This document shows, piece by piece, positions 1 through 64,000 of a DNA stretch of 64,000 nt; position 1 is the stretch's first letter, and every line of letters begins with the position of its first letter. The notes below the pieces were generated by a model. It did no database searches. It saw only the letters and a program-made list of their open reading frames with translations, and was not told the DNA's origin. A program made the translations under genes and the position numbers. The stretch lies in contig JAKSIC010000006.1 in assembly GCA_024399015.1 (NCBI GenBank), positions 62,001-126,000 on the forward strand. Direction: 5' to 3'. The stretch comes from Fibrobacter sp. (GTDB taxonomy: Bacteria > Fibrobacterota > Fibrobacteria > Fibrobacterales > Fibrobacteraceae).

Positions 1-89
1 AAAAAAGAGGTCTCGGGCAACTACGCTTTAAAGAATAATACCCTTTATAGGCTCATTTTTACCTTTTTTGAATGTGAAATAACTATTTT

Positions 90-308
90 ATGGCCACTAT
101 GGCATACGTATTAGTTATTCTCGCATCTCTTATCGGTCTCGCAGGCTGCGCCTACTACTGTCGCATCAACGTTCTCGCCATCAACGAAAAGAACAAGAAC
201 GAGCCCAAAGCCTATAAGCGAGTTTGGAACCACGTATTGAACGCACTTTGGTACGGCTACTTAATCATTTTCTTCGTAGGCCTTACCGTGAATAATCTTT
301 TCTTTTAG
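90..308 (+). CDS. Small membrane protein, unrecognised
   Basis: A 72-residue protein with two hydrophobic segments, about residues 4-22 and 52-70, joined by a short basic-acidic loop. I do not recognise a family. The ATG at 90 has no clear Shine-Dalgarno sequence; the ATG three codons later (99) is an alternative. The gene ends in TAG, and a 7-bp-period repeat tract begins almost at once. It is followed by a hairpin at 379-395, so it is probably a single-gene unit convergent with the Nudix gene. It could be an inner-membrane accessory protein, but nothing nearby points to a role. Confidence 0.55.
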   Translation: MATMAYVLVILASLIGLAGCAYYCRINVLAINEKNKNEPKAYKRVWNHVLNALWYGYLIIFFVGLTVNNLFF

Positions 309-310
309 GC

Positions 311-345
311 GCGAGGCACGAGGTTCCAGGCACGAGGTGCGAAAC
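311..345. repeat. Heptamer-phased tract A
   Basis: Five consecutive 7-bp units follow the TAG stop at 306-308: gcgaggc, acgaggt, tccaggc, acgaggt, gcgaaac. The second and fourth are identical and the spacing is exactly 7 bp. It belongs to the same family as the other heptamer tracts listed here. Confidence 0.75.
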
Positions 346-378
346 TTGATTTGGCGCCTTCGGCGCATTATAAAAAAA

Positions 379-395
379 GCTCGGCAACGCCGAGC
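379..395. terminator. Hairpin terminator between convergent genes
   Basis: Perfect 7-bp stem GCTCGGC/GCCGAGC with an AAC loop. It is preceded by seven A and followed by the T-rich cattatttta, so it could work in both directions between the convergent genes at 90-308 and 415-1146. A second small palindrome (GGCGCC-TTC-GGCGC) lies just before it. Confidence 0.6.
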
Positions 396-405
396 CATTA
401 TTTTA

Positions 406-419
406 TCTCATACATCATA
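406..419. repeat. Heptamer-phased tract B, spans a stop codon
   Basis: Two units, tctcata and catcata. Read on the minus strand they are gtatgat and gtatgag, and the TGA stop of the Nudix gene (417-415) lies inside the first. Only two units, so on its own it is weak; its position at a stop codon matches the other tracts. Confidence 0.4.
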
Positions 420-1146
420 CTTGCTCAAGGCTTCTGCCTTGAGCGCGTAGCCAGCGTTCGTACATAAACAAGGCAATCAGATTCTTGCCGTCCACAAATT
501 TGCGGGCGGCTTCTTCGTAAGGAAGCACCTCGGTACGGATCCATTCAATTTCCTCGGTGTACTTCTGGTCTTTACCATCCATGGCTTCCAGCTCTTCGCG
601 GGTCACATCACGTTCGATTGCATACAAACGAATACGTTCATCCAGAAGACCGCAGCTACCGGCAAATCCAACAGAAGCACCCTGGTACCAGAATTCCGTT
701 AAATCGATGAGTTCGGAATCTTCCGCCACAATCTGGGCTTCCTCTTCCAATTCAGAAAGAGCCACCTTGCGATAGTCACCAGTCCAATCCAGAATGCCTG
801 CGGGAATTTCCAGGGAAGCCTGTTCGGAAATTGCAAAGCGAGGCTGACGAACCAGCAGCAAGTAAGGCTTGCCTTCGCAACGAAGCACCACGAGAACGCC
901 CACCGCATTTCCGCGAACAAGAACAATACCGTGAACCGGACGACCATCAGGCAGGAACGCAGTTGCCTCCAGCTTAATGAACAAGGGCTGACGACCCTTC
1001 AGCAGAAAATCCGCAGAAGCGAAGTGAACCTTCTTCACCGTAAACTTCTCCTGGGACTTTTCCAGCCATTCCTTATAAATTCTGGAATTCAAGAGAATGG
1101 ACTTGTCAGCTTCAGCAATTTCAGCAGCAAAGGTATACTCAATCAT
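415..1146 (-). CDS. Nudix hydrolase-like protein, degenerate Nudix box
   Basis: A 243-residue protein resembling ADP-ribose/ADP-sugar pyrophosphatases: an N-terminal beta-rich region, then a Nudix fold over about residues 80-200. Against the consensus GX5EX7REUXEEXGU the box keeps the initial Gly and the three Glu of the RE/EE core (SELEEEA), but the first Glu is Gly, Arg is Ser and the late Gly is Gln. Metal binding may be partly kept; substrate is unknown. The ATG lies one base after the stop of the lipoprotein gene at 1148-2269, so it is the last gene of that operon. The last codons form a 9-bp perfect palindrome (423-444). Confidence 0.75.
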   Translation of the reverse strand: MIEYTFAAEIAEADKSILLNSRIYKEWLEKSQEKFTVKKVHFASADFLLKGRQPLFIKLEATAFLPDGRPVHGIVLVRGNAVGVLVVLRCEGKPYLLLVRQPRFAISEQASLEIPAGILDWTGDYRKVALSELEEEAQIVAEDSELIDLTEFWYQGASVGFAGSCGLLDERIRLYAIERDVTREELEAMDGKDQKYTEEIEWIRTEVLPYEEAARKFVDGKNLIALFMYERWLRAQGRSLEQV

Positions 1147-1147
1147 C

Positions 1148-2269
1148 CTACTCTTCCTTAGCGATCAAGGTGTCCGGAGCAACGGCAGCATTTTCCCAGG
1201 ACTCAAGCAATTTTTCAACAACTTGAACAGAATCCGAGTCTAAAACCATCCGACCATTCACATTGAAAATCATCCATTCCGTAGCACTTGACGGACCACA
1301 GGATTTTTCCGTTTCGTCAGGTATCATCAACTGACGGCTAATCCGCCAATTCTGGCCATAGCCCGTTGTACTTACGCTGAAACTATTGAAAGATGCGCAC
1401 GTGGGAATCTTCTCCACGAAGTAAGTGGAGTAATACCAAATCGTATCGGGGCGCTCCTGGAGATCACCTAGAGATGTAGAATCATTTTCCCATTTATTAT
1501 TAATACAGTACATCAAATTGGAATCGGCACAGGAGTAATGTATCGGCACAAGAATTGTGTCATTGATGCTCCAGCTGCTTGGATAAACCGTATCCGCCAC
1601 CACGTCATCACACATATCTACTCGGTGTGTACAATTGGAACGCATTGTTCGCCAATAAAACACTCGGGGAGTCAGAGAATCCAGCACACGCAAAATCGTC
1701 GGAACCGAGTCACGGCCTTTCAATTCCTTTGTTCGAAGAGGGAAATTATGGGCATCAGCAAAGGAGGAGTCTACAAACACACTGAACGTATCGTTAACAA
1801 AACGGCCTCGACGGACCAAGATGGAATCCAAGGTAGAATCAACGTCGTTCTTCACATTGATCTGAGCTACACCATCCAATGTTCCATCATCCAGCAAAAG
1901 CTTGAAAACAGAATCCGGTCTATAGAAAGGAGCAGCACATTCCTCTTCGGTTACACGGATGTCGATAGTCGGCGCAATCCAAAGGACCTCTCCCTGCTTA
2001 TCAAAGTCCAGATCAATGGATTTCAAAGCGCAATTGGAAAAGGACCAGATATTGCCAAGTGTCAGGAACAACGTATCAGAAACGAGATGAATAGCCTTGC
2101 CCGAGTCAAGACTTGCCGCTCGGAAAAAGCCCTTGCCTTCATATTCCTTGTCGGTACTGGAGGGTTTAATAGGACCATCAGATTCGTATTCACAGCCAGC
2201 AAGGAAAGCAAGCAGCAAACCGAGGCAAGCTGCTAAGACAAAACTTCTTTTCTGACGACTTTGGGACAT
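1148..2269 (-). CDS. Lipoprotein, unknown function
   Basis: A 373-residue protein with an N-terminal signal peptide and a lipobox (LAGC, Cys about residue 26), so it should be lipidated and exported. The mature part is Asp/Ser-rich, with many Cys and Trp residues and no family I recognise. It sits 16 bp downstream of the degenerate M23 gene and 1 bp upstream of the Nudix gene, within one minus-strand operon. Such lipoproteins are common in this genome type. Its job is not visible from sequence. Confidence 0.7.
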   Translation of the reverse strand: MSQSRQKRSFVLAACLGLLLAFLAGCEYESDGPIKPSSTDKEYEGKGFFRAASLDSGKAIHLVSDTLFLTLGNIWSFSNCALKSIDLDFDKQGEVLWIAPTIDIRVTEEECAAPFYRPDSVFKLLLDDGTLDGVAQINVKNDVDSTLDSILVRRGRFVNDTFSVFVDSSFADAHNFPLRTKELKGRDSVPTILRVLDSLTPRVFYWRTMRSNCTHRVDMCDDVVADTVYPSSWSINDTILVPIHYSCADSNLMYCINNKWENDSTSLGDLQERPDTIWYYSTYFVEKIPTCASFNSFSVSTTGYGQNWRISRQLMIPDETEKSCGPSSATEWMIFNVNGRMVLDSDSVQVVEKLLESWENAAVAPDTLIAKEE

Positions 2270-2285
2270 ACTCTAAAACTACAAA

Positions 2286-3206
2286 TTAGAAGCCCAAGGA
2301 TTTTTCGAATTCAGCCACCACGTTCTGCTGTACCGGATGTGCAGCCGCGTAGAAATCATTCCAACGGACAAAAAGCCCATTTTGACGGACGGTCAAGAAG
2401 AAAGCAGAACTATCCTGGGGAGACAGACGGCCAATGGTTGTTCCCGCCTTGATGGAGTCACCCACCATCAAATTTTCCTTCAAGAATCCCATACCGGAAG
2501 TTTTGCTCGTAACGTTGAAACCGTGATCGATTTCCATAAAATAGCCCAACGAATCCTTGCCCATGGAAAGGATGATTCCCGGAAGAATGGGCTGGATGGG
2601 AGCTTCGCCAATACCACGGAACACGTCCATGGCAATCAGGGATTCCTGGCCCTCGAAGTCAAAGCCATCGGAAATCGGCAGAGCGGACCATTCCATAGGA
2701 AGTTGCGGGCAAATCCCCGGGAAACGGCAGCCAGTCTTCTTGGAAACCCAGACATAGCTGGAGTCCTTTGTCATCAAATGCAAATACTCGTATTTGTTTT
2801 CATCTTCATGCAAGACAAAACGTGCATTGGAAAAATCCTCGATAGGAGCTACCCAATGAAGCTTGGAGGTTTCGGAATGACGAAGAGAGGCGACATAGCG
2901 AAGGAAGGTATTCGGCAAACGTTCAACAAAAGTGGAGTCGTTCAAAATCCAGGAACATTGAGCCAATCCATGTTCCAAGGCGAACGGAGTACCGCCGTGA
3001 CTCTTGCAACGGCTTTCCCAGTTATCCACCACCACAACTTCCTCGTTTCCGGGCAGAGGCAAGGCATCGGCAATCTTCTGGGCAAGGCCCGACCAATAGG
3101 CTAGGAATGCCGCTACAGCAACCAGCAGCAGGCGAATTAACGGAAACTTATGTTGAGTCTTGATTTTTTTCCGTCTACCCTTGTATTCTTGGAACTCAAC
3201 GGACAT
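2286..3206 (-). CDS. Membrane-anchored LytM/M23-like protein lacking catalytic residues
   Basis: A 306-residue protein with a basic N-terminus and one membrane segment (about 22-40), so the rest should be periplasmic. Around residues 215-265 it follows the LytM/M23 pattern, with a GYFMEIDHG strand and then VGDSIKAGTTIG. The usual HxH metal ligands after that strand are missing: the place of YAHL is taken by SGMGFL. By analogy with EnvC/NlpD-type degenerate LytM proteins it may regulate or bind a wall hydrolase; that is inference. It starts 6 bp after the STAS gene. Confidence 0.65.
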   Translation of the reverse strand: MSVEFQEYKGRRKKIKTQHKFPLIRLLLVAVAAFLAYWSGLAQKIADALPLPGNEEVVVVDNWESRCKSHGGTPFALEHGLAQCSWILNDSTFVERLPNTFLRYVASLRHSETSKLHWVAPIEDFSNARFVLHEDENKYEYLHLMTKDSSYVWVSKKTGCRFPGICPQLPMEWSALPISDGFDFEGQESLIAMDVFRGIGEAPIQPILPGIILSMGKDSLGYFMEIDHGFNVTSKTSGMGFLKENLMVGDSIKAGTTIGRLSPQDSSAFFLTVRQNGLFVRWNDFYAAAHPVQQNVVAEFEKSLGF

Positions 3207-3212
3207 CGGAAA

Positions 3213-3863
3213 CTAGAAGTAGAGGAATGCCAAGGTTCCGCCAATGGCGGCAATGAGCAGGAGAATGACGAAGAGAACAGTGCGTGCAGAAGACGGTTCT
3301 TCGTCGAACGGCATATCCAGGCCCTTCTTCTGGTTCTTCTTATCGTCCTTGACAATTGCGTTGAAGCTCTTGGTAAAGCGACGGTGGGAACCAGTATGGC
3401 GTTCTGCGGAAGCACTCTTAATTTCGGAATTGATGTTCTGGGAGGCAACTGCGGCAGGTGCTTCAGGTTCAGAAACTTCAACAGTTTCTTCAGACTGAGC
3501 CGGAGCCTGTGCATGCAGGGAGAAGGACATCAGGTCTGCTTCAAAGGAGAAAACCTTGATGGTCTTGTCCAGACCGGCCTTCTTAAGGCCATCAACGATG
3601 ATCTTGTTGTTGGTAAGAACCGCAAACATACCACCACGGCTGGACATTTCCTGCTGGAACATGATAAATGCGTTGTAAGCATCGCTATAAACGAAATCCA
3701 AGCCCGTCAGGTCGACAGCGAGGAACTTTTCGTCCTGCTTTTCAGCCAGAAGTTCGCGAACATCTTTCTTGAACTGTTCAGCATCAAAAGCCCCAATCGG
3801 ATTGAGGGGAGCTGACAGCAAATCAAAATTTCCAACTTCGCGATAATTCTTTAACTGAGGCAT
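3213..3863 (-). CDS. STAS-domain protein with C-terminal membrane anchor
   Basis: A 216-residue protein. Residues about 10-110 look like a STAS (anti-sigma-factor-antagonist) domain: a beta strand FLAVDLTGLDFV, then SDAYNAF, where Ser60 is at the position phosphorylated in SpoIIAA-type proteins. A linker rich in Ala/Pro/Glu follows, then a C-terminal hydrophobic segment (about 192-214), which would tether the domain to the cytoplasmic face. There is no Shine-Dalgarno sequence; TATATT lies 6 bp upstream of the ATG. No anti-sigma kinase gene is beside it, so its partner is unknown. Confidence 0.65.
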   Translation of the reverse strand: MPQLKNYREVGNFDLLSAPLNPIGAFDAEQFKKDVRELLAEKQDEKFLAVDLTGLDFVYSDAYNAFIMFQQEMSSRGGMFAVLTNNKIIVDGLKKAGLDKTIKVFSFEADLMSFSLHAQAPAQSEETVEVSEPEAPAAVASQNINSEIKSASAERHTGSHRRFTKSFNAIVKDDKKNQKKGLDMPFDEEPSSARTVLFVILLLIAAIGGTLAFLYF

Positions 3864-3869
3864 GTCAAA

Positions 3870-3875
3870 AATATA
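3870..3875 (-). promoter_or_regulatory. TATATT box 6 bp before the STAS gene start
   Basis: TATATT on the minus strand, then TTTGAC and ATG. As a -10 element it would place transcription start at or beside the start codon. I see no strong -35. Confidence 0.4.
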
Positions 3876-3935
3876 GCCTATTTATTTGCAAATAGTGAAG
3901 CTAATCACGTAAAAACAACCGTTTTTGAGGGCGAT

Positions 3936-5222
3936 CTATTCCAAAACCTCGTCATCGGTTTCCACAACAACGCCCTTGGAAGCCGGTTCCACAGCGGCCG
4001 GCTGAGAATCTTCAACCAGTTCCTGTGCAGGGACCTCAGTTTCTGCAGGGGCGCCTTCAATCTTTTCTGGAACAATTTCGGGGATTTCTTCCGAAACCTC
4101 AGGTTCAGATTCTGTAGCCTCTTCGGTCAAGACCTTAAGTTTGCGAGCTGCATTTTCCGCTTCCGGAGTTCCAGCGCGAGGCTTCTTGGCAAACAAGTAA
4201 GGGCTCAAACTGACACTCACACGATGCACCGGAGAAAGTGTCGGATGGGATTCAAAGGCGTAGTCCACCTTGAGGAACTTGGCGATCGTAAGACCCGCAC
4301 CAGCAGTTACGCTCTGGAACGTGGTAAAACTGCTCAAACCGGCTCGCAAGGTAAGACCGAAATCAAAGGCAAATTCAACACCGCCATGACCACCGGCAAG
4401 CCAATCCAGCGGGCTTTCCCAAACGCGGCCACCACGGTCGTCATCGTCAAATCCCATAGCTCGGGATTCCTGATGGAACAAACCTGCACTCTGCCAATAC
4501 ATTCCCAACTTACCATAAAGATAGGGAACAGGCAACGCATAGCTTGCAGCCAAGTAGATTTCCGGTGAGGTGTATTCAAATTCTCCGGAGGCCCATACTG
4601 CAGCAGAAGAAGTCCAGCCTTTCAACATACCGGAAACATAAAGTTCATCCACTACATTATAGCGTAGAGCGACATCGGAACGGAAACCAAAACCGGACTG
4701 GTCCATGTCGCGATAAATACCGTGGAAAGACACACCCAGGTCCAGACGATCAAAAAGTTTCTTACCGAAAGAAACGGAGAACATCCAGTCGGCTATGGAA
4801 AGGGTGTTATAAAGGTTTCCAGAAGGAAGAGGTTCGCCATCCTTGATATAGGGAATGTCATCGGCACCAAAACGGGCGAAAGCGACACCTATACCCTGTC
4901 CCTTACCCAAAGGGACCACAGCGGAAGCGTAGTCATACTGCGTACCTTCGTAGTATTCCGTATGGGAGAGAGATGCCCAGCCATAATTCACATTGGCGAG
5001 CTGGTACGGATTGGAGGTCAAGCCAAGATAATCGCCATCAATGGCCAATGCTGCGGAACCAAGAGCCGCAGAACGGGCACCAGGTTCAACTTCCAGCGAA
5101 GCGTTTGCACCGACCACACGGTCAGCAGCAAAGGAGACATTCGAAAACAGGAAGGACACTGCGCCAATCAAGGCGACACGGAGACCCTGTTTTTTAAAAG
5201 AATATTTTTTAACGAATGTCAT
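3936..5222 (-). CDS. PorV/PorQ-like outer-membrane beta-barrel protein
   Basis: A 428-residue protein with a signal peptide ending near NVSFA. It then has the typical opening of PorV/PorQ (UPF0164-like) proteins, GARSAALGSAALA followed by a SNPY motif. Alternating hydrophobic strands and aromatic girdles follow to about residue 330. The C-terminal roughly 80 residues are a Glu/Pro/Val-rich tail, which is unusual for a barrel. I chose the ATG at 5222 because the signal peptide starts there; the 46 codons upstream overlap the divergent recombinase gene. PorV proteins serve type IX secretion, but a secretion role here is inference. Confidence 0.7.
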   Translation of the reverse strand: MTFVKKYSFKKQGLRVALIGAVSFLFSNVSFAADRVVGANASLEVEPGARSAALGSAALAIDGDYLGLTSNPYQLANVNYGWASLSHTEYYEGTQYDYASAVVPLGKGQGIGVAFARFGADDIPYIKDGEPLPSGNLYNTLSIADWMFSVSFGKKLFDRLDLGVSFHGIYRDMDQSGFGFRSDVALRYNVVDELYVSGMLKGWTSSAAVWASGEFEYTSPEIYLAASYALPVPYLYGKLGMYWQSAGLFHQESRAMGFDDDDRGGRVWESPLDWLAGGHGGVEFAFDFGLTLRAGLSSFTTFQSVTAGAGLTIAKFLKVDYAFESHPTLSPVHRVSVSLSPYLFAKKPRAGTPEAENAARKLKVLTEEATESEPEVSEEIPEIVPEKIEGAPAETEVPAQELVEDSQPAAVEPASKGVVVETDDEVLE

Positions 5223-5280
5223 AACTTGACTTTCAAGATAGATTATTTTTGGATTACTAATTCTCCATAGAATATACAAA

Positions 5281-6189
5281 ATGAACCTTTCAGAACAAAT
5301 CCAGCACTTTTTGACCCATATTGAGGTCCAGCGCCGCTTTTCGCCGCGTACCGTGGACACCTATAGAAAGTCCTTGGAAAAATTTGTTGATCATCTGAAA
5401 GACGGTAAACAGGATTCCGAGCCTCAACTAGGTTCATTTACCGAGATCAATGTCAAAGGTTTCGTCTGGAATTTGAAAATCAAGCAGGGGCTTGCCCCCA
5501 CTAGCATTTGCGAACATCTGGCGGCATTAAAAAGTTTCGGCAAGTACCTGGTCCGTTCCATGGTCCTTCAGACGAACCCTGCGGGGAACGTACCCATGCC
5601 CAAGCGCCCCAAGCGCTTGGTGTCCTTCATGAGCCAGAAGGACCTTGCCGAAGAGAAGTTTCCTGAACTTGAGAACCCCACGCTACCCCAAGTACGAGCC
5701 CGTCTCCTGCTGGAGCTTATCTACGGGTCCGGCCTACGAATTTCTGAATGCCAGGGCCTCTGCTGGAATCAGATACAGGAGAAGGAACACTTGGTACGCG
5801 TCTTCGGTAAGGGAAGCAAGGAACGTATCGTCCCCATTACGGAAGCGCTCCTCAAACGCATCGGCGAATTCAAACAGATGGAGATTGAGGCAGGCCGCTT
5901 GCCCTCCCCTACTGGCTACGTGTTCTTGAGCGACGACGGCAAACCCTATGGTTTAAGAACTCTGCGAAACGACATACACAACCTGCTTCGTGAAATCGGT
6001 TGGGAGGGCAAGGCAAGCCCCCACGTTCTTCGCCACAGCTTCGCGACGCACCTGCTGGAAAACGGTGCAGAAATCATGAGCGTCAAGGAAATGCTCGGTC
6101 ACGAAAGCATTTCCACAACGCAGGTCTATACTCATGTCAGCGCAGAACGTCTGAAAGAAGCGTTCAAGAAGACCCACCCCCGAGCGTAA
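5281..6189 (+). CDS. Xer-type tyrosine recombinase
   Basis: A 302-residue tyrosine recombinase with an N-terminal core-binding (SAM-like) domain (about 5-95) and a catalytic domain. Catalytic residues visible: Arg153 (GLRISE), Lys177 (GKGSKER), His248 and Arg251 (HVLRHSFATH), His274 (LGHES) and Tyr283. Length and motifs fit XerC/XerD, which resolve chromosome dimers at dif; I cannot tell which of the two it is. TAGAAT lies 7 bp before the ATG and there is no Shine-Dalgarno sequence. It is divergent from the PorV-like gene and is followed by a palindrome-rich intergenic region. Confidence 0.9.
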   Translation: MNLSEQIQHFLTHIEVQRRFSPRTVDTYRKSLEKFVDHLKDGKQDSEPQLGSFTEINVKGFVWNLKIKQGLAPTSICEHLAALKSFGKYLVRSMVLQTNPAGNVPMPKRPKRLVSFMSQKDLAEEKFPELENPTLPQVRARLLLELIYGSGLRISECQGLCWNQIQEKEHLVRVFGKGSKERIVPITEALLKRIGEFKQMEIEAGRLPSPTGYVFLSDDGKPYGLRTLRNDIHNLLREIGWEGKASPHVLRHSFATHLLENGAEIMSVKEMLGHESISTTQVYTHVSAERLKEAFKKTHPRA

Positions 6190-6199
6190 GATGATGCAA

Positions 6200-6545
6200 G
6201 GGGCTTTGCGCGTCCACAAAGTGGACAATTCTCACTAAGGGCTGAAGCCCTAAGTGTTCATTAGCTTGGAACCCCAACTCACAAAAGTTCGTGCCCAAGG
6301 CCCAGACTTTTTCTCGTGTCTGAGTGGGAGTAAACTCCCTACTCAGGGGGCCCCTACCCCTAAATGCGTCCCAATTATTCGAAACAAAAGAGGGCGTCCT
6401 GGCGAACGTCTTCTTCTTAATTCCATCAAGTAGCGATTTTTCGAGGGCTTTGGGACTGGACTGGAGGGAGTCCGCAAAGCGGGTGTAGCCCAAAGGGCGG
6501 AGCCTCCCGACAGGACAGCATTCCAAAGCCCGCCAACTCGCCCCC
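6200..6545. repeat. Palindrome-rich intergenic element, copy 1
   Basis: A gene-free stretch between the recombinase and the barrel gene, packed with short perfect stems with tiny loops: GTCCAC-AAA-GTGGAC (6211-6225), AGGGCT-GA-AGCCCT, a longer CTGAGTGGGAG/CTCCCTACTCAG stem, CCGC-AAA-GCGG and GCCC-AAA-GGGC. It shares ATGCGTCCC (6364-6372) and GAGTCCGC..GCGGGTGTAGC (6468-6489) with the region at 61940-62275, in the same order and orientation. Confidence 0.55.
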
Positions 6546-6554
6546 ACTTACCAA

Positions 6555-7682
6555 TTAGAGGAAGCTTCCCTTCACGCCCACAGCAATAGTCCACTGCTGT
6601 CCCAAATCACTCCAGTCCGGAGCGTTCCATTCGCGCATAGGCTTTTCATCGTACTCGTTCTCCGGATTAGCGGCATTAGCCTTGTCGTGAATAGGAATAG
6701 ACAAAGCAAGGAACACCGGGAAGTCCGCGTCAGAAAATTCGATGCCATAGGCAAATGCTGCAGACCAAGCCTTGTGATCAGGGTCCGGACGCGGGTCATA
6801 AGTTCCAGTCTTTTCAGAAGAAATCCATGCAACACCGAGCGGTACGGAGAAGTTAAATCCGAAGGATTGCACAATGCCAGCACGGCCGCGGTAGCCGTAG
6901 GCAATGGAACCACCCACAGTAGGCGGAGTATAAGCACCAAGATCGTTTTCGCCATAAGGCTTGAAGCGATAATTGAAGCGATCACCCTTACGTTCAATGT
7001 TCTTCCAGTAAGTGTCATTGAAGGCATTTTCACCGGAGAACAAATGCATTGCAAAAGGATGAGTATAAGTCAAGCCATAGAGCCAAATGCCCTTGTCTGT
7101 ATCGCGGCTATAGTCCCAGCCCAAGGTCAAGCTATAAAGGCCCGAGCCCTTCTGGAAACTGCTTGGCAAAATAAGTTCGGCAGCATCGGTACCGCGCTTA
7201 ATATCATACTGACCCGTCGGCAAGGATAGGCTTGCAGAAAGGGATGCTGCGCCACCGCTACCAATAGTCTTGCTAAAGTCCAAGGACAAATCGCCAAGGC
7301 CACCCGTAGAACGATCAGACGGAATCTGGTTGGTACGGTATTGAACTTCGCCCTGATGGCTCATCCAAGGAATGCTAAGTCCCAGCTTAGTAGACCAAGT
7401 GGGCTTAATAGACAAATGGGGGGTCAAAGTCATTCCAGAGAAATTCTGGCCCACAGAATACTTGGCAAAAGCTTCCACTTCAAGGTAGCCACCGGAAACT
7501 CCCTGGCCGATCCACTTGATGCCATCACCAGCACCACCGCCAGAACCGCCAGCACCGCAACCACCAATAGATTCCCACGGTGTTGCAACTTCAACCGGAG
7601 CCTTAAAGCCAACAACAAACGCAGCGGTACAAGCCGCAGCCAAGGTCATCAATCCGCAAAGTTTCTTAGAATTCATCTTCAT
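6555..7682 (-). CDS. Outer-membrane beta-barrel protein, unknown substrate
   Basis: About 375 residues with a signal-peptide-like N-terminus, then a Gly-rich stretch (GGCGAGGSGGGAG, about residues 40-55) and a long run of amphipathic strands ending in a terminal Phe-Leu. The strand pattern resembles phenol-degradation MetA-like/transporter barrels, but I would not name a substrate. The reading frame opens at a GTG (7694); I prefer the ATG at 7682, which has GAGG six bases upstream. It overlaps the end of the upstream propeller lipoprotein gene, so the two are probably co-transcribed. Confidence 0.65.
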   Translation of the reverse strand: MKMNSKKLCGLMTLAAACTAAFVVGFKAPVEVATPWESIGGCGAGGSGGGAGDGIKWIGQGVSGGYLEVEAFAKYSVGQNFSGMTLTPHLSIKPTWSTKLGLSIPWMSHQGEVQYRTNQIPSDRSTGGLGDLSLDFSKTIGSGGAASLSASLSLPTGQYDIKRGTDAAELILPSSFQKGSGLYSLTLGWDYSRDTDKGIWLYGLTYTHPFAMHLFSGENAFNDTYWKNIERKGDRFNYRFKPYGENDLGAYTPPTVGGSIAYGYRGRAGIVQSFGFNFSVPLGVAWISSEKTGTYDPRPDPDHKAWSAAFAYGIEFSDADFPVFLALSIPIHDKANAANPENEYDEKPMREWNAPDWSDLGQQWTIAVGVKGSFL

Positions 7683-7690
7683 TTTAAGCC

Positions 7691-8908
7691 TCACGGAAGT
7701 TTAACCAAAAAACCCTTGCTGTCGCCAGTGGCAAGGAATCGACCATCAGAAGAACGGCCACCAATAGTGGGCACAGGAGAAACCTGACGAACATCACCAA
7801 CCCATTCAACGGCGAGATCAGACGGAGCACCAGGCATCAGCATCACTTCACGCATAGCGGTGCGACCATTAGAACCATCGTGCATGGATTTGTCCAACAA
7901 ACTCTTCTGCTGACCAGTCATCGTTTCGCCATCGGGGAACTCAGCCCAGGAAACAAACAAGCGGCCATTGTAACTGAACCAATGAGGTTGAGCCGGAGCA
8001 GAAATCATCCCATTCATTTTTTCAATCATTATAGGAGAGGATGTTTCAGAAACTTCCTGGACATAGGCGTTCCAGCTAGTCATCGTATTTTCAATGACAT
8101 TGTAGACAACAAACTTTCCATCCGGAGAGAACAACTGGCTTTCAATATAGCCGTCCTTGACATCAGCAGGAGCCGCCATCTTCTTCGGGTTTGCCAAAGC
8201 CTTTTCCAAGTCCTCGTCAGAGTCCACACCTGCAAAATCAACATACAAGATATTTTGTGCCGTGGAATCCACATAGGTCAAGCGAACATTCTTTGTGCCA
8301 AAGAAGCCTTCGATGGTAGAAGCATCAGCACTGGTGTCCACTGTGGAAGACGGATCAATCCAAAGATGCGGCGTAGCAGTTTCGCTAATGTTCTTGCTAT
8401 AGAAAGTAAAACGTTTCTTGTCACTCATGCGGATTGCAATGATTCCGTAATCACGGTTTTCCTGCTTGCACTTTCCGCCAGTTTTATCATAAGCACGGAG
8501 GGAGACAATAAATTCGCCCTTGGTACTCCATTCCGGGTCCTGGAATTCGCAGTCCCCATTAGCAGTGTCTATTTTGGTAAACCAAAGGACTTTATTGGCA
8601 GAATCAGAAACAGTCAATCGATCGTGTTCTCCAGCCTTCTTCACATTGTAGCTGGAATCGTCAGATGTAACACCCAAGGAACCCGAGAAATTCAACCACA
8701 ACATTGCACCGGGATACTTATCCATATCCTGGCTTATGGAGGGATTACAAATCTGAAAACCATCGTTTACTGCAAAAATGGTACCCACACTAGTTTCACC
8801 GCTAGTATTCTCGTTACCAGTTTCCTTGGCAATAAACTGTTCCGGCTCATAGACACAGGCGGTAAGGCCCATCAGAGCAACGAATGTTGTCAATAAAATC
8901 TTTTTCAT
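7691..8908 (-). CDS. Lipoprotein with TolB/WD40-like beta-propeller repeats
   Basis: A 405-residue protein with a short signal peptide and lipobox (LTAC, Cys about 17). The body has repeated blade-like strands such as FSPDGKFVVYN and SSDGRFLATGD, the signature of TolB/PD40-type propellers. It probably lies in the periplasm, attached to a membrane. The reading frame extends upstream to 9166, but that part overlaps the MATE gene antisense; the ATG at 8908 starts the signal peptide. TATATT lies 8 bp before it and there is no Shine-Dalgarno sequence. The next gene overlaps its end. Confidence 0.65.
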   Translation of the reverse strand: MKKILLTTFVALMGLTACVYEPEQFIAKETGNENTSGETSVGTIFAVNDGFQICNPSISQDMDKYPGAMLWLNFSGSLGVTSDDSSYNVKKAGEHDRLTVSDSANKVLWFTKIDTANGDCEFQDPEWSTKGEFIVSLRAYDKTGGKCKQENRDYGIIAIRMSDKKRFTFYSKNISETATPHLWIDPSSTVDTSADASTIEGFFGTKNVRLTYVDSTAQNILYVDFAGVDSDEDLEKALANPKKMAAPADVKDGYIESQLFSPDGKFVVYNVIENTMTSWNAYVQEVSETSSPIMIEKMNGMISAPAQPHWFSYNGRLFVSWAEFPDGETMTGQQKSLLDKSMHDGSNGRTAMREVMLMPGAPSDLAVEWVGDVRQVSPVPTIGGRSSDGRFLATGDSKGFLVKLP

Positions 8909-8916
8909 CAAAGGGA

Positions 8917-8922
8917 AATATA
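8917..8922 (-). promoter_or_regulatory. TATATT box 8 bp before the propeller lipoprotein start
   Basis: TATATT on the minus strand, then TCCCTTTG and ATG. It is a probable -10 element giving a very short or absent leader. Confidence 0.35.
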
Positions 8923-8931
8923 CAAAAGTCC

Positions 8932-10290
8932 CTAAGAATTTTTGGTCCACTCCAACCGAGTTTTCCTGATAAAGCGCAGGTAAACACAGAATATAATGGT
9001 TCCCGTGACCAGCCAACTCATGGGATAGCAAACCATAAGGGCCGCAAAAGTATTGTATTTCGGGAACATCAGGAATACCCAGGTAATTCGGACGCCACAA
9101 ATGCCGAATACGCAAATCATGGCCGGAACCATGGACTGTCCCATTCCGCGAAGAGCACCGGAGCAAGCGTCAATCAGAACGTTGATAAATTCCAAACCAA
9201 TGACAATATAAACGCGGTAAGCTCCGGTCTGGATAATAGCTTCATCATTAGTAAAGATGGACAGGATAGGGTGATAGAAAATAGAAGTCAAGGCACCCAG
9301 CAGGAACGTGGAGGACGCCGCCAGGAGAATGGTCCAGCGGACAACCTTTCTGCAACGATCCAAGTTTTTCGCACCATAGTTCTGGCCCACGAAAGTTACG
9401 CAAGCATGGCCAAAGGAACTGAGCCAGAAATACACAATCAATTCCGGGTTCATGGCCGCAGCAGAAGCAGCCACCGCCGTGGAACCCAAGGTGTTAATTG
9501 CAGACTGGATGCAAACATTGCTAAAGGAGAACACTGCCCCCTGCACACCCGCCGGCAAACCAATCTTGATAATTCGGCCGAGAATGTAAGGTGTAACACG
9601 AAGTTTCCAAAATTCAAACTTGAAAGGGCCTGTCTCACGTTTCAAGAAGAACAACAAAGTCAGAGCGCTAATGACATTGGCGATTACCGTTGCAATGGCC
9701 ACGCCATCCACATCCATGTGGAAACCAATGACAAAAATGATATTCAAGACAAGATTGATTGCACCCGCAACAAGGAGCACATAAAACGGTCGCTTGGTAT
9801 CGCCCTTACTTCTCAACAATGCCGCACAGAAGTTGTACAACATAATAAAGGGCATACCCACGAAATAAATTTTGAAATACAGCGCAGCGGCATCGATGAT
9901 GTCTTCTGGAGTCGATATCAGGGAAAGGATCGGATGGGCAAAAATGATTCCCACAAGAGCCAGCAAAATACCGCAAACCAGGGAGACCGCAACTGCGGTA
10001 TGAACACCTCGGGAAACAGAACGGGGACTACGTTCACCAAGAGCATTTGCAACAACCACATTGGCACCAATGGAAAGCCCCACAAAAAGGTTTACCATCA
10101 AGTTGATGACAAAGGTGTTTGCACCTACGGCAGCCAAGGCCTTATCGCCAGCAAACTTACCTACAACGGCGACATCGGCAGAATTGAACAACTGCTGAAA
10201 AATGGAACTCGCAGCCAGAGGCACGGCAAACTTCAGGATTTTATCCCAAATCGAGCCCGTCAGCAAATCCATATTTTTAACAGTAGCCAT
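8932..10290 (-). CDS. MATE-family multidrug/Na+ efflux transporter
   Basis: A 452-residue polytopic protein with about 12 membrane segments in two homologous halves. The N-terminal half has the MATE pattern FQQLFNSADVAVVGKFAG and the loop SKGDTKRP; the second half has GQNYGAKN and ALRGMGQSMVPA. MATE transporters exchange cationic drugs or metabolites for Na+ or H+ at the inner membrane. I set the start at the ATG at 10290; the frame continues upstream to 10470 but overlaps ychF antisense. There is no Shine-Dalgarno sequence; an ATG at 10272 is an alternative. Confidence 0.85.
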   Translation of the reverse strand: MATVKNMDLLTGSIWDKILKFAVPLAASSIFQQLFNSADVAVVGKFAGDKALAAVGANTFVINLMVNLFVGLSIGANVVVANALGERSPRSVSRGVHTAVAVSLVCGILLALVGIIFAHPILSLISTPEDIIDAAALYFKIYFVGMPFIMLYNFCAALLRSKGDTKRPFYVLLVAGAINLVLNIIFVIGFHMDVDGVAIATVIANVISALTLLFFLKRETGPFKFEFWKLRVTPYILGRIIKIGLPAGVQGAVFSFSNVCIQSAINTLGSTAVAASAAAMNPELIVYFWLSSFGHACVTFVGQNYGAKNLDRCRKVVRWTILLAASSTFLLGALTSIFYHPILSIFTNDEAIIQTGAYRVYIVIGLEFINVLIDACSGALRGMGQSMVPAMICVFGICGVRITWVFLMFPKYNTFAALMVCYPMSWLVTGTIIFCVYLRFIRKTRLEWTKNS

Positions 10291-10399
10291 AATCGGGCGG
10301 CAATTTAGCTTTTTAATGATTCCGCGGAAACCCTTTTTTACTAACTTTGTTGCGTAAATTTTGGGACGGGACAATCCGCCCCCATAAACGGAGATTATC

Positions 10400-11497
10400 A
10401 TGGGTTTTAAATGTGGTATTGTTGGCCTGCCGAACGTCGGCAAGAGCACCATCTTTAACGCAATCACCAACGCAGGCGCAGAAGCCGCAAACTATCCCTT
10501 CTGCACCATCGACCCCAACGTGGGTATGGTGAACGTTCCGGACGCACGTCTGGACGCTCTGGTAAAGGTTTACAACCCCAAGTCCATCGTTCCTGCAGTC
10601 ACTGAATTTGTGGACATCGCAGGTCTCGTAAAGGGTGCAGCAAACGGTGAAGGCCTCGGCAACCAGTTCCTCACCCACATTCGCGAATGTCAGGCTATCA
10701 TGGAAGTGGTCCGCTGCTTTGACGACGGCGACATCGTCCATGTTCACGGTTCCGTGGATCCGGTCCGCGACGTGGATATCATCGAAACCGAACTTATCTT
10801 GAAGGATTTGGAATCCGTCGAAAAGCGTCTCGCCACCGAAGCAAAGAATGCACGTATGGGCGGTGCCGAAGCTAAGGCACGTCTCGCCGCTTGCGAAAAG
10901 CTCCGCGACGCTTTCCAGGAAGGCAAGGCTGCCCGCGGTCTCGCTGGTGAAAGCGAAGAAATGGACCAGATTATCAAGGACCTCGCCCTCCTTACCGCAA
11001 AGCCCCTCTTCTACTGCGCCAACGTGAAGGAAGACGACATCCTCACCGGTAACGCCTACGTAGACGCACTTAAGGAATACGCAGCAAAGAATGGTCACGA
11101 AGTGATTATGATCAGCGGCAAGATCGAAGAAGAACTTTCCCAGATGGAACCGGCCGACAAGGTTGAATTCCTCAAGGATCTCGGTCTCCAGGAATCTGGT
11201 CTCGATGCTGTGGTTCGCAAGGGTTACGAAATCCTCGGCCTCCGCACCTTCCTCACCGCAGGCGAAAAGGAATGCCGTGCATGGACCTTCGAAGCTGGCT
11301 TCAAGGCTCCTCAGTGCGCAGGCGTCATCCACTCCGACTTCGAACGCGGCTTCATCCGCGCCGAAACCTTGAGCTATGCCGACTTCGAAAAGTACGGCAG
11401 CTGGAACGCAGCTAAGGAAGCTGGTGTACTCCGTACCGAAGGTAAGGAATACGTGGTGCAGGACGGCGACATCATGCTGTTCCGCTTCAACGTATAA
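10400..11497 (+). CDS. ychF: YchF/OLA1-type redox-regulated P-loop ATPase
   Basis: A 365-residue protein that matches YchF along its whole length: P-loop GLPNVGKS (about 9-16), switch DIAGLVKGA, NVKE in place of the usual GTPase NKxD motif (explaining ATP preference), a coiled-coil insertion near 130-170 and the C-terminal TGS-like domain ending DGDIMLFRFNV. YchF binds ribosomes and affects stress responses. GGAG lies 7 bases before the ATG. A strong hairpin (11494-11528) covers the stop codon. Confidence 0.95.
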   Translation: MGFKCGIVGLPNVGKSTIFNAITNAGAEAANYPFCTIDPNVGMVNVPDARLDALVKVYNPKSIVPAVTEFVDIAGLVKGAANGEGLGNQFLTHIRECQAIMEVVRCFDDGDIVHVHGSVDPVRDVDIIETELILKDLESVEKRLATEAKNARMGGAEAKARLAACEKLRDAFQEGKAARGLAGESEEMDQIIKDLALLTAKPLFYCANVKEDDILTGNAYVDALKEYAAKNGHEVIMISGKIEEELSQMEPADKVEFLKDLGLQESGLDAVVRKGYEILGLRTFLTAGEKECRAWTFEAGFKAPQCAGVIHSDFERGFIRAETLSYADFEKYGSWNAAKEAGVLRTEGKEYVVQDGDIMLFRFNV

Positions 11498-11528
11498 GAG
11501 AAATACGGCACAGCCGTATTCTCTTATA
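11494..11528 (+). other. Hairpin overlapping the ychF stop codon
   Basis: ATAAGAGAAATACGGC pairs with GCCGTATTCTCTTAT, with one bulged base and a 3-4-base loop. The TAA stop sits in the left arm. There is no T-run after it, so it looks more like an mRNA 3-prime stabiliser than a terminator. Confidence 0.5.
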
Positions 11529-11559
11529 CGAGTTATGATTTATAAAGTATGATGTACGA
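11525..11559. repeat. Heptamer-phased tract C1
   Basis: Five units: tatacga, gttatga, tttataa, agtatga, tgtacga. Four end in TAYGA, and the phase is exactly 7 bp. It follows the ychF stop-codon hairpin. Confidence 0.75.
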
Positions 11560-11600
11560 GAAAAATCCGAAAACGTTTTTATCCGAACGTCAACCTTCTC

Positions 11601-11628
11601 AATTCATAATTCGTAACTCGTAATTCGT
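11601..11628. repeat. Heptamer-phased tract C2
   Basis: Four units: aattcat, aattcgt, aactcgt, aattcgt, running into an A-tract and a terminator hairpin. This unit closely resembles one of the heptamers known from cyanobacterial STRR sequences. Confidence 0.8.
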
Positions 11629-11637
11629 AATAAAAAA

Positions 11638-11662
11638 AAGGACTGCCCAGCAGTCCTTTTTT
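11638..11662. terminator. Bidirectional terminator between ychF and the convergent gene
   Basis: Perfect stem GGACTGC/GCAGTCC (11640-11646, 11650-11656) with an 8-base A-run before it and a T6 run after it, so it can serve both strands. Confidence 0.85.
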
Positions 11663-11663
11663 G

Positions 11664-11691
11664 TTTATCCTTTAACCTTTATCCTTTACGC
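11664..11691. repeat. Heptamer-phased tract C3, encodes a C-terminus
   Basis: Four units: tttatcc, tttaacc, tttatcc, tttacgc. On the minus strand these read gcgtaaa, ggataaa, ggttaaa, ggataaa. They encode the last residues (VKDKG) and the TAA stop (11674-11672) of the gene ending here. Confidence 0.75.
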
Positions 11692-12283
11692 TTTTCTTAG
11701 CTGCGCGGCGAGCCTTGAGTTCTACAACAATAGGCCTGATGATTACCGCCAGGTTCATTGCTGTACCAATAAAAATCAGTATCGTTGCAGCATTGTAGCC
11801 AATACCCGGCTCTACGCTTAACAGGGGAACGCCCATATTAGCAATCAACTCAGCCAATTTCGCATAGAACGCTCCCATGGAAACCATCGTCAACATACCA
11901 ATCGCAATGGAGCCCAGCGGAGTGAACCAAGCAAAAACCGCGGCCAGTAAAGCACCAATGAGAAGAGCATAAAGAGCGGGCATCGGTTCCATCAGCGGGA
12001 AATTCGGCATTGTCAAGCGGAACTTTTCGATAGTCGCAGGATTGCCTGCTTCCATTTTCTTCAGCATGCCCAAGGCAGGCTCCTGCAATTCGGTTTCAAG
12101 ATTCAGCCCTGAAGCCAATTCATAGACATTGGGAGAAGCAATCACCTTGTCATCGTTGCAAGAAACATTGGCAAGAGGCATAAGCAAGGCAACAATCACC
12201 AGCAGATACGGAATCGCAGTGATGCGTTTAAAAAGGCGCAGAGCCTTGGATTCTTTAGTTTCAACCTTAGTTTTGTCGTTCAT
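11672..12283 (-). CDS. Four-segment inner-membrane protein, unrecognised
   Basis: A 203-residue protein with hydrophobic segments near residues 23-42, 102-122, 124-145 and 160-182, and a basic C-terminal tail. Between the first two lies a roughly 60-residue loop with one Cys and many acidic residues. I do not recognise a family. The start overlaps the stop of the preceding gene as TAATG with GAGG upstream, so translation is probably coupled to the SUMF1-domain protein. Its last codons and stop come from a heptamer repeat tract. Confidence 0.65.
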   Translation of the reverse strand: MNDKTKVETKESKALRLFKRITAIPYLLVIVALLMPLANVSCNDDKVIASPNVYELASGLNLETELQEPALGMLKKMEAGNPATIEKFRLTMPNFPLMEPMPALYALLIGALLAAVFAWFTPLGSIAIGMLTMVSMGAFYAKLAELIANMGVPLLSVEPGIGYNAATILIFIGTAMNLAVIIRPIVVELKARRAAKKSVKDKG

Positions 12284-14883
12284 TATTTTTCCTCAAAAGT
12301 GCTTCGCGGGAAGGCACAGCGGAAACCAATATGGTCAGACCAGTAACGAGGATCTTCATCGTCGTAATCCGTCAGATTCAAATACTTTTCCTTGTCCTTC
12401 CAGGAACCGCCCTTGTAAATCTTGTGTGAGCCGAACATAGCTCCTGTCGGGTTAGAAGCCTCGACGAAAATGGAGAACATAAAGTACTTGTCCTTCGTCC
12501 ATTCGGCCACGTTACCGGACATATCGTAAATACCCCATTCATTGGGTTTCTTACTTGCTACCGGCTGGGGACCATAATTCGGGGAGCGCTTGCCAAGCTT
12601 ATAGGAGTTATCGCGGAATACGGCATAAAGGGTCGGATCCGGTTCTTCATCAAGATTCCAGAGGGAGCCTTCGTTATTATCGGCGCGGCCAGCAAATTCC
12701 CACTGTGCTTCCGTGGGCAGGTCTCCGCCAATTGCCTTACAGAATTCCTGGGCATCGTACCAGTTAATATCATGAACCGGCTTCTGAGCATCGGAGTACT
12801 TGGACTTGTCTATTCTACGCTTGGATTCTTCCATACGGTCCATGACTTCCTGGTAGAACAGCTGAGTCACTTCAGTAGTATGAATTGCAAAGGGAGAAAT
12901 GGAAACAACCTTGCCCTTATAACGGAAGGAGCCGGAATCAATCAAAGCTACCGTTCCGCGATTCACGTCCTCAACAATACGAGGAGCCTTGACTCTGGCA
13001 AAAGGATAATCGTCATCATCATCGTCTTCAGCAACTTCAACCTTCTTGACAACTTCAATGACAGGTTGCTCTTCTGCAGGCTTTGTAGTATCTGCGGCCT
13101 GAGCAGTTGTATCAGCAGCAGAAGCAGCGGTGTCCGCAACTACGGCTGAGGAATCAGCTACAGGTTCTATCGTTTCTGCAACGGGTGCTGTAGTGTCTGC
13201 GACAACTGCGGAAGTATCGGCAGCAGAGGTTGTCGAATCGATAGCTACGGCGGCAGAATCTGCAACAGGGGGAACGGAGCCTGCAACGGCAGCTGCGGAA
13301 TCAACCACAGGAGCGCTCGAGTCTGCGACCGGGGCGGAGGTATCAGCGGCAACCGCAGAAGTATCGGCAGCGAGAGCAGAAATATCTGCCACAGGAGCAG
13401 CACGATCTGCAGCAACCACAGTAGAATCAACAACAGGAGCAGTCGTATCGACAACAACAGGAGCCTTTGTCAACCACTGCTGGACTTCAGGCTGTTCCGC
13501 AATGTAAGCGGGCAACTTGAATTCTCCCTTACAGACGAAAGTTTCATCATCAATAATCAAGCTCAGTTCATTATAAGTGTACTGATGACGACCTGTCAAA
13601 ACACCATCCGTGTAAACCCAAACCGGTTTGTTCTTTTCCAAGGACAAATGAGCGTAAACCGTTTCTGACGCATCCAGAATAGCGTACAAGGTATCCGGAA
13701 CAATACCTTCTGCATTGCCGACCCAGGACACATCAAATCGTTCATGTTCCTTTCCAAAGTTCAAACGGATTGCAACAACCTTCTTTTCTTCAGAATCGGG
13801 AATTGCTTCAAGAACCGGTTCAATTTTTTCAGGGACCATGGTTCCAGAAATAGACAAATTCTGCAGGCTATCCATTTTCTGAAGCAAAGCCTTATTCACT
13901 TCGCCCGCAGCACCGAGCTTACTTGCTCGCCAATATTCCTTGGCCTCTTCACGACGGACATTGTACTGCTTTGCATAAGTCACGTATTCTTCTGCCGTGT
14001 CAGCAACACCCAGTTCTTCTGCCGTTTTCAATGCCGGATACAAGGAAAGGAATGCGTTGGAATCAATCAACGCAACAGTTCCCTGAACTTCACTGATAAA
14101 CTTGTCGTACAAAACTTCAACATCTTCCAAATATTCTGCATTGGCAACAGAATCCAACGTAAGAGTTGTAGTGACATTAATGCTGGAATCCTGGACAAAA
14201 ATCGGCAATTGAGGTTTCAGTTCAACAATTGTAGATTCCGGAACAGCAATCGCATCTACGTAGGAATAGTAACCAGGAGCAGAAAATTCGAAGGCATACA
14301 AGCCCTGCTTCACAGGGTAAATTTTTTCCACCTTCCTCTTCAACTTCTTTGTCAAGGAATTCACCTGCAAATCAGTAATGGAAGTATCGATTTTGATTAC
14401 ACAGGGACGAGCCGTTTCCTTCAGCATTTCCCAACGACCGTTTTTCCAGAAGAACAGCGTGGCAATACGAGAGGAATAGATGTATTCCTTATCAAAATAA
14501 ATGTCTGTTTCATCCTGGAAAGCCTTACTCATTTGAGAACCATAAAAGCGCATATAGAGCACTTCTGCAGGCTTCAAATAGTTGTCCTTCATACTAAAGG
14601 CATGAAGCTTTCCAAATTTTTCTTCGTTCATCTGGCCTACATACCAATGAAATTCCTTTGGTCCTTTTTTATGACGCAAGTACATGGTGTGGGCACGAAG
14701 CGGAAGTTCCGGCATTTCAGAAATGGAGTTCAAGCCCTCGTTAACAATGGCAAAATTGGAGTTTTTCTCCAACAGCAAGCCATCCTTGTACTGATCAGGC
14801 GCAATTTGGAACAAGCGATCGCCATTGGCGATAGCCATTGCCGGAACAAGCATCAAAAAGGCCAACAAACGGTTTAGGGACAT
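12283..14883 (-). CDS. Exported protein with C-terminal FGE-sulfatase (SUMF1) domain and heptapeptide repeats
   Basis: An 866-residue protein: a signal peptide (to about 19), an unrecognised region to about 470, about 18 seven-residue repeats of the form xVADxxA (about 474-602), an acidic run (DDDDDD) and a C-terminal FGE-sulfatase domain (about 640-860). The domain shows TTEVTQ, DINWYDAQEFC, LPTEAQWEFAGR, GNVAEW, YKGGSW and IGFRCAF. Domains of this type either oxidise Cys to formylglycine or, more often, only bind. I use the ATG at 14883 (AGGAG 7 bases upstream), not the ATG at 14904. It is translationally coupled to the next gene. Confidence 0.75.
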   Translation of the reverse strand: MSLNRLLAFLMLVPAMAIANGDRLFQIAPDQYKDGLLLEKNSNFAIVNEGLNSISEMPELPLRAHTMYLRHKKGPKEFHWYVGQMNEEKFGKLHAFSMKDNYLKPAEVLYMRFYGSQMSKAFQDETDIYFDKEYIYSSRIATLFFWKNGRWEMLKETARPCVIKIDTSITDLQVNSLTKKLKRKVEKIYPVKQGLYAFEFSAPGYYSYVDAIAVPESTIVELKPQLPIFVQDSSINVTTTLTLDSVANAEYLEDVEVLYDKFISEVQGTVALIDSNAFLSLYPALKTAEELGVADTAEEYVTYAKQYNVRREEAKEYWRASKLGAAGEVNKALLQKMDSLQNLSISGTMVPEKIEPVLEAIPDSEEKKVVAIRLNFGKEHERFDVSWVGNAEGIVPDTLYAILDASETVYAHLSLEKNKPVWVYTDGVLTGRHQYTYNELSLIIDDETFVCKGEFKLPAYIAEQPEVQQWLTKAPVVVDTTAPVVDSTVVAADRAAPVADISALAADTSAVAADTSAPVADSSAPVVDSAAAVAGSVPPVADSAAVAIDSTTSAADTSAVVADTTAPVAETIEPVADSSAVVADTAASAADTTAQAADTTKPAEEQPVIEVVKKVEVAEDDDDDDYPFARVKAPRIVEDVNRGTVALIDSGSFRYKGKVVSISPFAIHTTEVTQLFYQEVMDRMEESKRRIDKSKYSDAQKPVHDINWYDAQEFCKAIGGDLPTEAQWEFAGRADNNEGSLWNLDEEPDPTLYAVFRDNSYKLGKRSPNYGPQPVASKKPNEWGIYDMSGNVAEWTKDKYFMFSIFVEASNPTGAMFGSHKIYKGGSWKDKEKYLNLTDYDDEDPRYWSDHIGFRCAFPRSTFEEK
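13070..13465 (-). repeat. In-frame 21-bp coding repeats
   Basis: About 18 degenerate 21-bp units encode heptapeptides with Asp at a fixed position (VVVDTTA, PVVDSTV, PVADISA, LAADTSA and so on). It is probably an extended linker and may vary in unit number between strains. Confidence 0.7.
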
Positions 14884-14952
14884 AATATCTCCTATATGCA
14901 ACAAACAAGGAGGCGCGAGGCACCCCTTTTTCTTACAAAGATAATATTAAAA

Positions 14953-17900
14953 CTAGACATTGCTGCCCATTTGGAGCAAATGGCCCCCGTTTCCGCCACC
15001 CACAGGACCCAATTCCACCTTCCAGTCAGCAAGGCGGATAATGTCCGGATGGTGTTCGATAACAATCACAGTATCACCACGAGCAGAAAGCCTGCGCAGA
15101 AGGTTCCAAAGAATCTGAATATCCTTCAAGTGCAAGCCCGTAGTCGGTTCATCCAGCAAATAGACCGTTTCCTTGGCATTCTTGCGGGAAAGCTCTGCAG
15201 CCAACTTCAAACGCTGATTTTCGCCGCCACTAAGGGTCGTCACTGGCTGGCCCAAACGAACGTAGGGCAAGCCCACATCACGAAGAGCTTCCAACTTCGG
15301 CAAAATCTTGGGTTGGTCCTTGAAGAATTCGCAGGCCTCGTTCACCCGCATGTCCAGCACGTCGGCGATGTTCTTGCCCTTGAAGGAAACAGTCAAGGTT
15401 TCCTGATTGTAGCGCTTGCCTCCGCAAACGTCACAAGGCTCCCAAATGTCGGAAAGGAAGTGCATTTCTACGGAAACCGCACCACGGCCTTCGCAAGCAG
15501 CGCAACGACCACGGGCAAGGTTGTAGCTGAAACGGCCATAGTCAAAGCCCTTGATCTTGGACTGTTCCAATTTTGCAAACAGCTTACGAATATCGTCAAA
15601 GACGCCGGTGAAGCTTGCAGGTGTACTGCGGGGAGTTCCCGAAATGGGGCTCTGGTCCACCAGCAGGACTTCGCCGGATTCCTTCTTCTTGCCGCGAGCC
15701 TGAAACTTGCGCTTTAAAGCCGGGTAGATTTCGTCCATGACCATGGAACTCTTGCCGGAGCCGGACACACCGCAGACAACGCTGACAGCGCCCTTGGGGA
15801 ACTTCACGGAAATGTTCTTCAGGTTGTTATGGGACAAATTCTTGAATTCATAGAATTCAGTGTCCTCGGTAATGGGCTTCGCCTCAATCTGGTTGGCAAT
15901 GGGATTGCTGCGGGTCAAGTACTTCACCGTTTCGCTTCGCGGGAACTGCTGAAGCGCATAAGGTTTTGCAAGGGCGGCCGGGGCGCCCTCGGCGACAACC
16001 TCGCCGCCGAATTCTCCGGCGGCAGGTCCCATATCAATGATATGGTCGGCCGCCTCCATCATCTTCATGTCGTGTTCCACCACAACAAGGGTATTGCCCA
16101 AGTCTCGCAGGCGGTACAAAGTATCCAACAGCTTTGCGGTATCGCTTTCGTGCAAGCCTACGGTAGGTTCATCCAAAACGTAGAGCACACCTTCCAAGCC
16201 ACTGCCGATCTGGCTTGCCAAACGAATACGTTGGGATTCGCCACCGCTCAAGGTATCGCCGGAACGATCCAGGCCGATGTAGCCCAAGCCCACACTCTTC
16301 AAGAAGTCCAAGCGACCAATGATTTCACGGAGCAACGGTTCTGCAATCTTAGCCTTCCCCGCCCCATTCTTTTCACCATCAAAGTTCACATTGGCAAACC
16401 AGTCGCGGGCATCGTCAATGCTCATGTGGTGAACATCCATAATGTTCATGCCAGCGGCAAGGTCTGCGCGGCCCTTGCAACCGCCACCAATGCGGACCGC
16501 CAAATACTCAGGCTTCAAGCGTTCGCCATTACATGCTGGGCAAATCTTTCCATCCTTGAAATGTCCAAGGCCAAGGCAGGTTTCGCAAGCGCCCCAGTGG
16601 GTATTGAAACTGAAGTGCTTGGGATTCAAGGCGCTGTCCATGTACCAGCCACATTCTGGGCAGCCAGGCTTTTCGCTGGCAGACAAACGCTCGTGACCTT
16701 CAGAATCCAAGAACAGAATTCCGTTACCATCTCGATAGGCGCGTTCAAAGGCTTCCACCAGGCGGGCGCGATTTTCTTCCTTCACAATCACCTGGTCCAC
16801 AACAGCAAGGATTTGCTTTTCGCGAGTGGGAATCTTGGGCAACGGCAGTTCCACAAGCTTATCGCCCATATAGACCTTGCGGTAACCCTTTTCCGTGAGG
16901 ATCTTGGAAAGCTTCAGAATATCCTTCACTTCAAAAGGAGCCAGCACCGTCACCATCTTGTTCAGGTCGCGGTCAAAGGCAAGCTGCATCAAGTCGCCGG
17001 CAGCGTAGGAATCCACAGGCTTACCGCAATGCAGGCAGTGGGGCGTACCCACGCGGGACCAGAAAATACGGAAGTAGTCGTAGATTTCAGTCAGTGTCGC
17101 CACAGTACTGCGGGGGCTCTTGCTGGCAGACTTCTGGTCAATGGCAATTGCAGGAGCCAAGCCCGTAATAGAATCAATGCTACCACGATCCGGGCGACCT
17201 AAGAAACGGCGAGCGTAGGTGCTCAAGGTTTCCACAAAGCGCCTCTGGCCTTCGCTAAATAAGGTATGGAAAGCAAGGCTACTCTTACCGGAGCCCGAAA
17301 CGCCAGTCACCACCGTCAGCTTATGGCGAGGAATCGTCACATCAATATTCTTCAGATTGTGCTTGCGGGCGCCATGGACTTCAATATCCAGGGACGGGCC
17401 GTCCTTTCCGGAAGCCTTCGCCACAATATCGTAACGAGCCTTGTTTTCGGCGACGCGTGCAAATTCGCCAACCTGCGCGGCTCTGGTAGAAGCAACCTGA
17501 ATAGGCTTGTAACCATTATTGGCTCTAGCAAGTACGGGAGCCAGGTAGCGTCCGGTTTCAGACTTCTTGCATTTTGCAATCTGTTCAGGAGTTCCCGTAG
17601 CAACAATCTTACCGCCGTGTACGCCGGCGTCGGGGCCCAAATCGATAATCCAGTCAGCACACTTAATCACGTCAAGATTATGTTCAATGATAACGATGCT
17701 GTTGCCCAAGGTGCGCAAACGGTTCAGGCAATCCATCAACTTGCGGATATCCTCAAAATGCAAACCGGTGGTAGGTTCGTCCAGCAAGTACAAGGTCTTG
17801 CCTGTACCCGGACGACGCAATTCAGAAGCAATCTTAATACGTTGAGCTTCGCCACCGCTCAAGGTAGTAGAAGGCTGGCCCAAAGTCAAGTAGCCCAGGC

Positions 17901-20316
17901 CCACTTCACAAAGCAAGTTCAACGGTTGGGCAATGCGGGGCTGATCCTTGAAAAATTCTGCAGCATCGCTGATGCTCATATCCAGAATTTCAGAAACGTT
18001 CTTTCCCTTGAAGTAAACTTCGCGGGTGGCGTCGTTAAAGCGCTTACCGTTACAGACTTCACAGGTCACCTGTACACTTGGCAAAATGTGCATGTCGATT
18101 TCCTTGACGCCAGCGCCTTCGCAAGCGTCGCATCGACCGCCCTTCACATTGAAGCTGAAACGACTCTTGGTATAGCCACGAATCTTACTTTCTTCCATGC
18201 CAGCGAACAAGTCGCGGATATCATCCCAAATCTTGGTGTAGGTGGCAGGATTACTACGAGGAGTGCGGCCAATGGGAGTCTGGTCAATTTCAATGACCTT
18301 ATCAATATTTTCAAGACCTTCCAAATGGTCGAACTTGCCCACCGGTTCTTCGGAATTGAAGAATACACGAGCCAGTTCGCGACGGAGAATCTGATTCACC
18401 AACGTACTCTTACCGGAGCCGGAAACACCCGTCACCACAGTCAGTGCGCCATCCAACGGAATTTCAACATCAATGCTCTTCAGGTTGTTTTCGGCAGCAC
18501 CGCAAATCTTTAACTTCGGCGTATCCTTGTCAATCTTTTTGTGCTGCTTGGGTACTTCAATTGCCTTACGTCCACTGAGGTAGGCGCCAGTCAAGGAATC
18601 CTTGTTCTTTTCAAGTTCATCAACAGTACCTGCAGCAATAATGCCACCGCCTTCCACGCCTGCACCAGGCCCCACGTCAATGACATAATCCGCATGACGC
18701 ATGGTGTCTTCGTCGTGTTCCACCACAATGAGGCTGTTACCTTGGGCTCGCAGGTGATCCAGCATTCCCAACAGCTTATCGTTATCGCGGGGATGCAAAC
18801 CGATGCTAGGTTCGTCCATCACATACAGCACACCCTGAAGGCCTGCGCCCACCGCACTAGCCAAGCGAATACGCTGAGCTTCGCCACCGCTCAAGGTAGA
18901 TGCCTTGCGGGAAATGTTCAAGTAGCCAAGTCCCACCGCATCCAGGAAATTCAAGCGTCCGCGGATTTCCTTCAGGATTTCGCGGCCAATGCGCTGTTCC
19001 TTTTCAGAAAGCTTCAGGCTATTGAAAAATTCCACAGACTTTTCCACAGACCATTCCGTCATTTCCGTCAGATTATGGCCATGGAAATCCACTGCGTTTG
19101 CAGTACGGTTAATGCGGGAGCCCTTACATTCGGGGCAGACGCCAATCTGCATAAACTTTCGGAAGTGGAAAATATGCCACATATCCCAAAGTTCTTGAAT
19201 GATATCGATGACGCCACGTTCGCTCCCGCTGGGAGTACCGTACAGAATAGCATGCTGCTGGGCAGGCTTCAATTTATTCCAAGGCGTATCGAAGGTAAAC
19301 TTCATTTCGTTAGCAATGGTGCGCAAGTTGCGCCAACCATAATCGCTAAACAACAAAGTTCCCGTGTCCTTTTTCTGGACAGCTAAGGCGCCCTGCTTCA
19401 AGCTCAAAGTCTTATCAGGAATAATCAAGTCCAGGTCAAATTCGCAGGACTCGCCCATACCCTTACAAACGGGGCAGCGACCCTTGGGATCGTTAAAGCT
19501 GAAGAATCGCGGTTCCAGTTCCGGAATGGAAACGCCGCACTTGGGGCAAGCCAACAGCGTACCCTGCAGGCGGTATTCTCCATCACCAAACAAGAAGCTC
19601 ACCAACTTTCCATCCGTCAGCTTGAGAGCTCCTTCAAGGGCTTCGCGCAAGCGGCTTATGTTCTTGCGTTCCAAAGTCAAGCGGTCAATGACAGCTTCGA
19701 TGGTGTGCTTCTCGTAACGCACCAACTGCGGAACTTCTTCAATACGATAAATTTCACCATCTACGCGGGCGCGGACAAAACCATTTTCCTTAAGCTCCGC
19801 CAGTTCCTTACGGTATTCACCCTTACGTTCCTGAACGATGGGAGCCATCACCGTCACTTGGCGAGGAACCCCATTGATTTCACCATCACCGGCATAAAGA
19901 CCATCCACAATCTGGTCCACGGTCTGGGCCTGAATCACGCGACCACATTCCGGGCAGTGGGGCACACCCAAGCGGGCGAACAGCAAACGGTAATGGTCCA
20001 AGATTTCCACCACCGTACCCACCGTACTACGGGGGTTGCGGTTCACAGTCTTCTGGTCAATGGAAATTGTAGGAGAAATACCACGGACACTTTCCACCTC
20101 AGGATGCTTCATACGGCCAATGAACTGGCGGGCATAAGCAGAAAGTGATTCCACAAAGCGGCGCTGGCCTTCCTGAAAAACCGTATCGAAGGCAAGGCTA
20201 CTCTTACCGGAGCCAGACACACCTGTGACCACCACAATGGAGTCGCGGGGAATATTCAAGCTGACATGGCGAAGGTTATGCTCGTGGGCGTCGCGGATAT
20301 CAATGGACTTTGTCAT
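14953..20316 (-). CDS. uvrA: Double-length UvrA excinuclease subunit (fused dimer)
   Basis: A 1787-residue protein, about twice the usual 940. Two complete UvrA modules follow one another, giving four P-loops (GVSGSGKS near residues 33, 634, 1010 and 1520) and four ABC signatures (LSGGEAQR twice, [16 protein letters not shown]). Zinc-finger pairs are present in both halves (for example [15 protein letters not shown] and [15 protein letters not shown]). UvrA works as a dimer that finds bulky DNA damage and loads UvrB; here the dimer is one chain. Chlamydial UvrA has a similar length. There is only weak GAAG before the ATG. Confidence 0.95.
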
Positions 20317-20518
20317 ATAAAAACTTCAAAATTTGCGCAGATACTTCTGCAATTTATACGAAACAAAATATAGTGAACATTTGAATACTTTTCAATAGCC
20401 GTGACGGGCGTTCATACCATTTACAGCACATTCCCAAGCAGCAACGTCCACCAACCTCAAAAAATTTCCTAAGATTGGGCAAAACAATTAATTTGGAAAA
20501 ACAAAAGGATATTCGTTC
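20317..20518. other. Divergent intergenic region upstream of uvrA
   Basis: About 200 bp between the divergent uvrA and lipoprotein genes. On the minus strand TATATTTTG occurs near 20365, a possible -10 region for uvrA. I see no SOS-box-like sequence and no RNA gene. Confidence 0.3.
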
Positions 20519-21040
20519 ATGAAAAACTGTCTCGTCTCCATTCTTGTTTTGACCGCAGCTTTTTTCTTTCAATCATGCAACGAGGTTCAAAAAGAGAATA
20601 AACCAAAGGATGATTTTGGTGACACCAACGAAGTGTTTTCCGATGCTCTTCCTGCAGTTCTCGATAGTTTCTCTATCGAAGTTCCATCCAAAATTGTTGT
20701 AAAAAAACAGAGCAGTTCCTCAAACAACGCCGTCTACTCTTTCATCGAACCGTCCGGCAAAAAGATGATGTCCCTTTATATCGGTGAACATCCCATGACT
20801 ATTAGCCGCTTCGGAAGGATCCTCTCCTCCAACAAGGGCCAACTGAACTTTGTGGGAAAGAAAGAAATTGCATTGAAGCCTAAGAGCCAAAACAAGGATG
20901 TCCGCACCATCCACATGATTTCCGTGGGAACCCAGAAATCCCAGATGTACCTCGAATTCAATTACGCACAGGACAACGCCAACGCAGATCTTCTTGAAAA
21001 GATCGTTACTTCTGCGAAACTCATCCCCCAGCAGAACTAA
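20519..21040 (+). CDS. Small lipoprotein, unknown function
   Basis: A 173-residue protein with a signal peptide and lipobox (FQSC, Cys 20). The mature part is charged, with a Ser-rich stretch near residue 65 and alternating strands. No family was recognised. AAAGGA precedes the ATG. It is followed 9 bp later by tRNA-Ala and then a terminator, so gene and tRNA may share a transcript. Confidence 0.65.
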   Translation: MKNCLVSILVLTAAFFFQSCNEVQKENKPKDDFGDTNEVFSDALPAVLDSFSIEVPSKIVVKKQSSSSNNAVYSFIEPSGKKMMSLYIGEHPMTISRFGRILSSNKGQLNFVGKKEIALKPKSQNKDVRTIHMISVGTQKSQMYLEFNYAQDNANADLLEKIVTSAKLIPQQN

Positions 21041-21049
21041 AACACCTTT

Positions 21050-21122
21050 GGGGGTATAGCTCAGTTGGTAGAGCGACAGGTTCGCAATCTGTAAGTCAGG
21101 AGTTCGACTCTCCCTACCTCCA
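21050..21122 (+). tRNA. tRNA-Ala, anticodon CGC
   Basis: A 73-base cloverleaf. The acceptor stem GGGGGTA/TACCTCC has the G3:U70 wobble pair that marks alanine tRNAs. Anticodon loop TTCGCAA gives CGC (codon GCG), the T-loop is TTCGACT and the discriminator is A. CCA is not encoded. One T-stem mismatch (A49/C65) is visible. Confidence 0.93.
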
Positions 21123-21130
21123 CAAACTTT

Positions 21131-21157
21131 AAGGACGACCATTGGGCCGTCCTTTTT
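21131..21157 (+). terminator. Terminator after tRNA-Ala
   Basis: AGGACGACC/GGCCGTCCT stem with one mismatch, followed by T5. Confidence 0.75.
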
Positions 21158-21160
21158 CAT

Positions 21161-21181
21161 TGATTACTAGTCTCTAGATTT
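21161..21181. repeat. Possible heptamer-phased tract at a stop codon
   Basis: Three loose units, tgattac, tagtctc and tagattt, spanning the TAG stop of the minus-strand gene ending at 21174. It is weaker than the other tracts. Confidence 0.35.
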
Positions 21182-22499
21182 CCCACTTGAATCCGGCTTT
21201 CAATTCCGTCAACAAGTTTCCTTTGGAGAATAATTTCTTATAGTAATTGGACAAACTGTAGCCTTTATAGATCTGTTCTAGGCCCAAGTAAACTGTTCCA
21301 AAATTTGGTTTCCAGCATGCCATAAGACCCCAATTACCAACAAACTTCTGTATTTCCTCGTATTCAGGATCTGGTCCATCAATTACAAATCCGTAGAATA
21401 TGTTCAATTTCGCTTCCACGGAAATATTGTTCCTAAATTTGTACGAAATCTTTGAACGAAGGGTTGGACCAATCCACTTTCCATAGTAGCGAGAAACGGG
21501 CACTACAATGGAATCCATAAGTTCATCAATACGATCTTCCCAGTACAGGGAATCAATTGCATTTTCATCCATAATGGGACATTGATCACCATATTTTTGC
21601 ATACAGTAGGCTACAGTCAACGGCATACCAACTTCACCCCAGCCATTGTTCACCTTAACAGTGCATTCCTCTCGAGTATCACTGGTAGAGCAAATTTTCT
21701 TCGCCTCTTCCTTTAATTTTCTTTCATAGTCCGCAAGGAACTTCTTGTAGTCAGAGACATAGTCCGCCTCGAAGCGCAGCCCCAGGTAAGCCGATCCATT
21801 CAAACCATAAGTGGACGTTCTATTCCAAGAAGCAAACAGAGCATAGGACATCGGCCCCTCGGAATCGTAATAAGCCCAAGCTGCGGCACCAAAACGATCC
21901 TTTCCCTTTCTATAAAATTCCTTTTGCAACCAGCCGTAGAATGTTGCAGAAACATCTTCGCCTTCAGCAAAATTCAAATCAATTCCCGCATTCAGCAACA
22001 CGGTCTGACCAACCAAGGAGTATTCCGCACCTAAAGCCAAAGTCCAATCATTGGTATCCAAAGCCGGCATATTATCATTCATCAAGAACCAGTCACCGGT
22101 AAGCCCCAAACCGAGAGAATGAATCCAGGAACCTGAGGAATAATCCATAAAAGGCGTAAGCGACAAGTACATATCGCCGCCATATTCACCCTTATTTTTT
22201 GCTGAACCGAACTCATCATAACGCAAGCCATAAAAACCTGCGTCACCTAAAATGCGAAAAGACAGCGCACCCGATGCACTATCGTCCTTTACACCCAGAG
22301 CATCATAATAACTCTTTAAAATTTCCTGAAGTTCCGCGGTATAAGGACCAGGCAAAGCCACAGCATCTTCAAAAGCCTTAACAGCGGAAGACACATCCCC
22401 CGCCTCTTCGGCCTTCATTGCACGAAAATAAGCCTCCTCCTGGGTTTCAGCCCAGAGAAGAGTAGAAAGCAATAGAAGAACTACTGCTATCCGATGCAT
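21174..22499 (-). CDS. Exported beta-barrel-like protein with N-terminal helical repeat
   Basis: A 441-residue protein. After a signal peptide (cleavage near LLWA, residue 17) comes a short TPR-like helical pair (about 20-60), then many amphipathic strands rich in Tyr and Trp through to the C-terminus, as in outer-membrane barrels. A Cys-containing loop lies near residues 255-300. Its ATG follows directly on the stop of the Met/Pro-rich protein gene (TAAATG), so both should be read from the sigma-54 promoter at 22967-22982. The function is unknown. Confidence 0.65.
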   Translation of the reverse strand: MHRIAVVLLLLSTLLWAETQEEAYFRAMKAEEAGDVSSAVKAFEDAVALPGPYTAELQEILKSYYDALGVKDDSASGALSFRILGDAGFYGLRYDEFGSAKNKGEYGGDMYLSLTPFMDYSSGSWIHSLGLGLTGDWFLMNDNMPALDTNDWTLALGAEYSLVGQTVLLNAGIDLNFAEGEDVSATFYGWLQKEFYRKGKDRFGAAAWAYYDSEGPMSYALFASWNRTSTYGLNGSAYLGLRFEADYVSDYKKFLADYERKLKEEAKKICSTSDTREECTVKVNNGWGEVGMPLTVAYCMQKYGDQCPIMDENAIDSLYWEDRIDELMDSIVVPVSRYYGKWIGPTLRSKISYKFRNNISVEAKLNIFYGFVIDGPDPEYEEIQKFVGNWGLMACWKPNFGTVYLGLEQIYKGYSLSNYYKKLFSKGNLLTELKAGFKWEI

Positions 22500-22955
22500 T
22501 TAGTGGTGATTTCGATCCCCTTCATTAGGGCGGGGATTCTGGAAATCTCGCGGACCCATGGGCATCATCGGCATCATCGGCATCATCGGATGTGCACCCG
22601 GTCTGTCGTAGTTCTTCTGATGTTCGCGAGAATTATTGGGCATTTCCCCTTCGAAGCGAGGACGAGTTTCCTTCTTCTTGGAAACTTCCTTACGAATTGA
22701 ATTCTTTTCAGCAGCGGAGCTAGCGCGCAAATCCGAAAGGATCTGCTCACGAGCTTGACGACGTTCAGCACGGAGTCTCTGCCAATCTTCGCTTTCCTTT
22801 GCACCGAGAGCAGGAGCATCCTTGGATACAGCAGCCCTTTCAGCAGGGGTCGGGATAGAGGATTCGGGACGATCCAAAGGCTGGGCGACAACCGCAGTTG
22901 CCGTCATCATCAAGAAAATCGATATGAAACCCAATTTTTTCATTTTCGTCTTCAT
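22500..22955 (-). CDS. Periplasmic Met/Pro-rich small protein, sigma-54 target
   Basis: A 151-residue protein: signal peptide to about residue 24 (VVAQ), a charged helical middle rich in Arg, Glu and Lys (about 50-100), then a low-complexity tail with MMPMMPMMPMG and a His-rich end (RNHH). Met- and His-rich tails can bind soft metals, so a metal role is conceivable but unproven. A perfect -24/-12 promoter predicts transcription start at 22956, one base before this ATG. If so, the ATG at 22943 (residue 5), with a 13-base leader, is a serious alternative start. Confidence 0.65.
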   Translation of the reverse strand: MKTKMKKLGFISIFLMMTATAVVAQPLDRPESSIPTPAERAAVSKDAPALGAKESEDWQRLRAERRQAREQILSDLRASSAAEKNSIRKEVSKKKETRPRFEGEMPNNSREHQKNYDRPGAHPMMPMMPMMPMGPRDFQNPRPNEGDRNHH

Positions 22956-22966
22956 GCCTTAGCTTT

Positions 22967-22982
22967 TGCAAATTCCGTGCCA
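22967..22982 (-). promoter_or_regulatory. Sigma-54 (-24/-12) promoter
   Basis: TGGCACGGAATTTGCA on the minus strand matches the RpoN consensus TGGCAC-N5-TTGC exactly. It lies between a sigma-54 activator gene and the two-gene envelope operon, and is oriented towards the latter. Predicted +1 is about 22956. Confidence 0.85.
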
Positions 22983-22988
22983 ACTATC

Positions 22989-23131
22989 CGTTTAGGCTAT
23001 AATTTAGACAAATTCATCTAATTTCGGTTGATTTTTATACTTAATATAAAAAAACAACTATTCATCCAAATTGATTTTTTCGGGAATTCCGGCCCCAGCG
23101 AGACAAATCACCCCGAAAAATCGCCTAAACG
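22989..23131. promoter_or_regulatory. Candidate upstream activator region with inverted repeats
   Basis: The space upstream of the -24/-12 promoter contains CGTTTAGGC (22989-22997) matched by GCCTAAACG (23123-23131), and GATTTTTTCGGG (23073-23084) matched by CCCGAAAAATC (23112-23122). These could be enhancer sites for the activator. The inner pair could instead be a terminator for the activator gene, although no T-run follows. Confidence 0.4.
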
Positions 23132-23141
23132 AAACAATCTC

Positions 23142-24596
23142 CTAATTTTTAAAATCTTCCTTCTTCATTTCCAGGCGCTCCATGATTTCACGGAGGACCT
23201 TTCTGTCGATACCCAAAATCGTCGCTGCCAAAGTCAAATTGGCATTGCTATCCTTCAGGGCTCGTGCGATAACGTCTCGTTCCACCGCTTCACGGGCTTC
23301 CTTCAGTGTGCGGGGAGATTCCTTGGCCTGGGACTGAACATCACCAAGTCCAAGATCCTCGGGCTGGATCACACCATGGACAGCCATGACCAAAGCCTTC
23401 TGGATTCTGTTTTCCAGTTCACGGACGTTTCCCGGCCAATGATATCCAAGCAAGGCCTTTTCGGTGTTGCGGCTCAAGTGGCACTTGCCACGGCCATATT
23501 CCGCGCCGTATCTCGTGAGAAAATCTTCAGCCAACAACACAACATCCTGGCCACGTTCACGGAGGGGCGGCAACACCATAGGCATCACCTGCAGTCTGAA
23601 ATACAAGTCTTCTCTAAAGCGTTTTTCCCTTACCGCTTCTTCCAAGTCCACATGGGTTGCAGAAATCACACGGACATTCACCGGGATTTCGCGATTGTCG
23701 CCAACGCGGGTAATATGCTTTTCCTGCAACACGCGAAGAAGTTTCACCTGCATGTTCATGGGAAGTTCACCAATTTCATCCAGGAAAATGGTTCCGCCAT
23801 CGGCCTCTTCGAAGAAGCCCTTACGATTGTCAATAGCACCAGTAAAGGAACCCTTGGCATGACCGAACAGCAAAGATTCCATCAAGTTCTCAGGAATGGC
23901 TCCACAGTTCACCGCAATAAACGGTTTGTCGGCGCGGGGGCTATGCCTATGGATGTACTTGGCAAAGACTTCCTTACCTGTACCCGTTTCACCGCGGATA
24001 ATCACAGGCATGGGAAGCGGTGCAAGTTTGTCAGCAAGGCGCACAAGTTCTGCCATCACTGCAGAAGAGTAAACAATGCCGTCCTTACGGACAACGTTTT
24101 TCAAGACATCCAGAGATTCCTTGTCGCGGAGGCGGTCATAGACTGCAAAGGCAAACTTTTCACAGACAGCCACAAAGGAATCGAACAACTTAACATCTTC
24201 GTCAGTAAAGGGTTCTTCGCGAGCGGCGCGCTGCAGGTACAGGTAACCCGCCTCGGAGTCCGGCGTTCTAAAGGGCGACACCATAATGCTTGTCAGCTGG
24301 TTCTGCACAATGGACTTGGACAAGTCCGCAGAATCATCGTCCAGCTGGTTCCAGACCACAGCCTTGTTCTCGGACTTGGCCTGACGCACCGCAGAAATGG
24401 AAATGGAAACTTCTTCAGGGTTGCTGAGGTGCAGAGGTTTCTCGCCGGCAATGTCAAGTACTGCGGCGTCGGCGCGGAGTACGCTTCTGGCCACTTCGAG
24501 AATCTTCGGGAACAAAGTTTCCGGCTGGTCCTCATCCAAAAGTGTCTTTACCACATCCAACATCTTTTCTGTGGCAAGCATTGATTCCGTTTTCAA
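23142..24596 (-). CDS. Sigma-54-dependent transcriptional activator (GAF-AAA+-Fis HTH)
   Basis: A 484-residue enhancer-binding protein. The N-terminal region (about 1-165) looks like a GAF sensor domain. The AAA+ core has Walker A GETGTGKE (about 200-207), a sigma-54 contact loop reading GSFTGA rather than GAFTGA, Walker B TIFLDEIGEL and the arginine-finger region FREDLYFRL. A Fis-type helix-turn-helix (NLTLAATILGIDRKVL) closes the protein. The start is taken as TTG at 24596 with GAGG 5 bases before it; the ATG at 24581 is possible. It is third in an operon after a TPR lipoprotein and a kinase, and sits beside a sigma-54 promoter. Confidence 0.9.
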   Translation of the reverse strand: MKTESMLATEKMLDVVKTLLDEDQPETLFPKILEVARSVLRADAAVLDIAGEKPLHLSNPEEVSISISAVRQAKSENKAVVWNQLDDDSADLSKSIVQNQLTSIMVSPFRTPDSEAGYLYLQRAAREEPFTDEDVKLFDSFVAVCEKFAFAVYDRLRDKESLDVLKNVVRKDGIVYSSAVMAELVRLADKLAPLPMPVIIRGETGTGKEVFAKYIHRHSPRADKPFIAVNCGAIPENLMESLLFGHAKGSFTGAIDNRKGFFEEADGGTIFLDEIGELPMNMQVKLLRVLQEKHITRVGDNREIPVNVRVISATHVDLEEAVREKRFREDLYFRLQVMPMVLPPLRERGQDVVLLAEDFLTRYGAEYGRGKCHLSRNTEKALLGYHWPGNVRELENRIQKALVMAVHGVIQPEDLGLGDVQSQAKESPRTLKEAREAVERDVIARALKDSNANLTLAATILGIDRKVLREIMERLEMKKEDFKN

Positions 24597-24618
24597 GTCA
24601 ACCTCGAATTAAAAATTT

Positions 24619-25800
24619 TTACTCTGAAGCAGGAATGGGCAAGTTCTGTAGCATTTCCTTTATCTGCGCCGAATCCGCTGTTACGGGTTCAGAAACAGAG
24701 TCGGCAGCATCCACATTCAAGCTTCTTGACTGTTTCAACAACATTTCACCTGTGGCATCAATATCCGGCCTTTTTGTACCGAAATAAAGTCCCAAGGCTA
24801 CAAGCAGAAATATAGGAACAAGTATCACAAACAAGATAACCTTGTTCATACGCTTTTTCTGCAAAGCACCACAAACAGCGTACGGCAAATCACACTTTGC
24901 AGCAGATGATACTTTTGTTCCCGTTTTTGGCAAAACTTCCTGCTGCAGGAACTTCTGGATTCCACTCATCAAGGCAATTTCGCCACCAGAAACCTTTCCT
25001 ATGGCGATTTCCAAAAGTTCGTCCAGTTCATCGAAATCTTCCACGCGGTTTTCTGGATCCGTTGCAAGCAAGCCTTGCCACAAAGGTTCCAAGACACTGA
25101 TAAATTCAGGATCCAAATTCAATCCCAAATACAGTTTTTCAGAAATATTGACTTCGCCAACCGCGGTTACCTTAGAGGCAAAATCGTCGTAGCCATTGGC
25201 CTCAATCAAATCCGAACCAGAAATCCAGCGGTAAAGTAGCAAGCCCAGGCTGAACAGGTCGCTTTTCTCGGAAGGCTGTTTCCCCAGAAAACGTTCCGGA
25301 GCGGCATAGGCCAAGGCTCCAGGGCCAACGATACCGAAGTCGATAAGTACCGGGAAAAGTTCACGGGAACCATCTTTTTCTACCACTGTGAAAATTACAT
25401 TGGATGGGTGCAAATCACCATGGGATACATCCAGCTTACTTGTTCTGCCAAGAGCAAAAGCCACGTAGCGCAAAGCTTGCAACGCCACAGGTACCGGCAT
25501 TCGATTCAAGTTATTGGACGGAACACCATCTACAAAATCATAGACCAGGTATGCGGAACCATCACGTTCACCAAATTCCACCACTCTATACAAGTTGGAA
25601 ATTCGGGAGTTTTCCAAAGTTTCCAAGACATCCTTGTCAAAGGAAATTCCTGGTTTGTACCACTTCAGAACACAGTCCCTGCCATCAGCAGAAACCTTGT
25701 AAATACTGGACTCGCCGCCAGAATGCAGCAAGTAGCAGTCCGTCATCGAATCAAGAACAGACGGCTTGCCAGAAGGATTATCCAAAGTACTCAGACTCAT
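24619..25800 (-). CDS. Membrane-anchored Ser/Thr protein kinase (Hanks type)
   Basis: A 393-residue protein with an N-terminal kinase domain: Lys46 (VLKWYK) for ATP, a catalytic loop reading HGDLHPSN (127-134; Arg of HRD is Gly), Asp154 of DFG and AAPER (166-170). A hydrophobic segment at about 318-340 follows, so the kinase is cytoplasmic with a short, roughly 50-residue outer tail and no PASTA domain. Missing Arg in HRD suggests activation without activation-loop phosphorylation. ATGA overlaps the stop of the TPR lipoprotein gene, and the sigma-54 activator starts 22 bp downstream. Confidence 0.88.
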   Translation of the reverse strand: MSLSTLDNPSGKPSVLDSMTDCYLLHSGGESSIYKVSADGRDCVLKWYKPGISFDKDVLETLENSRISNLYRVVEFGERDGSAYLVYDFVDGVPSNNLNRMPVPVALQALRYVAFALGRTSKLDVSHGDLHPSNVIFTVVEKDGSRELFPVLIDFGIVGPGALAYAAPERFLGKQPSEKSDLFSLGLLLYRWISGSDLIEANGYDDFASKVTAVGEVNISEKLYLGLNLDPEFISVLEPLWQGLLATDPENRVEDFDELDELLEIAIGKVSGGEIALMSGIQKFLQQEVLPKTGTKVSSAAKCDLPYAVCGALQKKRMNKVILFVILVPIFLLVALGLYFGTKRPDIDATGEMLLKQSRSLNVDAADSVSEPVTADSAQIKEMLQNLPIPASE

Positions 25801-26522
25801 AATTCTTCCGACAAAATTTTAGCCTTGAGGGAATCCTCCGCCACCTTAGTCCAATGAGCAAGAGCCCTATCCTTGGGCAAAGCTTCATGACCCATGGACC
25901 AGATATCCCAGGCGGATTCAACATCACCTTCTTCCCAATAGATGTTACCCAGGTTCACGTAGGCTGAGGCAAATTTCGGTTCCTTGGTAACCACGTAGAT
26001 AAAAATATTCTTGGCCTCGTCAACTCGGCCCTGCCTTGCCAAAATCAAGGCCTTCAAGTTATAGCTGAAGAAATTCAAGCTATCCAGCTGGATGGACTGG
26101 TCTAGCAAAGGCAACACGTTTGCCTTGCGGTGCTGTTCCATAGTGGCCTTAGCCAAGTAAAACAAGCATGTGGAGTAATTGGCGTCAATCTTTCCGCTGC
26201 TATCCACGCGGGACAAGATTTCAAACTCCTGGGTAGTTCGTTCCCACAGCTTGAATGTGGGACCATTCAGCTTTTCTTCATTTTCGGCAACTGCATAGTA
26301 AGAAAGAGCCAGACCATAACGGGCGTTGCGATGAGCGGGCTGCTGATCCAAAGCCTTGTTGAAATTGGCGATAGCTCGGTCGTAGTCCCCGATTCTCAGG
26401 GCATCGTTTCCACGGGCCACATCCTCATCGACACAAGCACAAAAACAAACCATAGCCGCGGCGGCTACGATTTTCAGCAAAAAATTCCTGATTTTTGGGG
26501 ATTTTCTATCCCAAATGCTCAT
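25797..26522 (-). CDS. TPR-repeat lipoprotein
   Basis: A 241-residue protein. A basic N-terminus and hydrophobic stretch end in the lipobox-like FCAC (Cys about 30). The rest is tetratricopeptide repeats: GNDALRIGDYDRAIANFNKAL, then helical pairs to AYVNLGNIYWEEGDVESAW near residue 210. As the first gene of the kinase/activator operon (4-bp overlap with the kinase gene), it is a plausible envelope sensor or scaffold for the kinase; this is inferred from context only. Confidence 0.75.
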   Translation of the reverse strand: MSIWDRKSPKIRNFLLKIVAAAAMVCFCACVDEDVARGNDALRIGDYDRAIANFNKALDQQPAHRNARYGLALSYYAVAENEEKLNGPTFKLWERTTQEFEILSRVDSSGKIDANYSTCLFYLAKATMEQHRKANVLPLLDQSIQLDSLNFFSYNLKALILARQGRVDEAKNIFIYVVTKEPKFASAYVNLGNIYWEEGDVESAWDIWSMGHEALPKDRALAHWTKVAEDSLKAKILSEEL

Positions 26523-26560
26523 ACACCCACAAAATAACTAAAAATTTTGGTTTTAAGCAT

Positions 26561-26588
26561 AAAAAAAATCCCTACCCGAGGGTAGGGA
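26561..26588 (-). terminator. Terminator of the DUF3332 gene
   Basis: Perfect 9-bp stem TCCCTACCC/GGGTAGGGA with a GA loop, followed on the minus strand by eight T. It lies downstream of the gene ending at 26620. Confidence 0.85.
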
Positions 26589-26619
26589 CTTTTGAAATCG
26601 ATTTCAATAAGTAAAAGAA

Positions 26620-27057
26620 TTACTTGTCGAGTTCGCGCTGAGCAACAACGTTGCCATCCACGTCAAGAGCGCGGACAACGTTTTCATCGCGCTGGAGGGT
26701 CAGGTTAGCCTTTTCGCCAGCAGCGGTGGTGATTTCAACGGACATAGAACCGTCGGAGTTCTTGACAGCAGCAATTTCGTTGCCCTGTGCGTCCTTTTCA
26801 TAGTAGGAGTCGCCAGCAGCGAGCGGGTTTGCACCAGTCCAGAATTCAACAGTGTTGAGAACGAGACCATCGATCAGCCACATGCTGACTTCGTAAACCG
26901 GGATAACCCAGAAAGCGAAGTTGATGATGGAGTTCATCCACTTGTTGCCGAAAGAACCAGCAAAATCGTGAGCCTTCTTGAAGCAAGCATTCTTACCATA
27001 GCAACCGGTGAGAACGATCATGCTTGCGCAAGCGAGAGTGATGAGAGCTTTTTTCAT
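26620..27057 (-). CDS. DUF3332-family lipoprotein
   Basis: A 145-residue protein with lipobox LTGC (Cys 19). The region SFGNKWMNSIINFAFWVIPVYEVSMWLIDGLVLNTVEFWTG has the layout of the DUF3332 family: a GNK motif, two hydrophobic helices and an EFWTGxNP motif. The C-terminal part is small beta strands. Family function is unknown. It has AAGGAG before the ATG and its own sigma-70-like promoter and terminator, so it is a well-expressed single gene. Confidence 0.8.
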   Translation of the reverse strand: MKKALITLACASMIVLTGCYGKNACFKKAHDFAGSFGNKWMNSIINFAFWVIPVYEVSMWLIDGLVLNTVEFWTGANPLAAGDSYYEKDAQGNEIAAVKNSDGSMSVEITTAAGEKANLTLQRDENVVRALDVDGNVVAQRELDK

Positions 27058-27107
27058 TGTAATACTCCTTAAGGATTGAGTTTTCGCTTTTTTTATGCGA
27101 TGCCCGA

Positions 27108-27134
27108 AATATAATTAAAAAAAAAGTTTGTCAA
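27108..27134 (-). promoter_or_regulatory. Sigma-70-like promoter of the DUF3332 lipoprotein
   Basis: A perfect -35 TTGACA (27134-27129) is followed by TATATT after 15 bp or TATTTC after 17 bp, upstream of the start at 27057. Confidence 0.55.
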
Positions 27135-27144
27135 CAAGATTTTG

Positions 27145-27519
27145 CTACAAATTTTCTAGCACTTTGATAGATGTCACACAGGCCGGAGACAGTCTAAAAT
27201 GGGATAATTCCTTTATTTTCAACCACTTACAACGAGAATATCCCTGGACGGACTTGATTTTTTCTCGCAATTTCACACCACACAAAAAAATTCTTACAGA
27301 AGGATTTCCTTCCATGGTACGGGCCCAAAGGCGACCTAAACAAGAAGACTGCACAGAAAAGCACTCAAAAAAGTTCCTTTCCAGGGAATCCTCGGCGGTC
27401 TCCCCGTCCTCTATCTCAAAAGTAGGGAACTCCCAGGAGCCACAGTAGAACATTCCCGAAGACCTTCGGCACACAAGAACCCGACCATTCTTTGACACTA
27501 TTCCAGAAACAGCAATCAC
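27145..27519 (-). CDS. Small Nudix (MutT-like) protein with G9 tract at its start
   Basis: A 124-residue protein with MutT-like layout: VSGIVSKNGRVLVCRR, then a Nudix helix GETAEDSLERNFFECFSV. The box is degenerate: RE is RN and one of the EE pair is Cys, so pyrophosphatase activity is uncertain. The likely start is GTG at 27519, directly preceded by GGA and a run of nine G, the last of which is the first base of the GTG. The spacing between ribosome site and start therefore depends on tract length. It is convergent to no neighbour and lies upstream of the DUF3332 gene on the same strand. Confidence 0.6.
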   Translation of the reverse strand: MIAVSGIVSKNGRVLVCRRSSGMFYCGSWEFPTFEIEDGETAEDSLERNFFECFSVQSSCLGRLWARTMEGNPSVRIFLCGVKLREKIKSVQGYSRCKWLKIKELSHFRLSPACVTSIKVLENL

Positions 27520-27527
27520 CCCCCCCC
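27519..27527 (-). repeat. Poly-G(9) tract between Shine-Dalgarno and GTG start
   Basis: Nine C on the plus strand, reading GGA-GGGGGGGGG-TGATT on the coding strand. It is a homopolymer that could slip during replication. Confidence 0.7.
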
Positions 27528-27543
27528 TCCTTTTACATTTTTT

Positions 27544-27572
27544 TTGATTTTTTCGCGTTTTTTTTGTTAAAT
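27544..27572 (+). promoter_or_regulatory. Candidate promoter of the binding-protein/GGDEF operon
   Basis: TTGATT (27544-27549), 17 bp, TTAAAT (27567-27572). Transcription would begin near 27579, giving a leader of about 55 bases. Confidence 0.45.
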
Positions 27573-27588
27573 TACAAAAGAAGCATAT

Positions 27589-27614
27589 CCTCAGGCCAGT
27601 GGTGTATCCTGAGG
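27589..27614 (+). other. Leader hairpin before the binding-protein gene
   Basis: CCTCAGG (27589-27595) and CCTGAGG (27608-27614) form a perfect 7-bp stem with a 12-base loop, seven bases before the AGGAG ribosome site. Confidence 0.5.
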
Positions 27615-27633
27615 GTTCATAGGAGTATTACGC

Positions 27634-29166
27634 ATGTTGGGTAAATTGAAAGTTTCCATTTTTGCAACAGCATTGGTAGCAACAGCCGCACTGGCCGCAC
27701 CAAAGCCATTGACTGTTTGGATTATGCCCAACGGTGCTTCTCCTCAGGAAAAACTTGAACAGCGTCTTGAGCTCTTCACCAAGAAAACAGGCATCCCGAC
27801 GCAGGTGCAAGTTCTGGACTGGGGTGAAGCCTGGAACCGTATTTCTCTCGCACTTAGTGGTCAGCAGGAAGCACCGGATGTATTGCAGTTAGGTACCACC
27901 TGGATCCCCTATTTCGCATCCCGCAAGGAAATCAAGCCTCTTAACGGATGGCTCAAGGATATCAATCCCAGCAGATACGTTCCTGTCAGCTGGAACACCA
28001 CCCACATGGATGCCGACACCACCATTTATTCAGTGCCTTGGTTCATCGACATTCGTCCGGTTCTCGGCAATAAGAGGATCCTCAAGAAATACGGCATCAC
28101 CAAGGAATCCGTCTCTACCTATAGAGGCTTCGTCGACGCAGTCAAGAAGATTGAACACGCCAATGAAACCCTGGAAGATGGCACCAGAATCCACGGCTAT
28201 GCTTTCCCTGGCAAGAGCGACTGGAACATTCCCCACAACTTTGCACCTTGGGTATGGAGCAACGGTGGTTCTTTCGTCAAGAAGGACGAAGACGGCAAGT
28301 GGCAGGCTAACATTCTTTCTGAAGAAACCCTCCTCGGTATCGCAAGCTACCTCCACTTCGTGATCGACACATTGGTTCAGGCCGAAGTCCTCCAGACCAA
28401 CACCGCACAGGTGGCACAGCAGTTTAATAACGGCGAATTGGCCTTCATCGTCAGCACCACTGAAATCATGATGCAGACCCGTTTCGACGGTTCCATGGGC
28501 GGTCTTTCCAACGCTCGTATCGGTGCCGACAGCGTCATCGCCATTCCGTTCCCCAGCGGAACGGCCGGTAGTTCCAGCTTCATTGGCGGAAGCAACTTGG
28601 CAATCCCCGCAGGCAACAAGCGAGCCGAAGCCAAGGATCTTTTGCTTTTCCTCGTGAACGACGAAAACCAGGATGCCTACACCAAGCAGATTGGCCTCCT
28701 TCCCACCTCTAAGAAAGTGCTTGCCGACTGGGCCAAGGACGAAGACTACGCCGAATTGATCAAGGCTCTGGAAACAGGCAGAACTTACGTTACCATTCCT
28801 GAATGGGGTACCATCGAACAGCAGTTGGTGGCTATGTTCAGTTCCGTCTGGGAAATGATGGAAATTCCCTCCCTGTACTCCGAAGAAAAGCTTTACAGCA
28901 TCTTCAAGCAGTACACCATCGAAATTAACAAGACAGTAAACCATCCCACCGCAAATGTCATGACCGAAGCCGAGTTCAAGGCAATGTGGGAGAACCTGTT
29001 CAATAAGAAGATTCACAACCATGGCGAAAAGCCCAGCAAGGATACAACGTCCAAGGACAACCGCGACGAAATCGTCAACAGCAATTTGTCCAAGGCTCCT
29101 TTCGTATTCATTGCAATGGTTATTCTCGGATTCCTGTTCAACTTCCGCAGGAAGAGAAAGCAATAG
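27634..29166 (+). CDS. Membrane-tethered ABC-type (sugar) solute-binding protein
   Basis: A 510-residue protein: signal peptide (to about 21), then a family-1 type extracellular solute-binding fold (PLTVWIMPNG, APDVLQLGTTW, YSVPWFID, FIGGSNLAIPAGNK). Unlike transport binding proteins it ends with a linker and a C-terminal membrane segment (about 485-503) followed by RRKRK. It is therefore fixed to the inner membrane facing the periplasm. No ABC permease or ATPase gene is near. A GGDEF receptor gene starts 16 bp after its stop, so a sensing role is more likely than transport (inference). AGGAG precedes the ATG. Confidence 0.82.
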   Translation: MLGKLKVSIFATALVATAALAAPKPLTVWIMPNGASPQEKLEQRLELFTKKTGIPTQVQVLDWGEAWNRISLALSGQQEAPDVLQLGTTWIPYFASRKEIKPLNGWLKDINPSRYVPVSWNTTHMDADTTIYSVPWFIDIRPVLGNKRILKKYGITKESVSTYRGFVDAVKKIEHANETLEDGTRIHGYAFPGKSDWNIPHNFAPWVWSNGGSFVKKDEDGKWQANILSEETLLGIASYLHFVIDTLVQAEVLQTNTAQVAQQFNNGELAFIVSTTEIMMQTRFDGSMGGLSNARIGADSVIAIPFPSGTAGSSSFIGGSNLAIPAGNKRAEAKDLLLFLVNDENQDAYTKQIGLLPTSKKVLADWAKDEDYAELIKALETGRTYVTIPEWGTIEQQLVAMFSSVWEMMEIPSLYSEEKLYSIFKQYTIEINKTVNHPTANVMTEAEFKAMWENLFNKKIHNHGEKPSKDTTSKDNRDEIVNSNLSKAPFVFIAMVILGFLFNFRRKRKQ

Positions 29167-29182
29167 TTTCTAACGGTACCTT

Positions 29183-30997
29183 ATGCGAGATTCCGCTATC
29201 CTAAGATTTTCCCGAAGCATCATTTTCAAGTCCATCTTGATTTTGACCGTGGCAATGACCTTGGTGGTCACTGGCGGCATCTGGCTCTATACCCAGAAAC
29301 AATCTGCTCTCATGTTGGAATGGAGTTTCAACAACAACGCTGCTCAGCTGAGTCAGATTGCAGCAACCGCAAGCAACGAAATGAAGCAATTCGGCGACCG
29401 TCTTTCCCTTTTGGCAAAAACCTCTGAAATCCAGGGAATGGACCCGACTGCCGCAGCCAGTTACCTAAAGAGCTACAACATTTCTACTCTGTTTATTTCT
29501 GGCGAAAACATTTCCATTTACGACCGTTCTGAAAAGTTTGTCTGCGACAACTCCATGACCGGAATGCAGACGGGCAGTAAGTATCCCATCGATTTTTCCA
29601 GAATTACCCCCCATCGTCCTTATGTGACTCCTTGGTACAAATCCAGCAAGGAATCTGCACCGGAACGAATTTTCGGAATCAACATTACCAACCGCGCCAC
29701 GGGTGATGGAAGCCTTGTAGCAACCTTCTCCCTCCGCAGACTTTGGAAGAGCTTCGCCGATTACAAGATTGGCAAGAATGGTTTTCTGGTGGCAATCAAT
29801 ACCCAGGGCGAAATTCTTTACCACCCTGACTTAAAGACTTGGTTGACCGACACCCACAAAATTTCTGAACTCGGACTTGCCGATGTGGACCCGAGAAATT
29901 TCAGCGTTCAGAAGCCCACTTTCCAAAAGCTTTCCGATGGCAAATCCTACCTGGTAAACTACGTCTACGACAACAACTACGATTTCGGCATCTTCGCATT
30001 CCAGCCCAAGAGTGAAATTGATGGTCTTGTAGCATCCGTCCGCCAAAGCAGCCTGCTCATCCTTGCTGTAGCAATCATCTTCATCTTTGGCCTCGCCGCC
30101 TGGATGTTCTTTATGCTTGGTCTCCCGCTGAACAAACTGACCAACCACATCCGCAAGATTTCCGATGGAAACATGGATGTTGAACAAATTCACGTTGGCC
30201 ACCGCAAGGATGAAATCGGCACTCTGTCCCAGGCATTCAACCTGATGCACAGCACCATCCTGCGACAGTTGAAAGAACTTGAAGCCCACCGCAACATGTT
30301 GGAACAGGAAGTCCGCGACCGTACCAAGGAATTGGAACTGGCCAACAAGAAGCTGGACTTGATTTCCAGGACCGATGAACTGACAGGCCTGCCCAACCGT
30401 CGCGACATGAACGAAACTATCGCAAACGAAATTGGAAGAAGCCAGCGTACCCACAAGCCGTTCTGCTTCATCTTTATCGATATTGACCACTTTAAGGCCA
30501 TCAACGACACCTACGGCCATGCCTGTGGTGACGTTGTGCTGAAGTCTGTAGCACAAACCGTCCGCGGTCTCCTCCGTAAGTACGACGTGTTCGCTCGTTA
30601 CGGTGGCGAAGAATTCCTGACCCTGCTTCCTGAAACCGACCTGGAAGGCGCAGCAGTGGTTGCAGAACGTTTCCGCAAGAAGATTGAACGTATGACCGTC
30701 CATTACGGTGACTACACCATCAACGTTACGGTAACACTGGGCGTAGCCAAGTTTGACGAACGTCTTGGAGCCGACCGCAGTATCCAGCAGGCAGACAAGG
30801 CTCTGTACCAGGGTAAGGAAGGCGGCCGTAACCAGGTTGTCATCTGGAAGCCGGAATGGACCACAGAAACCGATTACGAAATGGCAGCAATTGAAATGGC
30901 CGAGGCAAAGAAAATGTCCGACACCCAGGCCATGAAAGCCATTGAACAGGCGGAACAGATCATCAACGTCGAATTCAGGGACGAAGAAGATAAGTAA
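29183..30997 (+). CDS. Diguanylate cyclase with periplasmic sensor, HAMP and GGDEF
   Basis: A 604-residue protein: membrane segment (about 15-35), a roughly 250-residue periplasmic domain of dCache type, second membrane segment (about 290-312), HAMP (about 313-365), coiled coil, and GGDEF domain. The active-site motif is GGEEF (474-478) and the product-inhibition I-site RKYD (465-468) is intact, so it should make c-di-GMP and be feedback-inhibited. A short Ala/Glu-rich helix ends the protein. It is co-transcribed with the tethered binding protein, the likely ligand-presenting partner. Confidence 0.9.
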   Translation: MRDSAILRFSRSIIFKSILILTVAMTLVVTGGIWLYTQKQSALMLEWSFNNNAAQLSQIAATASNEMKQFGDRLSLLAKTSEIQGMDPTAAASYLKSYNISTLFISGENISIYDRSEKFVCDNSMTGMQTGSKYPIDFSRITPHRPYVTPWYKSSKESAPERIFGINITNRATGDGSLVATFSLRRLWKSFADYKIGKNGFLVAINTQGEILYHPDLKTWLTDTHKISELGLADVDPRNFSVQKPTFQKLSDGKSYLVNYVYDNNYDFGIFAFQPKSEIDGLVASVRQSSLLILAVAIIFIFGLAAWMFFMLGLPLNKLTNHIRKISDGNMDVEQIHVGHRKDEIGTLSQAFNLMHSTILRQLKELEAHRNMLEQEVRDRTKELELANKKLDLISRTDELTGLPNRRDMNETIANEIGRSQRTHKPFCFIFIDIDHFKAINDTYGHACGDVVLKSVAQTVRGLLRKYDVFARYGGEEFLTLLPETDLEGAAVVAERFRKKIERMTVHYGDYTINVTVTLGVAKFDERLGADRSIQQADKALYQGKEGGRNQVVIWKPEWTTETDYEMAAIEMAEAKKMSDTQAMKAIEQAEQIINVEFRDEEDK

Positions 30998-31063
30998 TCA
31001 AACACGAGATTGATTCGGGATTGATTGCCCCGTCGTAGCAAACTCCGCGCACGACTCAGGAAT

Positions 31064-31100
31064 TAAAAAAAGTCCGCCGCTTAATGCGACGGACTTTTTT
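31064..31100 (+). terminator. Terminator after the diguanylate cyclase gene
   Basis: AGTCCGCCGC/GCGACGGACT stem (31071-31095) with one mismatch, an A-run before it and a T-run after it. It could also serve the convergent tRNA-Pro transcript. Confidence 0.75.
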
Positions 31101-31101
31101 A

Positions 31102-31175
31102 TCGGGATGACTGAATTCGAATCAGCGACCTCTTGAACCCCATTCAAGCGCTCTACCAGGCTGAGCTACATCCCG
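31102..31175 (-). tRNA. tRNA-Pro, anticodon GGG
   Basis: A 74-base cloverleaf. Acceptor CGGGATG/CATCCCG with a C1-G72 pair, as usual for bacterial tRNA-Pro. Anticodon stem CTTGA/TCAAG with loop ATGGGGT gives GGG (codon CCC). T-loop TTCGAAT, discriminator A, CCA not encoded. Confidence 0.93.
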
Positions 31176-31254
31176 AGGTCTTTTTAAAAGAGTAGACCAA
31201 AGGTAGTTAAAATTTCTCTTTTGGCAAGGCAAACCTCCCAAAAAATGTCAAATT

Positions 31255-32019
31255 TTACTTCCAATAGCCGATAACCAGCACCTCAGGAGTGGCATTCGGG
31301 TATTTCTTGCTCTTAAAAGTCACAATTTTGCGGATGCTCTGCTGCTTCAGCTCCCAGCCTTCACGAGAGAGGCCCTTGGTAGAGAGGGTAACCTTCATTG
31401 CAGGAATCTTGCCACCTTCGGAAACTTTGCCGTTTTCATCCACCTTCACCTTCACGTTCTTGGTCTTGATGGTGAAGTCCTTGGCGGATTCGTCTGCTAG
31501 GGTCAAATCCGGACGGGCCTTCTTGTCGGTTTCCCACACGTAGAAAGACCATTCACGAGATTCGCCAGCAGTGTAGAAACCTGCATCGAACATCTTTTCA
31601 CTGAAGAACACCGGAGCCTTGACCGTGCCTTCCAAAGCGGCGGTGTAAGGTTTGCCATCGGTGCCTACGAGAACCACAGTGGGGCTCACCGGACCTTCCA
31701 TACCAGAGAAGTCCATATCGAATTCGATGACCACCGCGTTCTTGGGCTGAATGGATGTGGGATACTTGAAGTTGGACATGCCGATGCCCTGTCCCATCAC
31801 TGTTTCCAGCTTGATTTCCTTGCCAGAAACGTTGGCTCCCTTCAAAACAAAGTGCTTTACATCGCCCTGGTTCACTTCACCAATCTGGTAAATGGCAGGG
31901 GTAAACAAAATAGCGTCGGCAGCGAATGCCTGGGTTGCGAGGGCCGTTGCGAAAACGGATGCGCGGAGTACGCTGCGAGGTGCGCGAAAAGTTGCGCGGG
32001 AATTAAAAATTTTCTTCAT
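31255..32019 (-). CDS. Periplasmic DUF1573-like protein
   Basis: A 254-residue protein with an Arg-rich N-terminus and a signal peptide ending near TQAFA. Two Ig-like modules follow; the first has the DUF1573 pattern (GEVNQGDVKHFVLKGANVSGKEIKLE). Members are exported and of unknown role. I set the start at the ATG at 32019; five codons upstream lies a TTG in the same frame. There is no Shine-Dalgarno sequence; TATATT is 6 bp before the ATG. Confidence 0.6.
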   Translation of the reverse strand: MKKIFNSRATFRAPRSVLRASVFATALATQAFAADAILFTPAIYQIGEVNQGDVKHFVLKGANVSGKEIKLETVMGQGIGMSNFKYPTSIQPKNAVVIEFDMDFSGMEGPVSPTVVLVGTDGKPYTAALEGTVKAPVFFSEKMFDAGFYTAGESREWSFYVWETDKKARPDLTLADESAKDFTIKTKNVKVKVDENGKVSEGGKIPAMKVTLSTKGLSREGWELKQQSIRKIVTFKSKKYPNATPEVLVIGYWK

Positions 32020-32025
32020 GGCTTG

Positions 32026-32054
32026 AATATACAAACTTTATATAAGTTGAGCAA
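32026..32054 (-). promoter_or_regulatory. Promoter of the DUF1573-like gene
   Basis: TTGCTC (32054-32049), 17 bp, TATATT (32031-32026), then 6 bp to the ATG on the minus strand. It predicts a leaderless transcript. Confidence 0.5.
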
Positions 32055-32100
32055 ATCTATTTAGGATAAGGTTGAGCAAATTTGAATGAAGCGGCGCAGA

Positions 32101-32718
32101 TTACGCCTTGGTGTAAATCACCACGAAGCTTTTGCCTTTTACGATATCCTTGATCTGGATATTTTCAAAGCCGGCCTCTCGACCAAAATCCATCAGTTGC
32201 TCTGGTTCAAACTTCTTGAAACCCTTCTTGGTGTAGGAAAGTTTATCCAGCCATTCCTTGGTGTAGACCACATTGTAGAAGGCGGCACCCGATTTCAGCA
32301 CTCGACGAATTTCGGAAAGACCTTTTACGGTATCAGACCAGAAATAAATGGTATTGATGGAAGAGACGGCTGCGAAGGTTTTGTCGTCGAAGGGGAGCGC
32401 GCAGCAGTCCCCCACTTGCAAATGAAGGTGACCATTGCTAGCGGCAGTGGCGTTGCGGCGTGTGGCTTGATTCATCATGTCCTGGGAGATGTCGATGCCG
32501 TACAAATCTGCCTTCGTTTTCTTGTACAGAAGCTGCAAAAGATAGCCGTTGCCGTAGCCAATATCCAGCACTTTTTCACCGGGCTGAACATCCATCAAAG
32601 CCACCGTATTCTTGTACATGGCATTGTTAATGACATTCATGATGACGCAGCAGACCTTCCCCACGAAACCGCGAGGATTGCCGAACTGGGAGCCGATATA
32701 ATCTGTGAATTTTGACAT
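32101..32718 (-). CDS. SAM-dependent methyltransferase (class I)
   Basis: A 205-residue protein with a Rossmann-type methyltransferase core: motif I VLDIGYGNGYLL, motif II DLYGIDIS, the acidic loop DCCALPFDD and motif IV-like INTIYFW. It resembles UbiE/type-11 methyltransferases; the substrate is unknown. I use ATG 32718, where the family-like N-terminus begins; an upstream ATG at 32754 would add 12 residues. It is divergent from the acetyltransferase gene. Confidence 0.8.
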   Translation of the reverse strand: MSKFTDYIGSQFGNPRGFVGKVCCVIMNVINNAMYKNTVALMDVQPGEKVLDIGYGNGYLLQLLYKKTKADLYGIDISQDMMNQATRRNATAASNGHLHLQVGDCCALPFDDKTFAAVSSINTIYFWSDTVKGLSEIRRVLKSGAAFYNVVYTKEWLDKLSYTKKGFKKFEPEQLMDFGREAGFENIQIKDIVKGKSFVVIYTKA

Positions 32719-32775
32719 GATTGCGCGACCTTTTAACGAAGGTAAAGCTAGCATTTTTTATTTTTGTAAACCGAT

Positions 32776-33405
32776 ATGAGTCCGAATCCAAACACAGTTC
32801 ATCCTATCACTGGGTACGATAAAGAAATCTACGTCAAACCCACCATCAAAAATCCAAACATCGTCGTTGGGGATTTCACTTATATAGCTGATTCGGAATT
32901 CGAAAGTCATGTCACCCATTTCTACCCCTGGAGCAGGGATAAGCTGATTATCGGCAAATTTTGTCAAATTGCCGCAGGCGTTGAATTCGTCATGAACGAT
33001 GCTAACCATCAGATGAATTCCGTTTCCACATTTCCTTTCTATACTCTTGAAGGTTGGGACATGAAGCCACCAAAGGCCGAAGACATGCCTTTCAAAGGCA
33101 ACACTGTCATTGGGAATGACGTATGGATCGGTCAAAACGTCACCATACTCCCGGGTACACAAATCGGAGACGGAGCCATCATCGGAGCAAGCAGCGTCGT
33201 GAGTGGGAAAGTTGATCCCTATACAATCGTTGCAGGAAACCCTGCAAAACCTATCCGCAAGCGATTTGACGACGAACTGATTAGTATGATGCAAAAATGG
33301 AAATGGTGGGACAAATCCATTGAAGAAATCAATTGTTTGATTCCCATTCTCACCAACAGCAATCTCGAAATCGTCAAAGAAAAAATCAAAGAGTTTTTGA
33401 AATGA
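32776..33405 (+). CDS. Vat/CatB-type (xenobiotic) O-acetyltransferase
   Basis: A 209-residue left-handed beta-helix acetyltransferase with hexapeptide repeats (VIGNDVWIGQNVTILPGTQIGDGAIIGASSVV). The loop NDANHQMNS carries His78 at the catalytic position of the Vat streptogramin and CatB chloramphenicol acetyltransferases; length is the same as Vat proteins. The acceptor cannot be told from sequence; drug or sugar-like substrates are both possible. The HAD gene overlaps its stop (ATGA), so the two are co-translated. Confidence 0.85.
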   Translation: MSPNPNTVHPITGYDKEIYVKPTIKNPNIVVGDFTYIADSEFESHVTHFYPWSRDKLIIGKFCQIAAGVEFVMNDANHQMNSVSTFPFYTLEGWDMKPPKAEDMPFKGNTVIGNDVWIGQNVTILPGTQIGDGAIIGASSVVSGKVDPYTIVAGNPAKPIRKRFDDELISMMQKWKWWDKSIEEINCLIPILTNSNLEIVKEKIKEFLK

Positions 33406-34274
33406 CAACTTCTGCAGAACTGAAAGAATTATTGGCCCGCAAGGAACTGTTCATTTTTGATTTGGACGGGACCATGTTCAATTCTCTGGGGGACTTGGCT
33501 CCTGCAGTGAATTACGCCTTGAAGGTGTTTGGCGTTCAGCAGATTTCCAAGGATAATGTTAGAAGTTGCATCGGGAACGGATCCCGCAATCTCATTCGCA
33601 GGTCTGTTGCCTCCGGGTTCATGTTTGCAGCAGGAAAGACTGCCGGCGAACCCATTGCAGGTAAGAGCAGCGCCGAACATTTGGACGTTCGCGACAAGGA
33701 AGCCGTCACGGCTGTACTAGAAAGTGCCGGCTTCGACGAAGCAAAAATTGACGAAGTCCTGAAGACCTATTCCAATTATTACTGGGATCACTGTACCGAA
33801 GAAACGGAACCTTACCAAGGGGTCCTGGAATTTATAGACTGGATTTGCGGCTGCGAAGGACAAAATGGCGGGCAACCCGCAAGTAAGAAAATCGCCGCCA
33901 TGCTGACCAACAAGCCAGTGTTACCCGCAAAAAAGATTTTGGAAAAATTCGGCCTACTGAGCAAAGCAAACGCCGCTAGCCACTGCGCGGAAAGTAGCCG
34001 CACCGCCGACAAGATTTCCTACTACCTTTGCGGAGACACCACACCGGAACGCAAGCCCGGCCCCGGCGGCATCTACGCCATTTTGAAAGAGCTGAATGTC
34101 ACTCCCGAAAAGGCCGTGATGATTGGCGACGATACCCCCGACGTGATGGCCGCCAAGAACGCCGGCATCGACAGTATTATTTGCCTGGAAGGTTTCGGCC
34201 GCCCCGAAAATCTGCTACCCTTGGAACCCAAGTACACCATTAGGCACATCAAGGACTTGCTGAAGTTGGTATAA
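33402..34274 (+). CDS. HAD-family phosphatase (phosphoglycolate phosphatase-like)
   Basis: A 290-residue HAD hydrolase. Motif I is FDLDGTMFNS (Asp nucleophile near residue 19), motif II lies in MLTNKP and the acidic motif is MIGDDTPDVMAAKNAG. The cap begins like Gph (SLGDLAPAVNYAL) but has an insertion of about 30 residues after ASGF. It should remove phosphate from a small metabolite; phosphoglycolate is a guess. The ATG at 33402 overlaps the acetyltransferase stop. Confidence 0.8.
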   Translation: MTTSAELKELLARKELFIFDLDGTMFNSLGDLAPAVNYALKVFGVQQISKDNVRSCIGNGSRNLIRRSVASGFMFAAGKTAGEPIAGKSSAEHLDVRDKEAVTAVLESAGFDEAKIDEVLKTYSNYYWDHCTEETEPYQGVLEFIDWICGCEGQNGGQPASKKIAAMLTNKPVLPAKKILEKFGLLSKANAASHCAESSRTADKISYYLCGDTTPERKPGPGGIYAILKELNVTPEKAVMIGDDTPDVMAAKNAGIDSIICLEGFGRPENLLPLEPKYTIRHIKDLLKLV

Positions 34275-34288
34275 TAGGCCGCTCAGCC

Positions 34289-34885
34289 CTATTTATCCGA
34301 CGATTCCGAAAATTCAAACGGAATGGTCACAGAGGTGATTCCGTCGGATTTTTCAAATTTCCAGCGACTCACTGCAGTCCTTATTTCTTCGTCAAATTCT
34401 TTGAATTCCGTTGTGGAAGTTTTGACGGAAGCCTTGCTTACCGAGCCATCAGGAACAATAGATAGCGTCATAACAATTGTTCCTTCAAAGCCAAGTTTCT
34501 TTTTCAGGAACTTATTGTAGAGATGGCGCAATCCAGGAGTACGCTGCTTGATGACAAGCAACAACGAGTTTCCTTCAAGAGAACTGCCCGAAGCGATTTC
34601 CAAATCCGACAGATCAAGTATTTTTACAGAGCCATTAGCCTTCGTGGGGATAAATTCCGCTCCACTTCCATAAAGCGTACCTGCAAGATTATCGTACATT
34701 CCTCTATAGCTGTCTTCAGTTCTTTGCTTTATGTACTCTTTCGTTTTAAAAGGGTTCGACAGTACTGGTTCAGAGTCTGTTTCTTGAGAGCTCTTTTCCT
34801 CACAAGCTTCGCTACAACCAGCCCACAGGGCGGCTGCAGTCATAAGGGCAAAACGGCCTAAGCATTTGTAGAAGAAACGAGCCAT
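34289..34885 (-). CDS. Lipoprotein with AgmX/PglI-type (TonB-like) C-terminal domain
   Basis: A 198-residue protein with signal peptide and lipobox (WAGC). A polar middle is followed by a C-terminal module (about 110-195), LRHLYNKFLKKKLGFEGTIVM through AVSRWKF. This is the AgmX/PglI C-terminal domain, related to TonB. Such domains occur in envelope, gliding and trafficking proteins. TATATT sits 6 bp before the ATG; there is no Shine-Dalgarno sequence. It is convergent with the HAD gene. Confidence 0.7.
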   Translation of the reverse strand: MARFFYKCLGRFALMTAAALWAGCSEACEEKSSQETDSEPVLSNPFKTKEYIKQRTEDSYRGMYDNLAGTLYGSGAEFIPTKANGSVKILDLSDLEIASGSSLEGNSLLLVIKQRTPGLRHLYNKFLKKKLGFEGTIVMTLSIVPDGSVSKASVKTSTTEFKEFDEEIRTAVSRWKFEKSDGITSVTIPFEFSESSDK

Positions 34886-34891
34886 GTCTAT

Positions 34892-34897
34892 AATATA
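34892..34897 (-). promoter_or_regulatory. TATATT box 6 bp before the AgmX-type lipoprotein start
   Basis: TATATT-ATAGAC-ATG on the minus strand. It is a probable -10 element with a leaderless start. Confidence 0.4.
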
Positions 34898-34925
34898 AGA
34901 AAGTCCGAGCGGTGAGGGCCGCGGT

Positions 34926-35756
34926 CTACCGCAAAAAGGTTTTTACAAGGGTTTCCACTTCCTTGCGATCCAGCGGGATGCCGTCGCACTCCATAGTAAG
35001 AATCAGATTCTTGCCAGGGATAAAATCGTTCTTGCTGTAGGTTCGCAACTTCATTACCGTTTTCATCGAGTAGTCCGAATCATCCATACGTCCTAAATGC
35101 TCCCACAAAAACTCCTGACGAGTCCGGAGATTCACGCAGGTGAAATCGGGATAGACCGGAATCAGCTTGCCGCCCGCGGCCTTCATTTGCTGAGAGAGCT
35201 CGTACTTGTAAGGAATGTTGTTTTTCGCGAGGATATCTGCAATAATCATCTCGGACTTGGAGCGCACCCGTTCCCCGCGGCTAGTGAGAAATTCCGGCTC
35301 CCCCTCCCGAAAAGATTTGCCCTTGTAAGGCAGCGCAAGCCAGCGAACCGCATATTGTTCATCAGAAAATTGCACCGGCAACACAAACTGACGACGATTT
35401 TTATGAAGTCGTTCAAAAACTTTGAGTGCATCACATTTGGCATACTCTTGCATGAATTTTTCAATCAGAGAAAGCTGCCTTTCCAGTTCCTTCAGCAAGG
35501 CTCCGTCATAATCCTTCTGGGCAAGTCTCTTAATGAATCTTATTTTATCCTTCGGGATATAAACACCATTGGAATCCGATGACGGAGAAACATGGTAGCA
35601 ATGCCATTGTTTTCCATGCATGGCAACTCGCAAACGGCCAACAGGCGCATTCGCCAAAGATTTTCGTTTTTCAATGATTACGGCAAGTAGCGTCTCTGCT
35701 CTACTTTGCATTTCCGGCAAAAACTGATCCGGAGACAGGTTTTCAATCTGGTTCAT
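34926..35756 (-). CDS. PD-(D/E)XK-like nuclease-fold protein, unknown role
   Basis: A 276-residue cytoplasmic protein. The N-terminal half is helical and basic (coiled-coil-like about 75-105). The C-terminal half has an order of motifs seen in restriction-endonuclease-like folds: Glu169 in RSKSE, a helix, YELS, Asp204 in VYPDF and Glu219-His220 in LWEHLGR. The usual Lys of the (D/E)xK motif is not evident. No methyltransferase or mobile-element gene is next to it. Annotation as a nuclease is inference. Confidence 0.5.
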   Translation of the reverse strand: MNQIENLSPDQFLPEMQSRAETLLAVIIEKRKSLANAPVGRLRVAMHGKQWHCYHVSPSSDSNGVYIPKDKIRFIKRLAQKDYDGALLKELERQLSLIEKFMQEYAKCDALKVFERLHKNRRQFVLPVQFSDEQYAVRWLALPYKGKSFREGEPEFLTSRGERVRSKSEMIIADILAKNNIPYKYELSQQMKAAGGKLIPVYPDFTCVNLRTRQEFLWEHLGRMDDSDYSMKTVMKLRTYSKNDFIPGKNLILTMECDGIPLDRKEVETLVKTFLR

Positions 35757-36248
35757 AAAGCCTCTTAGGTTTTATGTCCATATATCAACGTAGGCACACT
35801 CGTGTCTAATCGAAAAACGTACAAATTTCAATGCTGAAAAAGTAATTTTTGGAAAACAGCGGGCATTTTGTGGAAATAGGGAACCAAACAACTAATGAGC
35901 ACAACTTTGGTACCCCAAAAATTAATTTGTACAAAACAAAATTAAACTATTTGAGTCTCACCGGGGTACTAATGTCACATCACCACCAAATTTAGTGCCC
36001 TACACCCACGCAGAAACACACCCCCAACAACAAATTTCGGTTAATTTGTCCGTAATTCAAGGTACCAAAGGGGTAATCAAAAGCTTTTTAGTACCCCATT
36101 TTGACCAAAACGCCTCTTCAATTTCAGCTTTCAAACCCAATGGAGCCCATTTATCACGAAAAGCGCCTTACCAGCCTCCCCCGCAACAACCCTCATCCTG
36201 AAATTTTCTAAATTTCGGCCCGAAAAGAACTTTTATAAACCTGCGCTC
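35757..36248. other. Gene-free AT-rich region upstream of miaB
   Basis: About 490 bp with no convincing gene. It contains three 7-base copies of GTACCCC or its complement (35910-35916, 35963-35969, 36091-36097), plus GGTACC at 36061 and GGGGTAA at 36070. It may be a regulatory or decayed region. Confidence 0.4.
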
Positions 36249-37574
36249 ATGAAAAAATATTACTTGGCCACTTACGGCTGCCAGATGAACGAATATGACT
36301 CGGCCCTCATTGCCCAGAAGCTGGACATGGAAGGCTGCATGGAAACCGGCGACATTACCGAAGCCGATTTCATTATCGTCAACACCTGCTCCGTTCGCGA
36401 AAAGGCAGAAGACACCGCATTCGCCAACATCAGCAAGTACCGCAAGCTGAAAAAAGCTAACCCGGACTTGAAGGTGGTGGTTTGCGGCTGCATGGCCAAG
36501 AACCGCGGCCCGGAAATTCTCAAGCGACTGAAGGTGGTGAACTACGTCGTAGGTCCGGACCAGTACAAGAATATTCCCGAGTTGCTGCTGGCAGGCCCCG
36601 ATAGCCCGCTGCACAAGACTCACCACCGCATGTTCCTGGACGAGGACATCACCCAGAACTACATCGGCGATTACGCCAAGGTGAAGCACGACTTCAGCAC
36701 CTTCGTTACCATCCAGCGTGGATGCAACAAGCGCTGCAGCTACTGCATCGTACCCTACCTCCGCGGCCCCGAAAAATACCGCGACATGGACGACGTTTTG
36801 ACGGAAGTCAAGAAGGCCGCAGACAAGGGCATTACGGAAGTCATGCTTTTGGGCCAGACGGTGAACGCCTACAAGAACGGCGACCACAATTTTGCAGACC
36901 TGCTTACCTGTGTGTCCGAGATTGGCGGCATTCAGCGCATCCGCTTTACCAGCCCCCATCCCAGGCACTACACCAACGAACTGATTGACGTCCTGCTGAA
37001 CAATCCCAAGGTCTGCCACTACGCCCACATTCCTATCCAGAGCGGTAGCGACAACATGCTGAAGAAGATGCGTCGCCAGCACAACATGGAACAGTACATG
37101 AGCGTCATCGAGCAGCTCCGCAGCAAGGATCCGCTGTACGGTATTTCTACCGACGTGATCTGCGGTTTCGTTGGCGAAACCGACAAGGACTTCGAAGACA
37201 CAATGAAGGCCTTTGAAGCCTGCCAGTTCGACAACGCCTTCATGTTCATCTACAGTCCGCGAAAGGGTACCGAATCCTACAAGGAAACGGAAACCCTTAC
37301 CGCCGAAGAAAAGCTGGCCCGCCACACCCGTCTGGTGGAACTGCAGAACGGCATCACCAAGAAGCGTAACGAGCTGATGATCGGCCGTACCGAGACGCTC
37401 CTTGTGGAAGGTTGCTCCAGCCGTGACGAAAACGAATTCATGGGCAAGACCGACAACTTCAAGAAGGTAATTTTCAAGCCTTCCGAAGGCCGCATCATCA
37501 AGCCGGGCGACTACGTGAAGGTTAAAATTGATGACATCCGCGGATGGACTTTGCGCGGAACACTTTTGGACTAA
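36249..37574 (+). CDS. miaB: MiaB, tRNA-2-methylthio-N6-isopentenyladenosine synthase
   Basis: A 441-residue radical-SAM methylthiotransferase. N-terminal UPF0004 domain with three Cys (TYGCQMNEYDS, NTCSVREKAED, CGCMAKN), a radical-SAM CxxxCxxC (NKRCSYC, with the preceding Cys near 158) and a C-terminal TRAM domain. The NTCSVREKA sequence is typical of MiaB rather than MtaB or RimO. It adds a methylthio group to i6A37 in tRNAs reading UNN codons, using two FeS clusters. Confidence 0.95.
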   Translation: MKKYYLATYGCQMNEYDSALIAQKLDMEGCMETGDITEADFIIVNTCSVREKAEDTAFANISKYRKLKKANPDLKVVVCGCMAKNRGPEILKRLKVVNYVVGPDQYKNIPELLLAGPDSPLHKTHHRMFLDEDITQNYIGDYAKVKHDFSTFVTIQRGCNKRCSYCIVPYLRGPEKYRDMDDVLTEVKKAADKGITEVMLLGQTVNAYKNGDHNFADLLTCVSEIGGIQRIRFTSPHPRHYTNELIDVLLNNPKVCHYAHIPIQSGSDNMLKKMRRQHNMEQYMSVIEQLRSKDPLYGISTDVICGFVGETDKDFEDTMKAFEACQFDNAFMFIYSPRKGTESYKETETLTAEEKLARHTRLVELQNGITKKRNELMIGRTETLLVEGCSSRDENEFMGKTDNFKKVIFKPSEGRIIKPGDYVKVKIDDIRGWTLRGTLLD

Positions 37575-37606
37575 GTTTGATAGATTGAGACTTTGGGAGA
37601 AATAAA

Positions 37607-38704
37607 GTGAAAACTAAACTCGCAGTTCTTTTGTCTACAATGATGGCTGTTTGCGCAGGCGCTCAAACCGCAAAGACCATGGCCGACGCACAAAAGGCCT
37701 ATGTTTCCGGCAACTGGAAGGAAGCCGCCGCCGCTTACGCAGCCGTTTGCCCCAAGGAACCTCAGGACAAGCAGGCCGAATGCTGGTTGTGGAACGTTCT
37801 CGCCCTTTCCCAGACTGGCGAAGCCAAGTCCTTCAAGGAAGCCGGCAAACGTTTGGATAGTTTGATCCAGGTGGTCAATCCGCAGCAGTCCCTCTATTCC
37901 GATTTGCTCATGACCAGTGCCCAGTTCCGTCTTTACCTCGGCAAGTACGACAAGGCTGCAGAACATTTGATTCAGGCCATTGAAACGGCCCACCCCCACC
38001 AGTACGTGGTCCTGCAGAAGGTTTGCCAGGCTGTGAAGACAAAGTTCCACTCCGACGATCTTGCAGAACGTTGCGAAAGTTTGAAGAACCCGCCAGTTGA
38101 ACAGCCCAAGTCCGCAGAAGCAACAGCCGTAGCACCAGCACAGGAAACTCAACCGGCACAGGCAGCAGCCCCGGCTCAGGAAGCACAGCCCGAAGTGGCA
38201 TCTTCTTCGTCTGCGCCCGCACAGGTCGCTCAAGCAGAACAGCCCAAGACTGAACCGGCAAAGGTTGAACAGTCGAAGCCCGAGCCCGCAAAGGTCGCAT
38301 CCTCCAGCAGCGCCGCAGCACCTGCCGCAGTATCTACAGCAGCAGCTCCCGCCTCTTCCGCCGCACCGGCACCCGCAGTACAACCTGCCCAGCCCGCCGC
38401 AGCACCTGCACAAACCGCAGCATCCTCTGCATCAGCAAAGCCCGCAGCAGCTACCGCACCCGCGGCTCAGGAATACTGGGTTCTCCAGTTGGGCGCATTC
38501 GGCGTCAAGGACAACGCAACTTTGCTAGTATCCACCCTCAAGAAGCGCAAGATCCAGGCAAATATTGTGGAACAATTGCGTGGCGAAAGAACTCTCTACC
38601 TTGTCCAGACAGGCCATTTTGCTACCAAGGATGAGGCTGTAGACTACGGTGCAAAGCAACTTGCCCCCTTAAAAGTGGAGTTTCAGCCCCTTTTTAAGAA
38701 ATAA
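37607..38704 (+). CDS. Exported SPOR-domain protein
   Basis: A 365-residue protein starting at GTG 37607 (GGGAG upstream). Signal peptide, helical TPR-like region (about 25-160), a long Ala/Pro/Gln-rich linker (about 165-285) and a C-terminal SPOR domain (YWVLQLGAFGVKDNA through LKVEFQPLF). SPOR domains bind denuded glycan strands of septal peptidoglycan, so it probably acts at division sites or in wall remodelling. It lies 32 bp after miaB. Confidence 0.8.
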   Translation: MKTKLAVLLSTMMAVCAGAQTAKTMADAQKAYVSGNWKEAAAAYAAVCPKEPQDKQAECWLWNVLALSQTGEAKSFKEAGKRLDSLIQVVNPQQSLYSDLLMTSAQFRLYLGKYDKAAEHLIQAIETAHPHQYVVLQKVCQAVKTKFHSDDLAERCESLKNPPVEQPKSAEATAVAPAQETQPAQAAAPAQEAQPEVASSSSAPAQVAQAEQPKTEPAKVEQSKPEPAKVASSSSAAAPAAVSTAAAPASSAAPAPAVQPAQPAAAPAQTAASSASAKPAAATAPAAQEYWVLQLGAFGVKDNATLLVSTLKKRKIQANIVEQLRGERTLYLVQTGHFATKDEAVDYGAKQLAPLKVEFQPLFKK

Positions 38705-38781
38705 TTTTACATAAAAGGGCTTTTTTTTAACGTTTTCACCTACAAAAAAACGAAAACTGTTCTATATTTGATGCAACCCCA

Positions 38782-38865
38782 GCCGGGGTGGTGAAATTGG
38801 TAGACGCGCCGGACTCAAAATCCGGTAGAGGTGACTCTGTGAGGGTTCGATTCCCTCCCCCGGCA
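38782..38865 (+). tRNA. tRNA-Leu, anticodon CAA
   Basis: An 84-base class II tRNA. Acceptor GCCGGGG/CCCCGGC, anticodon stem CCGGA/TCCGG with loop CTCAAAA giving CAA (codon TTG), a long variable arm (TAGAGGTGACTCTGT) and T-loop TTCGATT. Discriminator A, CCA not encoded. TATATTTG lies 12 bases upstream of the mature 5-prime end. Confidence 0.93.
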
Positions 38866-38890
38866 TTAAAGGATTGAAGGAAGAAAAATC

Positions 38891-39610
38891 ATGTTGAATT
38901 GGCGTAAATCCATTGCGGCTGTACTCCTTTGCGGGTCCTTCGTGTTCGCCCAATATGATGACGAAGCTTCCTCTGAGAGCTACTCCTACGGCTCTGATGA
39001 AATCGCCGAAGAATCCGTTGGCGAAGCAACTGCTTCCGATGATGAATGGAAGGGTTTCAATTACGAAGAATTGGGTCTTACCCAGTGGGAATTCCAGCAA
39101 GCAAAGCAAGAAGGCATCACTCGCGACAAGTTGACTCGACTTGTTGAACTCGGTGTTCGTCCTTCCGAATACATTCAGAAGCCCTGGGAAAAGATGGGCG
39201 TTTCTGAAGAAGAATGGCTCGGCAAGCGTTCCAACGGTCTCGAAGATGCAGACATCGACCGTTCCTACCGCAATCGTAGCGGAAACCAGGATCTCGCCTA
39301 CCTCTCCCTCTTGGTACCTTCCCTCTATCAGTGGAAGACCGAAAACTCCACCAAGGCTATCTGGATGGACGTTCTTTGGGTAGCAAGCGTTGGTGCAACA
39401 GTTTATCTCGCAGCTTCCGGTGAAACTTACTGGTGGTACGGCCTGATCGCTGTAGCTGGCGCACACATCTGGTCCTTTGCCGACGCATTCTTCGGCAGCC
39501 AGTGGGACAGCAACCCGGACGCAAACCGTTTCAGCTACGGCGTCCTTCCGACTCCTGCTAGCGACAACGCAAGCGTAGGCGTTACCGGCTTCTTTAACGT
39601 TAAGTTCTAA
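38891..39610 (+). CDS. Exported protein with acidic N-region and C-terminal membrane segments, unrecognised
   Basis: A 239-residue protein: signal peptide (VFAQ, about 21), an acidic Ser/Glu/Asp-rich stretch (about 22-55), a helical region with short repeated motifs ([21 protein letters not shown]), and two hydrophobic segments (about 155-190). No family was recognised. AAGGAAG precedes the ATG, and the gene begins 25 bp after tRNA-Leu, perhaps in the same transcript; panD follows after 8 bp. Confidence 0.6.
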
Positions 39611-39618
39611 GCTCTATC

Positions 39619-39966
39619 ATGCAGCTGGAATTACTTAAAGCCAAAATCCATCGAGCAACAGTTACTGACGCAAACCTCAACTATGAGGGTTCCATCACTA
39701 TTGCCCGCGATCTGATGGATGCCGCAGGAATCCTCCCCTTTGAAAAGGTCGGTGTACTTGATGTGAACAACGGTTCCCGCCTCGACACCTACGTTATCGA
39801 AGGCCCTGCAAAGTCTGGCGTCATCTGCCTCAACGGTGCCGCTGCTCGACTGGTTCAGCCTGGCGACTTGGTTATCATCGTTGCCTACGCAACCATGAGC
39901 GAAGAAGAAGCCAAGACCTGGAAGCCCACCGTCATCCACGTCAACGGCAAGAACGAAATCGTTTAA
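39619..39966 (+). CDS. panD: Aspartate 1-decarboxylase
   Basis: A 115-residue pyruvoyl enzyme making beta-alanine for pantothenate and CoA. The self-cleavage site Gly24-Ser25 lies in YEGSITI; Lys9 (AKIHRA), Arg54 (SRLDTY) and Tyr58 (TYVIEG) are where PanD has them, and NGAAARL follows. Length is typical. It lies 8 bp after the preceding gene and is followed by a terminator. Confidence 0.95.
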
Positions 39967-39990
39967 GACCTACTCAACAGTTCGGAATTA

Positions 39991-40020
39991 AAGGCGTTTG
40001 GCACTGGCCGACGCCTTTTT
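39991..40020 (+). terminator. Terminator after panD, overlapping a promoter
   Basis: Stem AAGGCGTTTGG/CCGACGCCTT with an internal mismatch, then T5. TTGGCA inside its left arm can act as the -35 of the next gene. Confidence 0.7.
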
Positions 40021-40027
40021 CTATATT
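39998..40027 (+). promoter_or_regulatory. Promoter within the panD terminator
   Basis: TTGGCA (39998-40003), 18 bp, TATATT (40022-40027), then 6 bases to the ATG at 40034. It predicts a leaderless mRNA. Confidence 0.5.
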
Positions 40028-40033
40028 CCAATC

Positions 40034-40612
40034 ATGCGTCATTGGCCCTTTATCTTGTGTCTGTTTTTAGCCGTATCCGCATCCTTTGGAGAACCGTCCA
40101 AGGATAGTTCCACGGCATCGACACAAGCAGTTTCTGCAGACGCACCAGAAGATACGGTCTATATGGTTTATGACAGCGGCATTCCCTGGAACAGAGAACA
40201 CTTTGATCCAGCCCGTCTGTACAAGCATGAAACCTTTGACCAGGCATTGAAAGCAGCCTACACTTACTCCATCAATTTCGTGGGCGGAAGTTTCGGAACT
40301 TTCGCATCCCAGAGTTTCATGGCACATCTGGCTTACGAATTTTCACCGGACCTTCACCTCTATGCAGATCTTGGAATTTGGATGCCTATGTACGCCAATC
40401 TCAAGTTCGGAGCATCCATAGCCAAGGAAGACGTCAGACAAGGCCGAGTCCAGTTCATCCTTCCCGATATAGAACTGGAATACAAGCCCTCGGAAAACAC
40501 CAGTCTTCGCCTCATGTTCATCAATGAAAGAGACGCAATCAAGGCTTACGGGCCTAGAAGATACTACTACGGCCACTGCGACGGCTGGAGAAATTCTATC
40601 TTTTGCCCGTGA
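40034..40612 (+). CDS. Small exported protein, barrel-like, unknown
   Basis: A 192-residue protein with signal peptide (about 19 residues, ending SASFG), a Ser/Thr linker and then amphipathic strands (VGGSFGTFASQSFMAHLAYEFSPDLHLYADLGIW). It resembles a short outer-membrane barrel or a fragment of one. It ends in Cys-Pro with overlap to the next gene. I chose the ATG at 40034 because the signal peptide begins there. Confidence 0.6.
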   Translation: MRHWPFILCLFLAVSASFGEPSKDSSTASTQAVSADAPEDTVYMVYDSGIPWNREHFDPARLYKHETFDQALKAAYTYSINFVGGSFGTFASQSFMAHLAYEFSPDLHLYADLGIWMPMYANLKFGASIAKEDVRQGRVQFILPDIELEYKPSENTSLRLMFINERDAIKAYGPRRYYYGHCDGWRNSIFCP

Positions 40613-41010
40613 AAATGCGACTAATCATTTGCCTTATTTTTTTCCTTGTGTTTGCCGGTTGCGAAGAAGAAAAAGCGCAGCCCCAAAAGGTGCAGGAAAT
40701 CAAGCGCACCTACAAAGGTGACGTGGAGCTTTTGAATAGTTGCGGTATGCCCGGCGCAGCCGCCAAGATGAAGGTGTATCTCCGAGACAACGGTTTTGAC
40801 GTAGTCAGCACACGCAACGACATCGTTCAAAACTACGAACAGACCGTCCTTGTCCTCAGAAACCCGGAATGGGAAGGCGCTCAAGCCTTGGCCAAGGCCC
40901 TCAAGACGGACAATGTCATGACCGTTATCAGCAAGAGAGCCCTGGTTGACGCGTCAGTGTATATCGGAAAGGATTTAAATCAAATAGTAGAACCCGAACA
41001 GGGAGAATAA
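40609..41010 (+). CDS. Lipoprotein with LytR_C-like domain
   Basis: A 133-residue protein with lipobox FAGC. The mature part matches the LytR C-terminal domain pattern: VELLNSCGMPGAAAKMKVYLRDNGFDVV, then a YEQTVLVLR strand and ending near DASVYIGKD. The domain is found in wall-related proteins; function unclear. The start is GTG 40609 (GTGA overlap with the preceding stop) or ATG 40615. The gene lies 1 bp upstream of rsfS. Confidence 0.65.
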   Translation: MKMRLIICLIFFLVFAGCEEEKAQPQKVQEIKRTYKGDVELLNSCGMPGAAAKMKVYLRDNGFDVVSTRNDIVQNYEQTVLVLRNPEWEGAQALAKALKTDNVMTVISKRALVDASVYIGKDLNQIVEPEQGE

Positions 41011-41011
41011 A

Positions 41012-41428
41012 ATGACAACTAAGAAGCTAGACTTGCCGGAATCCATCCAGCTTGGCGCAAGCATTCTGTTCGAGCTCCGCGCTCAGGACATCCAGCTCAT
41101 CGACCTTCGCGGCATCAAGGACGTAACGGACTACTTCCTGATTGCAACTTGCGAAAGCGAAGCTCAGATGCAGGCTATTCTGAACGAACTCCACAAGGAA
41201 TTCAAGTCCAACAAGATTCCTACCGTTGGCGTTGAATACAAGGAAGGCGTTCGTTGGGCAGTGTTCGATGCTGGTCTCGACCTGATGGTCCACCTCTTCG
41301 AAGAAGAAAAGCGTGCTGAAATTTCCCTTGACCGCCTCTACGCCGACGGCAAGATTGTAACACTGGAAGAAAAGGACTTCGTCAAGAAGACCGAAACCAA
41401 GAAGAGTGACGACAATGAACTCGTTTGA
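41012..41428 (+). CDS. rsfS: Ribosomal silencing factor RsfS
   Basis: A 138-residue protein with the conserved RsfS core: DIQLIDLRGIKDVTDYFLIATCESEAQMQAI and WAVFDAGLDLMVHLFEEEKR. RsfS binds ribosomal protein uL14 and blocks subunit joining under starvation. The charged C-terminal tail overlaps the start of argS by 14 bp, so the two are co-translated. Confidence 0.92.
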   Translation: MTTKKLDLPESIQLGASILFELRAQDIQLIDLRGIKDVTDYFLIATCESEAQMQAILNELHKEFKSNKIPTVGVEYKEGVRWAVFDAGLDLMVHLFEEEKRAEISLDRLYADGKIVTLEEKDFVKKTETKKSDDNELV

Positions 41429-43127
41429 GCAAGAAATCGCAAACGCATTGGCTGCTACAGGCTCCTTCGAAGCAGACGCAGCTCTCAAGCTTATCTCTGT
41501 GCCGCCTGATACCACGCACGGCAACTTCACCATTCCTTGCTTCTCCCTCGCAAAGGTGATGCGCAAGGCTCCGAAGATGATCGCCGAAGACTTGGCCGCA
41601 CAGGTCAAGCTCCCCGCAGGTCTTTCCAAGGTTGAAGCTGTTAACGGCTACCTGAACTTCTTTATCGACCGCGGCTTCCTCGCCAAGTCTACCTTGGATG
41701 AAATCGCTGCCAAGGGTTTGAACTACGGCCATCAGGATTCCAACGGCAAAGTTGTTTGCATTGACTTCAGCTCCCCCAACATCGGTAAGGAATTGGCATT
41801 CCATCACCTCCGCTCTACCATGATTGGTAACTCCCTCAGCCGCATCTACAAGGCTGCAGGTTACAAGGTGGAACGCATCAACCACTTGGGCGACTGGGGC
41901 ACAGCTTTCGGTAAGCTCATCGTCATGTACTTGCGCGAAAAGCTTCCTACCGACCAAGCAACCCTCGACGCTCTCACCGTCAAGGAACTGAACATCCTTT
42001 ACGCCGCCTTCTCCAAGGCTTCCAAGGAAGAACCGGGTCTGGAAGACGAAGCACGCGCCGCATTTACCAAGCTGGAACAGGGTGACGAATTCTACCGCAC
42101 TCTGTGGACCGCTTTCCGCGCCGCCACCCTCAAGGAACTCATGCGCATTTACGACATGATGGGTGTTGGCTTCGACCACTACACTGGCGAATCCTTCTTT
42201 GAAGACAAGATTCCCGCCATCCTGGACGAACTCCGCGAAAAGAATTTGATGGTGAAGTCCAACGAACTGGACGTGGTGATGCTGGACGAATTCGATTTGA
42301 ATCCCTGTCTCATCCGCAAGAGCGATGGTTCTACTTTGTACGCAACCCGCGACTTGGCTGCAGCAAATTACCGCATGAAGGAATACAACTTCGACAAGTG
42401 CCTTTATGTTGTGGACCTCGGTCAGGCTCTCCACTTCAAGCAGGTGTTCCACGTGTTGAAGAAGATGGGTCGTGAATGGTACACCAACATGTACCACATT
42501 CCCTTTGGCGTTATCCTCCAGATGGTGGACGGCAAGTGGGAAAAGGGCAAGACCCGTACAGGTACCGCAAGCCTTTTGCGCGACGTTATCGACGCAGCCC
42601 AGAAGAAGATTTTGGAATTCATTGACCAGAAGAATCCGGAATTGGAAAACAAGGAACTTATCGCCCGTCAGATCGGTATCAGCGCCCTCACCTTCAACGA
42701 CTTGAAGAACAGCCGCTTGAAGGACGTCCGCTTCGACTGGGATGCAGTGATGAGCTTCGAAGGCGACACTGGTCCATACGTTCAGAACGCACACGTGCGC
42801 CTCTGCAGCATTATGCGTAAGGCTGGTTACACCGTTAACGTTTCCGACGTTGACTACGCACAGCTCACCGATGACCATGCCTACAACTTGATCAACATCC
42901 TCGCAAAGAAGGGTGACAAGATTCTCGCTGCTGTCAAGGACGACGAACCCAGCGTTCTCGCCCAGTACGCATTGGAAATCGCAGAAGCCGCACACAAGTT
43001 CATCCACGAAGACCGCGTGCTCGGCAGTGCTGAAGAAAAGTCCCGCCTGTTCCTCGTACAGTCTACCCAGATTGTGCTTGAAAACGTCCTGGACCTCCTC
43101 GGCCTCTTCCCGATTCGCCAGATGTAA
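41415..43127 (+). CDS. argS: Arginyl-tRNA synthetase
   Basis: A 570-residue class I synthetase with the ArgRS N-terminal (Add-1) domain, catalytic core and anticodon-binding C-terminal domain ending LFPIRQM. The HIGH region reads SPNIGKELAFHHLRST, so the first His is Ala and Gly is His. The KMSK loop is replaced by KGKTRTGTASLL, which is less odd since many ArgRS lack KMSK. The ATG at 41415 is preferred over an in-frame GTG at 41406. A heptamer tract starts right after the stop. Confidence 0.93.
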   Translation: MNSFEQEIANALAATGSFEADAALKLISVPPDTTHGNFTIPCFSLAKVMRKAPKMIAEDLAAQVKLPAGLSKVEAVNGYLNFFIDRGFLAKSTLDEIAAKGLNYGHQDSNGKVVCIDFSSPNIGKELAFHHLRSTMIGNSLSRIYKAAGYKVERINHLGDWGTAFGKLIVMYLREKLPTDQATLDALTVKELNILYAAFSKASKEEPGLEDEARAAFTKLEQGDEFYRTLWTAFRAATLKELMRIYDMMGVGFDHYTGESFFEDKIPAILDELREKNLMVKSNELDVVMLDEFDLNPCLIRKSDGSTLYATRDLAAANYRMKEYNFDKCLYVVDLGQALHFKQVFHVLKKMGREWYTNMYHIPFGVILQMVDGKWEKGKTRTGTASLLRDVIDAAQKKILEFIDQKNPELENKELIARQIGISALTFNDLKNSRLKDVRFDWDAVMSFEGDTGPYVQNAHVRLCSIMRKAGYTVNVSDVDYAQLTDDHAYNLINILAKKGDKILAAVKDDEPSVLAQYALEIAEAAHKFIHEDRVLGSAEEKSRLFLVQSTQIVLENVLDLLGLFPIRQM

Positions 43128-43131
43128 GCAA

Positions 43132-43180
43132 GCTGTGAGTATTGAGCTATGAGCCGTGAGCTACACTGTTCACTGTTCAC
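43132..43180. repeat. Heptamer-phased tract D
   Basis: Seven units, four bases after the argS stop: gctgtga, gtattga, gctatga, gccgtga, gctacac, tgttcac, tgttcac. This is the longest tract. The last two units are identical and are complementary to the gtga type of the first units. Confidence 0.82.
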
Positions 43181-43187
43181 GAAAAAA

Positions 43188-43216
43188 AACGAGAGCCAAA
43201 AGCTCTCGTTTTTTTA
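43188..43216. terminator. Bidirectional terminator after argS
   Basis: AACGAGAGC/GCTCTCGTT stem (43188-43210) with a CAAAA loop, an A-run before it and a T-run after it, between convergent genes. Confidence 0.85.
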
Positions 43217-43242
43217 AACCTTAGTTAGCCCAAGGCTCGCGT

Positions 43243-44370
43243 TTAGTCCCCGTTGATGCAACGGACAGAGTAAGCGTTGGTCTTGTTAGGCACCAATTGA
43301 CGAACCATCTGGTCACTCATACGGCCCATGGACCAGAGCCAAATGGTTTCGTTACGGCCATTCTGTGCAGACCAGAAACCGGCATATTCGCCCATGTCTT
43401 CGTAACGGACAGTGGACTTACCGATAACCTTACGATAGCCGGAAGAGAAAATAGAGAAACCGTATTCGTCGGTGCCGCCGCCACCCTGCCAACCAGTAGT
43501 AGCCTTCATCTTGCTAGCGAACTTTTCGCACTTGTCCACGCCATCGTAGCAATGGGTAAGGCCAGTCAGCAAATCATGCCATTCGCGGTCGCGGGGCAAA
43601 TGCCAACCCGTCGGGCAAGCCTTGCGGGCACCTTCCAAATCGTAAAGACGACCACTGCGCATGCAGTAGGAATCCTTGTCTTCGTAGCACCAGGAATGAC
43701 CATCTACATTGTAGTTTGCATTCTGAGCAAACCATTCACGACCTTCCACCTTGATAGTGCGATAAACCTGACCATCGCGGGGATCCTTGAAGAAACCGGA
43801 AACTTCACGAAGAGCGGCGCGGCGTTCCTGTTCAGCCTTACGGAATTCAGCAACCTGCTTACGCTGATACTTTTCACGGCCTTCCAATTCAGAAGCCCAT
43901 GCTGCCTGAGCCTGGGGATCGGTAAACTTGATCTTAAGATCGCTCAAGGCGTAAAGATCGTCACCGCAAGCAAGGTCTACACCAGCAATATTGATGATGT
44001 ACTGAGATTCAGACTTGTTCTTGCCCTTGCCGGAAGTAAATGTGCGAGGCTTATCGAAGTAGGAAATCCAAGCTTCCTTGGTGCTGTTGCAGTCGCCTTC
44101 GAAATCAGTCTTTTCGATTCTGTCTGCAGGAACAGTCATGTTACCAGCAACGGAGAATGCGAACAAACTATCGCTTACCTTGAAGGAAACCGGCTGAACA
44201 CTCTGGTAATGAGTGTACTTGCCGAGGCGGATATTGCCTTCAATTTTTGCTGAGGTATAGTCGCCTTCACCTTCTGCCTTATAGATTGCATCCCAGGTTT
44301 TCGGCGGAATAGCAAAAGCGCCAACAGCGGAAACACCGAGAATAGCAATAAGAGTCTTTTTGAAATTCAT
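43243..44370 (-). CDS. Exported protein with Fibrobacter succinogenes major paralogous (FISUMP) domain
   Basis: A 375-residue protein: signal peptide (GAFA), an unrecognised domain with Cys pairs (about 25-150), a charged helical linker (about 160-195) and a C-terminal FISUMP domain. The domain is recognised by DPRDGQVYRTIKVEGREWFAQNANY, GRLYDLEGARKACPTGWHLP and GFWSAQ. This paralogous domain is typical of Fibrobacter surface proteins; its role is unknown. I chose the ATG at 44370; an ATG four codons upstream (44382) is possible. It is divergent from purU. Confidence 0.8.
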   Translation of the reverse strand: MNFKKTLIAILGVSAVGAFAIPPKTWDAIYKAEGEGDYTSAKIEGNIRLGKYTHYQSVQPVSFKVSDSLFAFSVAGNMTVPADRIEKTDFEGDCNSTKEAWISYFDKPRTFTSGKGKNKSESQYIINIAGVDLACGDDLYALSDLKIKFTDPQAQAAWASELEGREKYQRKQVAEFRKAEQERRAALREVSGFFKDPRDGQVYRTIKVEGREWFAQNANYNVDGHSWCYEDKDSYCMRSGRLYDLEGARKACPTGWHLPRDREWHDLLTGLTHCYDGVDKCEKFASKMKATTGWQGGGGTDEYGFSIFSSGYRKVIGKSTVRYEDMGEYAGFWSAQNGRNETIWLWSMGRMSDQMVRQLVPNKTNAYSVRCINGD

Positions 44371-44499
44371 TTTTGATCTCATCCTAAATTTAAGACAAGG
44401 TCAAAATTAGCTTATTTCAACCCTAGATTAAAGTATTTTTTTGGTAACCTTGTATAATTCCGTTGTAGTAGTTACATAATTTTTTCTAGTTTTTTCAGC

Positions 44500-45345
44500 A
44501 TGGCTATTACACGTTACATTTTGCAGATTCATTGCCCCGACCAAAAGGGCCTTATTGCCGGTACCACTCAAGTTCTCGCCAAGGCTGGCGCCAACATCGT
44601 CGACTTGCAGCAGCATACCGCCAAGGATATCGAAACATTCTTCCTCCGTGCCGTTTTTGAAGCAGACTCCGACAATATCGAAGAAGTGCGCAAGCACCTG
44701 GAAACTCTGGAAGGTCATCTCCAGCTGAACTGGAAACTGTTCGACACCACCAAAGTGGAACGCGTGGCTATTTTCGTCTCCAAGACTGACCACTGCCTTT
44801 ATGACCTGCTCCTGAAGCACCGCGATGGCGACCTGCCCTGCGAATTCAGCTGCATTGTCGGTAATCATACCGATCTCGCCGCCGTAGGTGGTTCTTTCGG
44901 CGTGCCGTTCTACTACGTTCCGTCTAATCCGGACAAGAGCATTCCGGAAAACCGTTTCCGCGAAATCATCGCCGAAACCAAAACCGATACCGTGGTTCTG
45001 GCCCGTTACATGCAGATCCTCTCTGCAGCCTTCACCGAAGAATTCAAGTACCGAGTCATCAACATCCACCACGGCTTCCTTCCCGCCTTTAAGGGTGCAA
45101 AGCCCTACCACCAGGCATGGAACAAGGGTGTGAAGATCATCGGTGCTACTGCCCACTTCGCTACCGAAGACTTGGATCAGGGTCCGATTATCGCCCAGGA
45201 CATCCAGCGCGTTCCTGAAACCGCAAGCATCAGTGAACTTGTCGAATTGGGCAAGGACATTGAAAAGCGTACCCTTTCCCAGGCACTCAAGCTCTGGCTT
45301 GAACACCGCGTATTCGTTTACGGCGGCCGTACCTTTATTCTCTAG
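44500..45345 (+). CDS. purU: Formyltetrahydrofolate deformylase
   Basis: A 281-residue protein: N-terminal ACT domain (about 5-85) and C-terminal formyltransferase-fold domain with INIHHGFLPAFKGAKPYHQAW and GATAHFATEDLDQGPII, which include the catalytic Asn-His-Asp set. PurU hydrolyses 10-formyl-THF to formate and THF, balancing one-carbon and purine pools. The family name is secure from length and domain order. No Shine-Dalgarno sequence is visible; TATAAT occurs at 44453-44458. Confidence 0.93.
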   Translation: MAITRYILQIHCPDQKGLIAGTTQVLAKAGANIVDLQQHTAKDIETFFLRAVFEADSDNIEEVRKHLETLEGHLQLNWKLFDTTKVERVAIFVSKTDHCLYDLLLKHRDGDLPCEFSCIVGNHTDLAAVGGSFGVPFYYVPSNPDKSIPENRFREIIAETKTDTVVLARYMQILSAAFTEEFKYRVINIHHGFLPAFKGAKPYHQAWNKGVKIIGATAHFATEDLDQGPIIAQDIQRVPETASISELVELGKDIEKRTLSQALKLWLEHRVFVYGGRTFIL

Positions 45346-45353
45346 GAGACAAT

Positions 45354-45845
45354 ATGTCTGACGAAATTAAAAACGAAACCCCTGAAGTAGACGCTCCCGT
45401 TTCCGAGCTGGATATCGCTACCGCCGTGACTCCGGAACCGGAAAAGCCCGCTGCACCGCAGGCAGCTCCGCAGGATCCGTCCGTCACCCAGCCCCAGGTT
45501 ATCATCCAGAAGGAACGTGGTTTCTCCCACTATGTGGGTTTTGCCATCCTTTTCGTGCTCTGCGTTTGTTTCTACTTCGCACCGGGCATCGCCCTCACCT
45601 ACGCCATCAACCTGATTCCTGGCGTTACCCTCGTGGGCATGACTTCCTGGATTATCTGCGCAATCTTCAGCGTAGTCATCTGGTTGATTTTCAAGCTGAA
45701 GATCAAGGGCTTCAAGAAGTCCTTCTATTTCTACATCGGAGCCTGCGTTCTGGTCCTTGGCATCCTGATTGGTGCAGAAGTTCTGACTGAACAGACCAAC
45801 GTCTTCGCAGACCTTGTCGCCATGTTGACTGGTGGCAACATCTAA
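45354..45845 (+). CDS. Small inner-membrane protein, unrecognised
   Basis: A 163-residue protein with an acidic, Pro/Ala-rich cytoplasmic N-terminal region (about 1-60) and three membrane segments (about 62-84, 95-118 and 126-146). No family was recognised. AGGAGA lies 5 bases before the ATG. It is between purU (8 bp) and pyrE (19 bp) in one operon, though its features do not suggest nucleotide metabolism. Confidence 0.65.
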   Translation: MSDEIKNETPEVDAPVSELDIATAVTPEPEKPAAPQAAPQDPSVTQPQVIIQKERGFSHYVGFAILFVLCVCFYFAPGIALTYAINLIPGVTLVGMTSWIICAIFSVVIWLIFKLKIKGFKKSFYFYIGACVLVLGILIGAEVLTEQTNVFADLVAMLTGGNI

Positions 45846-45864
45846 TTTTTTCTGAGGTTTTATA

Positions 45865-46536
45865 ATGACTAAGACTGACGCTTTCGTTAACTTTCTCGTT
45901 GAATCCGGCGCTTTGAAGTTCGGGGACTTCGTTACCAAGAGCGGCCGCAACACCCCGTATTTCATCAATACCGGAGAATTCCGTACTGGCGCATCTCTTT
46001 CCAAGTTGGCAGAATTCTACGCCGCAGCATTTGTCGAACATTTCGACGGCAAGGCAACCAACCTCTATGGTCCGGCATACAAGGGCATTCCTCTGTGCGC
46101 AGCAACTGCCATGAAGTTGTCCGACGTCTACGCCAAGAACCTGACCTTCACTTACAACCGTAAGGAAGTCAAGGACCACGGCGAAGGCGGTTCCCTGGTT
46201 GGCTACAAGTACGCTGAAAAGACCAACGTCGTGATTATCGAAGACGTGATCACCGCAGGTACTTCCGTGAACGAAACTCTCCAGATTCTCAAGAACATCG
46301 AAAACGCAAACGTGATCGGTCTCTTGATTTCTGTGGACCGTAAGGAAAAGCTGGACAACGGCAAGTCCGCCCTCCAGACTGTTCAGGAAGAATACGGCAT
46401 CGAAGCTCATTCCATCGTAAACATCAACGACATCATTTCCTTCCTTGAAAAGGAAGAGAACCGCAAGGCCATCAATGCTCCGGAAGGCATCCTGGAAAAG
46501 GTTTATGCCTATCGTGAACAGTGGGGCGCCAAGTAA
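45865..46536 (+). CDS. pyrE: Orotate phosphoribosyltransferase
   Basis: A 223-residue type I phosphoribosyltransferase with the PRPP loop VVIIEDVITAGTSVNE and the flexible loop YNRKEVKDHGEGG, both diagnostic for OPRTase. It converts orotate and PRPP to OMP in pyrimidine synthesis. GAGG lies 8 bases before the ATG. It is the last gene of the purU operon and is followed immediately by a heptamer tract with an inverted repeat. Confidence 0.95.
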   Translation: MTKTDAFVNFLVESGALKFGDFVTKSGRNTPYFINTGEFRTGASLSKLAEFYAAAFVEHFDGKATNLYGPAYKGIPLCAATAMKLSDVYAKNLTFTYNRKEVKDHGEGGSLVGYKYAEKTNVVIIEDVITAGTSVNETLQILKNIENANVIGLLISVDRKEKLDNGKSALQTVQEEYGIEAHSIVNINDIISFLEKEENRKAINAPEGILEKVYAYREQWGAK

Positions 46537-46585
46537 TTATGAATCGCGAATCACGGACTTTGTTTTCGTGATTCGATATTCGTAG
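46537..46585. repeat. Heptamer-phased tract E with inverted repeat
   Basis: Seven units directly after the pyrE stop: ttatgaa, tcgcgaa, tcacgga, ctttgtt, ttcgtga, ttcgata, ttcgtag. CGAATCACG and CGTGATTCG within it form a perfect 9-bp inverted repeat that may act as the transcript end. Confidence 0.72.
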
Positions 46586-46613
46586 TTTATGGGGTAACGG
46601 CGGTTCTGTTTTT

Positions 46614-47303
46614 ATGTGGAAGTTTCTTGTTTCCATTTGTTTTGCTTTGGCTTGCATTCTTTCGGGATGCAGCCAAACTTATCAATGGAGCAAAAAACAT
46701 CCCTACTATAAGCAGGCTCCTTATGGAGAGTTGGCTATTGCTGGCGTACAGAACGCCTTTGTCCTAACGCGTTCCGGATGGTTCGCCAAACGTTTGAACG
46801 TAAGCCCGGACAGCATCCAAATTGTGGGCACACAATTTTGCGCCCAGTCCATGCTGAACGAAATGAAGGGAGCCTACAGCAAGCTCAATATTCTTCCAGA
46901 AAATGCTCTGGCAGACTCTCCCGAAGAAAGTCAGAAACTGGACGACCGTATTTTCATGAGGGGAAAGCTCCCCGAACAAGGCGTGTCTATCAAGGACAGC
47001 GCTGGCAATATTCCGCCGAGAATTTTGATTATCCACGAAGTTATCGTGGGCACCGATCTGAACCGCGAAAGTTTCTTTGACTACGCAGTCATCCACAACG
47101 AAAGTCCGGAACGAACTGCAGCCAAGAACATCAGCGCCATCGTCTCCTACACTCTTTGGGACAACGAAAAACAGCGACCCCTATTCAGCGCTGTTGACGA
47201 AATCCAGCACCCGGTACTCGTAATGACCTGGGCAGATATGGAGACTTTGATTCGCCTAGCCGTTTCCGAAATTCGCAAGAACTTATACCTGGGGGCAAAA
47301 TGA
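46614..47303 (+). CDS. Lipoprotein, unknown function
   Basis: A 229-residue protein with signal peptide and lipobox LSGC (Cys 19). The mature part alternates helices and strands, has one conserved-looking WFAKRL segment and no recognised family. Its stop overlaps the start of the next gene (ATGA), so the two are co-translated and probably act together at the outer membrane. Confidence 0.65.
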   Translation: MWKFLVSICFALACILSGCSQTYQWSKKHPYYKQAPYGELAIAGVQNAFVLTRSGWFAKRLNVSPDSIQIVGTQFCAQSMLNEMKGAYSKLNILPENALADSPEESQKLDDRIFMRGKLPEQGVSIKDSAGNIPPRILIIHEVIVGTDLNRESFFDYAVIHNESPERTAAKNISAIVSYTLWDNEKQRPLFSAVDEIQHPVLVMTWADMETLIRLAVSEIRKNLYLGAK

Positions 47304-48577
47304 AGTCCATCAAGGCCCTATTAATGTTCTTGTTCGTTTTTGTTGCAACAATGGCTGCAACAGTTTCTGCCAGCGATATTTTCTTCAATTCCAAATGGAC
47401 TCTCTGGGAAAACGCAGACATTCTCATTTGGACAAATGACAAGGAACTGGCCATCGATCCAAGAGAGTTCTGCCTTTCTCTCCGCAGAAACAATATGGCC
47501 ATCGGTGAACCTAAATGCCGTACCCTTGGCGAATGGGAACGAGACACCATCGCAGCCCGCTACGCAAACTGGCTCAGCAACAACATAGAACCAGGGCTTT
47601 CTTCCAACTATCTGAAAGCTCGTCACCCCTCCATGAGCGCAAAGATCCAGGAACTTGAAGATAAAATTGTCCTGTACATTGCAGACAAAGGAAACGTTCT
47701 GCAAATTGCGATTTTTGACGAAACATCATCCGAGCCGAGAGCCGCCGGCACCGTACAAAAGAAAGCCGACAAAATTGCCCTGGGCGACGATATAGCAAGC
47801 ACATTCTTCGACCGCAAAACTTCCCGCCGCTTAAGCAAGGAAGAACGTCAAAAGAAGTTGACCGAGCCCGACGAATACTACAAGGAAGTTCCCAACGTTC
47901 GCGCCTGGGGTGGATTCTCCGTAGGTTACGCCCAGGCTCAGGTTCCACTCACGCCCTACAACTGGTACCACAGACATGTGGAAAGCGAAATTCGCAATTA
48001 CCGCATTACCCGAGATTCCGTTAGCCTTTGGAATTTCATTGATGATTCCACACCGCTATTTACTTTGTATGCAGGCGCCATCTGGTACGGATTCATCGGT
48101 GGTGAAATTTTCTACCGCTACAGCAATCACGTTGTCAAAACCGACAAGCGCGATACCATTTACAATGAACTTGATCACTGGGAATTCGGACAGCACGAAA
48201 TTGGTTTGAACGTGATGTTCTCCACTACGTTCTCCCCCATCAAATTGATGGACATTCACCTTTTCGGTTTCCTGGGATTCCAATACAGTTTCTACTCCGA
48301 AGATATAGCTGTAAAAAAAGATGTGGAATATCCTTCCAAGGCCTACAAGGCGCGCATAAAGTTTGAAGACGTCTATAAGGGAGCCTTGTTCGGTGGCGGA
48401 AGCCAGTTTGTATTTGCAAAGCATTACGGTTTCAGCATTCGTACAGGTATTTCCAGCCGCGGCAAGAGCGTCTACACAGAACCCTCCCCCGATGCAGGCG
48501 TCGAGCCCACAATTATCGGAGCCATGACCGTAGATTGGTTTATCAATTTCGGTCTTGAATATCACTGGGATTTGTAA
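47300..48577 (+). CDS. Outer-membrane beta-barrel-like protein
   Basis: A 425-residue protein with signal peptide (TVSAS, about 22). A mixed N-terminal region has charged helices (about 30-190). A C-terminal half follows with Tyr/Phe-rich amphipathic strands, such as SVGYAQAQVPLTPYNWYHR and LFGFLGFQYSFYSED, and a typical barrel ending (INFGLEYHWDL). It starts 4 bp inside the end of the lipoprotein gene. The partner pair lipoprotein plus barrel is a common envelope arrangement; the cargo is unknown. Confidence 0.65.
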   Translation: MKSIKALLMFLFVFVATMAATVSASDIFFNSKWTLWENADILIWTNDKELAIDPREFCLSLRRNNMAIGEPKCRTLGEWERDTIAARYANWLSNNIEPGLSSNYLKARHPSMSAKIQELEDKIVLYIADKGNVLQIAIFDETSSEPRAAGTVQKKADKIALGDDIASTFFDRKTSRRLSKEERQKKLTEPDEYYKEVPNVRAWGGFSVGYAQAQVPLTPYNWYHRHVESEIRNYRITRDSVSLWNFIDDSTPLFTLYAGAIWYGFIGGEIFYRYSNHVVKTDKRDTIYNELDHWEFGQHEIGLNVMFSTTFSPIKLMDIHLFGFLGFQYSFYSEDIAVKKDVEYPSKAYKARIKFEDVYKGALFGGGSQFVFAKHYGFSIRTGISSRGKSVYTEPSPDAGVEPTIIGAMTVDWFINFGLEYHWDL

Positions 48578-48624
48578 GCCATCCGCATAAAGGGCGCCGT
48601 TATTTTTCTACATTACCGCCCATT

Positions 48625-50016
48625 ATGAGTGAAAATCAAGAAGTTGTAAAAGAAGAAAAGGTCAATCCGTTTTTGACCCCGATTAACATTATTGAGCCCG
48701 AAAACAAACTCCCCGACTATACTTTCGACATGTTGCCGGCCGAACAGAAGGCTATCCTTACAAAGCACGGTTGGACCGACCTGATGCCGGTTCAGCGTAA
48801 GACCATGCCCTATATGCTTGCAGCCCGCGATATGTTGGTGCAGTCCAAGACTGGTTCCGGCAAGACAGGCGCTTATGTTCTCCCCCTTTTGCAAGTTATC
48901 GTTCGCGACCATTTGTTCCCCCAGGCATTGATTTTGGTGCCGACCCGCGAATTGGCAATTCAGGTGCAGGACGAAGTACAGAAACTTTCCGAAGGTACCG
49001 GCATTAAGTCCGTGGCAATTTTCGGTGGTGTCTCCTACGAACCTCAGTTGAAGGCTCTCAAGGAAGGCGTACACATTATCGTTGCGACCCCGGGTCGTTT
49101 GATGGACCACGTGAGCCGCGGTAACGTAGACTTTTTGGACATTCGCGACCTCGTTTTGGACGAAGCCGACGAAATGCTTTCCATGGGTTTCTATCCTGAC
49201 ATGCAGAAGATTCGCAAGTATCTTCCCAAGCAGATTGCTTGCACCATGTTCAGCGCTACCATTCCTCAGACTGTGAAGGCTTTGGCCCGCGAATTCCAGC
49301 GTCCGTCTGCAGAATTCCTTTCCCTGTCCTACGACAAGGTGATTGCAAATAACCTGGAACACCGCTGGTACTCTTGCGACGTGATGGATAAGGATTCCAT
49401 GACCATCAAGGTGCTGGAATACGAAAATCCCGAAAGTTGCATGATTTTCTGCAACAAGAAGTGCGATGTCAGCTATCTGGAACAGGTTTTGTCCGGCTAC
49501 GGTTTTAACGTAGGCGCACTTTCTGGCGACGTTTCCCAGAACCTTCGTGAAAAGACATTGAACGCATTCCGCGACAAGAAGCTCCGCATCTTGATTTGTA
49601 CAGACGTTGCCGCCCGCGGTATCGACGTGGACCACGTGACCCACGTTATCGTCTACGATCATCCGGATGACCACGAAGTCTACGTCCACCGTAGTGGACG
49701 TACGGCCCGTGCAGGCCGTAGCGGCGTCTGCATTTCCCTCATCACTCCGGTGGAGGAAATCGAAATCAAGAAGACCGCCGCAGACTTCGGCATCAACTTC
49801 ATCAAGCAGGAACCGCTGACCAACGAAGCAATCGCCCAGAAGGTTGCAGAACGCACCAAGAAGCAACTGCAGGAAGTCAGCAAGCATTTCGGCGGCCAGA
49901 AGGCCAAGGAACGCATTAGCCACTTCATCCCGCTGGTCAAGGAACTGGCAAACGGCAGTCAGAATGACCAGATGCTCCTCGCCTACCTGCTGGATCGTTA
50001 CGTTTGGAAGAAGTAG
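48625..50016 (+). CDS. DEAD-box RNA helicase
   Basis: A 463-residue protein with all core motifs: Q motif (DLMPVQRKTMPYM), motif I SKTGSGKT, PTRELA, TPGR, DEAD, SAT and, in the second RecA domain, ARGIDV and HRSGRTARAG. The C-terminal extension is short and not strongly basic, unlike DeaD or RhlE. It unwinds short RNA duplexes, probably in ribosome assembly or mRNA decay; which paralogue it is cannot be told. TACATT lies 10 bases upstream of the ATG. A heptamer tract follows the stop. Confidence 0.93.
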   Translation: MSENQEVVKEEKVNPFLTPINIIEPENKLPDYTFDMLPAEQKAILTKHGWTDLMPVQRKTMPYMLAARDMLVQSKTGSGKTGAYVLPLLQVIVRDHLFPQALILVPTRELAIQVQDEVQKLSEGTGIKSVAIFGGVSYEPQLKALKEGVHIIVATPGRLMDHVSRGNVDFLDIRDLVLDEADEMLSMGFYPDMQKIRKYLPKQIACTMFSATIPQTVKALAREFQRPSAEFLSLSYDKVIANNLEHRWYSCDVMDKDSMTIKVLEYENPESCMIFCNKKCDVSYLEQVLSGYGFNVGALSGDVSQNLREKTLNAFRDKKLRILICTDVAARGIDVDHVTHVIVYDHPDDHEVYVHRSGRTARAGRSGVCISLITPVEEIEIKKTAADFGINFIKQEPLTNEAIAQKVAERTKKQLQEVSKHFGGQKAKERISHFIPLVKELANGSQNDQMLLAYLLDRYVWKK

Positions 50017-50017
50017 G

Positions 50018-50045
50018 CCCGAGGTACGAGGTTCGAGGCTCGAGA
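50018..50045. repeat. Heptamer-phased tract F
   Basis: Four units right after the helicase stop: cccgagg, tacgagg, ttcgagg, ctcgaga. It is very similar to tract A at 311-345. Confidence 0.78.
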
Positions 50046-50113
50046 TAAATTCCGCTCCACACCCCGTATTAACCTACCTCAAAATTAAAGTAAAATATAG
50101 GCTAGACGTCCCG

Positions 50114-50148
50114 TTCCTGGAACCTGTAGCCTGGAACCTGGAACCTAA
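50114..50148. repeat. Heptamer-phased tract G at the map ribosome site
   Basis: Five units: ttcctgg, aacctgt, agcctgg, aacctgg, aacctaa. It ends two bases before the map ATG and takes the place where a Shine-Dalgarno sequence would be. Confidence 0.8.
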
Positions 50149-50150
50149 AA

Positions 50151-50912
50151 ATGGCAAAGATTAAAGTAAAGAACGCTAAGGAAATTGAACTCATCCGCGA
50201 CGCAGGCGCCCTCGCTGCAGAAACCCTGGTCCGCGCAGGTGAAATGTGCAAGCCCGGCGTAAGCACCTTGGAAATCGACGAATTCATCGGCGACTTCACT
50301 CGCAAGAACAAGGGCATTTCCGCTTGCATGGGTTATCACGGCTATCCCCGTTATGCCTGCATCAGCATCAACGAAGTTGTTTGCCACGGCATTCCCAACG
50401 CCAACACCATCCTCAAGGATGGCGACATTGTGAACATCGACATCACCACTATCCTTCAGGGCTACCACGGTGACACTTCCGCCATGTTCTGCGTAGGCAA
50501 GGTTTCCAACATTGCCCAGGAACTGGTGGATACCGCAAAGTTCGCCATGGAAGAAGGCATCCGCGCCGCTGGCGAACAGGGCGCTCGTTGGAGCGACATT
50601 GGTTGCGCCATCCAGGACGTAGCCGACGAACACGGCTTTAGCGTTGTTGAAGATTACTGCGGTCACGGCATTGGCCGCGGCTTCCACGAAGAACCTCTGG
50701 TCCTCCACTTCCGCAATTCCGAACGTTGCCCCTTCATTGAAATCGGCAACGTCTTTACCGTGGAACCCATGCTCAACGTGGGCCGCCCCGGCACCAAGAC
50801 CCTCTCCGACGGTTGGACCGCAGTGACCCGCGATGGCTCTCTCAGCGCCCAGTGGGAACACACCGTTGTCCGTACCAAGGACGGCATTGAAATCTTGACC
50901 CTGCCCCGCTAA
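50151..50912 (+). CDS. map: Type I methionine aminopeptidase
   Basis: A 253-residue enzyme of the usual short MetAP-I length. Metal-ligand and substrate motifs are visible: GYHGYPRYACIS with CHGIP (His), VNIDITTILQGYHGD (two Asp), GHGIGRGFHEEP (His), FTVEPM (Glu) and EHTVV (Glu). It removes the initiator Met from new proteins. The region upstream lacks a recognisable ribosome site and consists of a heptamer tract. Confidence 0.95.
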   Translation: MAKIKVKNAKEIELIRDAGALAAETLVRAGEMCKPGVSTLEIDEFIGDFTRKNKGISACMGYHGYPRYACISINEVVCHGIPNANTILKDGDIVNIDITTILQGYHGDTSAMFCVGKVSNIAQELVDTAKFAMEEGIRAAGEQGARWSDIGCAIQDVADEHGFSVVEDYCGHGIGRGFHEEPLVLHFRNSERCPFIEIGNVFTVEPMLNVGRPGTKTLSDGWTAVTRDGSLSAQWEHTVVRTKDGIEILTLPR

Positions 50913-50935
50913 GCAAAAAACGGAGTCTCGTCAAA

Positions 50936-51271
50936 ATGTCCCTGCTAACGAACTTTCGTGACAAGGCGGTTGAGAAATTCGTCCGGAACCACGAACTTGT
51001 AAGGAAGTTCGGCGATGTCCAGACCATTTCTATTGATTCTGAAAAAGGAATCATTGATACAACCGTCCTGCTCCACGGGGAAATCGCCCCCATCAAGTTC
51101 CGCGGCTACTATTATTTTGACGACACCGATAAAGGTACCGACATCGTCATCCGCAAGATTACCTGCGAAAGGCAGTGGATCGATACCGCACTGGATTACT
51201 GGCTCGGCGACAAAACCCTACGCTATACAATACCTGGGCTCGCCGGCGGAATCGCAAAGTTTTTCTTTTAG
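50936..51271 (+). CDS. Small cytoplasmic protein, unrecognised
   Basis: A 111-residue protein with a helical start (NFRDKAVEKFVRNHELVRKFG), then a series of beta strands (ISIDSEKGIIDTTVLLHGE, IKFRGYYYFDD, IVIRKITCERQWI) and a hydrophobic C-terminus (GGIAKFFF). No family was recognised. GGAG precedes the ATG; it lies 23 bp after map and is followed by a terminator, so it ends the map transcript. Confidence 0.65.
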   Translation: MSLLTNFRDKAVEKFVRNHELVRKFGDVQTISIDSEKGIIDTTVLLHGEIAPIKFRGYYYFDDTDKGTDIVIRKITCERQWIDTALDYWLGDKTLRYTIPGLAGGIAKFFF

Positions 51272-51279
51272 TATATTTC

Positions 51280-51307
51280 AAGCATACCTCCTACGGTATG
51301 CTTTTTT
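51280..51307 (+). terminator. Terminator after the map operon
   Basis: AAGCATACC/GGTATGCTT stem with TCCTAC loop, then a T-run. Confidence 0.85.
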
Positions 51308-51319
51308 ATTGGAGTCTAT

Positions 51320-51967
51320 ATGGAACAGAAAGAAAATGTCACCGCAGACAAATTAAAGGAAAAAGTCACAGGCATTCTTTTCGACTTGCTTACCGACATT
51401 CCGGAATCTCTTTATGGCCAGACCACAGACCCCGATGAAAAGGTCAAGAACCTGATCCGTCAGGCAGCCTTCAAGGCTTCCACCGTCAGCGCCACCCTTT
51501 CTATCCCCGCAGGCATCACAGGCGTTCTCACTTCTATTCCGGATATTGCCGCCGTATGGCGTATCCAGGCTCAGCTGGTCTCCGACATCGCCGCTACCTA
51601 CGGTAAGCTGGCTCAGCTCAGCCGAGAAGCCATGGTCTGGTGCCTGTTCCGCCACAGCGCCGCCTCCCTTTTGCGCGACGTAGCCGTCCGCACCGGGAGC
51701 CGCCTGGTCATCCAGAAGCTTTCCATGAGCGCCCTCCAGAAACTTCTGCAAAAGCTTGGGGTCAAGATTTCCCAGAAGTTGCTGAGCAAGGTGGTCCTTC
51801 GTGCCATCCCCGCCATCGGAGCCCTGGGTAACGGAGCCTACACTTACTACGACACCAACGAGGTGGGAAAAACCGCAGCAGCCTACTTCAAGGCTCTTTC
51901 CGACCAAGTTCCCGACATTACCGACGCCGAAGTCGTCACCCCCGACGAAAAGACTGACGACAAGTAA
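51320..51967 (+). CDS. EcsC-like protein
   Basis: A 215-residue protein with long amphipathic and weakly hydrophobic helices: an Ala/Ser/Gly-rich stretch (KASTVSATLSIPAGITGVL), a SIPDIAAVWRIQAQLVSDIAATYGK segment and the late GALGNGAYTYYDTNEVGK. The layout matches the EcsC family, whose role is poorly defined and which may associate with membranes. GGAG precedes the ATG, just after a terminator, so it starts a new transcript that may include the next gene (8 bp away). Confidence 0.6.
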   Translation: MEQKENVTADKLKEKVTGILFDLLTDIPESLYGQTTDPDEKVKNLIRQAAFKASTVSATLSIPAGITGVLTSIPDIAAVWRIQAQLVSDIAATYGKLAQLSREAMVWCLFRHSAASLLRDVAVRTGSRLVIQKLSMSALQKLLQKLGVKISQKLLSKVVLRAIPAIGALGNGAYTYYDTNEVGKTAAAYFKALSDQVPDITDAEVVTPDEKTDDK

Positions 51968-51975
51968 GGCAAATC

Positions 51976-53430
51976 ATGCCGGCGGTGGCCTCGTTCCTCA
52001 AAATGCATGCTATTGAAATTTCGCTAGTAGCAATCCTGCTGGCAGTTTTTACATTTTCTGCATATAGCGAAGTCATTCCCGTCAATGACGGCAAGGGCGT
52101 AGATGGCGAGTTCTATTACAGCGTAGCCAAGAGTTTCCTTGACGACATCGGAACCGTAGGTTACGACAACTTCCGCATCCAGCGAATCTTTCCCTTCTGC
52201 CTCATCAACATTTTCCTTGCGGCTTTTTCCATAGAGCCCACCCACCAGGTTCTAATGACCTCCATGTATTTGGCTCATTACCTGAACCTGGCCATACTCC
52301 TTGCGTTCTTCTTCAAGTTGGCAAAGCACCTCCAGTGGAAACGCAACACCACCCTGATTTTGTTCAGCTGCATGTTCTTCAATTATTTCTTCCTGAAGAA
52401 CTGTTGTTACGAACCTTTCCAGACCGACTCCTTCGCCATCACCATTTTCCTGGTTTCCTACTATTATCTTCTGAAAAAGAAGACCGCCTTGTCCATCGCC
52501 GTGGCTACGCTTGGGCTTCTGAACTGGCCCACCGTCACCTATTCCCTGATGTTGCTGACTCTCTTTAGCAACTCCTTCCCCAAGGATGCCAAGGTTATAA
52601 AAATCAATCCCGGCAAGGCCTTCGCCATTCTAGTCCCCCTCATGTCCGTTGGTGCCGCCGCCCTCCTCTACATCATTCACAAAGAGGAAATCCTGGGCAA
52701 TATCGTCGGCAACCCCATAAGCATTCCGATGATCCTAGTCAGCCTTGTGGCGGAAGCGGGACTGCTCTATATAATAATGAGGAAAATTTCCTACCGTTTC
52801 CCCACCCCGATGGAATTCATCCGTAACACCAACTGGAAACTTCTGGCCGCCATGGCCATCCCCCTTATTATTGTTACCGTGGTCCTGAAAGTCCTCTCCA
52901 ACGGGGCCTTCTACTTTAACGGTTCGGCATTTATCCTCCAGTCCATCCTCCGCCCCCTAAAGTACCCCTTTATCACCCCGGTCTCCCATTTCGTCTTCTT
53001 TGGAATCCTCCCCCTCCTGGCCCTGGTTTACGCCAAGGACTACGCAAAGAAATTCCTGGAAATAAATCCCGGCCATGCCCTGGTATTTTTCATTTTCTTC
53101 TTTTTTGCCGTGGATAGCGAAGCAAGGCACATCATTCCCTACCTTCCCCTTTTGATCGTCCCCCTGGGATCCATTCTGGACCAAAGGAACATTTCCCTAA
53201 AGGGAGCTCTTTCCCTGATCGGCATCCAACTTGCCCTGAGCCATTTCTATTATCCCATCAATTCCGCCGGATTTGAGGAACTGTTCAATAACGGGGACTT
53301 TGCAAATCCAGTGGTTCAGCGCTACATGATGAACTACGGACCTTGGGTAAATGGCGAATTTTTCCTGTTTTGGGCAATATTATGGGCAATTTGCGCAATT
53401 TTGCTCTACGTAAAACACCCCCGCCCTTGA
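51976..53430 (+). CDS. Polytopic membrane protein, possible GT-C-fold glycosyltransferase
   Basis: A 484-residue protein with roughly 11-13 membrane segments. The first outer loop has VDGEFYYSVAKSF and further on RIQRIFPF, the acidic-aromatic plus Arg pattern seen in GT-C enzymes that use lipid-linked sugars. A late cluster EARHIIPYLPLL also fits such families. No other glycan gene is adjacent, so the substrate is unknown and the assignment is tentative. Confidence 0.55.
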   Translation: MPAVASFLKMHAIEISLVAILLAVFTFSAYSEVIPVNDGKGVDGEFYYSVAKSFLDDIGTVGYDNFRIQRIFPFCLINIFLAAFSIEPTHQVLMTSMYLAHYLNLAILLAFFFKLAKHLQWKRNTTLILFSCMFFNYFFLKNCCYEPFQTDSFAITIFLVSYYYLLKKKTALSIAVATLGLLNWPTVTYSLMLLTLFSNSFPKDAKVIKINPGKAFAILVPLMSVGAAALLYIIHKEEILGNIVGNPISIPMILVSLVAEAGLLYIIMRKISYRFPTPMEFIRNTNWKLLAAMAIPLIIVTVVLKVLSNGAFYFNGSAFILQSILRPLKYPFITPVSHFVFFGILPLLALVYAKDYAKKFLEINPGHALVFFIFFFFAVDSEARHIIPYLPLLIVPLGSILDQRNISLKGALSLIGIQLALSHFYYPINSAGFEELFNNGDFANPVVQRYMMNYGPWVNGEFFLFWAILWAICAILLYVKHPRP

Positions 53431-53456
53431 ACCTCCCATAAAATTTTCTATCTTTG
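53427..53456 (+). promoter_or_regulatory. Possible fusA promoter
   Basis: TTGAAC (53427-53432), then TATCTTTG (53449-53456) after 16 bp. The second element matches the TAnnTTTG form of Bacteroidetes-type -7 boxes. It begins inside the end of the upstream gene. Confidence 0.35.
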
Positions 53457-53499
53457 GGCGCAACTCAAATAAACATCAACTCCATTTGTGGAATAAAAT

Positions 53500-55629
53500 A
53501 TGAAAAACATTACTACCCACAGAAATATTGGTATTTCTGCACACATCGACTCCGGTAAGACCACTCTTACCGAACGTATCCTCTACTACACCAAGCGTAT
53601 TCACGCTATCCACGAAGTTCGTGGTAAGGACGGTGTCGGTGCCACGATGGACTCCATGGAACTCGAACGCGAACGCGGCATCACCATTCAGTCTGCTGCT
53701 ACCTTCGCAAGCTGGACCCACACCAAGTCTGGTGAAGCAGACACCATCAACATCATCGATACCCCGGGGCACGTGGACTTCACTATCGAAGTTGAACGTT
53801 CTCTCCGTGTGCTTGACGGTGCTATCCTCGTTCTTACCGGCGTGGAAGGCGTTCAGTCTCAGTCTATTACCGTTGACCGTCAGATGAAGCGTTACCACGT
53901 ACCGCGCGTCGTGTTCGTCAACAAGTGCGACCGTTCCGGTGCAAATCCGCTCCGCGTTGCAGTTATGCTTAAGGAAAAGCTCAACCACAAGCCCTGCGTC
54001 ATGCAGATTCCTATCGGTCTCGAAGACCAACTGAAGGGTGTGGTTGACCTCGTCGAAATGAAGGCCTACTACTTCGAAGGCGCTAACGGCGACGACATGA
54101 TCGAAAAGGAAATCCCGGCTGAACTCGCTGACCAGGCTCAGGAATACCGTGAAAAGCTCGTTGACTGCTGCGCAGACTACAACGACGAAATCATGGAAAT
54201 GGCTATGGAAGGCAAGTACGGTGTCGACGAAATCGACAAGGCCCTCATCAAGAAGACCATCCGCGAAGCTTGCATCAGCCTCGAAATCACTCCGGTGTTC
54301 ATGGGTTCCGCTCATAAGAACATTGGTATCCAGAAGCTCCTCGACGGTGTCGTTGACTACCTCCCGAACCCGCAGGAAGTTGAAAACAAGGCTCTCGACC
54401 TGAACAACGACGAAGCAGAAGTTGTCCTGAAGTCCGAAGACAACGAACCCATGGTTTCCTACGCATTTAAGCTGGTGAACGACCGCTATGGTCAGTTGAC
54501 CTACATCCGCGTCTACCAGGGTGTTATCAAGAAGGGTGACATGATCACCAACATCGCTACTGGCAAGAAGGTTTCCGTTGGCCGTCTCGTTCGTATGCAC
54601 GCTGACGAAATGGTGGATATCACCGAAGCTGGTGCAGGCGACATCGTTGCTCTGTTCGGTATTGACTGCGCATCCGGTACTACCTTTACCGATGGCAAGA
54701 ACAACTACAACATGACCTCCATGCACGTTCCTAACCCGGTTATCGAATTGGTGATCGAAGCTAAGAACCGTGACGACCTGGACAACATGTCCAAGGCTCT
54801 GAACCGCTTCACCAAGGAAGACCCGACCTTCCAGGTTGAAGTTAACAAGGAATCTGGCGAAACCATCATCAAGGGTATGGGCGAACTTCACCTTGACGTT
54901 TACATCGAACGTATGCGTCGTGAATACAAGGTTGACGTCCAGACTGGTGCTCCGCAGGTTGCATACCGCGAAACCATTACTCGCGCTTCCAAGTTCGACT
55001 ACACCCACAAGAAGCAGACTGGTGGTTCCGGTCAGTACGCTAAGGTCGTCGGCGAAATGCGTCCGATGGCTGTGGAAGGCGACTCCGAAAAGGTTTACAA
55101 CTTCATCAACTCCGTCGTTGGCGGCCGTATTCCTAAGGAATACATCCCGTCCTGCGATAAGGGCTTCCAGAGCTGCATGGCTGCAGGTTCCTTGATCGGC
55201 TTCCCGGTCGTTGGTATCGAAATGGACGTCCAGGATGGTGCTTTCCACCCGGTTGACTCTTCTGATATGGCCTTCCAGGTTGCTGCTCGTATGGCTTTCC
55301 GCGAAGCTTTCGCTAAGGCTGGCGCTCAGATCCTCGAACCGATCATGAAGGTTGAAATCCAGACCCCGACCGAATTCCAGGGTTCCGTTGTTGGTAACGT
55401 TTCTCAGCGTCGTGGTACCATCGTTGGTACTAACGAAGAACTGGGCATGACCACCATCACCGCTGAAGTTCCGCTTTCCGAAATGTTCGGTTACGCAACT
55501 GACCTGCGTTCTATGACTCAGGGTAAGGCTGAATTCACCATGGAATTTGCAAAGTACCTCCCGGTTCCGCGCAACATCCAGGAAGAACTCATCAAGAAGT
55601 ACGGCGACAAGGCTGGTGCTAGAGCTTAA
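53500..55629 (+). CDS. fusA: Elongation factor G
   Basis: A 709-residue translational GTPase: P-loop AHIDSGKT (14-21), switch [24 protein letters not shown], then domains II-V including the domain IV region [10 protein letters not shown] and the C-terminal EF-G fold. It drives ribosome translocation. It stands alone rather than in a str operon with rpsL, rpsG and tuf. TATCTTTG with TTGAAC upstream (53427-53456) is a possible promoter. A strong terminator follows. Confidence 0.95.
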
Positions 55630-55656
55630 TCTTTGAGTTCAACTCAGAATTAAAAA

Positions 55657-55687
55657 AGTCCCGCGGTTTCCCGCGGGACTTTTTTTT
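55657..55687 (+). terminator. fusA terminator
   Basis: Perfect 10-bp stem AGTCCCGCGG/CCGCGGGACT with TTTC loop and a T8 run. Confidence 0.9.
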
Positions 55688-55711
55688 CGCACACAGTTGC
55701 ACGGACACAAC

Positions 55712-55895
55712 ACAGGAGGACTTCGCCCCACACCAAACAAAAAAAGCGAAGGCCCTCCATAATAAAGAGAACCCCGCGGGAAAAACCTGCGGGGTTCAGT
55801 GGAATTAGAAGAGAACAAGTGTGCTTCCTACCTAATCTACTCCGCGGTTAGAGGCCGGCATCCCGTCTCGAAAACCAGAATAGGTTGGAAGCACA
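55712..55895. other. Hairpin-rich non-coding stretch, possible structured RNA
   Basis: Three further hairpins follow the fusA terminator: GGAGG.CTTCGC/GCGAAG..CCTCC (55715-55758), AACCCCGCGGG/CCTGCGGGGTT (55770-55796) and a 14-bp stem GTGCTTCCTACCTA/TAGGTTGGAAGCAC (55821-55834 with 55881-55894, one mismatch). The last encloses a smaller GAGGCCGG/CCCGTCTC hairpin. No gene fits. The strand cannot be decided. Confidence 0.4.
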
Positions 55896-56029
55896 ATATG
55901 AATATATTTCACAACACCTCACAAGGAATTTTTTTTTGACAAACTACTGCTCCACAAAGAAACATTCCAATATGGATTATGTATATTGAGGGTTGGTTAG
56001 AATACATCTTAACGGTTAGGAGATTCGTT

Positions 56030-56662
56030 ATGCACACAAACGTGCTAACTAAAAAGTCATGGTTTGCGACGGCCTTAACAACAGTCACCACGGCAGTGTC
56101 ATTGGTCGCCTGTAGTGAAGGCGGGGAGCCATGCGACGGTATCGACGACACAGAGCATATGTTCCTACCAACTTCCATAAAGAATTTTGGCGACTTTAAA
56201 ATTGGCACAAAATTTCATTACAAGCATAGCGACGGCTACCAGTTTGACATGACCGTTATCAGCGACACCATCGCCACAACAAATGTCATCAAAGGAATGT
56301 GCAGAGCAGGGACAGCCGAAGTTCGCGAAATTCGAATGAAGTCAGACTACCCCATTTCTTATGCAGAAATCAATCTTTTAGCAGACGGGAAAGTCGACAT
56401 TACCTTCGACCGTGGGTATTATTTAGGTTATTTGCCCACGGATTCCTCAGATTATATCGCTTCGGTCATGGCAGATTCCGTGGAGATAAACGACATTGTC
56501 TACAAGGACGTTTATCTGTTTGGATACGACGAGGAATTTGATACCATTCCAGATCTTTACCTATCCCCCACCAAGGGAATCTTGAAAGTCAATTTTGAAA
56601 ACGGCGAAGTTTCCCTCATGGAAAAGTCCGACGATGTATCCAAGGAGGACGACCATGAATAA
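56030..56662 (+). CDS. Lipoprotein, unknown function (first of a pair)
   Basis: A 210-residue protein with signal peptide and lipobox LVAC. The mature part has beta-rich segments with paired Cys and acidic loops; no family was recognised. ATG 56030 is chosen because AGGAG lies 7 bases upstream; the frame is open for 17 codons before it. The next lipoprotein gene begins 8 bp before its end. Confidence 0.65.
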   Translation: MHTNVLTKKSWFATALTTVTTAVSLVACSEGGEPCDGIDDTEHMFLPTSIKNFGDFKIGTKFHYKHSDGYQFDMTVISDTIATTNVIKGMCRAGTAEVREIRMKSDYPISYAEINLLADGKVDITFDRGYYLGYLPTDSSDYIASVMADSVEINDIVYKDVYLFGYDEEFDTIPDLYLSPTKGILKVNFENGEVSLMEKSDDVSKEDDHE

Positions 56663-57233
56663 GCTTTGCAAAATCATCCTTGGCCTTGCAGCAATCTTTG
56701 TCATTTCCTGCTCATACTACGATACAAACCTGACGGAGCCCTACGACGTTTTCATAGTAAAGCAGCCGGGCGCCAACAAAGACGGGCGTTACTCCGTAAA
56801 AGACACCGTCTACTTTAATGACAACGTTGGCATTGGCGATACCATTTATCAAGACAATAACTACACCGTAGATGACAACGTTTATTACAATTTTACCGGA
56901 GGGCGAAACCGCATCTGGTTATCTGTTCTTTTACAAATCAACGAGAACAACGGATATGTCCGAATGTACTGCAATGCCATGAGGGAATACGAGGAAGTCA
57001 ACGTTCAGCTTTCCTCTGACGTCAAGTCAAAAAATTCCGACGGTTACGTGGTGGATTACAAGGAGTCCCTTGATGTAGACGGAGTCTCTTACAGCCACAT
57101 CTTGATTATTGATGCATCCGACGCCAAGAAATCTTCTTGCAATTTCAACCGGCTCTATTTCGCTCGAGACGAGGGTCTTATCCGCATGGACATCAACGAA
57201 GACATCAGCCTGACGAGACAAGGTGACAAATAA
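56655..57233 (+). CDS. Lipoprotein, unknown function (second of a pair)
   Basis: A 192-residue protein with lipobox VISC (Cys about 19) and a beta-rich mature part with many Tyr, Asn and Asp (VYYNFTGGRNRIWLSVLLQINENNGYVRMY). A good AAGGAGG site precedes ATG 56655, which overlaps the first lipoprotein gene. The two proteins share general layout (lipobox, then about 170 beta-rich residues) and may be distant relatives acting together. Confidence 0.65.
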   Translation: MNKLCKIILGLAAIFVISCSYYDTNLTEPYDVFIVKQPGANKDGRYSVKDTVYFNDNVGIGDTIYQDNNYTVDDNVYYNFTGGRNRIWLSVLLQINENNGYVRMYCNAMREYEEVNVQLSSDVKSKNSDGYVVDYKESLDVDGVSYSHILIIDASDAKKSSCNFNRLYFARDEGLIRMDINEDISLTRQGDK

Positions 57234-57236
57234 GCC

Positions 57237-58043
57237 TTAAGCCTTTTTCGTTCTGGCCTTGGCTTCCCGCCACAATTCTTGGAGACGTTCCGGCGTCTCC
57301 TCTTTCATTTCCTTGCCTTCGGCACGGGCAAGTTCTTCTACCACGCGGAAGCGTTTTTCGAACTTGGAATTGGCGCGTTCCAAGGCGAGGGCGGCATTGA
57401 AACCGCAGTGACGGGCAACGTTCACCAGGCTGAACATAATGTCGCCGAATTCATCTTCCATACGTTCAATATTTCGATTTTCTTCGTTTGCGGCTTGCAT
57501 TTCCGCACGAAATTCAGTAAATTCTTCCACGGCCTTGTTGAACACAGGTTCAGCCTCAATCCAGTCGAAACCAACCTTGGCGGCACGGCGCTGAATTTCC
57601 TGGGCACGGGCCAGAGTGGGCATGCTCTTGCTAACCTTATCCATAGCGGACTTACCCGCCATTTGTAGATTATTCTTTTCTGCAGCCTTGATGCGTTCCC
57701 ATCGACGGGTCACTTCGGAGGCATCATCCACCTTGGCATCGCCAAACACATGTGGGTGACGGCGGATCATTTTCTCGCAGATTCCCTGCACCACATCGTC
57801 AATGGAAAAATCGTTGTTTTCCTTTGCGACCTGTGAGTGGAATACCACCTGGAAGAGGACGTCTCCCAGCTCTTCGGCCATGTGGACCTTGTCGTTCGCC
57901 TGGGCGGCATCGATGTATTCGTGGGATTCTTCGACTAGATAGGGCAACAAGGACTGGTGAGTCTGTTGTCTGTCCCAGGGGCAGCCTTTCGGGGAACGGA
58001 GGGTGGCCATGATTTTCACAAGATCTTCAAAGGAATATTTCAT
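57237..58043 (-). CDS. mazG: Nucleoside triphosphate pyrophosphohydrolase MazG
   Basis: A 268-residue all-alpha NTP pyrophosphatase with two MazG repeats. The first carries the metal site (ESHEYIDA, EELGDVLFQVVFHSQ) and the N-terminal LRSPKGCPWDRQQTHQSL typical of the long MazG form; the second has EDEFGDIMFSLVNVARH. It hydrolyses non-canonical or surplus NTPs. The ATG (58043-58041) directly abuts the divergent dprA ATG (58044), leaving no intergenic base. Confidence 0.93.
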   Translation of the reverse strand: MKYSFEDLVKIMATLRSPKGCPWDRQQTHQSLLPYLVEESHEYIDAAQANDKVHMAEELGDVLFQVVFHSQVAKENNDFSIDDVVQGICEKMIRRHPHVFGDAKVDDASEVTRRWERIKAAEKNNLQMAGKSAMDKVSKSMPTLARAQEIQRRAAKVGFDWIEAEPVFNKAVEEFTEFRAEMQAANEENRNIERMEDEFGDIMFSLVNVARHCGFNAALALERANSKFEKRFRVVEELARAEGKEMKEETPERLQELWREAKARTKKA

Positions 58044-58967
58044 ATGACGCAAGATAGAAAAGGTGAACGCAGCACAAATGCCAACGATATTTATGAACTC
58101 GGTCTCAAAGAATTCCCTCTGCAATTAAAGGATTCCATTCTCCGCCCCAAGAGACTTTTTTGCAAGGGTATCCTCCCCGACAAGGACGCCATCGGAATCG
58201 CCATGGTGGGTACAAGACGCCCCAGCAACTCTGCCAAGGAACTGTGCCGCAGGCTGGTGGAAAGCCTCAAGGGAACCAACGCGGTGGTAGTTTCCGGCCT
58301 AGCCCAAGGTATCGACAGCTACTGCCACGAAGCAGCCCTGAATGCGGGCATAAAGACCATTGCCGTCATCGCCCAGGGGTTGGAAGCCCAGTTCCACGGA
58401 TCCCAGGCTGAATTGGCCCGTAGAATCGTTTCTGAGGGCAGTTGCATCGTTACCGAGTACGAAGGCGACGCCCCGTCCTACAAGGGCACCTTCCCCGCTA
58501 GAAATCGAATTATCAGCGGTCTCAGCCGAGCCACCGTCCTCGTGCAAAGCAAAACCAAGGGAGGCGCCCTCATTACCGCCGACTATTGCCTCCAGGAAGG
58601 CAAATTGCTCCTGGCAATTCCCGGGGACTTCGATAGCGAGGTCGCCAGCGGCCCAAACCTCTACCTGGACCAGGGGAAAGCCAACCCCGTTTTCACGCCG
58701 GAGAGCCTCCGTATAGCCGCGGGACTTCAGTTAATTGAGGCCCCGCAAGCCAGCCTCCAACAGCTGGAACTATTCGGTTGCAACCTTTCGGAGGAAGCCA
58801 AGGTGTTCTTCAAACAATTCAACGGCTTTCGGAAGACTTTTTCGGACCTTCAGAAAGAATCTAACTTTAAGACAGGCAACATTTTAGCTATATTAACAGA
58901 ACTAGAAATTGCAGGGCTTGTCCAGACACAGGACAACTACCAGTTCTATTTCAACGGATCGGACTAA
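58044..58967 (+). CDS. dprA: DNA-processing protein DprA
   Basis: A 307-residue protein with the Rossmann-like DprA core: MVGTRRPS, VSGLAQGIDSYCHEAAL, GSCIVTEYE, FPARNRIISGLS and GGALITADYCLQEG. A small winged-helix-like C-terminal domain ends it. It lacks the N-terminal SAM domain of longer DprA proteins. DprA loads RecA on incoming single-stranded DNA in transformation. AAAGGAA lies 10 bases before the ATG, inside mazG. The FtsB-like gene starts 1 bp after its stop. Confidence 0.9.
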   Translation: MTQDRKGERSTNANDIYELGLKEFPLQLKDSILRPKRLFCKGILPDKDAIGIAMVGTRRPSNSAKELCRRLVESLKGTNAVVVSGLAQGIDSYCHEAALNAGIKTIAVIAQGLEAQFHGSQAELARRIVSEGSCIVTEYEGDAPSYKGTFPARNRIISGLSRATVLVQSKTKGGALITADYCLQEGKLLLAIPGDFDSEVASGPNLYLDQGKANPVFTPESLRIAAGLQLIEAPQASLQQLELFGCNLSEEAKVFFKQFNGFRKTFSDLQKESNFKTGNILAILTELEIAGLVQTQDNYQFYFNGSD

Positions 58968-58968
58968 C

Positions 58969-59250
58969 GTGAGCAAAAGCGTACTTTTCTATGCAGGGGC
59001 CTTCATTATCGCAATCGTTGCGATAGTTTCTCAGGTATTCTTCGGCAAGAACAGTTTGAGCCAGCAGAGACATGCGGCCCACGAAATCACCGTTCTCCAG
59101 ACAAAAATCGATTCCCTGGAGAAGGTGATTGAAACCCGCAACGTCCAGATTGAACGTCTCAAGACCGACTCCCTCTACAAGGCGGAAATCCTCCGCACCC
59201 GCTACGGCATGACCCAGAAAGGCGAAAAAGCCTTCCAGCTGGTGGAGTAG
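58969..59250 (+). CDS. FtsB/DivIC-family septum protein
   Basis: A 93-residue bitopic protein: short N-terminus, one membrane segment (about 5-23), a coiled coil (HEITVLQTKIDSLEKVIETRNVQIERLK) and the end motif YGMTQKGEKAFQLVE, which matches the FtsB/DivIC close (YGM-x-x-GE). These proteins bridge FtsL and FtsQ in the divisome. The start is GTG 58969, one base after the dprA stop; the frame is open further back inside dprA. Confidence 0.8.
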   Translation: MSKSVLFYAGAFIIAIVAIVSQVFFGKNSLSQQRHAAHEITVLQTKIDSLEKVIETRNVQIERLKTDSLYKAEILRTRYGMTQKGEKAFQLVE

Positions 59251-59345
59251 CTTGATTACTCTGCTCTAGTTGCGAGGAGGGTATTAGCCTCTCCTTCCGC
59301 TCCCTCGGCTACGCCTCAGTCACCTGACTTCGTCGGGAATAAGAA
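59251..59345. other. Short gene-free region
   Basis: Contains small imperfect palindromes (GGAGGGTATTAGCCTCTCC; CTCGGCTACGCCTC) similar in style to the elements at 6200-6545 and 61940-62275, but I found no long shared motif. Confidence 0.3.
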
Positions 59346-59368
59346 AAAGCCTGCGATACGCAGGCTTT
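59346..59368. terminator. Bidirectional terminator
   Basis: Perfect 10-bp stem AAAGCCTGCG/CGCAGGCTTT with ATA loop between convergent genes; A-rich on one side, so strongest for the minus-strand lipoprotein gene. Confidence 0.75.
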
Positions 59369-59376
59369 ACGTGATG

Positions 59377-60144
59377 CTACATCAAATCCTCTCTTATCCA
59401 ATAGCCGTAAGCATTGGCCGATGATTTTTCATCATTACAATTCCAAGTTTCGCTTACATACTTTTTCACAGAAACTGAAGCCTTGCTCAAATCGTCTCCA
59501 GAGCAATTTTCAATTAACATTCCAAGGTATTTATAAGCACTTGAATATTTGCACATCTCCCCTGACCTTACAACAGGAACCAATGTAACAGAATCTTTTT
59601 GAACAGACTGAACGACATAACCCGTAGGTTGTCCCCCATCTCCGACTACCATCAAGTAGTAACCGCAATCTTTACCTTCATGTTTCTCTGCAATTCGTTC
59701 TCTAATGCCTGGGAAGACAGTATTCAAACTGTCCTTATCCAATTTATAAAATCCGTCCATCAAATACGAATCAGAAACAGAGGTCGGGCTATAACCATAG
59801 CCATAATAGGCAAGTACAGATGAATCAAAGAAAAGTTCCTGAGCATCAGATGTAAACTGTTTTGTGTACTCGTTCAAGGAGCCGCTGATTTTTGAAGGAA
59901 TCACATACTCCGAATTAGCACTCTGGTCTGCAAAAGAGCTAGAAGAAAAATCCGTACTACTAGAAGATAAATCTTCGCTATTAGAGGAAGATTCCTCGTT
60001 GTAAACGTCAGACTTCTCGTAATCCTCCCGCTGGTTTGCAATCGGCTTATCAGCAAGGCCATCAGAGGAAACACCATTTTCTGAATTGGAGCTACAGCCA
60101 AAAATGACCATCACCATAAATACTGTCAGAAATTTCATTTTCAT
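59377..60144 (-). CDS. Ser-rich lipoprotein paired with a subtilase
   Basis: A 255-residue protein with lipobox IFGC (Cys about 16), then an acidic Ser-rich linker (about 18-75, SSSNSEDLSSSSTDFSSSSF) and a globular C-terminal domain with four or more Cys. No family was recognised. The ATG at 60144 has GGAG 8 bases upstream. It starts 16 bp after the subtilase gene in the same AT-rich operon, so it may be the protease partner, inhibitor or substrate (inference). Confidence 0.65.
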   Translation of the reverse strand: MKMKFLTVFMVMVIFGCSSNSENGVSSDGLADKPIANQREDYEKSDVYNEESSSNSEDLSSSSTDFSSSSFADQSANSEYVIPSKISGSLNEYTKQFTSDAQELFFDSSVLAYYGYGYSPTSVSDSYLMDGFYKLDKDSLNTVFPGIRERIAEKHEGKDCGYYLMVVGDGGQPTGYVVQSVQKDSVTLVPVVRSGEMCKYSSAYKYLGMLIENCSGDDLSKASVSVKKYVSETWNCNDEKSSANAYGYWIREDLM

Positions 60145-60160
60145 AATATTGACTCCTTTC

Positions 60161-61837
60161 TTATTGATTATGCCAAAGGTTATAACCCAAAACAACATCA
60201 CCAGTTCCAGAATTGAGACAGCGCACTATTTTCACGGTCAAATCACCGGAAGTCGGCGCAACAAAGTCAACAATTTCAAAAGGATTTCGGGGGCTGTCAG
60301 AGCTTGCAATCAAATTTCCGTCTTGATAAACATAAAGATCAATGTCTTGGGCAAGCAATCTATAATTGTCAACATAATCAGCCGGGGTCAGCCACGAAAT
60401 AGCAATTCTATAGTGATGATTCGCCACTATTCCAGATTCGGTCTTAGTTATCGTTTCATGATCATCAAAGCAACAACTATTAGACCCATTCCAATAGGCC
60501 GAGCGATTATTCCAAGCCAAATCACTATATCTGGAAACACTTTGTGCAACACCTACATAATTATCAGTATCACGATTTGCGTTTCCGATAGTCAGTGAAT
60601 TTGACGTTAATAAAAGAGCCTTAACAACTTCAGGGTGTCTCTTGTAAAAAACGTGATCTTGCAACAAATCAGCAACCATACCCGCCATATAAGGAGTAGA
60701 AGCACTGGTTCCATTCAAAAAACCATCAAATTGAGTTGTATCATTTTCCCAAAAACGGTAAGCATTTGGAAAGTAAAAATCTGTAAAATTTGCAACTTCA
60801 GGTTTCTGATTTCTAACATCAGAATTTTTCCACATTGAATAATAAGCGTAATATCCTGTAGTTGGAGTAACAGCACCTACTGTAATCGCATTAACTGCAA
60901 GACCCGGGCTTTTAACCCAATAATCGTCGTCCCCTTGATCTTTATTTCCTGCACAGACAAAATTTATAACCCTGTTGTTATAAATGTAATTATCCATATC
61001 TACATCGCCCTGACAATATGAACCGTCACTACAAACAGTCCATGAATGAGAACCGATGTCAATTCGAGGAGTCGTTTCATTAGGGTTAGGGTATCCAACT
61101 TCATCATAGCCAAAAATTTTAGCTTCCGGAGCAGTCTTTTGGAGAATCATCGCCACACCAGTGGCATGAATTCTTTCTCCATGAATGCATGAATTCATAG
61201 CCGAGTAATTGGACAAATCTAAATTTGCAGAATTAGGACACCCCGTTTCATTAAAGTAAACACCAACACCATTTCCTTTATGTCCATTGGTAAAAGCATG
61301 AGTACTAATTTGAGATAAAGAATGAATATCCGAATAAGCCATAGCCGGTTTCTGTTGTAAATACTCACCCACAAGAACTGGTGTAGCGCCATTCAATAGT
61401 TCTTTAATTTCAGAAGCTGTTAAATAAGCAACATAACTTGGCCTATAAAATTTTTCATTTTCTTTATCCGTCCTAGCGACATAAACATCTTCCGGCAAAA
61501 GATTTCCATTCAACCAGTATCTTGACGCCATACCATCATTTTCATAGCGTCCTTCAGATGAAGATCCGACAGTTTCTCTAAATGAAAGATCACTCACAAT
61601 GACCTTCATCCTCTCTTCTGCGGTTGACGTATAAACTTTATATTGTCCCTGCAGCCTTCCCAAAACATCACGATTAACATTTCCTGCAGTTCTCCGAGGA
61701 GTCCTATTTAAAAAATTTTCAACAGCTTTAGTTACGCGACTTTGTGGTACATACTGAGGCAATGCATCCAATTCGTCATTTTTTGCTTGAGCCACAATCG
61801 TCGCAAACAAAAATACAATAGCAATCTTCACATTCAT
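60161..61837 (-). CDS. Exported S8 (subtilisin-like) peptidase with altered triad
   Basis: A 558-residue protein: signal peptide (VAQA, about 18), N-terminal prodomain-like region (to about 185), then an S8 fold. His224 (RIHATGVAM), the oxyanion Asn in VCAGN and Ser378 (GTSASTPYMAG) are in place, but the Asp-Thr-Gly motif reads Glu197-Thr-Gly. A C-terminal beta domain (about 465-558) resembles a P/jelly-roll domain. GGAGG precedes the ATG. The gene and its partner look clearly more AT-rich than the neighbours, which suggests recent acquisition. Confidence 0.85.
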   Translation of the reverse strand: MNVKIAIVFLFATIVAQAKNDELDALPQYVPQSRVTKAVENFLNRTPRRTAGNVNRDVLGRLQGQYKVYTSTAEERMKVIVSDLSFRETVGSSSEGRYENDGMASRYWLNGNLLPEDVYVARTDKENEKFYRPSYVAYLTASEIKELLNGATPVLVGEYLQQKPAMAYSDIHSLSQISTHAFTNGHKGNGVGVYFNETGCPNSANLDLSNYSAMNSCIHGERIHATGVAMILQKTAPEAKIFGYDEVGYPNPNETTPRIDIGSHSWTVCSDGSYCQGDVDMDNYIYNNRVINFVCAGNKDQGDDDYWVKSPGLAVNAITVGAVTPTTGYYAYYSMWKNSDVRNQKPEVANFTDFYFPNAYRFWENDTTQFDGFLNGTSASTPYMAGMVADLLQDHVFYKRHPEVVKALLLTSNSLTIGNANRDTDNYVGVAQSVSRYSDLAWNNRSAYWNGSNSCCFDDHETITKTESGIVANHHYRIAISWLTPADYVDNYRLLAQDIDLYVYQDGNLIASSDSPRNPFEIVDFVAPTSGDLTVKIVRCLNSGTGDVVLGYNLWHNQ

Positions 61838-61886
61838 TTTCTACCTCCACTCATACTATATATAAATTAATTTTTTTCAGAAAAAA

Positions 61887-61892
61887 AGTCAA
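61887..61892 (-). promoter_or_regulatory. Possible -35 of the subtilase operon
   Basis: TTGACT on the minus strand, followed after 17-22 bp by TAATTT and TATATA in an AT-rich leader. The exact -10 is not clear. Confidence 0.3.
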
Positions 61893-61939
61893 TAGCAAAA
61901 TATTAGCAACCAAGTCAAGAGGCGTTTACACTAATTCAC

Positions 61940-62275
61940 CCTCTCCCTGATGCGTCCCGACTCTTCGGGAAAAAAACGTTCGCAGTCAGGGCGAAAGAGT
62001 TGGTGTTGGTGAGGAATGAGTCCGCCGAAGGCGGGTGTAGCGAAGAACTTTGACCACTTAGTGCTTCAGCACTTATGTGGGCATGACGCCCTTGTGGGGG
62101 GACCTCATGACGAGCCAAGCAACCAGCCAGAGACCATCGGGAACAAAAAATGTTTGCGTTTAGGTCAAGAGGAGTGTAGTTGGATTCGACCGACCCCTGA
62201 AAGGGCGACTGGAGCATAGCGCAAGGAGCGGAGGGAGAAGACAATCTACCACCCTCGCAGACCTTACACAAACAA
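61940..62275. repeat. Palindrome-rich intergenic element, copy 2
   Basis: A gene-free region with small stems: CCGCC-GAA-GGCGG, GTGCT-TC-AGCAC, GGGC-ATGA-CGCCC. It shares ATGCGTCCC with a following TTCG (61950-61958) and GAGTCCGC..GCGGGTGTAGC (62018-62041) with the region at 6200-6545, in the same order. Confidence 0.5.
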
Positions 62276-62279
62276 GACA

Positions 62280-64000
62280 TCAAGCCATCTTAGAGGCGTC
62301 AGTGTGTCCAGCCTTCTCCACCTTTCCTGCGAAGTAGCTATAAGCTGCCGGCACAATGAAGAGCGTCATGAAGGTAGCGAACGTAAGGCCGCCCGCAATA
62401 GCGATACCCATAGCCATGCGGCTAGGCGTGCCCGTGAGAATCAAGGGCACTGCGCCCAAAACCGTAGAAAGGCTGGTCATAAGGATTGGGCGGAAGCGAC
62501 GTTCCGCCGCTTGCCTAGCCGCTTCCAGCTTTGTACATCCGGTAGCGGCAGCAATCTGATTTGCAAATTCCACAATCAAGATACCATTCTTCGTCACAAG
62601 AGCAATCAAAAGAATCAAGGCGATTTCACTGAAGATGTTCAGAGTCTGTCCCGTCAAGAACAGGCAAGCCAGCGCACCAGCCAAGGCCAGCGGCACCGTA
62701 AAGAAAATCACCAGCGGAGCGCGGAAGCTTTCAAACTGACCTGCAAGAACCAAGAAGATCAAAGCCAGAGCCAGCAAGAACACAATGTACAAGCCGGAAG
62801 AGCTTTCTTCGAATTCCTTGGACGCGCCACTCAATGTGGTGCTGACGTTGGGATATTCCTTCAGGAGGCCTTTGGCAATTCGACGCATCTCTTCCACGCC
62901 GTCGCCAATCGTCTTTCCCGGAACAAGACCCGCCTGAATCGTAGCAGCGCTAAAGCGGTTGTATCGCGGTAGCGACGGCGACGCAGAACGTTCCGTATAA
63001 GTAATGAAATTATCAACGCTGACAGCTTCACCCTTGCGGTTCTTCACCGTCAACAAGGACAAGTTCTGAGGCGTTGCACGATACTGATAACCTACAGCAC
63101 CCACCACATCATACTGGCGGCCTTCCTTGTAGTATTCGCCATAGCTCATGTCGCTAATGCTCAGCTGAACGGCCTGGGCAATATCATTCACGGATACGCC
63201 TTCTTCATTAGCCTTGTCTCGCAAAATCTCGATATGAAGTTCCGGCTTGGTAAACTTCAGGTTGGTATTCACCACGCTGAACACAGGGCTCTTGCTAGCC
63301 TCTTCCATAAACTTGGGCACCAAAGTTCTCAGCACTTCAATGGAACCAGCCTGCAACACAAACTGCACCGGCAGGCCACCGCGCTGTGTACTGATGCTCT
63401 GGGGTTCGAACACCATCACTCGCAAATCCGGATATTCGTTACCGAGAACCTGGATGGCGTGGGCAATTTCGCTCTGGGGGCGGCGAGCGGTCTTGTCGTC
63501 GTTCAAGGACAAACGAATTCTGGAGTTACCGGCGTTCCATGCACCAGCCTGAACTTCCTTATATTCGCCACTATCCAGAATTCCCATGACCTCATCCACG
63601 AAGGCATCGGCCATACGCTTGGTGCGGGTAAGGGTCACGCCTTCGGGCATATTCACGTTCACCATCACAGCGCCAGAGTCTTCCGTAGGAGCCATTTCGC
63701 TACTCATGTTATTGAAGCAGAAATAAGCCGCAATCAAAAGTCCCGCCACAATGGGGAACAACAGGAAACGCAACTTCAGGAAGCCGCCCAGAAGCACAGA
63801 ATAAATACGGTTCAAGCCATTGAAGAAAGGTTCCGTCAAGGCAAAGAACTTACCCTGTTTCTGCTTTCTCAGGAACTTGGAGCAAAGCATGGGAGAAAGG
63901 GTCAGTGCGCACAAAGTAGAAAGGAACACCGTTCCAATCATCACTGCCACGAATTCACGGAACAAGAGGCCCGTGGTACCGCCCAAGGCAAGCACCGGCA
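62280..64000 (-). CDS. RND efflux transporter permease, C-terminal part (continues past the window)
   Basis: At least 573 residues of an AcrB/MexB-type RND pump, cut at its 5-prime end by the window edge. Present are the end of the first membrane bundle (FREFVAVMIGTVFLSTLCALTLSPMLC), the second porter domain and membrane segments 7-12. The functional Lys of segment 10 lies in ALVTKNGILIVEFAN, and GQTLNIFSEIALI and TSLSTVLGAVPLIL follow. It exports drugs or metabolites with proton influx as part of a tripartite pump; partner genes are outside the window. The protein ends in a short hydrophilic tail. Confidence 0.9.
   Translation of the reverse strand, partial: PVLALGGTTGLLFREFVAVMIGTVFLSTLCALTLSPMLCSKFLRKQKQGKFFALTEPFFNGLNRIYSVLLGGFLKLRFLLFPIVAGLLIAAYFCFNNMSSEMAPTEDSGAVMVNVNMPEGVTLTRTKRMADAFVDEVMGILDSGEYKEVQAGAWNAGNSRIRLSLNDDKTARRPQSEIAHAIQVLGNEYPDLRVMVFEPQSISTQRGGLPVQFVLQAGSIEVLRTLVPKFMEEASKSPVFSVVNTNLKFTKPELHIEILRDKANEEGVSVNDIAQAVQLSISDMSYGEYYKEGRQYDVVGAVGYQYRATPQNLSLLTVKNRKGEAVSVDNFITYTERSASPSLPRYNRFSAATIQAGLVPGKTIGDGVEEMRRIAKGLLKEYPNVSTTLSGASKEFEESSSGLYIVFLLALALIFLVLAGQFESFRAPLVIFFTVPLALAGALACLFLTGQTLNIFSEIALILLIALVTKNGILIVEFANQIAAATGCTKLEAARQAAERRFRPILMTSLSTVLGAVPLILTGTPSRMAMGIAIAGGLTFATFMTLFIVPAAYSYFAGKVEKAGHTDASKMA

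Follow-up and report, generated by a model that had tools for sequence, protein, structure and literature searches.

The two adjacent genes described here probably encode a two-protein sensor, in which a tethered solute-binding protein (SBP) acts as co-receptor for cello-oligosaccharides or other beta-glucans and controls a diguanylate cyclase. They lie in a 64,000-nucleotide stretch (the window) of a Fibrobacter genome that is 99.85% complete; features of the pair are on its plus strand and are given in window positions. Fibrobacter breaks down plant fiber in the gut and is a main degrader of cellulose in the rumen, and the pair offers a concrete candidate link between cellulose and the rise in c-di-GMP reported on this substrate (PMC6851124).

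The gene pair and its conservation

The SBP gene (27634..29166, 510 aa) and the cyclase gene (29183..30997, 604 aa) share a strand and are separated by 16 bp. Both assignments draw on the open reading frame, domain matches and a structural model, and solved relatives place the SBP in the beta-glucan/cellodextrin-binding type. In Pfam, it matches SBP_bac_8 (99.5 bits) and SBP_bac_1 (98.2 bits), both far above the cut-off. The protein starts with a cleavable signal peptide (aa 1-21, 27634..27696; cut between ATAALA and APK) that has no lipobox, and continues into a two-lobed body of some 435 residues (aa 24-460, 27703..29013), recognized from the model and by Foldseek and modeled mostly at a pLDDT above 90. 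Then come a flexible tether (aa 461-486, 29014..29091; pLDDT below 50 at residues 463-485), a C-terminal transmembrane helix (aa 487-504, 29092..29145; residues 488-509 in the model), and the basic tail RRKRKQ (aa 505-510, 29146..29163). This C-terminus reads LSKAPFVFIAMVILGFLF-NFRRKRKQ, with a Kyte-Doolittle value of 2.16 across 18 residues, and the positive-inside rule predicts that the tail is cytoplasmic. We examined more than 50 distinct complete orthologues that are paired with a receptor, and all of them have a helix and a basic tail. A sorting signal of the sortase or exosortase type was also considered for the C-terminus and rejected: the SBP had no match in NCBIfam, and a search across the genome gave no match to an exosortase.

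The cyclase is ordered as TM1, a periplasmic dCache-like domain, TM2, HAMP, a coiled coil, and GGDEF. The HAMP domain (approximately aa 313-360, 30119..30262) scores 41.5 bits and the GGDEF catalytic domain (aa 397-551, 30371..30835) 159.9 bits in Pfam, and a Pfam search of the protein found no EAL domain. In fold comparison the GGDEF domain reaches a Z of ~25 against solved GGDEF domains, and it fills the cyclase match lists, which gave no fold match for the dCache domain. The GGEEF active-site motif (aa 474-478, 30602..30616) is invariant among 31 cyclases, as are the Arg and Asp of the I-site, an RxxD motif reading R465-K-Y-D468 (30575..30586). The sensor between the two TM helices (approximately aa 37-287, 29291..30043) is supported by the model and by a partial dCache_1 match of 26.1 bits against a cut-off of 45. 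Its assignment as dCache, formally below the cut-off, is nevertheless likely, because the homologous receptor of G004 (locus L112), a genome from another family of the phylum, scores 56.5 bits and thus passes. Amino-acid sensing by this domain was also considered: at the position of the Arg of the dCache amino-acid (AA) motif, R126 of PctA (PMC10104139), there is apparently Thr/Ser two residues before W151, as judged by eye. The window genome has 31 GGDEF domain matches versus one PilZ match, and most of its c-di-GMP outputs are unaccounted for.

An earlier note, made from the sequence alone, had described an SBP with a C-terminal membrane segment and basic tail, followed after 16 bp by a dCache-HAMP-GGDEF cyclase with intact GGEEF and I-site. 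The first part is borne out by sequence, hydropathy, model, and orthologues. For the second, the gap, HAMP, GGDEF, and both motifs stand as described, and the dCache domain has a partial match that falls short of the cut-off. The note had also seen no ABC transporter genes nearby; the contig carries no ABC permease, and the BPD_transp_1 matches of the genome are on other contigs.

The two genes are kept together. A scan of bacterial genomes returned 36 loci, all in records named Fibrobacter or Fibrobacteria, and a cyclase homologue directly follows the SBP in 35 of them; the remaining locus ends inside the SBP at a contig end. Among 168 Fibrobacterota genomes, SBP orthologues occur at 85 places in 81 genomes, and at 83 of these places the receptor gene comes next on the same strand; the gap between the matched ends is typically tens of bases. 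One of the remaining two places extends past the end of its contig, and at the other the receptor is a divergent neighbor. Two genomes carry two pairs apiece, and protein identity among paired orthologues falls to 43-44%. Co-occurrence in other genomes, which the earlier note had proposed as a check, was borne out. Given 31 GGDEF matches, chance would provide such a neighbor for roughly 1 in 100 genes, too few to produce the observed pattern. Every other gene family near the pair appears in at most 15 of 23 loci, and since no other neighbor is kept more widely than this, we take the unit to be two genes.

Several observations on the surroundings can be added. Upstream in the window (23142-26522) lies a block encoding a sigma-54 activator, a protein kinase-like protein, and a TPR protein; at 14-15 of 23 loci its kinase and TPR genes are also found close to the pair. 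In G062 (L089:7427-8990), the SBP gene is split across two frames beside an intact cyclase, which is either a real pseudogene or an assembly error. A 1111-aa open frame in G146 was considered as an SBP-cyclase fusion, yet the genes there are separate.

Each partner also has a relative. SBP2, a paralogue ~29-36% identical to the SBP of the pair (SBP1), has a C-terminal helix, mostly a basic tail, and the same pocket tryptophans. In Fibrobacteraceae (L080:4619-9667; L081, L082, L085, L088, and others) it belongs to a tight operon, flanked by aroA (EPSP synthase) and a gene for a fused D-Ala-D-Ala carboxypeptidase S13/amidase. With no receptor in that operon, it was rejected as a second SBP-cyclase pair, and the window genome has no SBP2-type paralogue. 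DGC2, a related cyclase (~51% identical), has no adjacent SBP (L128:6465-8195, L129:6614-8344, L130:6649-8379, L131:5892-7622, and L132:6833-8569); in several genomes it adjoins a DUF3332-like gene, as in the window (26620-27057). Approximately ten Fibrobacter genomes with DGC2 lack the SBP1-cyclase pair and have SBP2 only. Given these SBP-less copies, receptors of this kind may act by themselves or together with an SBP encoded elsewhere.

Ligand type

Among solved structures, the SBP is closest to the beta-glycoside-binding protein beta-GlyBP of Thermus thermophilus (E 6e-63), followed by CbpB of C. thermocellum (E 8e-50). In Foldseek the model superposes on beta-GlyBP entries 7c69/7c68 with a TMt of 0.92 over ~420 columns (rmsd ~2.2 A), and on CbpB with a TMt of 0.89-0.90. 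Reference contacts were taken from the positions at which the solved beta-GlyBP entries carry mutations, namely W41, W67, E117, and W177. By alignment, W63 (27820..27822) is the equivalent of the sugar contact W41, W90 (27901..27903) of W67, and W197 (28222..28224) of W177, and D139 (28048..28050) stands at the place of E117, a change from Glu to Asp. All four are invariant among 30 paired SBPs.

The same four residues are also found in the ABC-type relatives and in SBP2, and because they are common to these groups they predict the binding of beta-gluco-oligosaccharides, not the linkage. Candidate ligands come down to cello-oligosaccharides or other beta-glucans. It is possible, though on balance unlikely, that the pair is a sensor for a beta-glycan other than cellulose fragments (a laminari-, mixed-linkage, or cell-wall-derived oligosaccharide). 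The family-wide contacts do not single out cellodextrins; beta-GlyBP takes several beta-linkages, which counts against fixing the exact ligand; CbpB, with its preference for cellotetraose, also binds laminaribiose (PMC9601137); and SBP2 keeps company with peptidoglycan enzymes. What favors cellulose fragments over these is that Fibrobacter degrades cellulose and that CbpB and beta-GlyBP both bind cellodextrins. In G165 (L122:4219-8279), an ABC-type SBP relative adjoins a gene for a GH94 phosphorylase, an arrangement that fits beta-glucan ligands.

Transport, anchor, and output

If the SBP were still a transport protein, it would deliver cellodextrins to an unlinked permease, for example of the Opp type, and the cyclase would merely be co-transcribed. 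There are reasons to take this seriously: a CbpB-like SBP of F. succinogenes, FSU_1047, has been assigned to import (PMC6851124), and the tethered SBPs of Gram-positives and archaea serve transporters (PMC9602780). The window genome has nine BPD_transp_1 matches (one below the cut-off), on contigs C1, C5, C7, C10, C12, and C18, and the permeases examined are Opp/Dpp-like, polar-amino-acid-like, and PotBC-like, with one on C7 judged OppB-like by eye. The presence of Opp/Dpp permeases leaves room for the transport role; Opp permeases, however, normally pair with family-5 SBPs. Moreover, a permease of the cognate MalF type, searched for with a query taken from beside an ABC-type homologue, gave no match in nine Fibrobacter-genus genomes including that of the window, and the same query matched other genera as a positive control. 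Genera with both systems (G144, G143, and G044) have an ABC operon with its own SBP, apart from the tethered SBP-cyclase pair, and across several genera the tethered SBP is fixed to the receptor and to no transporter. We consider a transport role improbable. The earlier note had named a transporter elsewhere that uses this SBP as grounds against a sensing unit, and no MalFG-type permease was found in the genome. Three smaller observations belong here: the ABC permeases of G146 lie at a contig end, the PotD-like SBP of the window genome is located elsewhere, with PotBC, and near 222755-223315 of its contig C12 (L045:1486-3504) a 672-aa protein has an amino-acid SBP-type domain fused with a polar-amino-acid permease.

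The two kinds of SBP differ in how they are anchored. None of the 10 homologues from ABC operons has the C-terminal helix, and nine carry a lipobox (the start of the tenth is mis-called). Conversely, a lipobox is found in none of the 16 receptor-paired SBPs checked, and every complete one ends in the helix and basic tail. In a tree built without the tail, the ABC-type group, joined by one GH94-adjacent relative, is set apart from all others at 100/100, and full sequences give the same split of the ABC type, likewise at 100/100. Neither the SBP of G165 nor that of G004, which is on a long branch, groups with SBP1 or SBP2 of Fibrobacteraceae. We infer from this tree, which has no outside root, that the anchor changed from lipid to helix.

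The output has been exchanged as well. In G004 an SBP with a C-terminal helix has as its divergent neighbor not a GGDEF protein but a dCache-HAMP-Hpt-HATPase receptor, the sensor of which is homologous to that of the cyclase (24% identity, E 2e-17). In G165 the SBP is found where one contig ends, and another contig starts with a homologous sensor (35%) that carries Hpt-HATPase; adjacency across the contig ends is likely. SBP and sensor thus stay associated as the output changes, as expected of a functional input module.

These associations bear on a further possibility, that the dCache domain binds a small ligand of its own and that the tethered SBP does something else at the membrane, namely periplasmic capture or storage. 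dCache domains usually bind ligands directly, and DGC2 has the same architecture with no SBP at its side. Against this stand the near-universal adjacency and the recurrent association of SBP and sensor with a different output, and we regard separate roles as quite improbable. The suggestion of the earlier note, a solute-sensing unit that sets c-di-GMP, is in our view well supported by the pairing, the failure to find a sugar-type permease in the genome, the separate group in the tree, and the output swap.

Our judgment is evenly balanced on the wider history, in which an SBP lineage akin to those of sugar transport became transporter-free, tethered co-receptors, with a C-terminal helix replacing the N-terminal lipid. 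Their partner would be a single dCache-HAMP sensor that has exchanged its output, with a kinase-type module in some lineages and GGDEF in others, and in Fibrobacter periplasmic cellulose fragments would be a direct input to c-di-GMP. On such a history, the pair would show clearly how a transport-type SBP can come to serve as co-receptor, with a tether role that can be tested.

Proposed mechanism and related systems

For the two-protein sensor, the following sequence of events can be proposed. The SBP would be exported by Sec, lose its signal peptide, and stay anchored to the inner membrane, on its periplasmic side, through its C-terminal helix and a flexible tether of ~26 residues. It would then close on its ligand, a gluco-oligosaccharide with beta-linkages (most likely cellobiose to cellotetraose, or a different beta-glucan fragment in the periplasm), and the liganded form would dock on the dCache domain of the neighboring cyclase. 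A signal passing through TM2, HAMP, and the coiled coil would bring the GGDEF dimer into alignment and increase c-di-GMP, subject to product inhibition at the I-site. The tether would both concentrate the SBP locally around the receptor and withdraw it from transport. It should be kept in mind that we infer the ligand, the contact between SBP and dCache domain, the sign of the response, the role of the tether, and the downstream behavior of the pair, including adhesion.

SBPs that activate receptors, c-di-GMP enzymes among them, are already known (PMC9602780, PMC8846402), and the closest working analogues of the docking step would be CuaD-CuaS and NspS-MbaA. CuaD of Ruminiclostridium cellulolyticum senses cellobiose and binds the extracytoplasmic domain of CuaS (PMC10384115). 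As in the CuaD-CuaS-CuaR system, a family-1 SBP is encoded beside a membrane receptor; CuaD, however, is an N-terminal lipoprotein working through a histidine kinase receptor and an AraC-type regulator, whereas the SBP described here has a C-terminal helix and no lipobox, and its receptor has a GGDEF output to c-di-GMP. This sets the pair outside the CuaDSR three-component type. NspS-MbaA of Vibrio cholerae and Sinorhizobium (PMC8967002, PMC9993111) shares with it a periplasmic SBP encoded with the membrane c-di-GMP enzyme that it tunes. The differences are that NspS binds polyamines and its enzyme is bifunctional, whereas our SBP gene, also beside a c-di-GMP enzyme, encodes a tethered protein of beta-glucan type, not PotD-like, next to GGDEF without EAL. 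STM1987 of Salmonella, a dCache_1 protein, offers a parallel in that its output is c-di-GMP and that it requires a periplasmic binding protein, ArtI, to respond to a nutrient (PMC8846402), but ArtI binds arginine, and the SBP here is a tethered one of sugar type encoded next to its cyclase. With beta-GlyBP (7c63-7c71) and CbpB (7x0i-7x0n) the likeness is one of fold and, for beta-GlyBP, also of the mutated sugar-contact positions; both belong to ABC transporters, unlike an SBP with a C-terminal helix and a receptor partner. In our search of the open-access literature we came across neither a beta-glucan SBP that is tethered at its C-terminus and pairs with a diguanylate cyclase nor a description of the swaps in SBP anchor and sensor output.

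Adhesion to plant fiber, which the earlier note had put forward, is a plausible outcome, and the argument for it comes solely from published changes in c-di-GMP and proteome of F. succinogenes on cellulose. In strain S85, c-di-GMP is ~2.5-fold higher on cellulose than on glucose, and FSU_1047 is raised on cellulose (PMC6851124). Two cyclases also reported as raised, FSU_0222 and FSU_0748, have locus tags that are not next to FSU_1047, which counts against the sensor reading. In an earlier study FSU_1047 (57.6 kDa) was found solely on microcrystalline cellulose (PMC4619616). Its size and pI fit SBP1 or SBP2 alike, and it is context and no proof for SBP1; a CbpB-like SBP that has been assigned to import may be a sensor instead.
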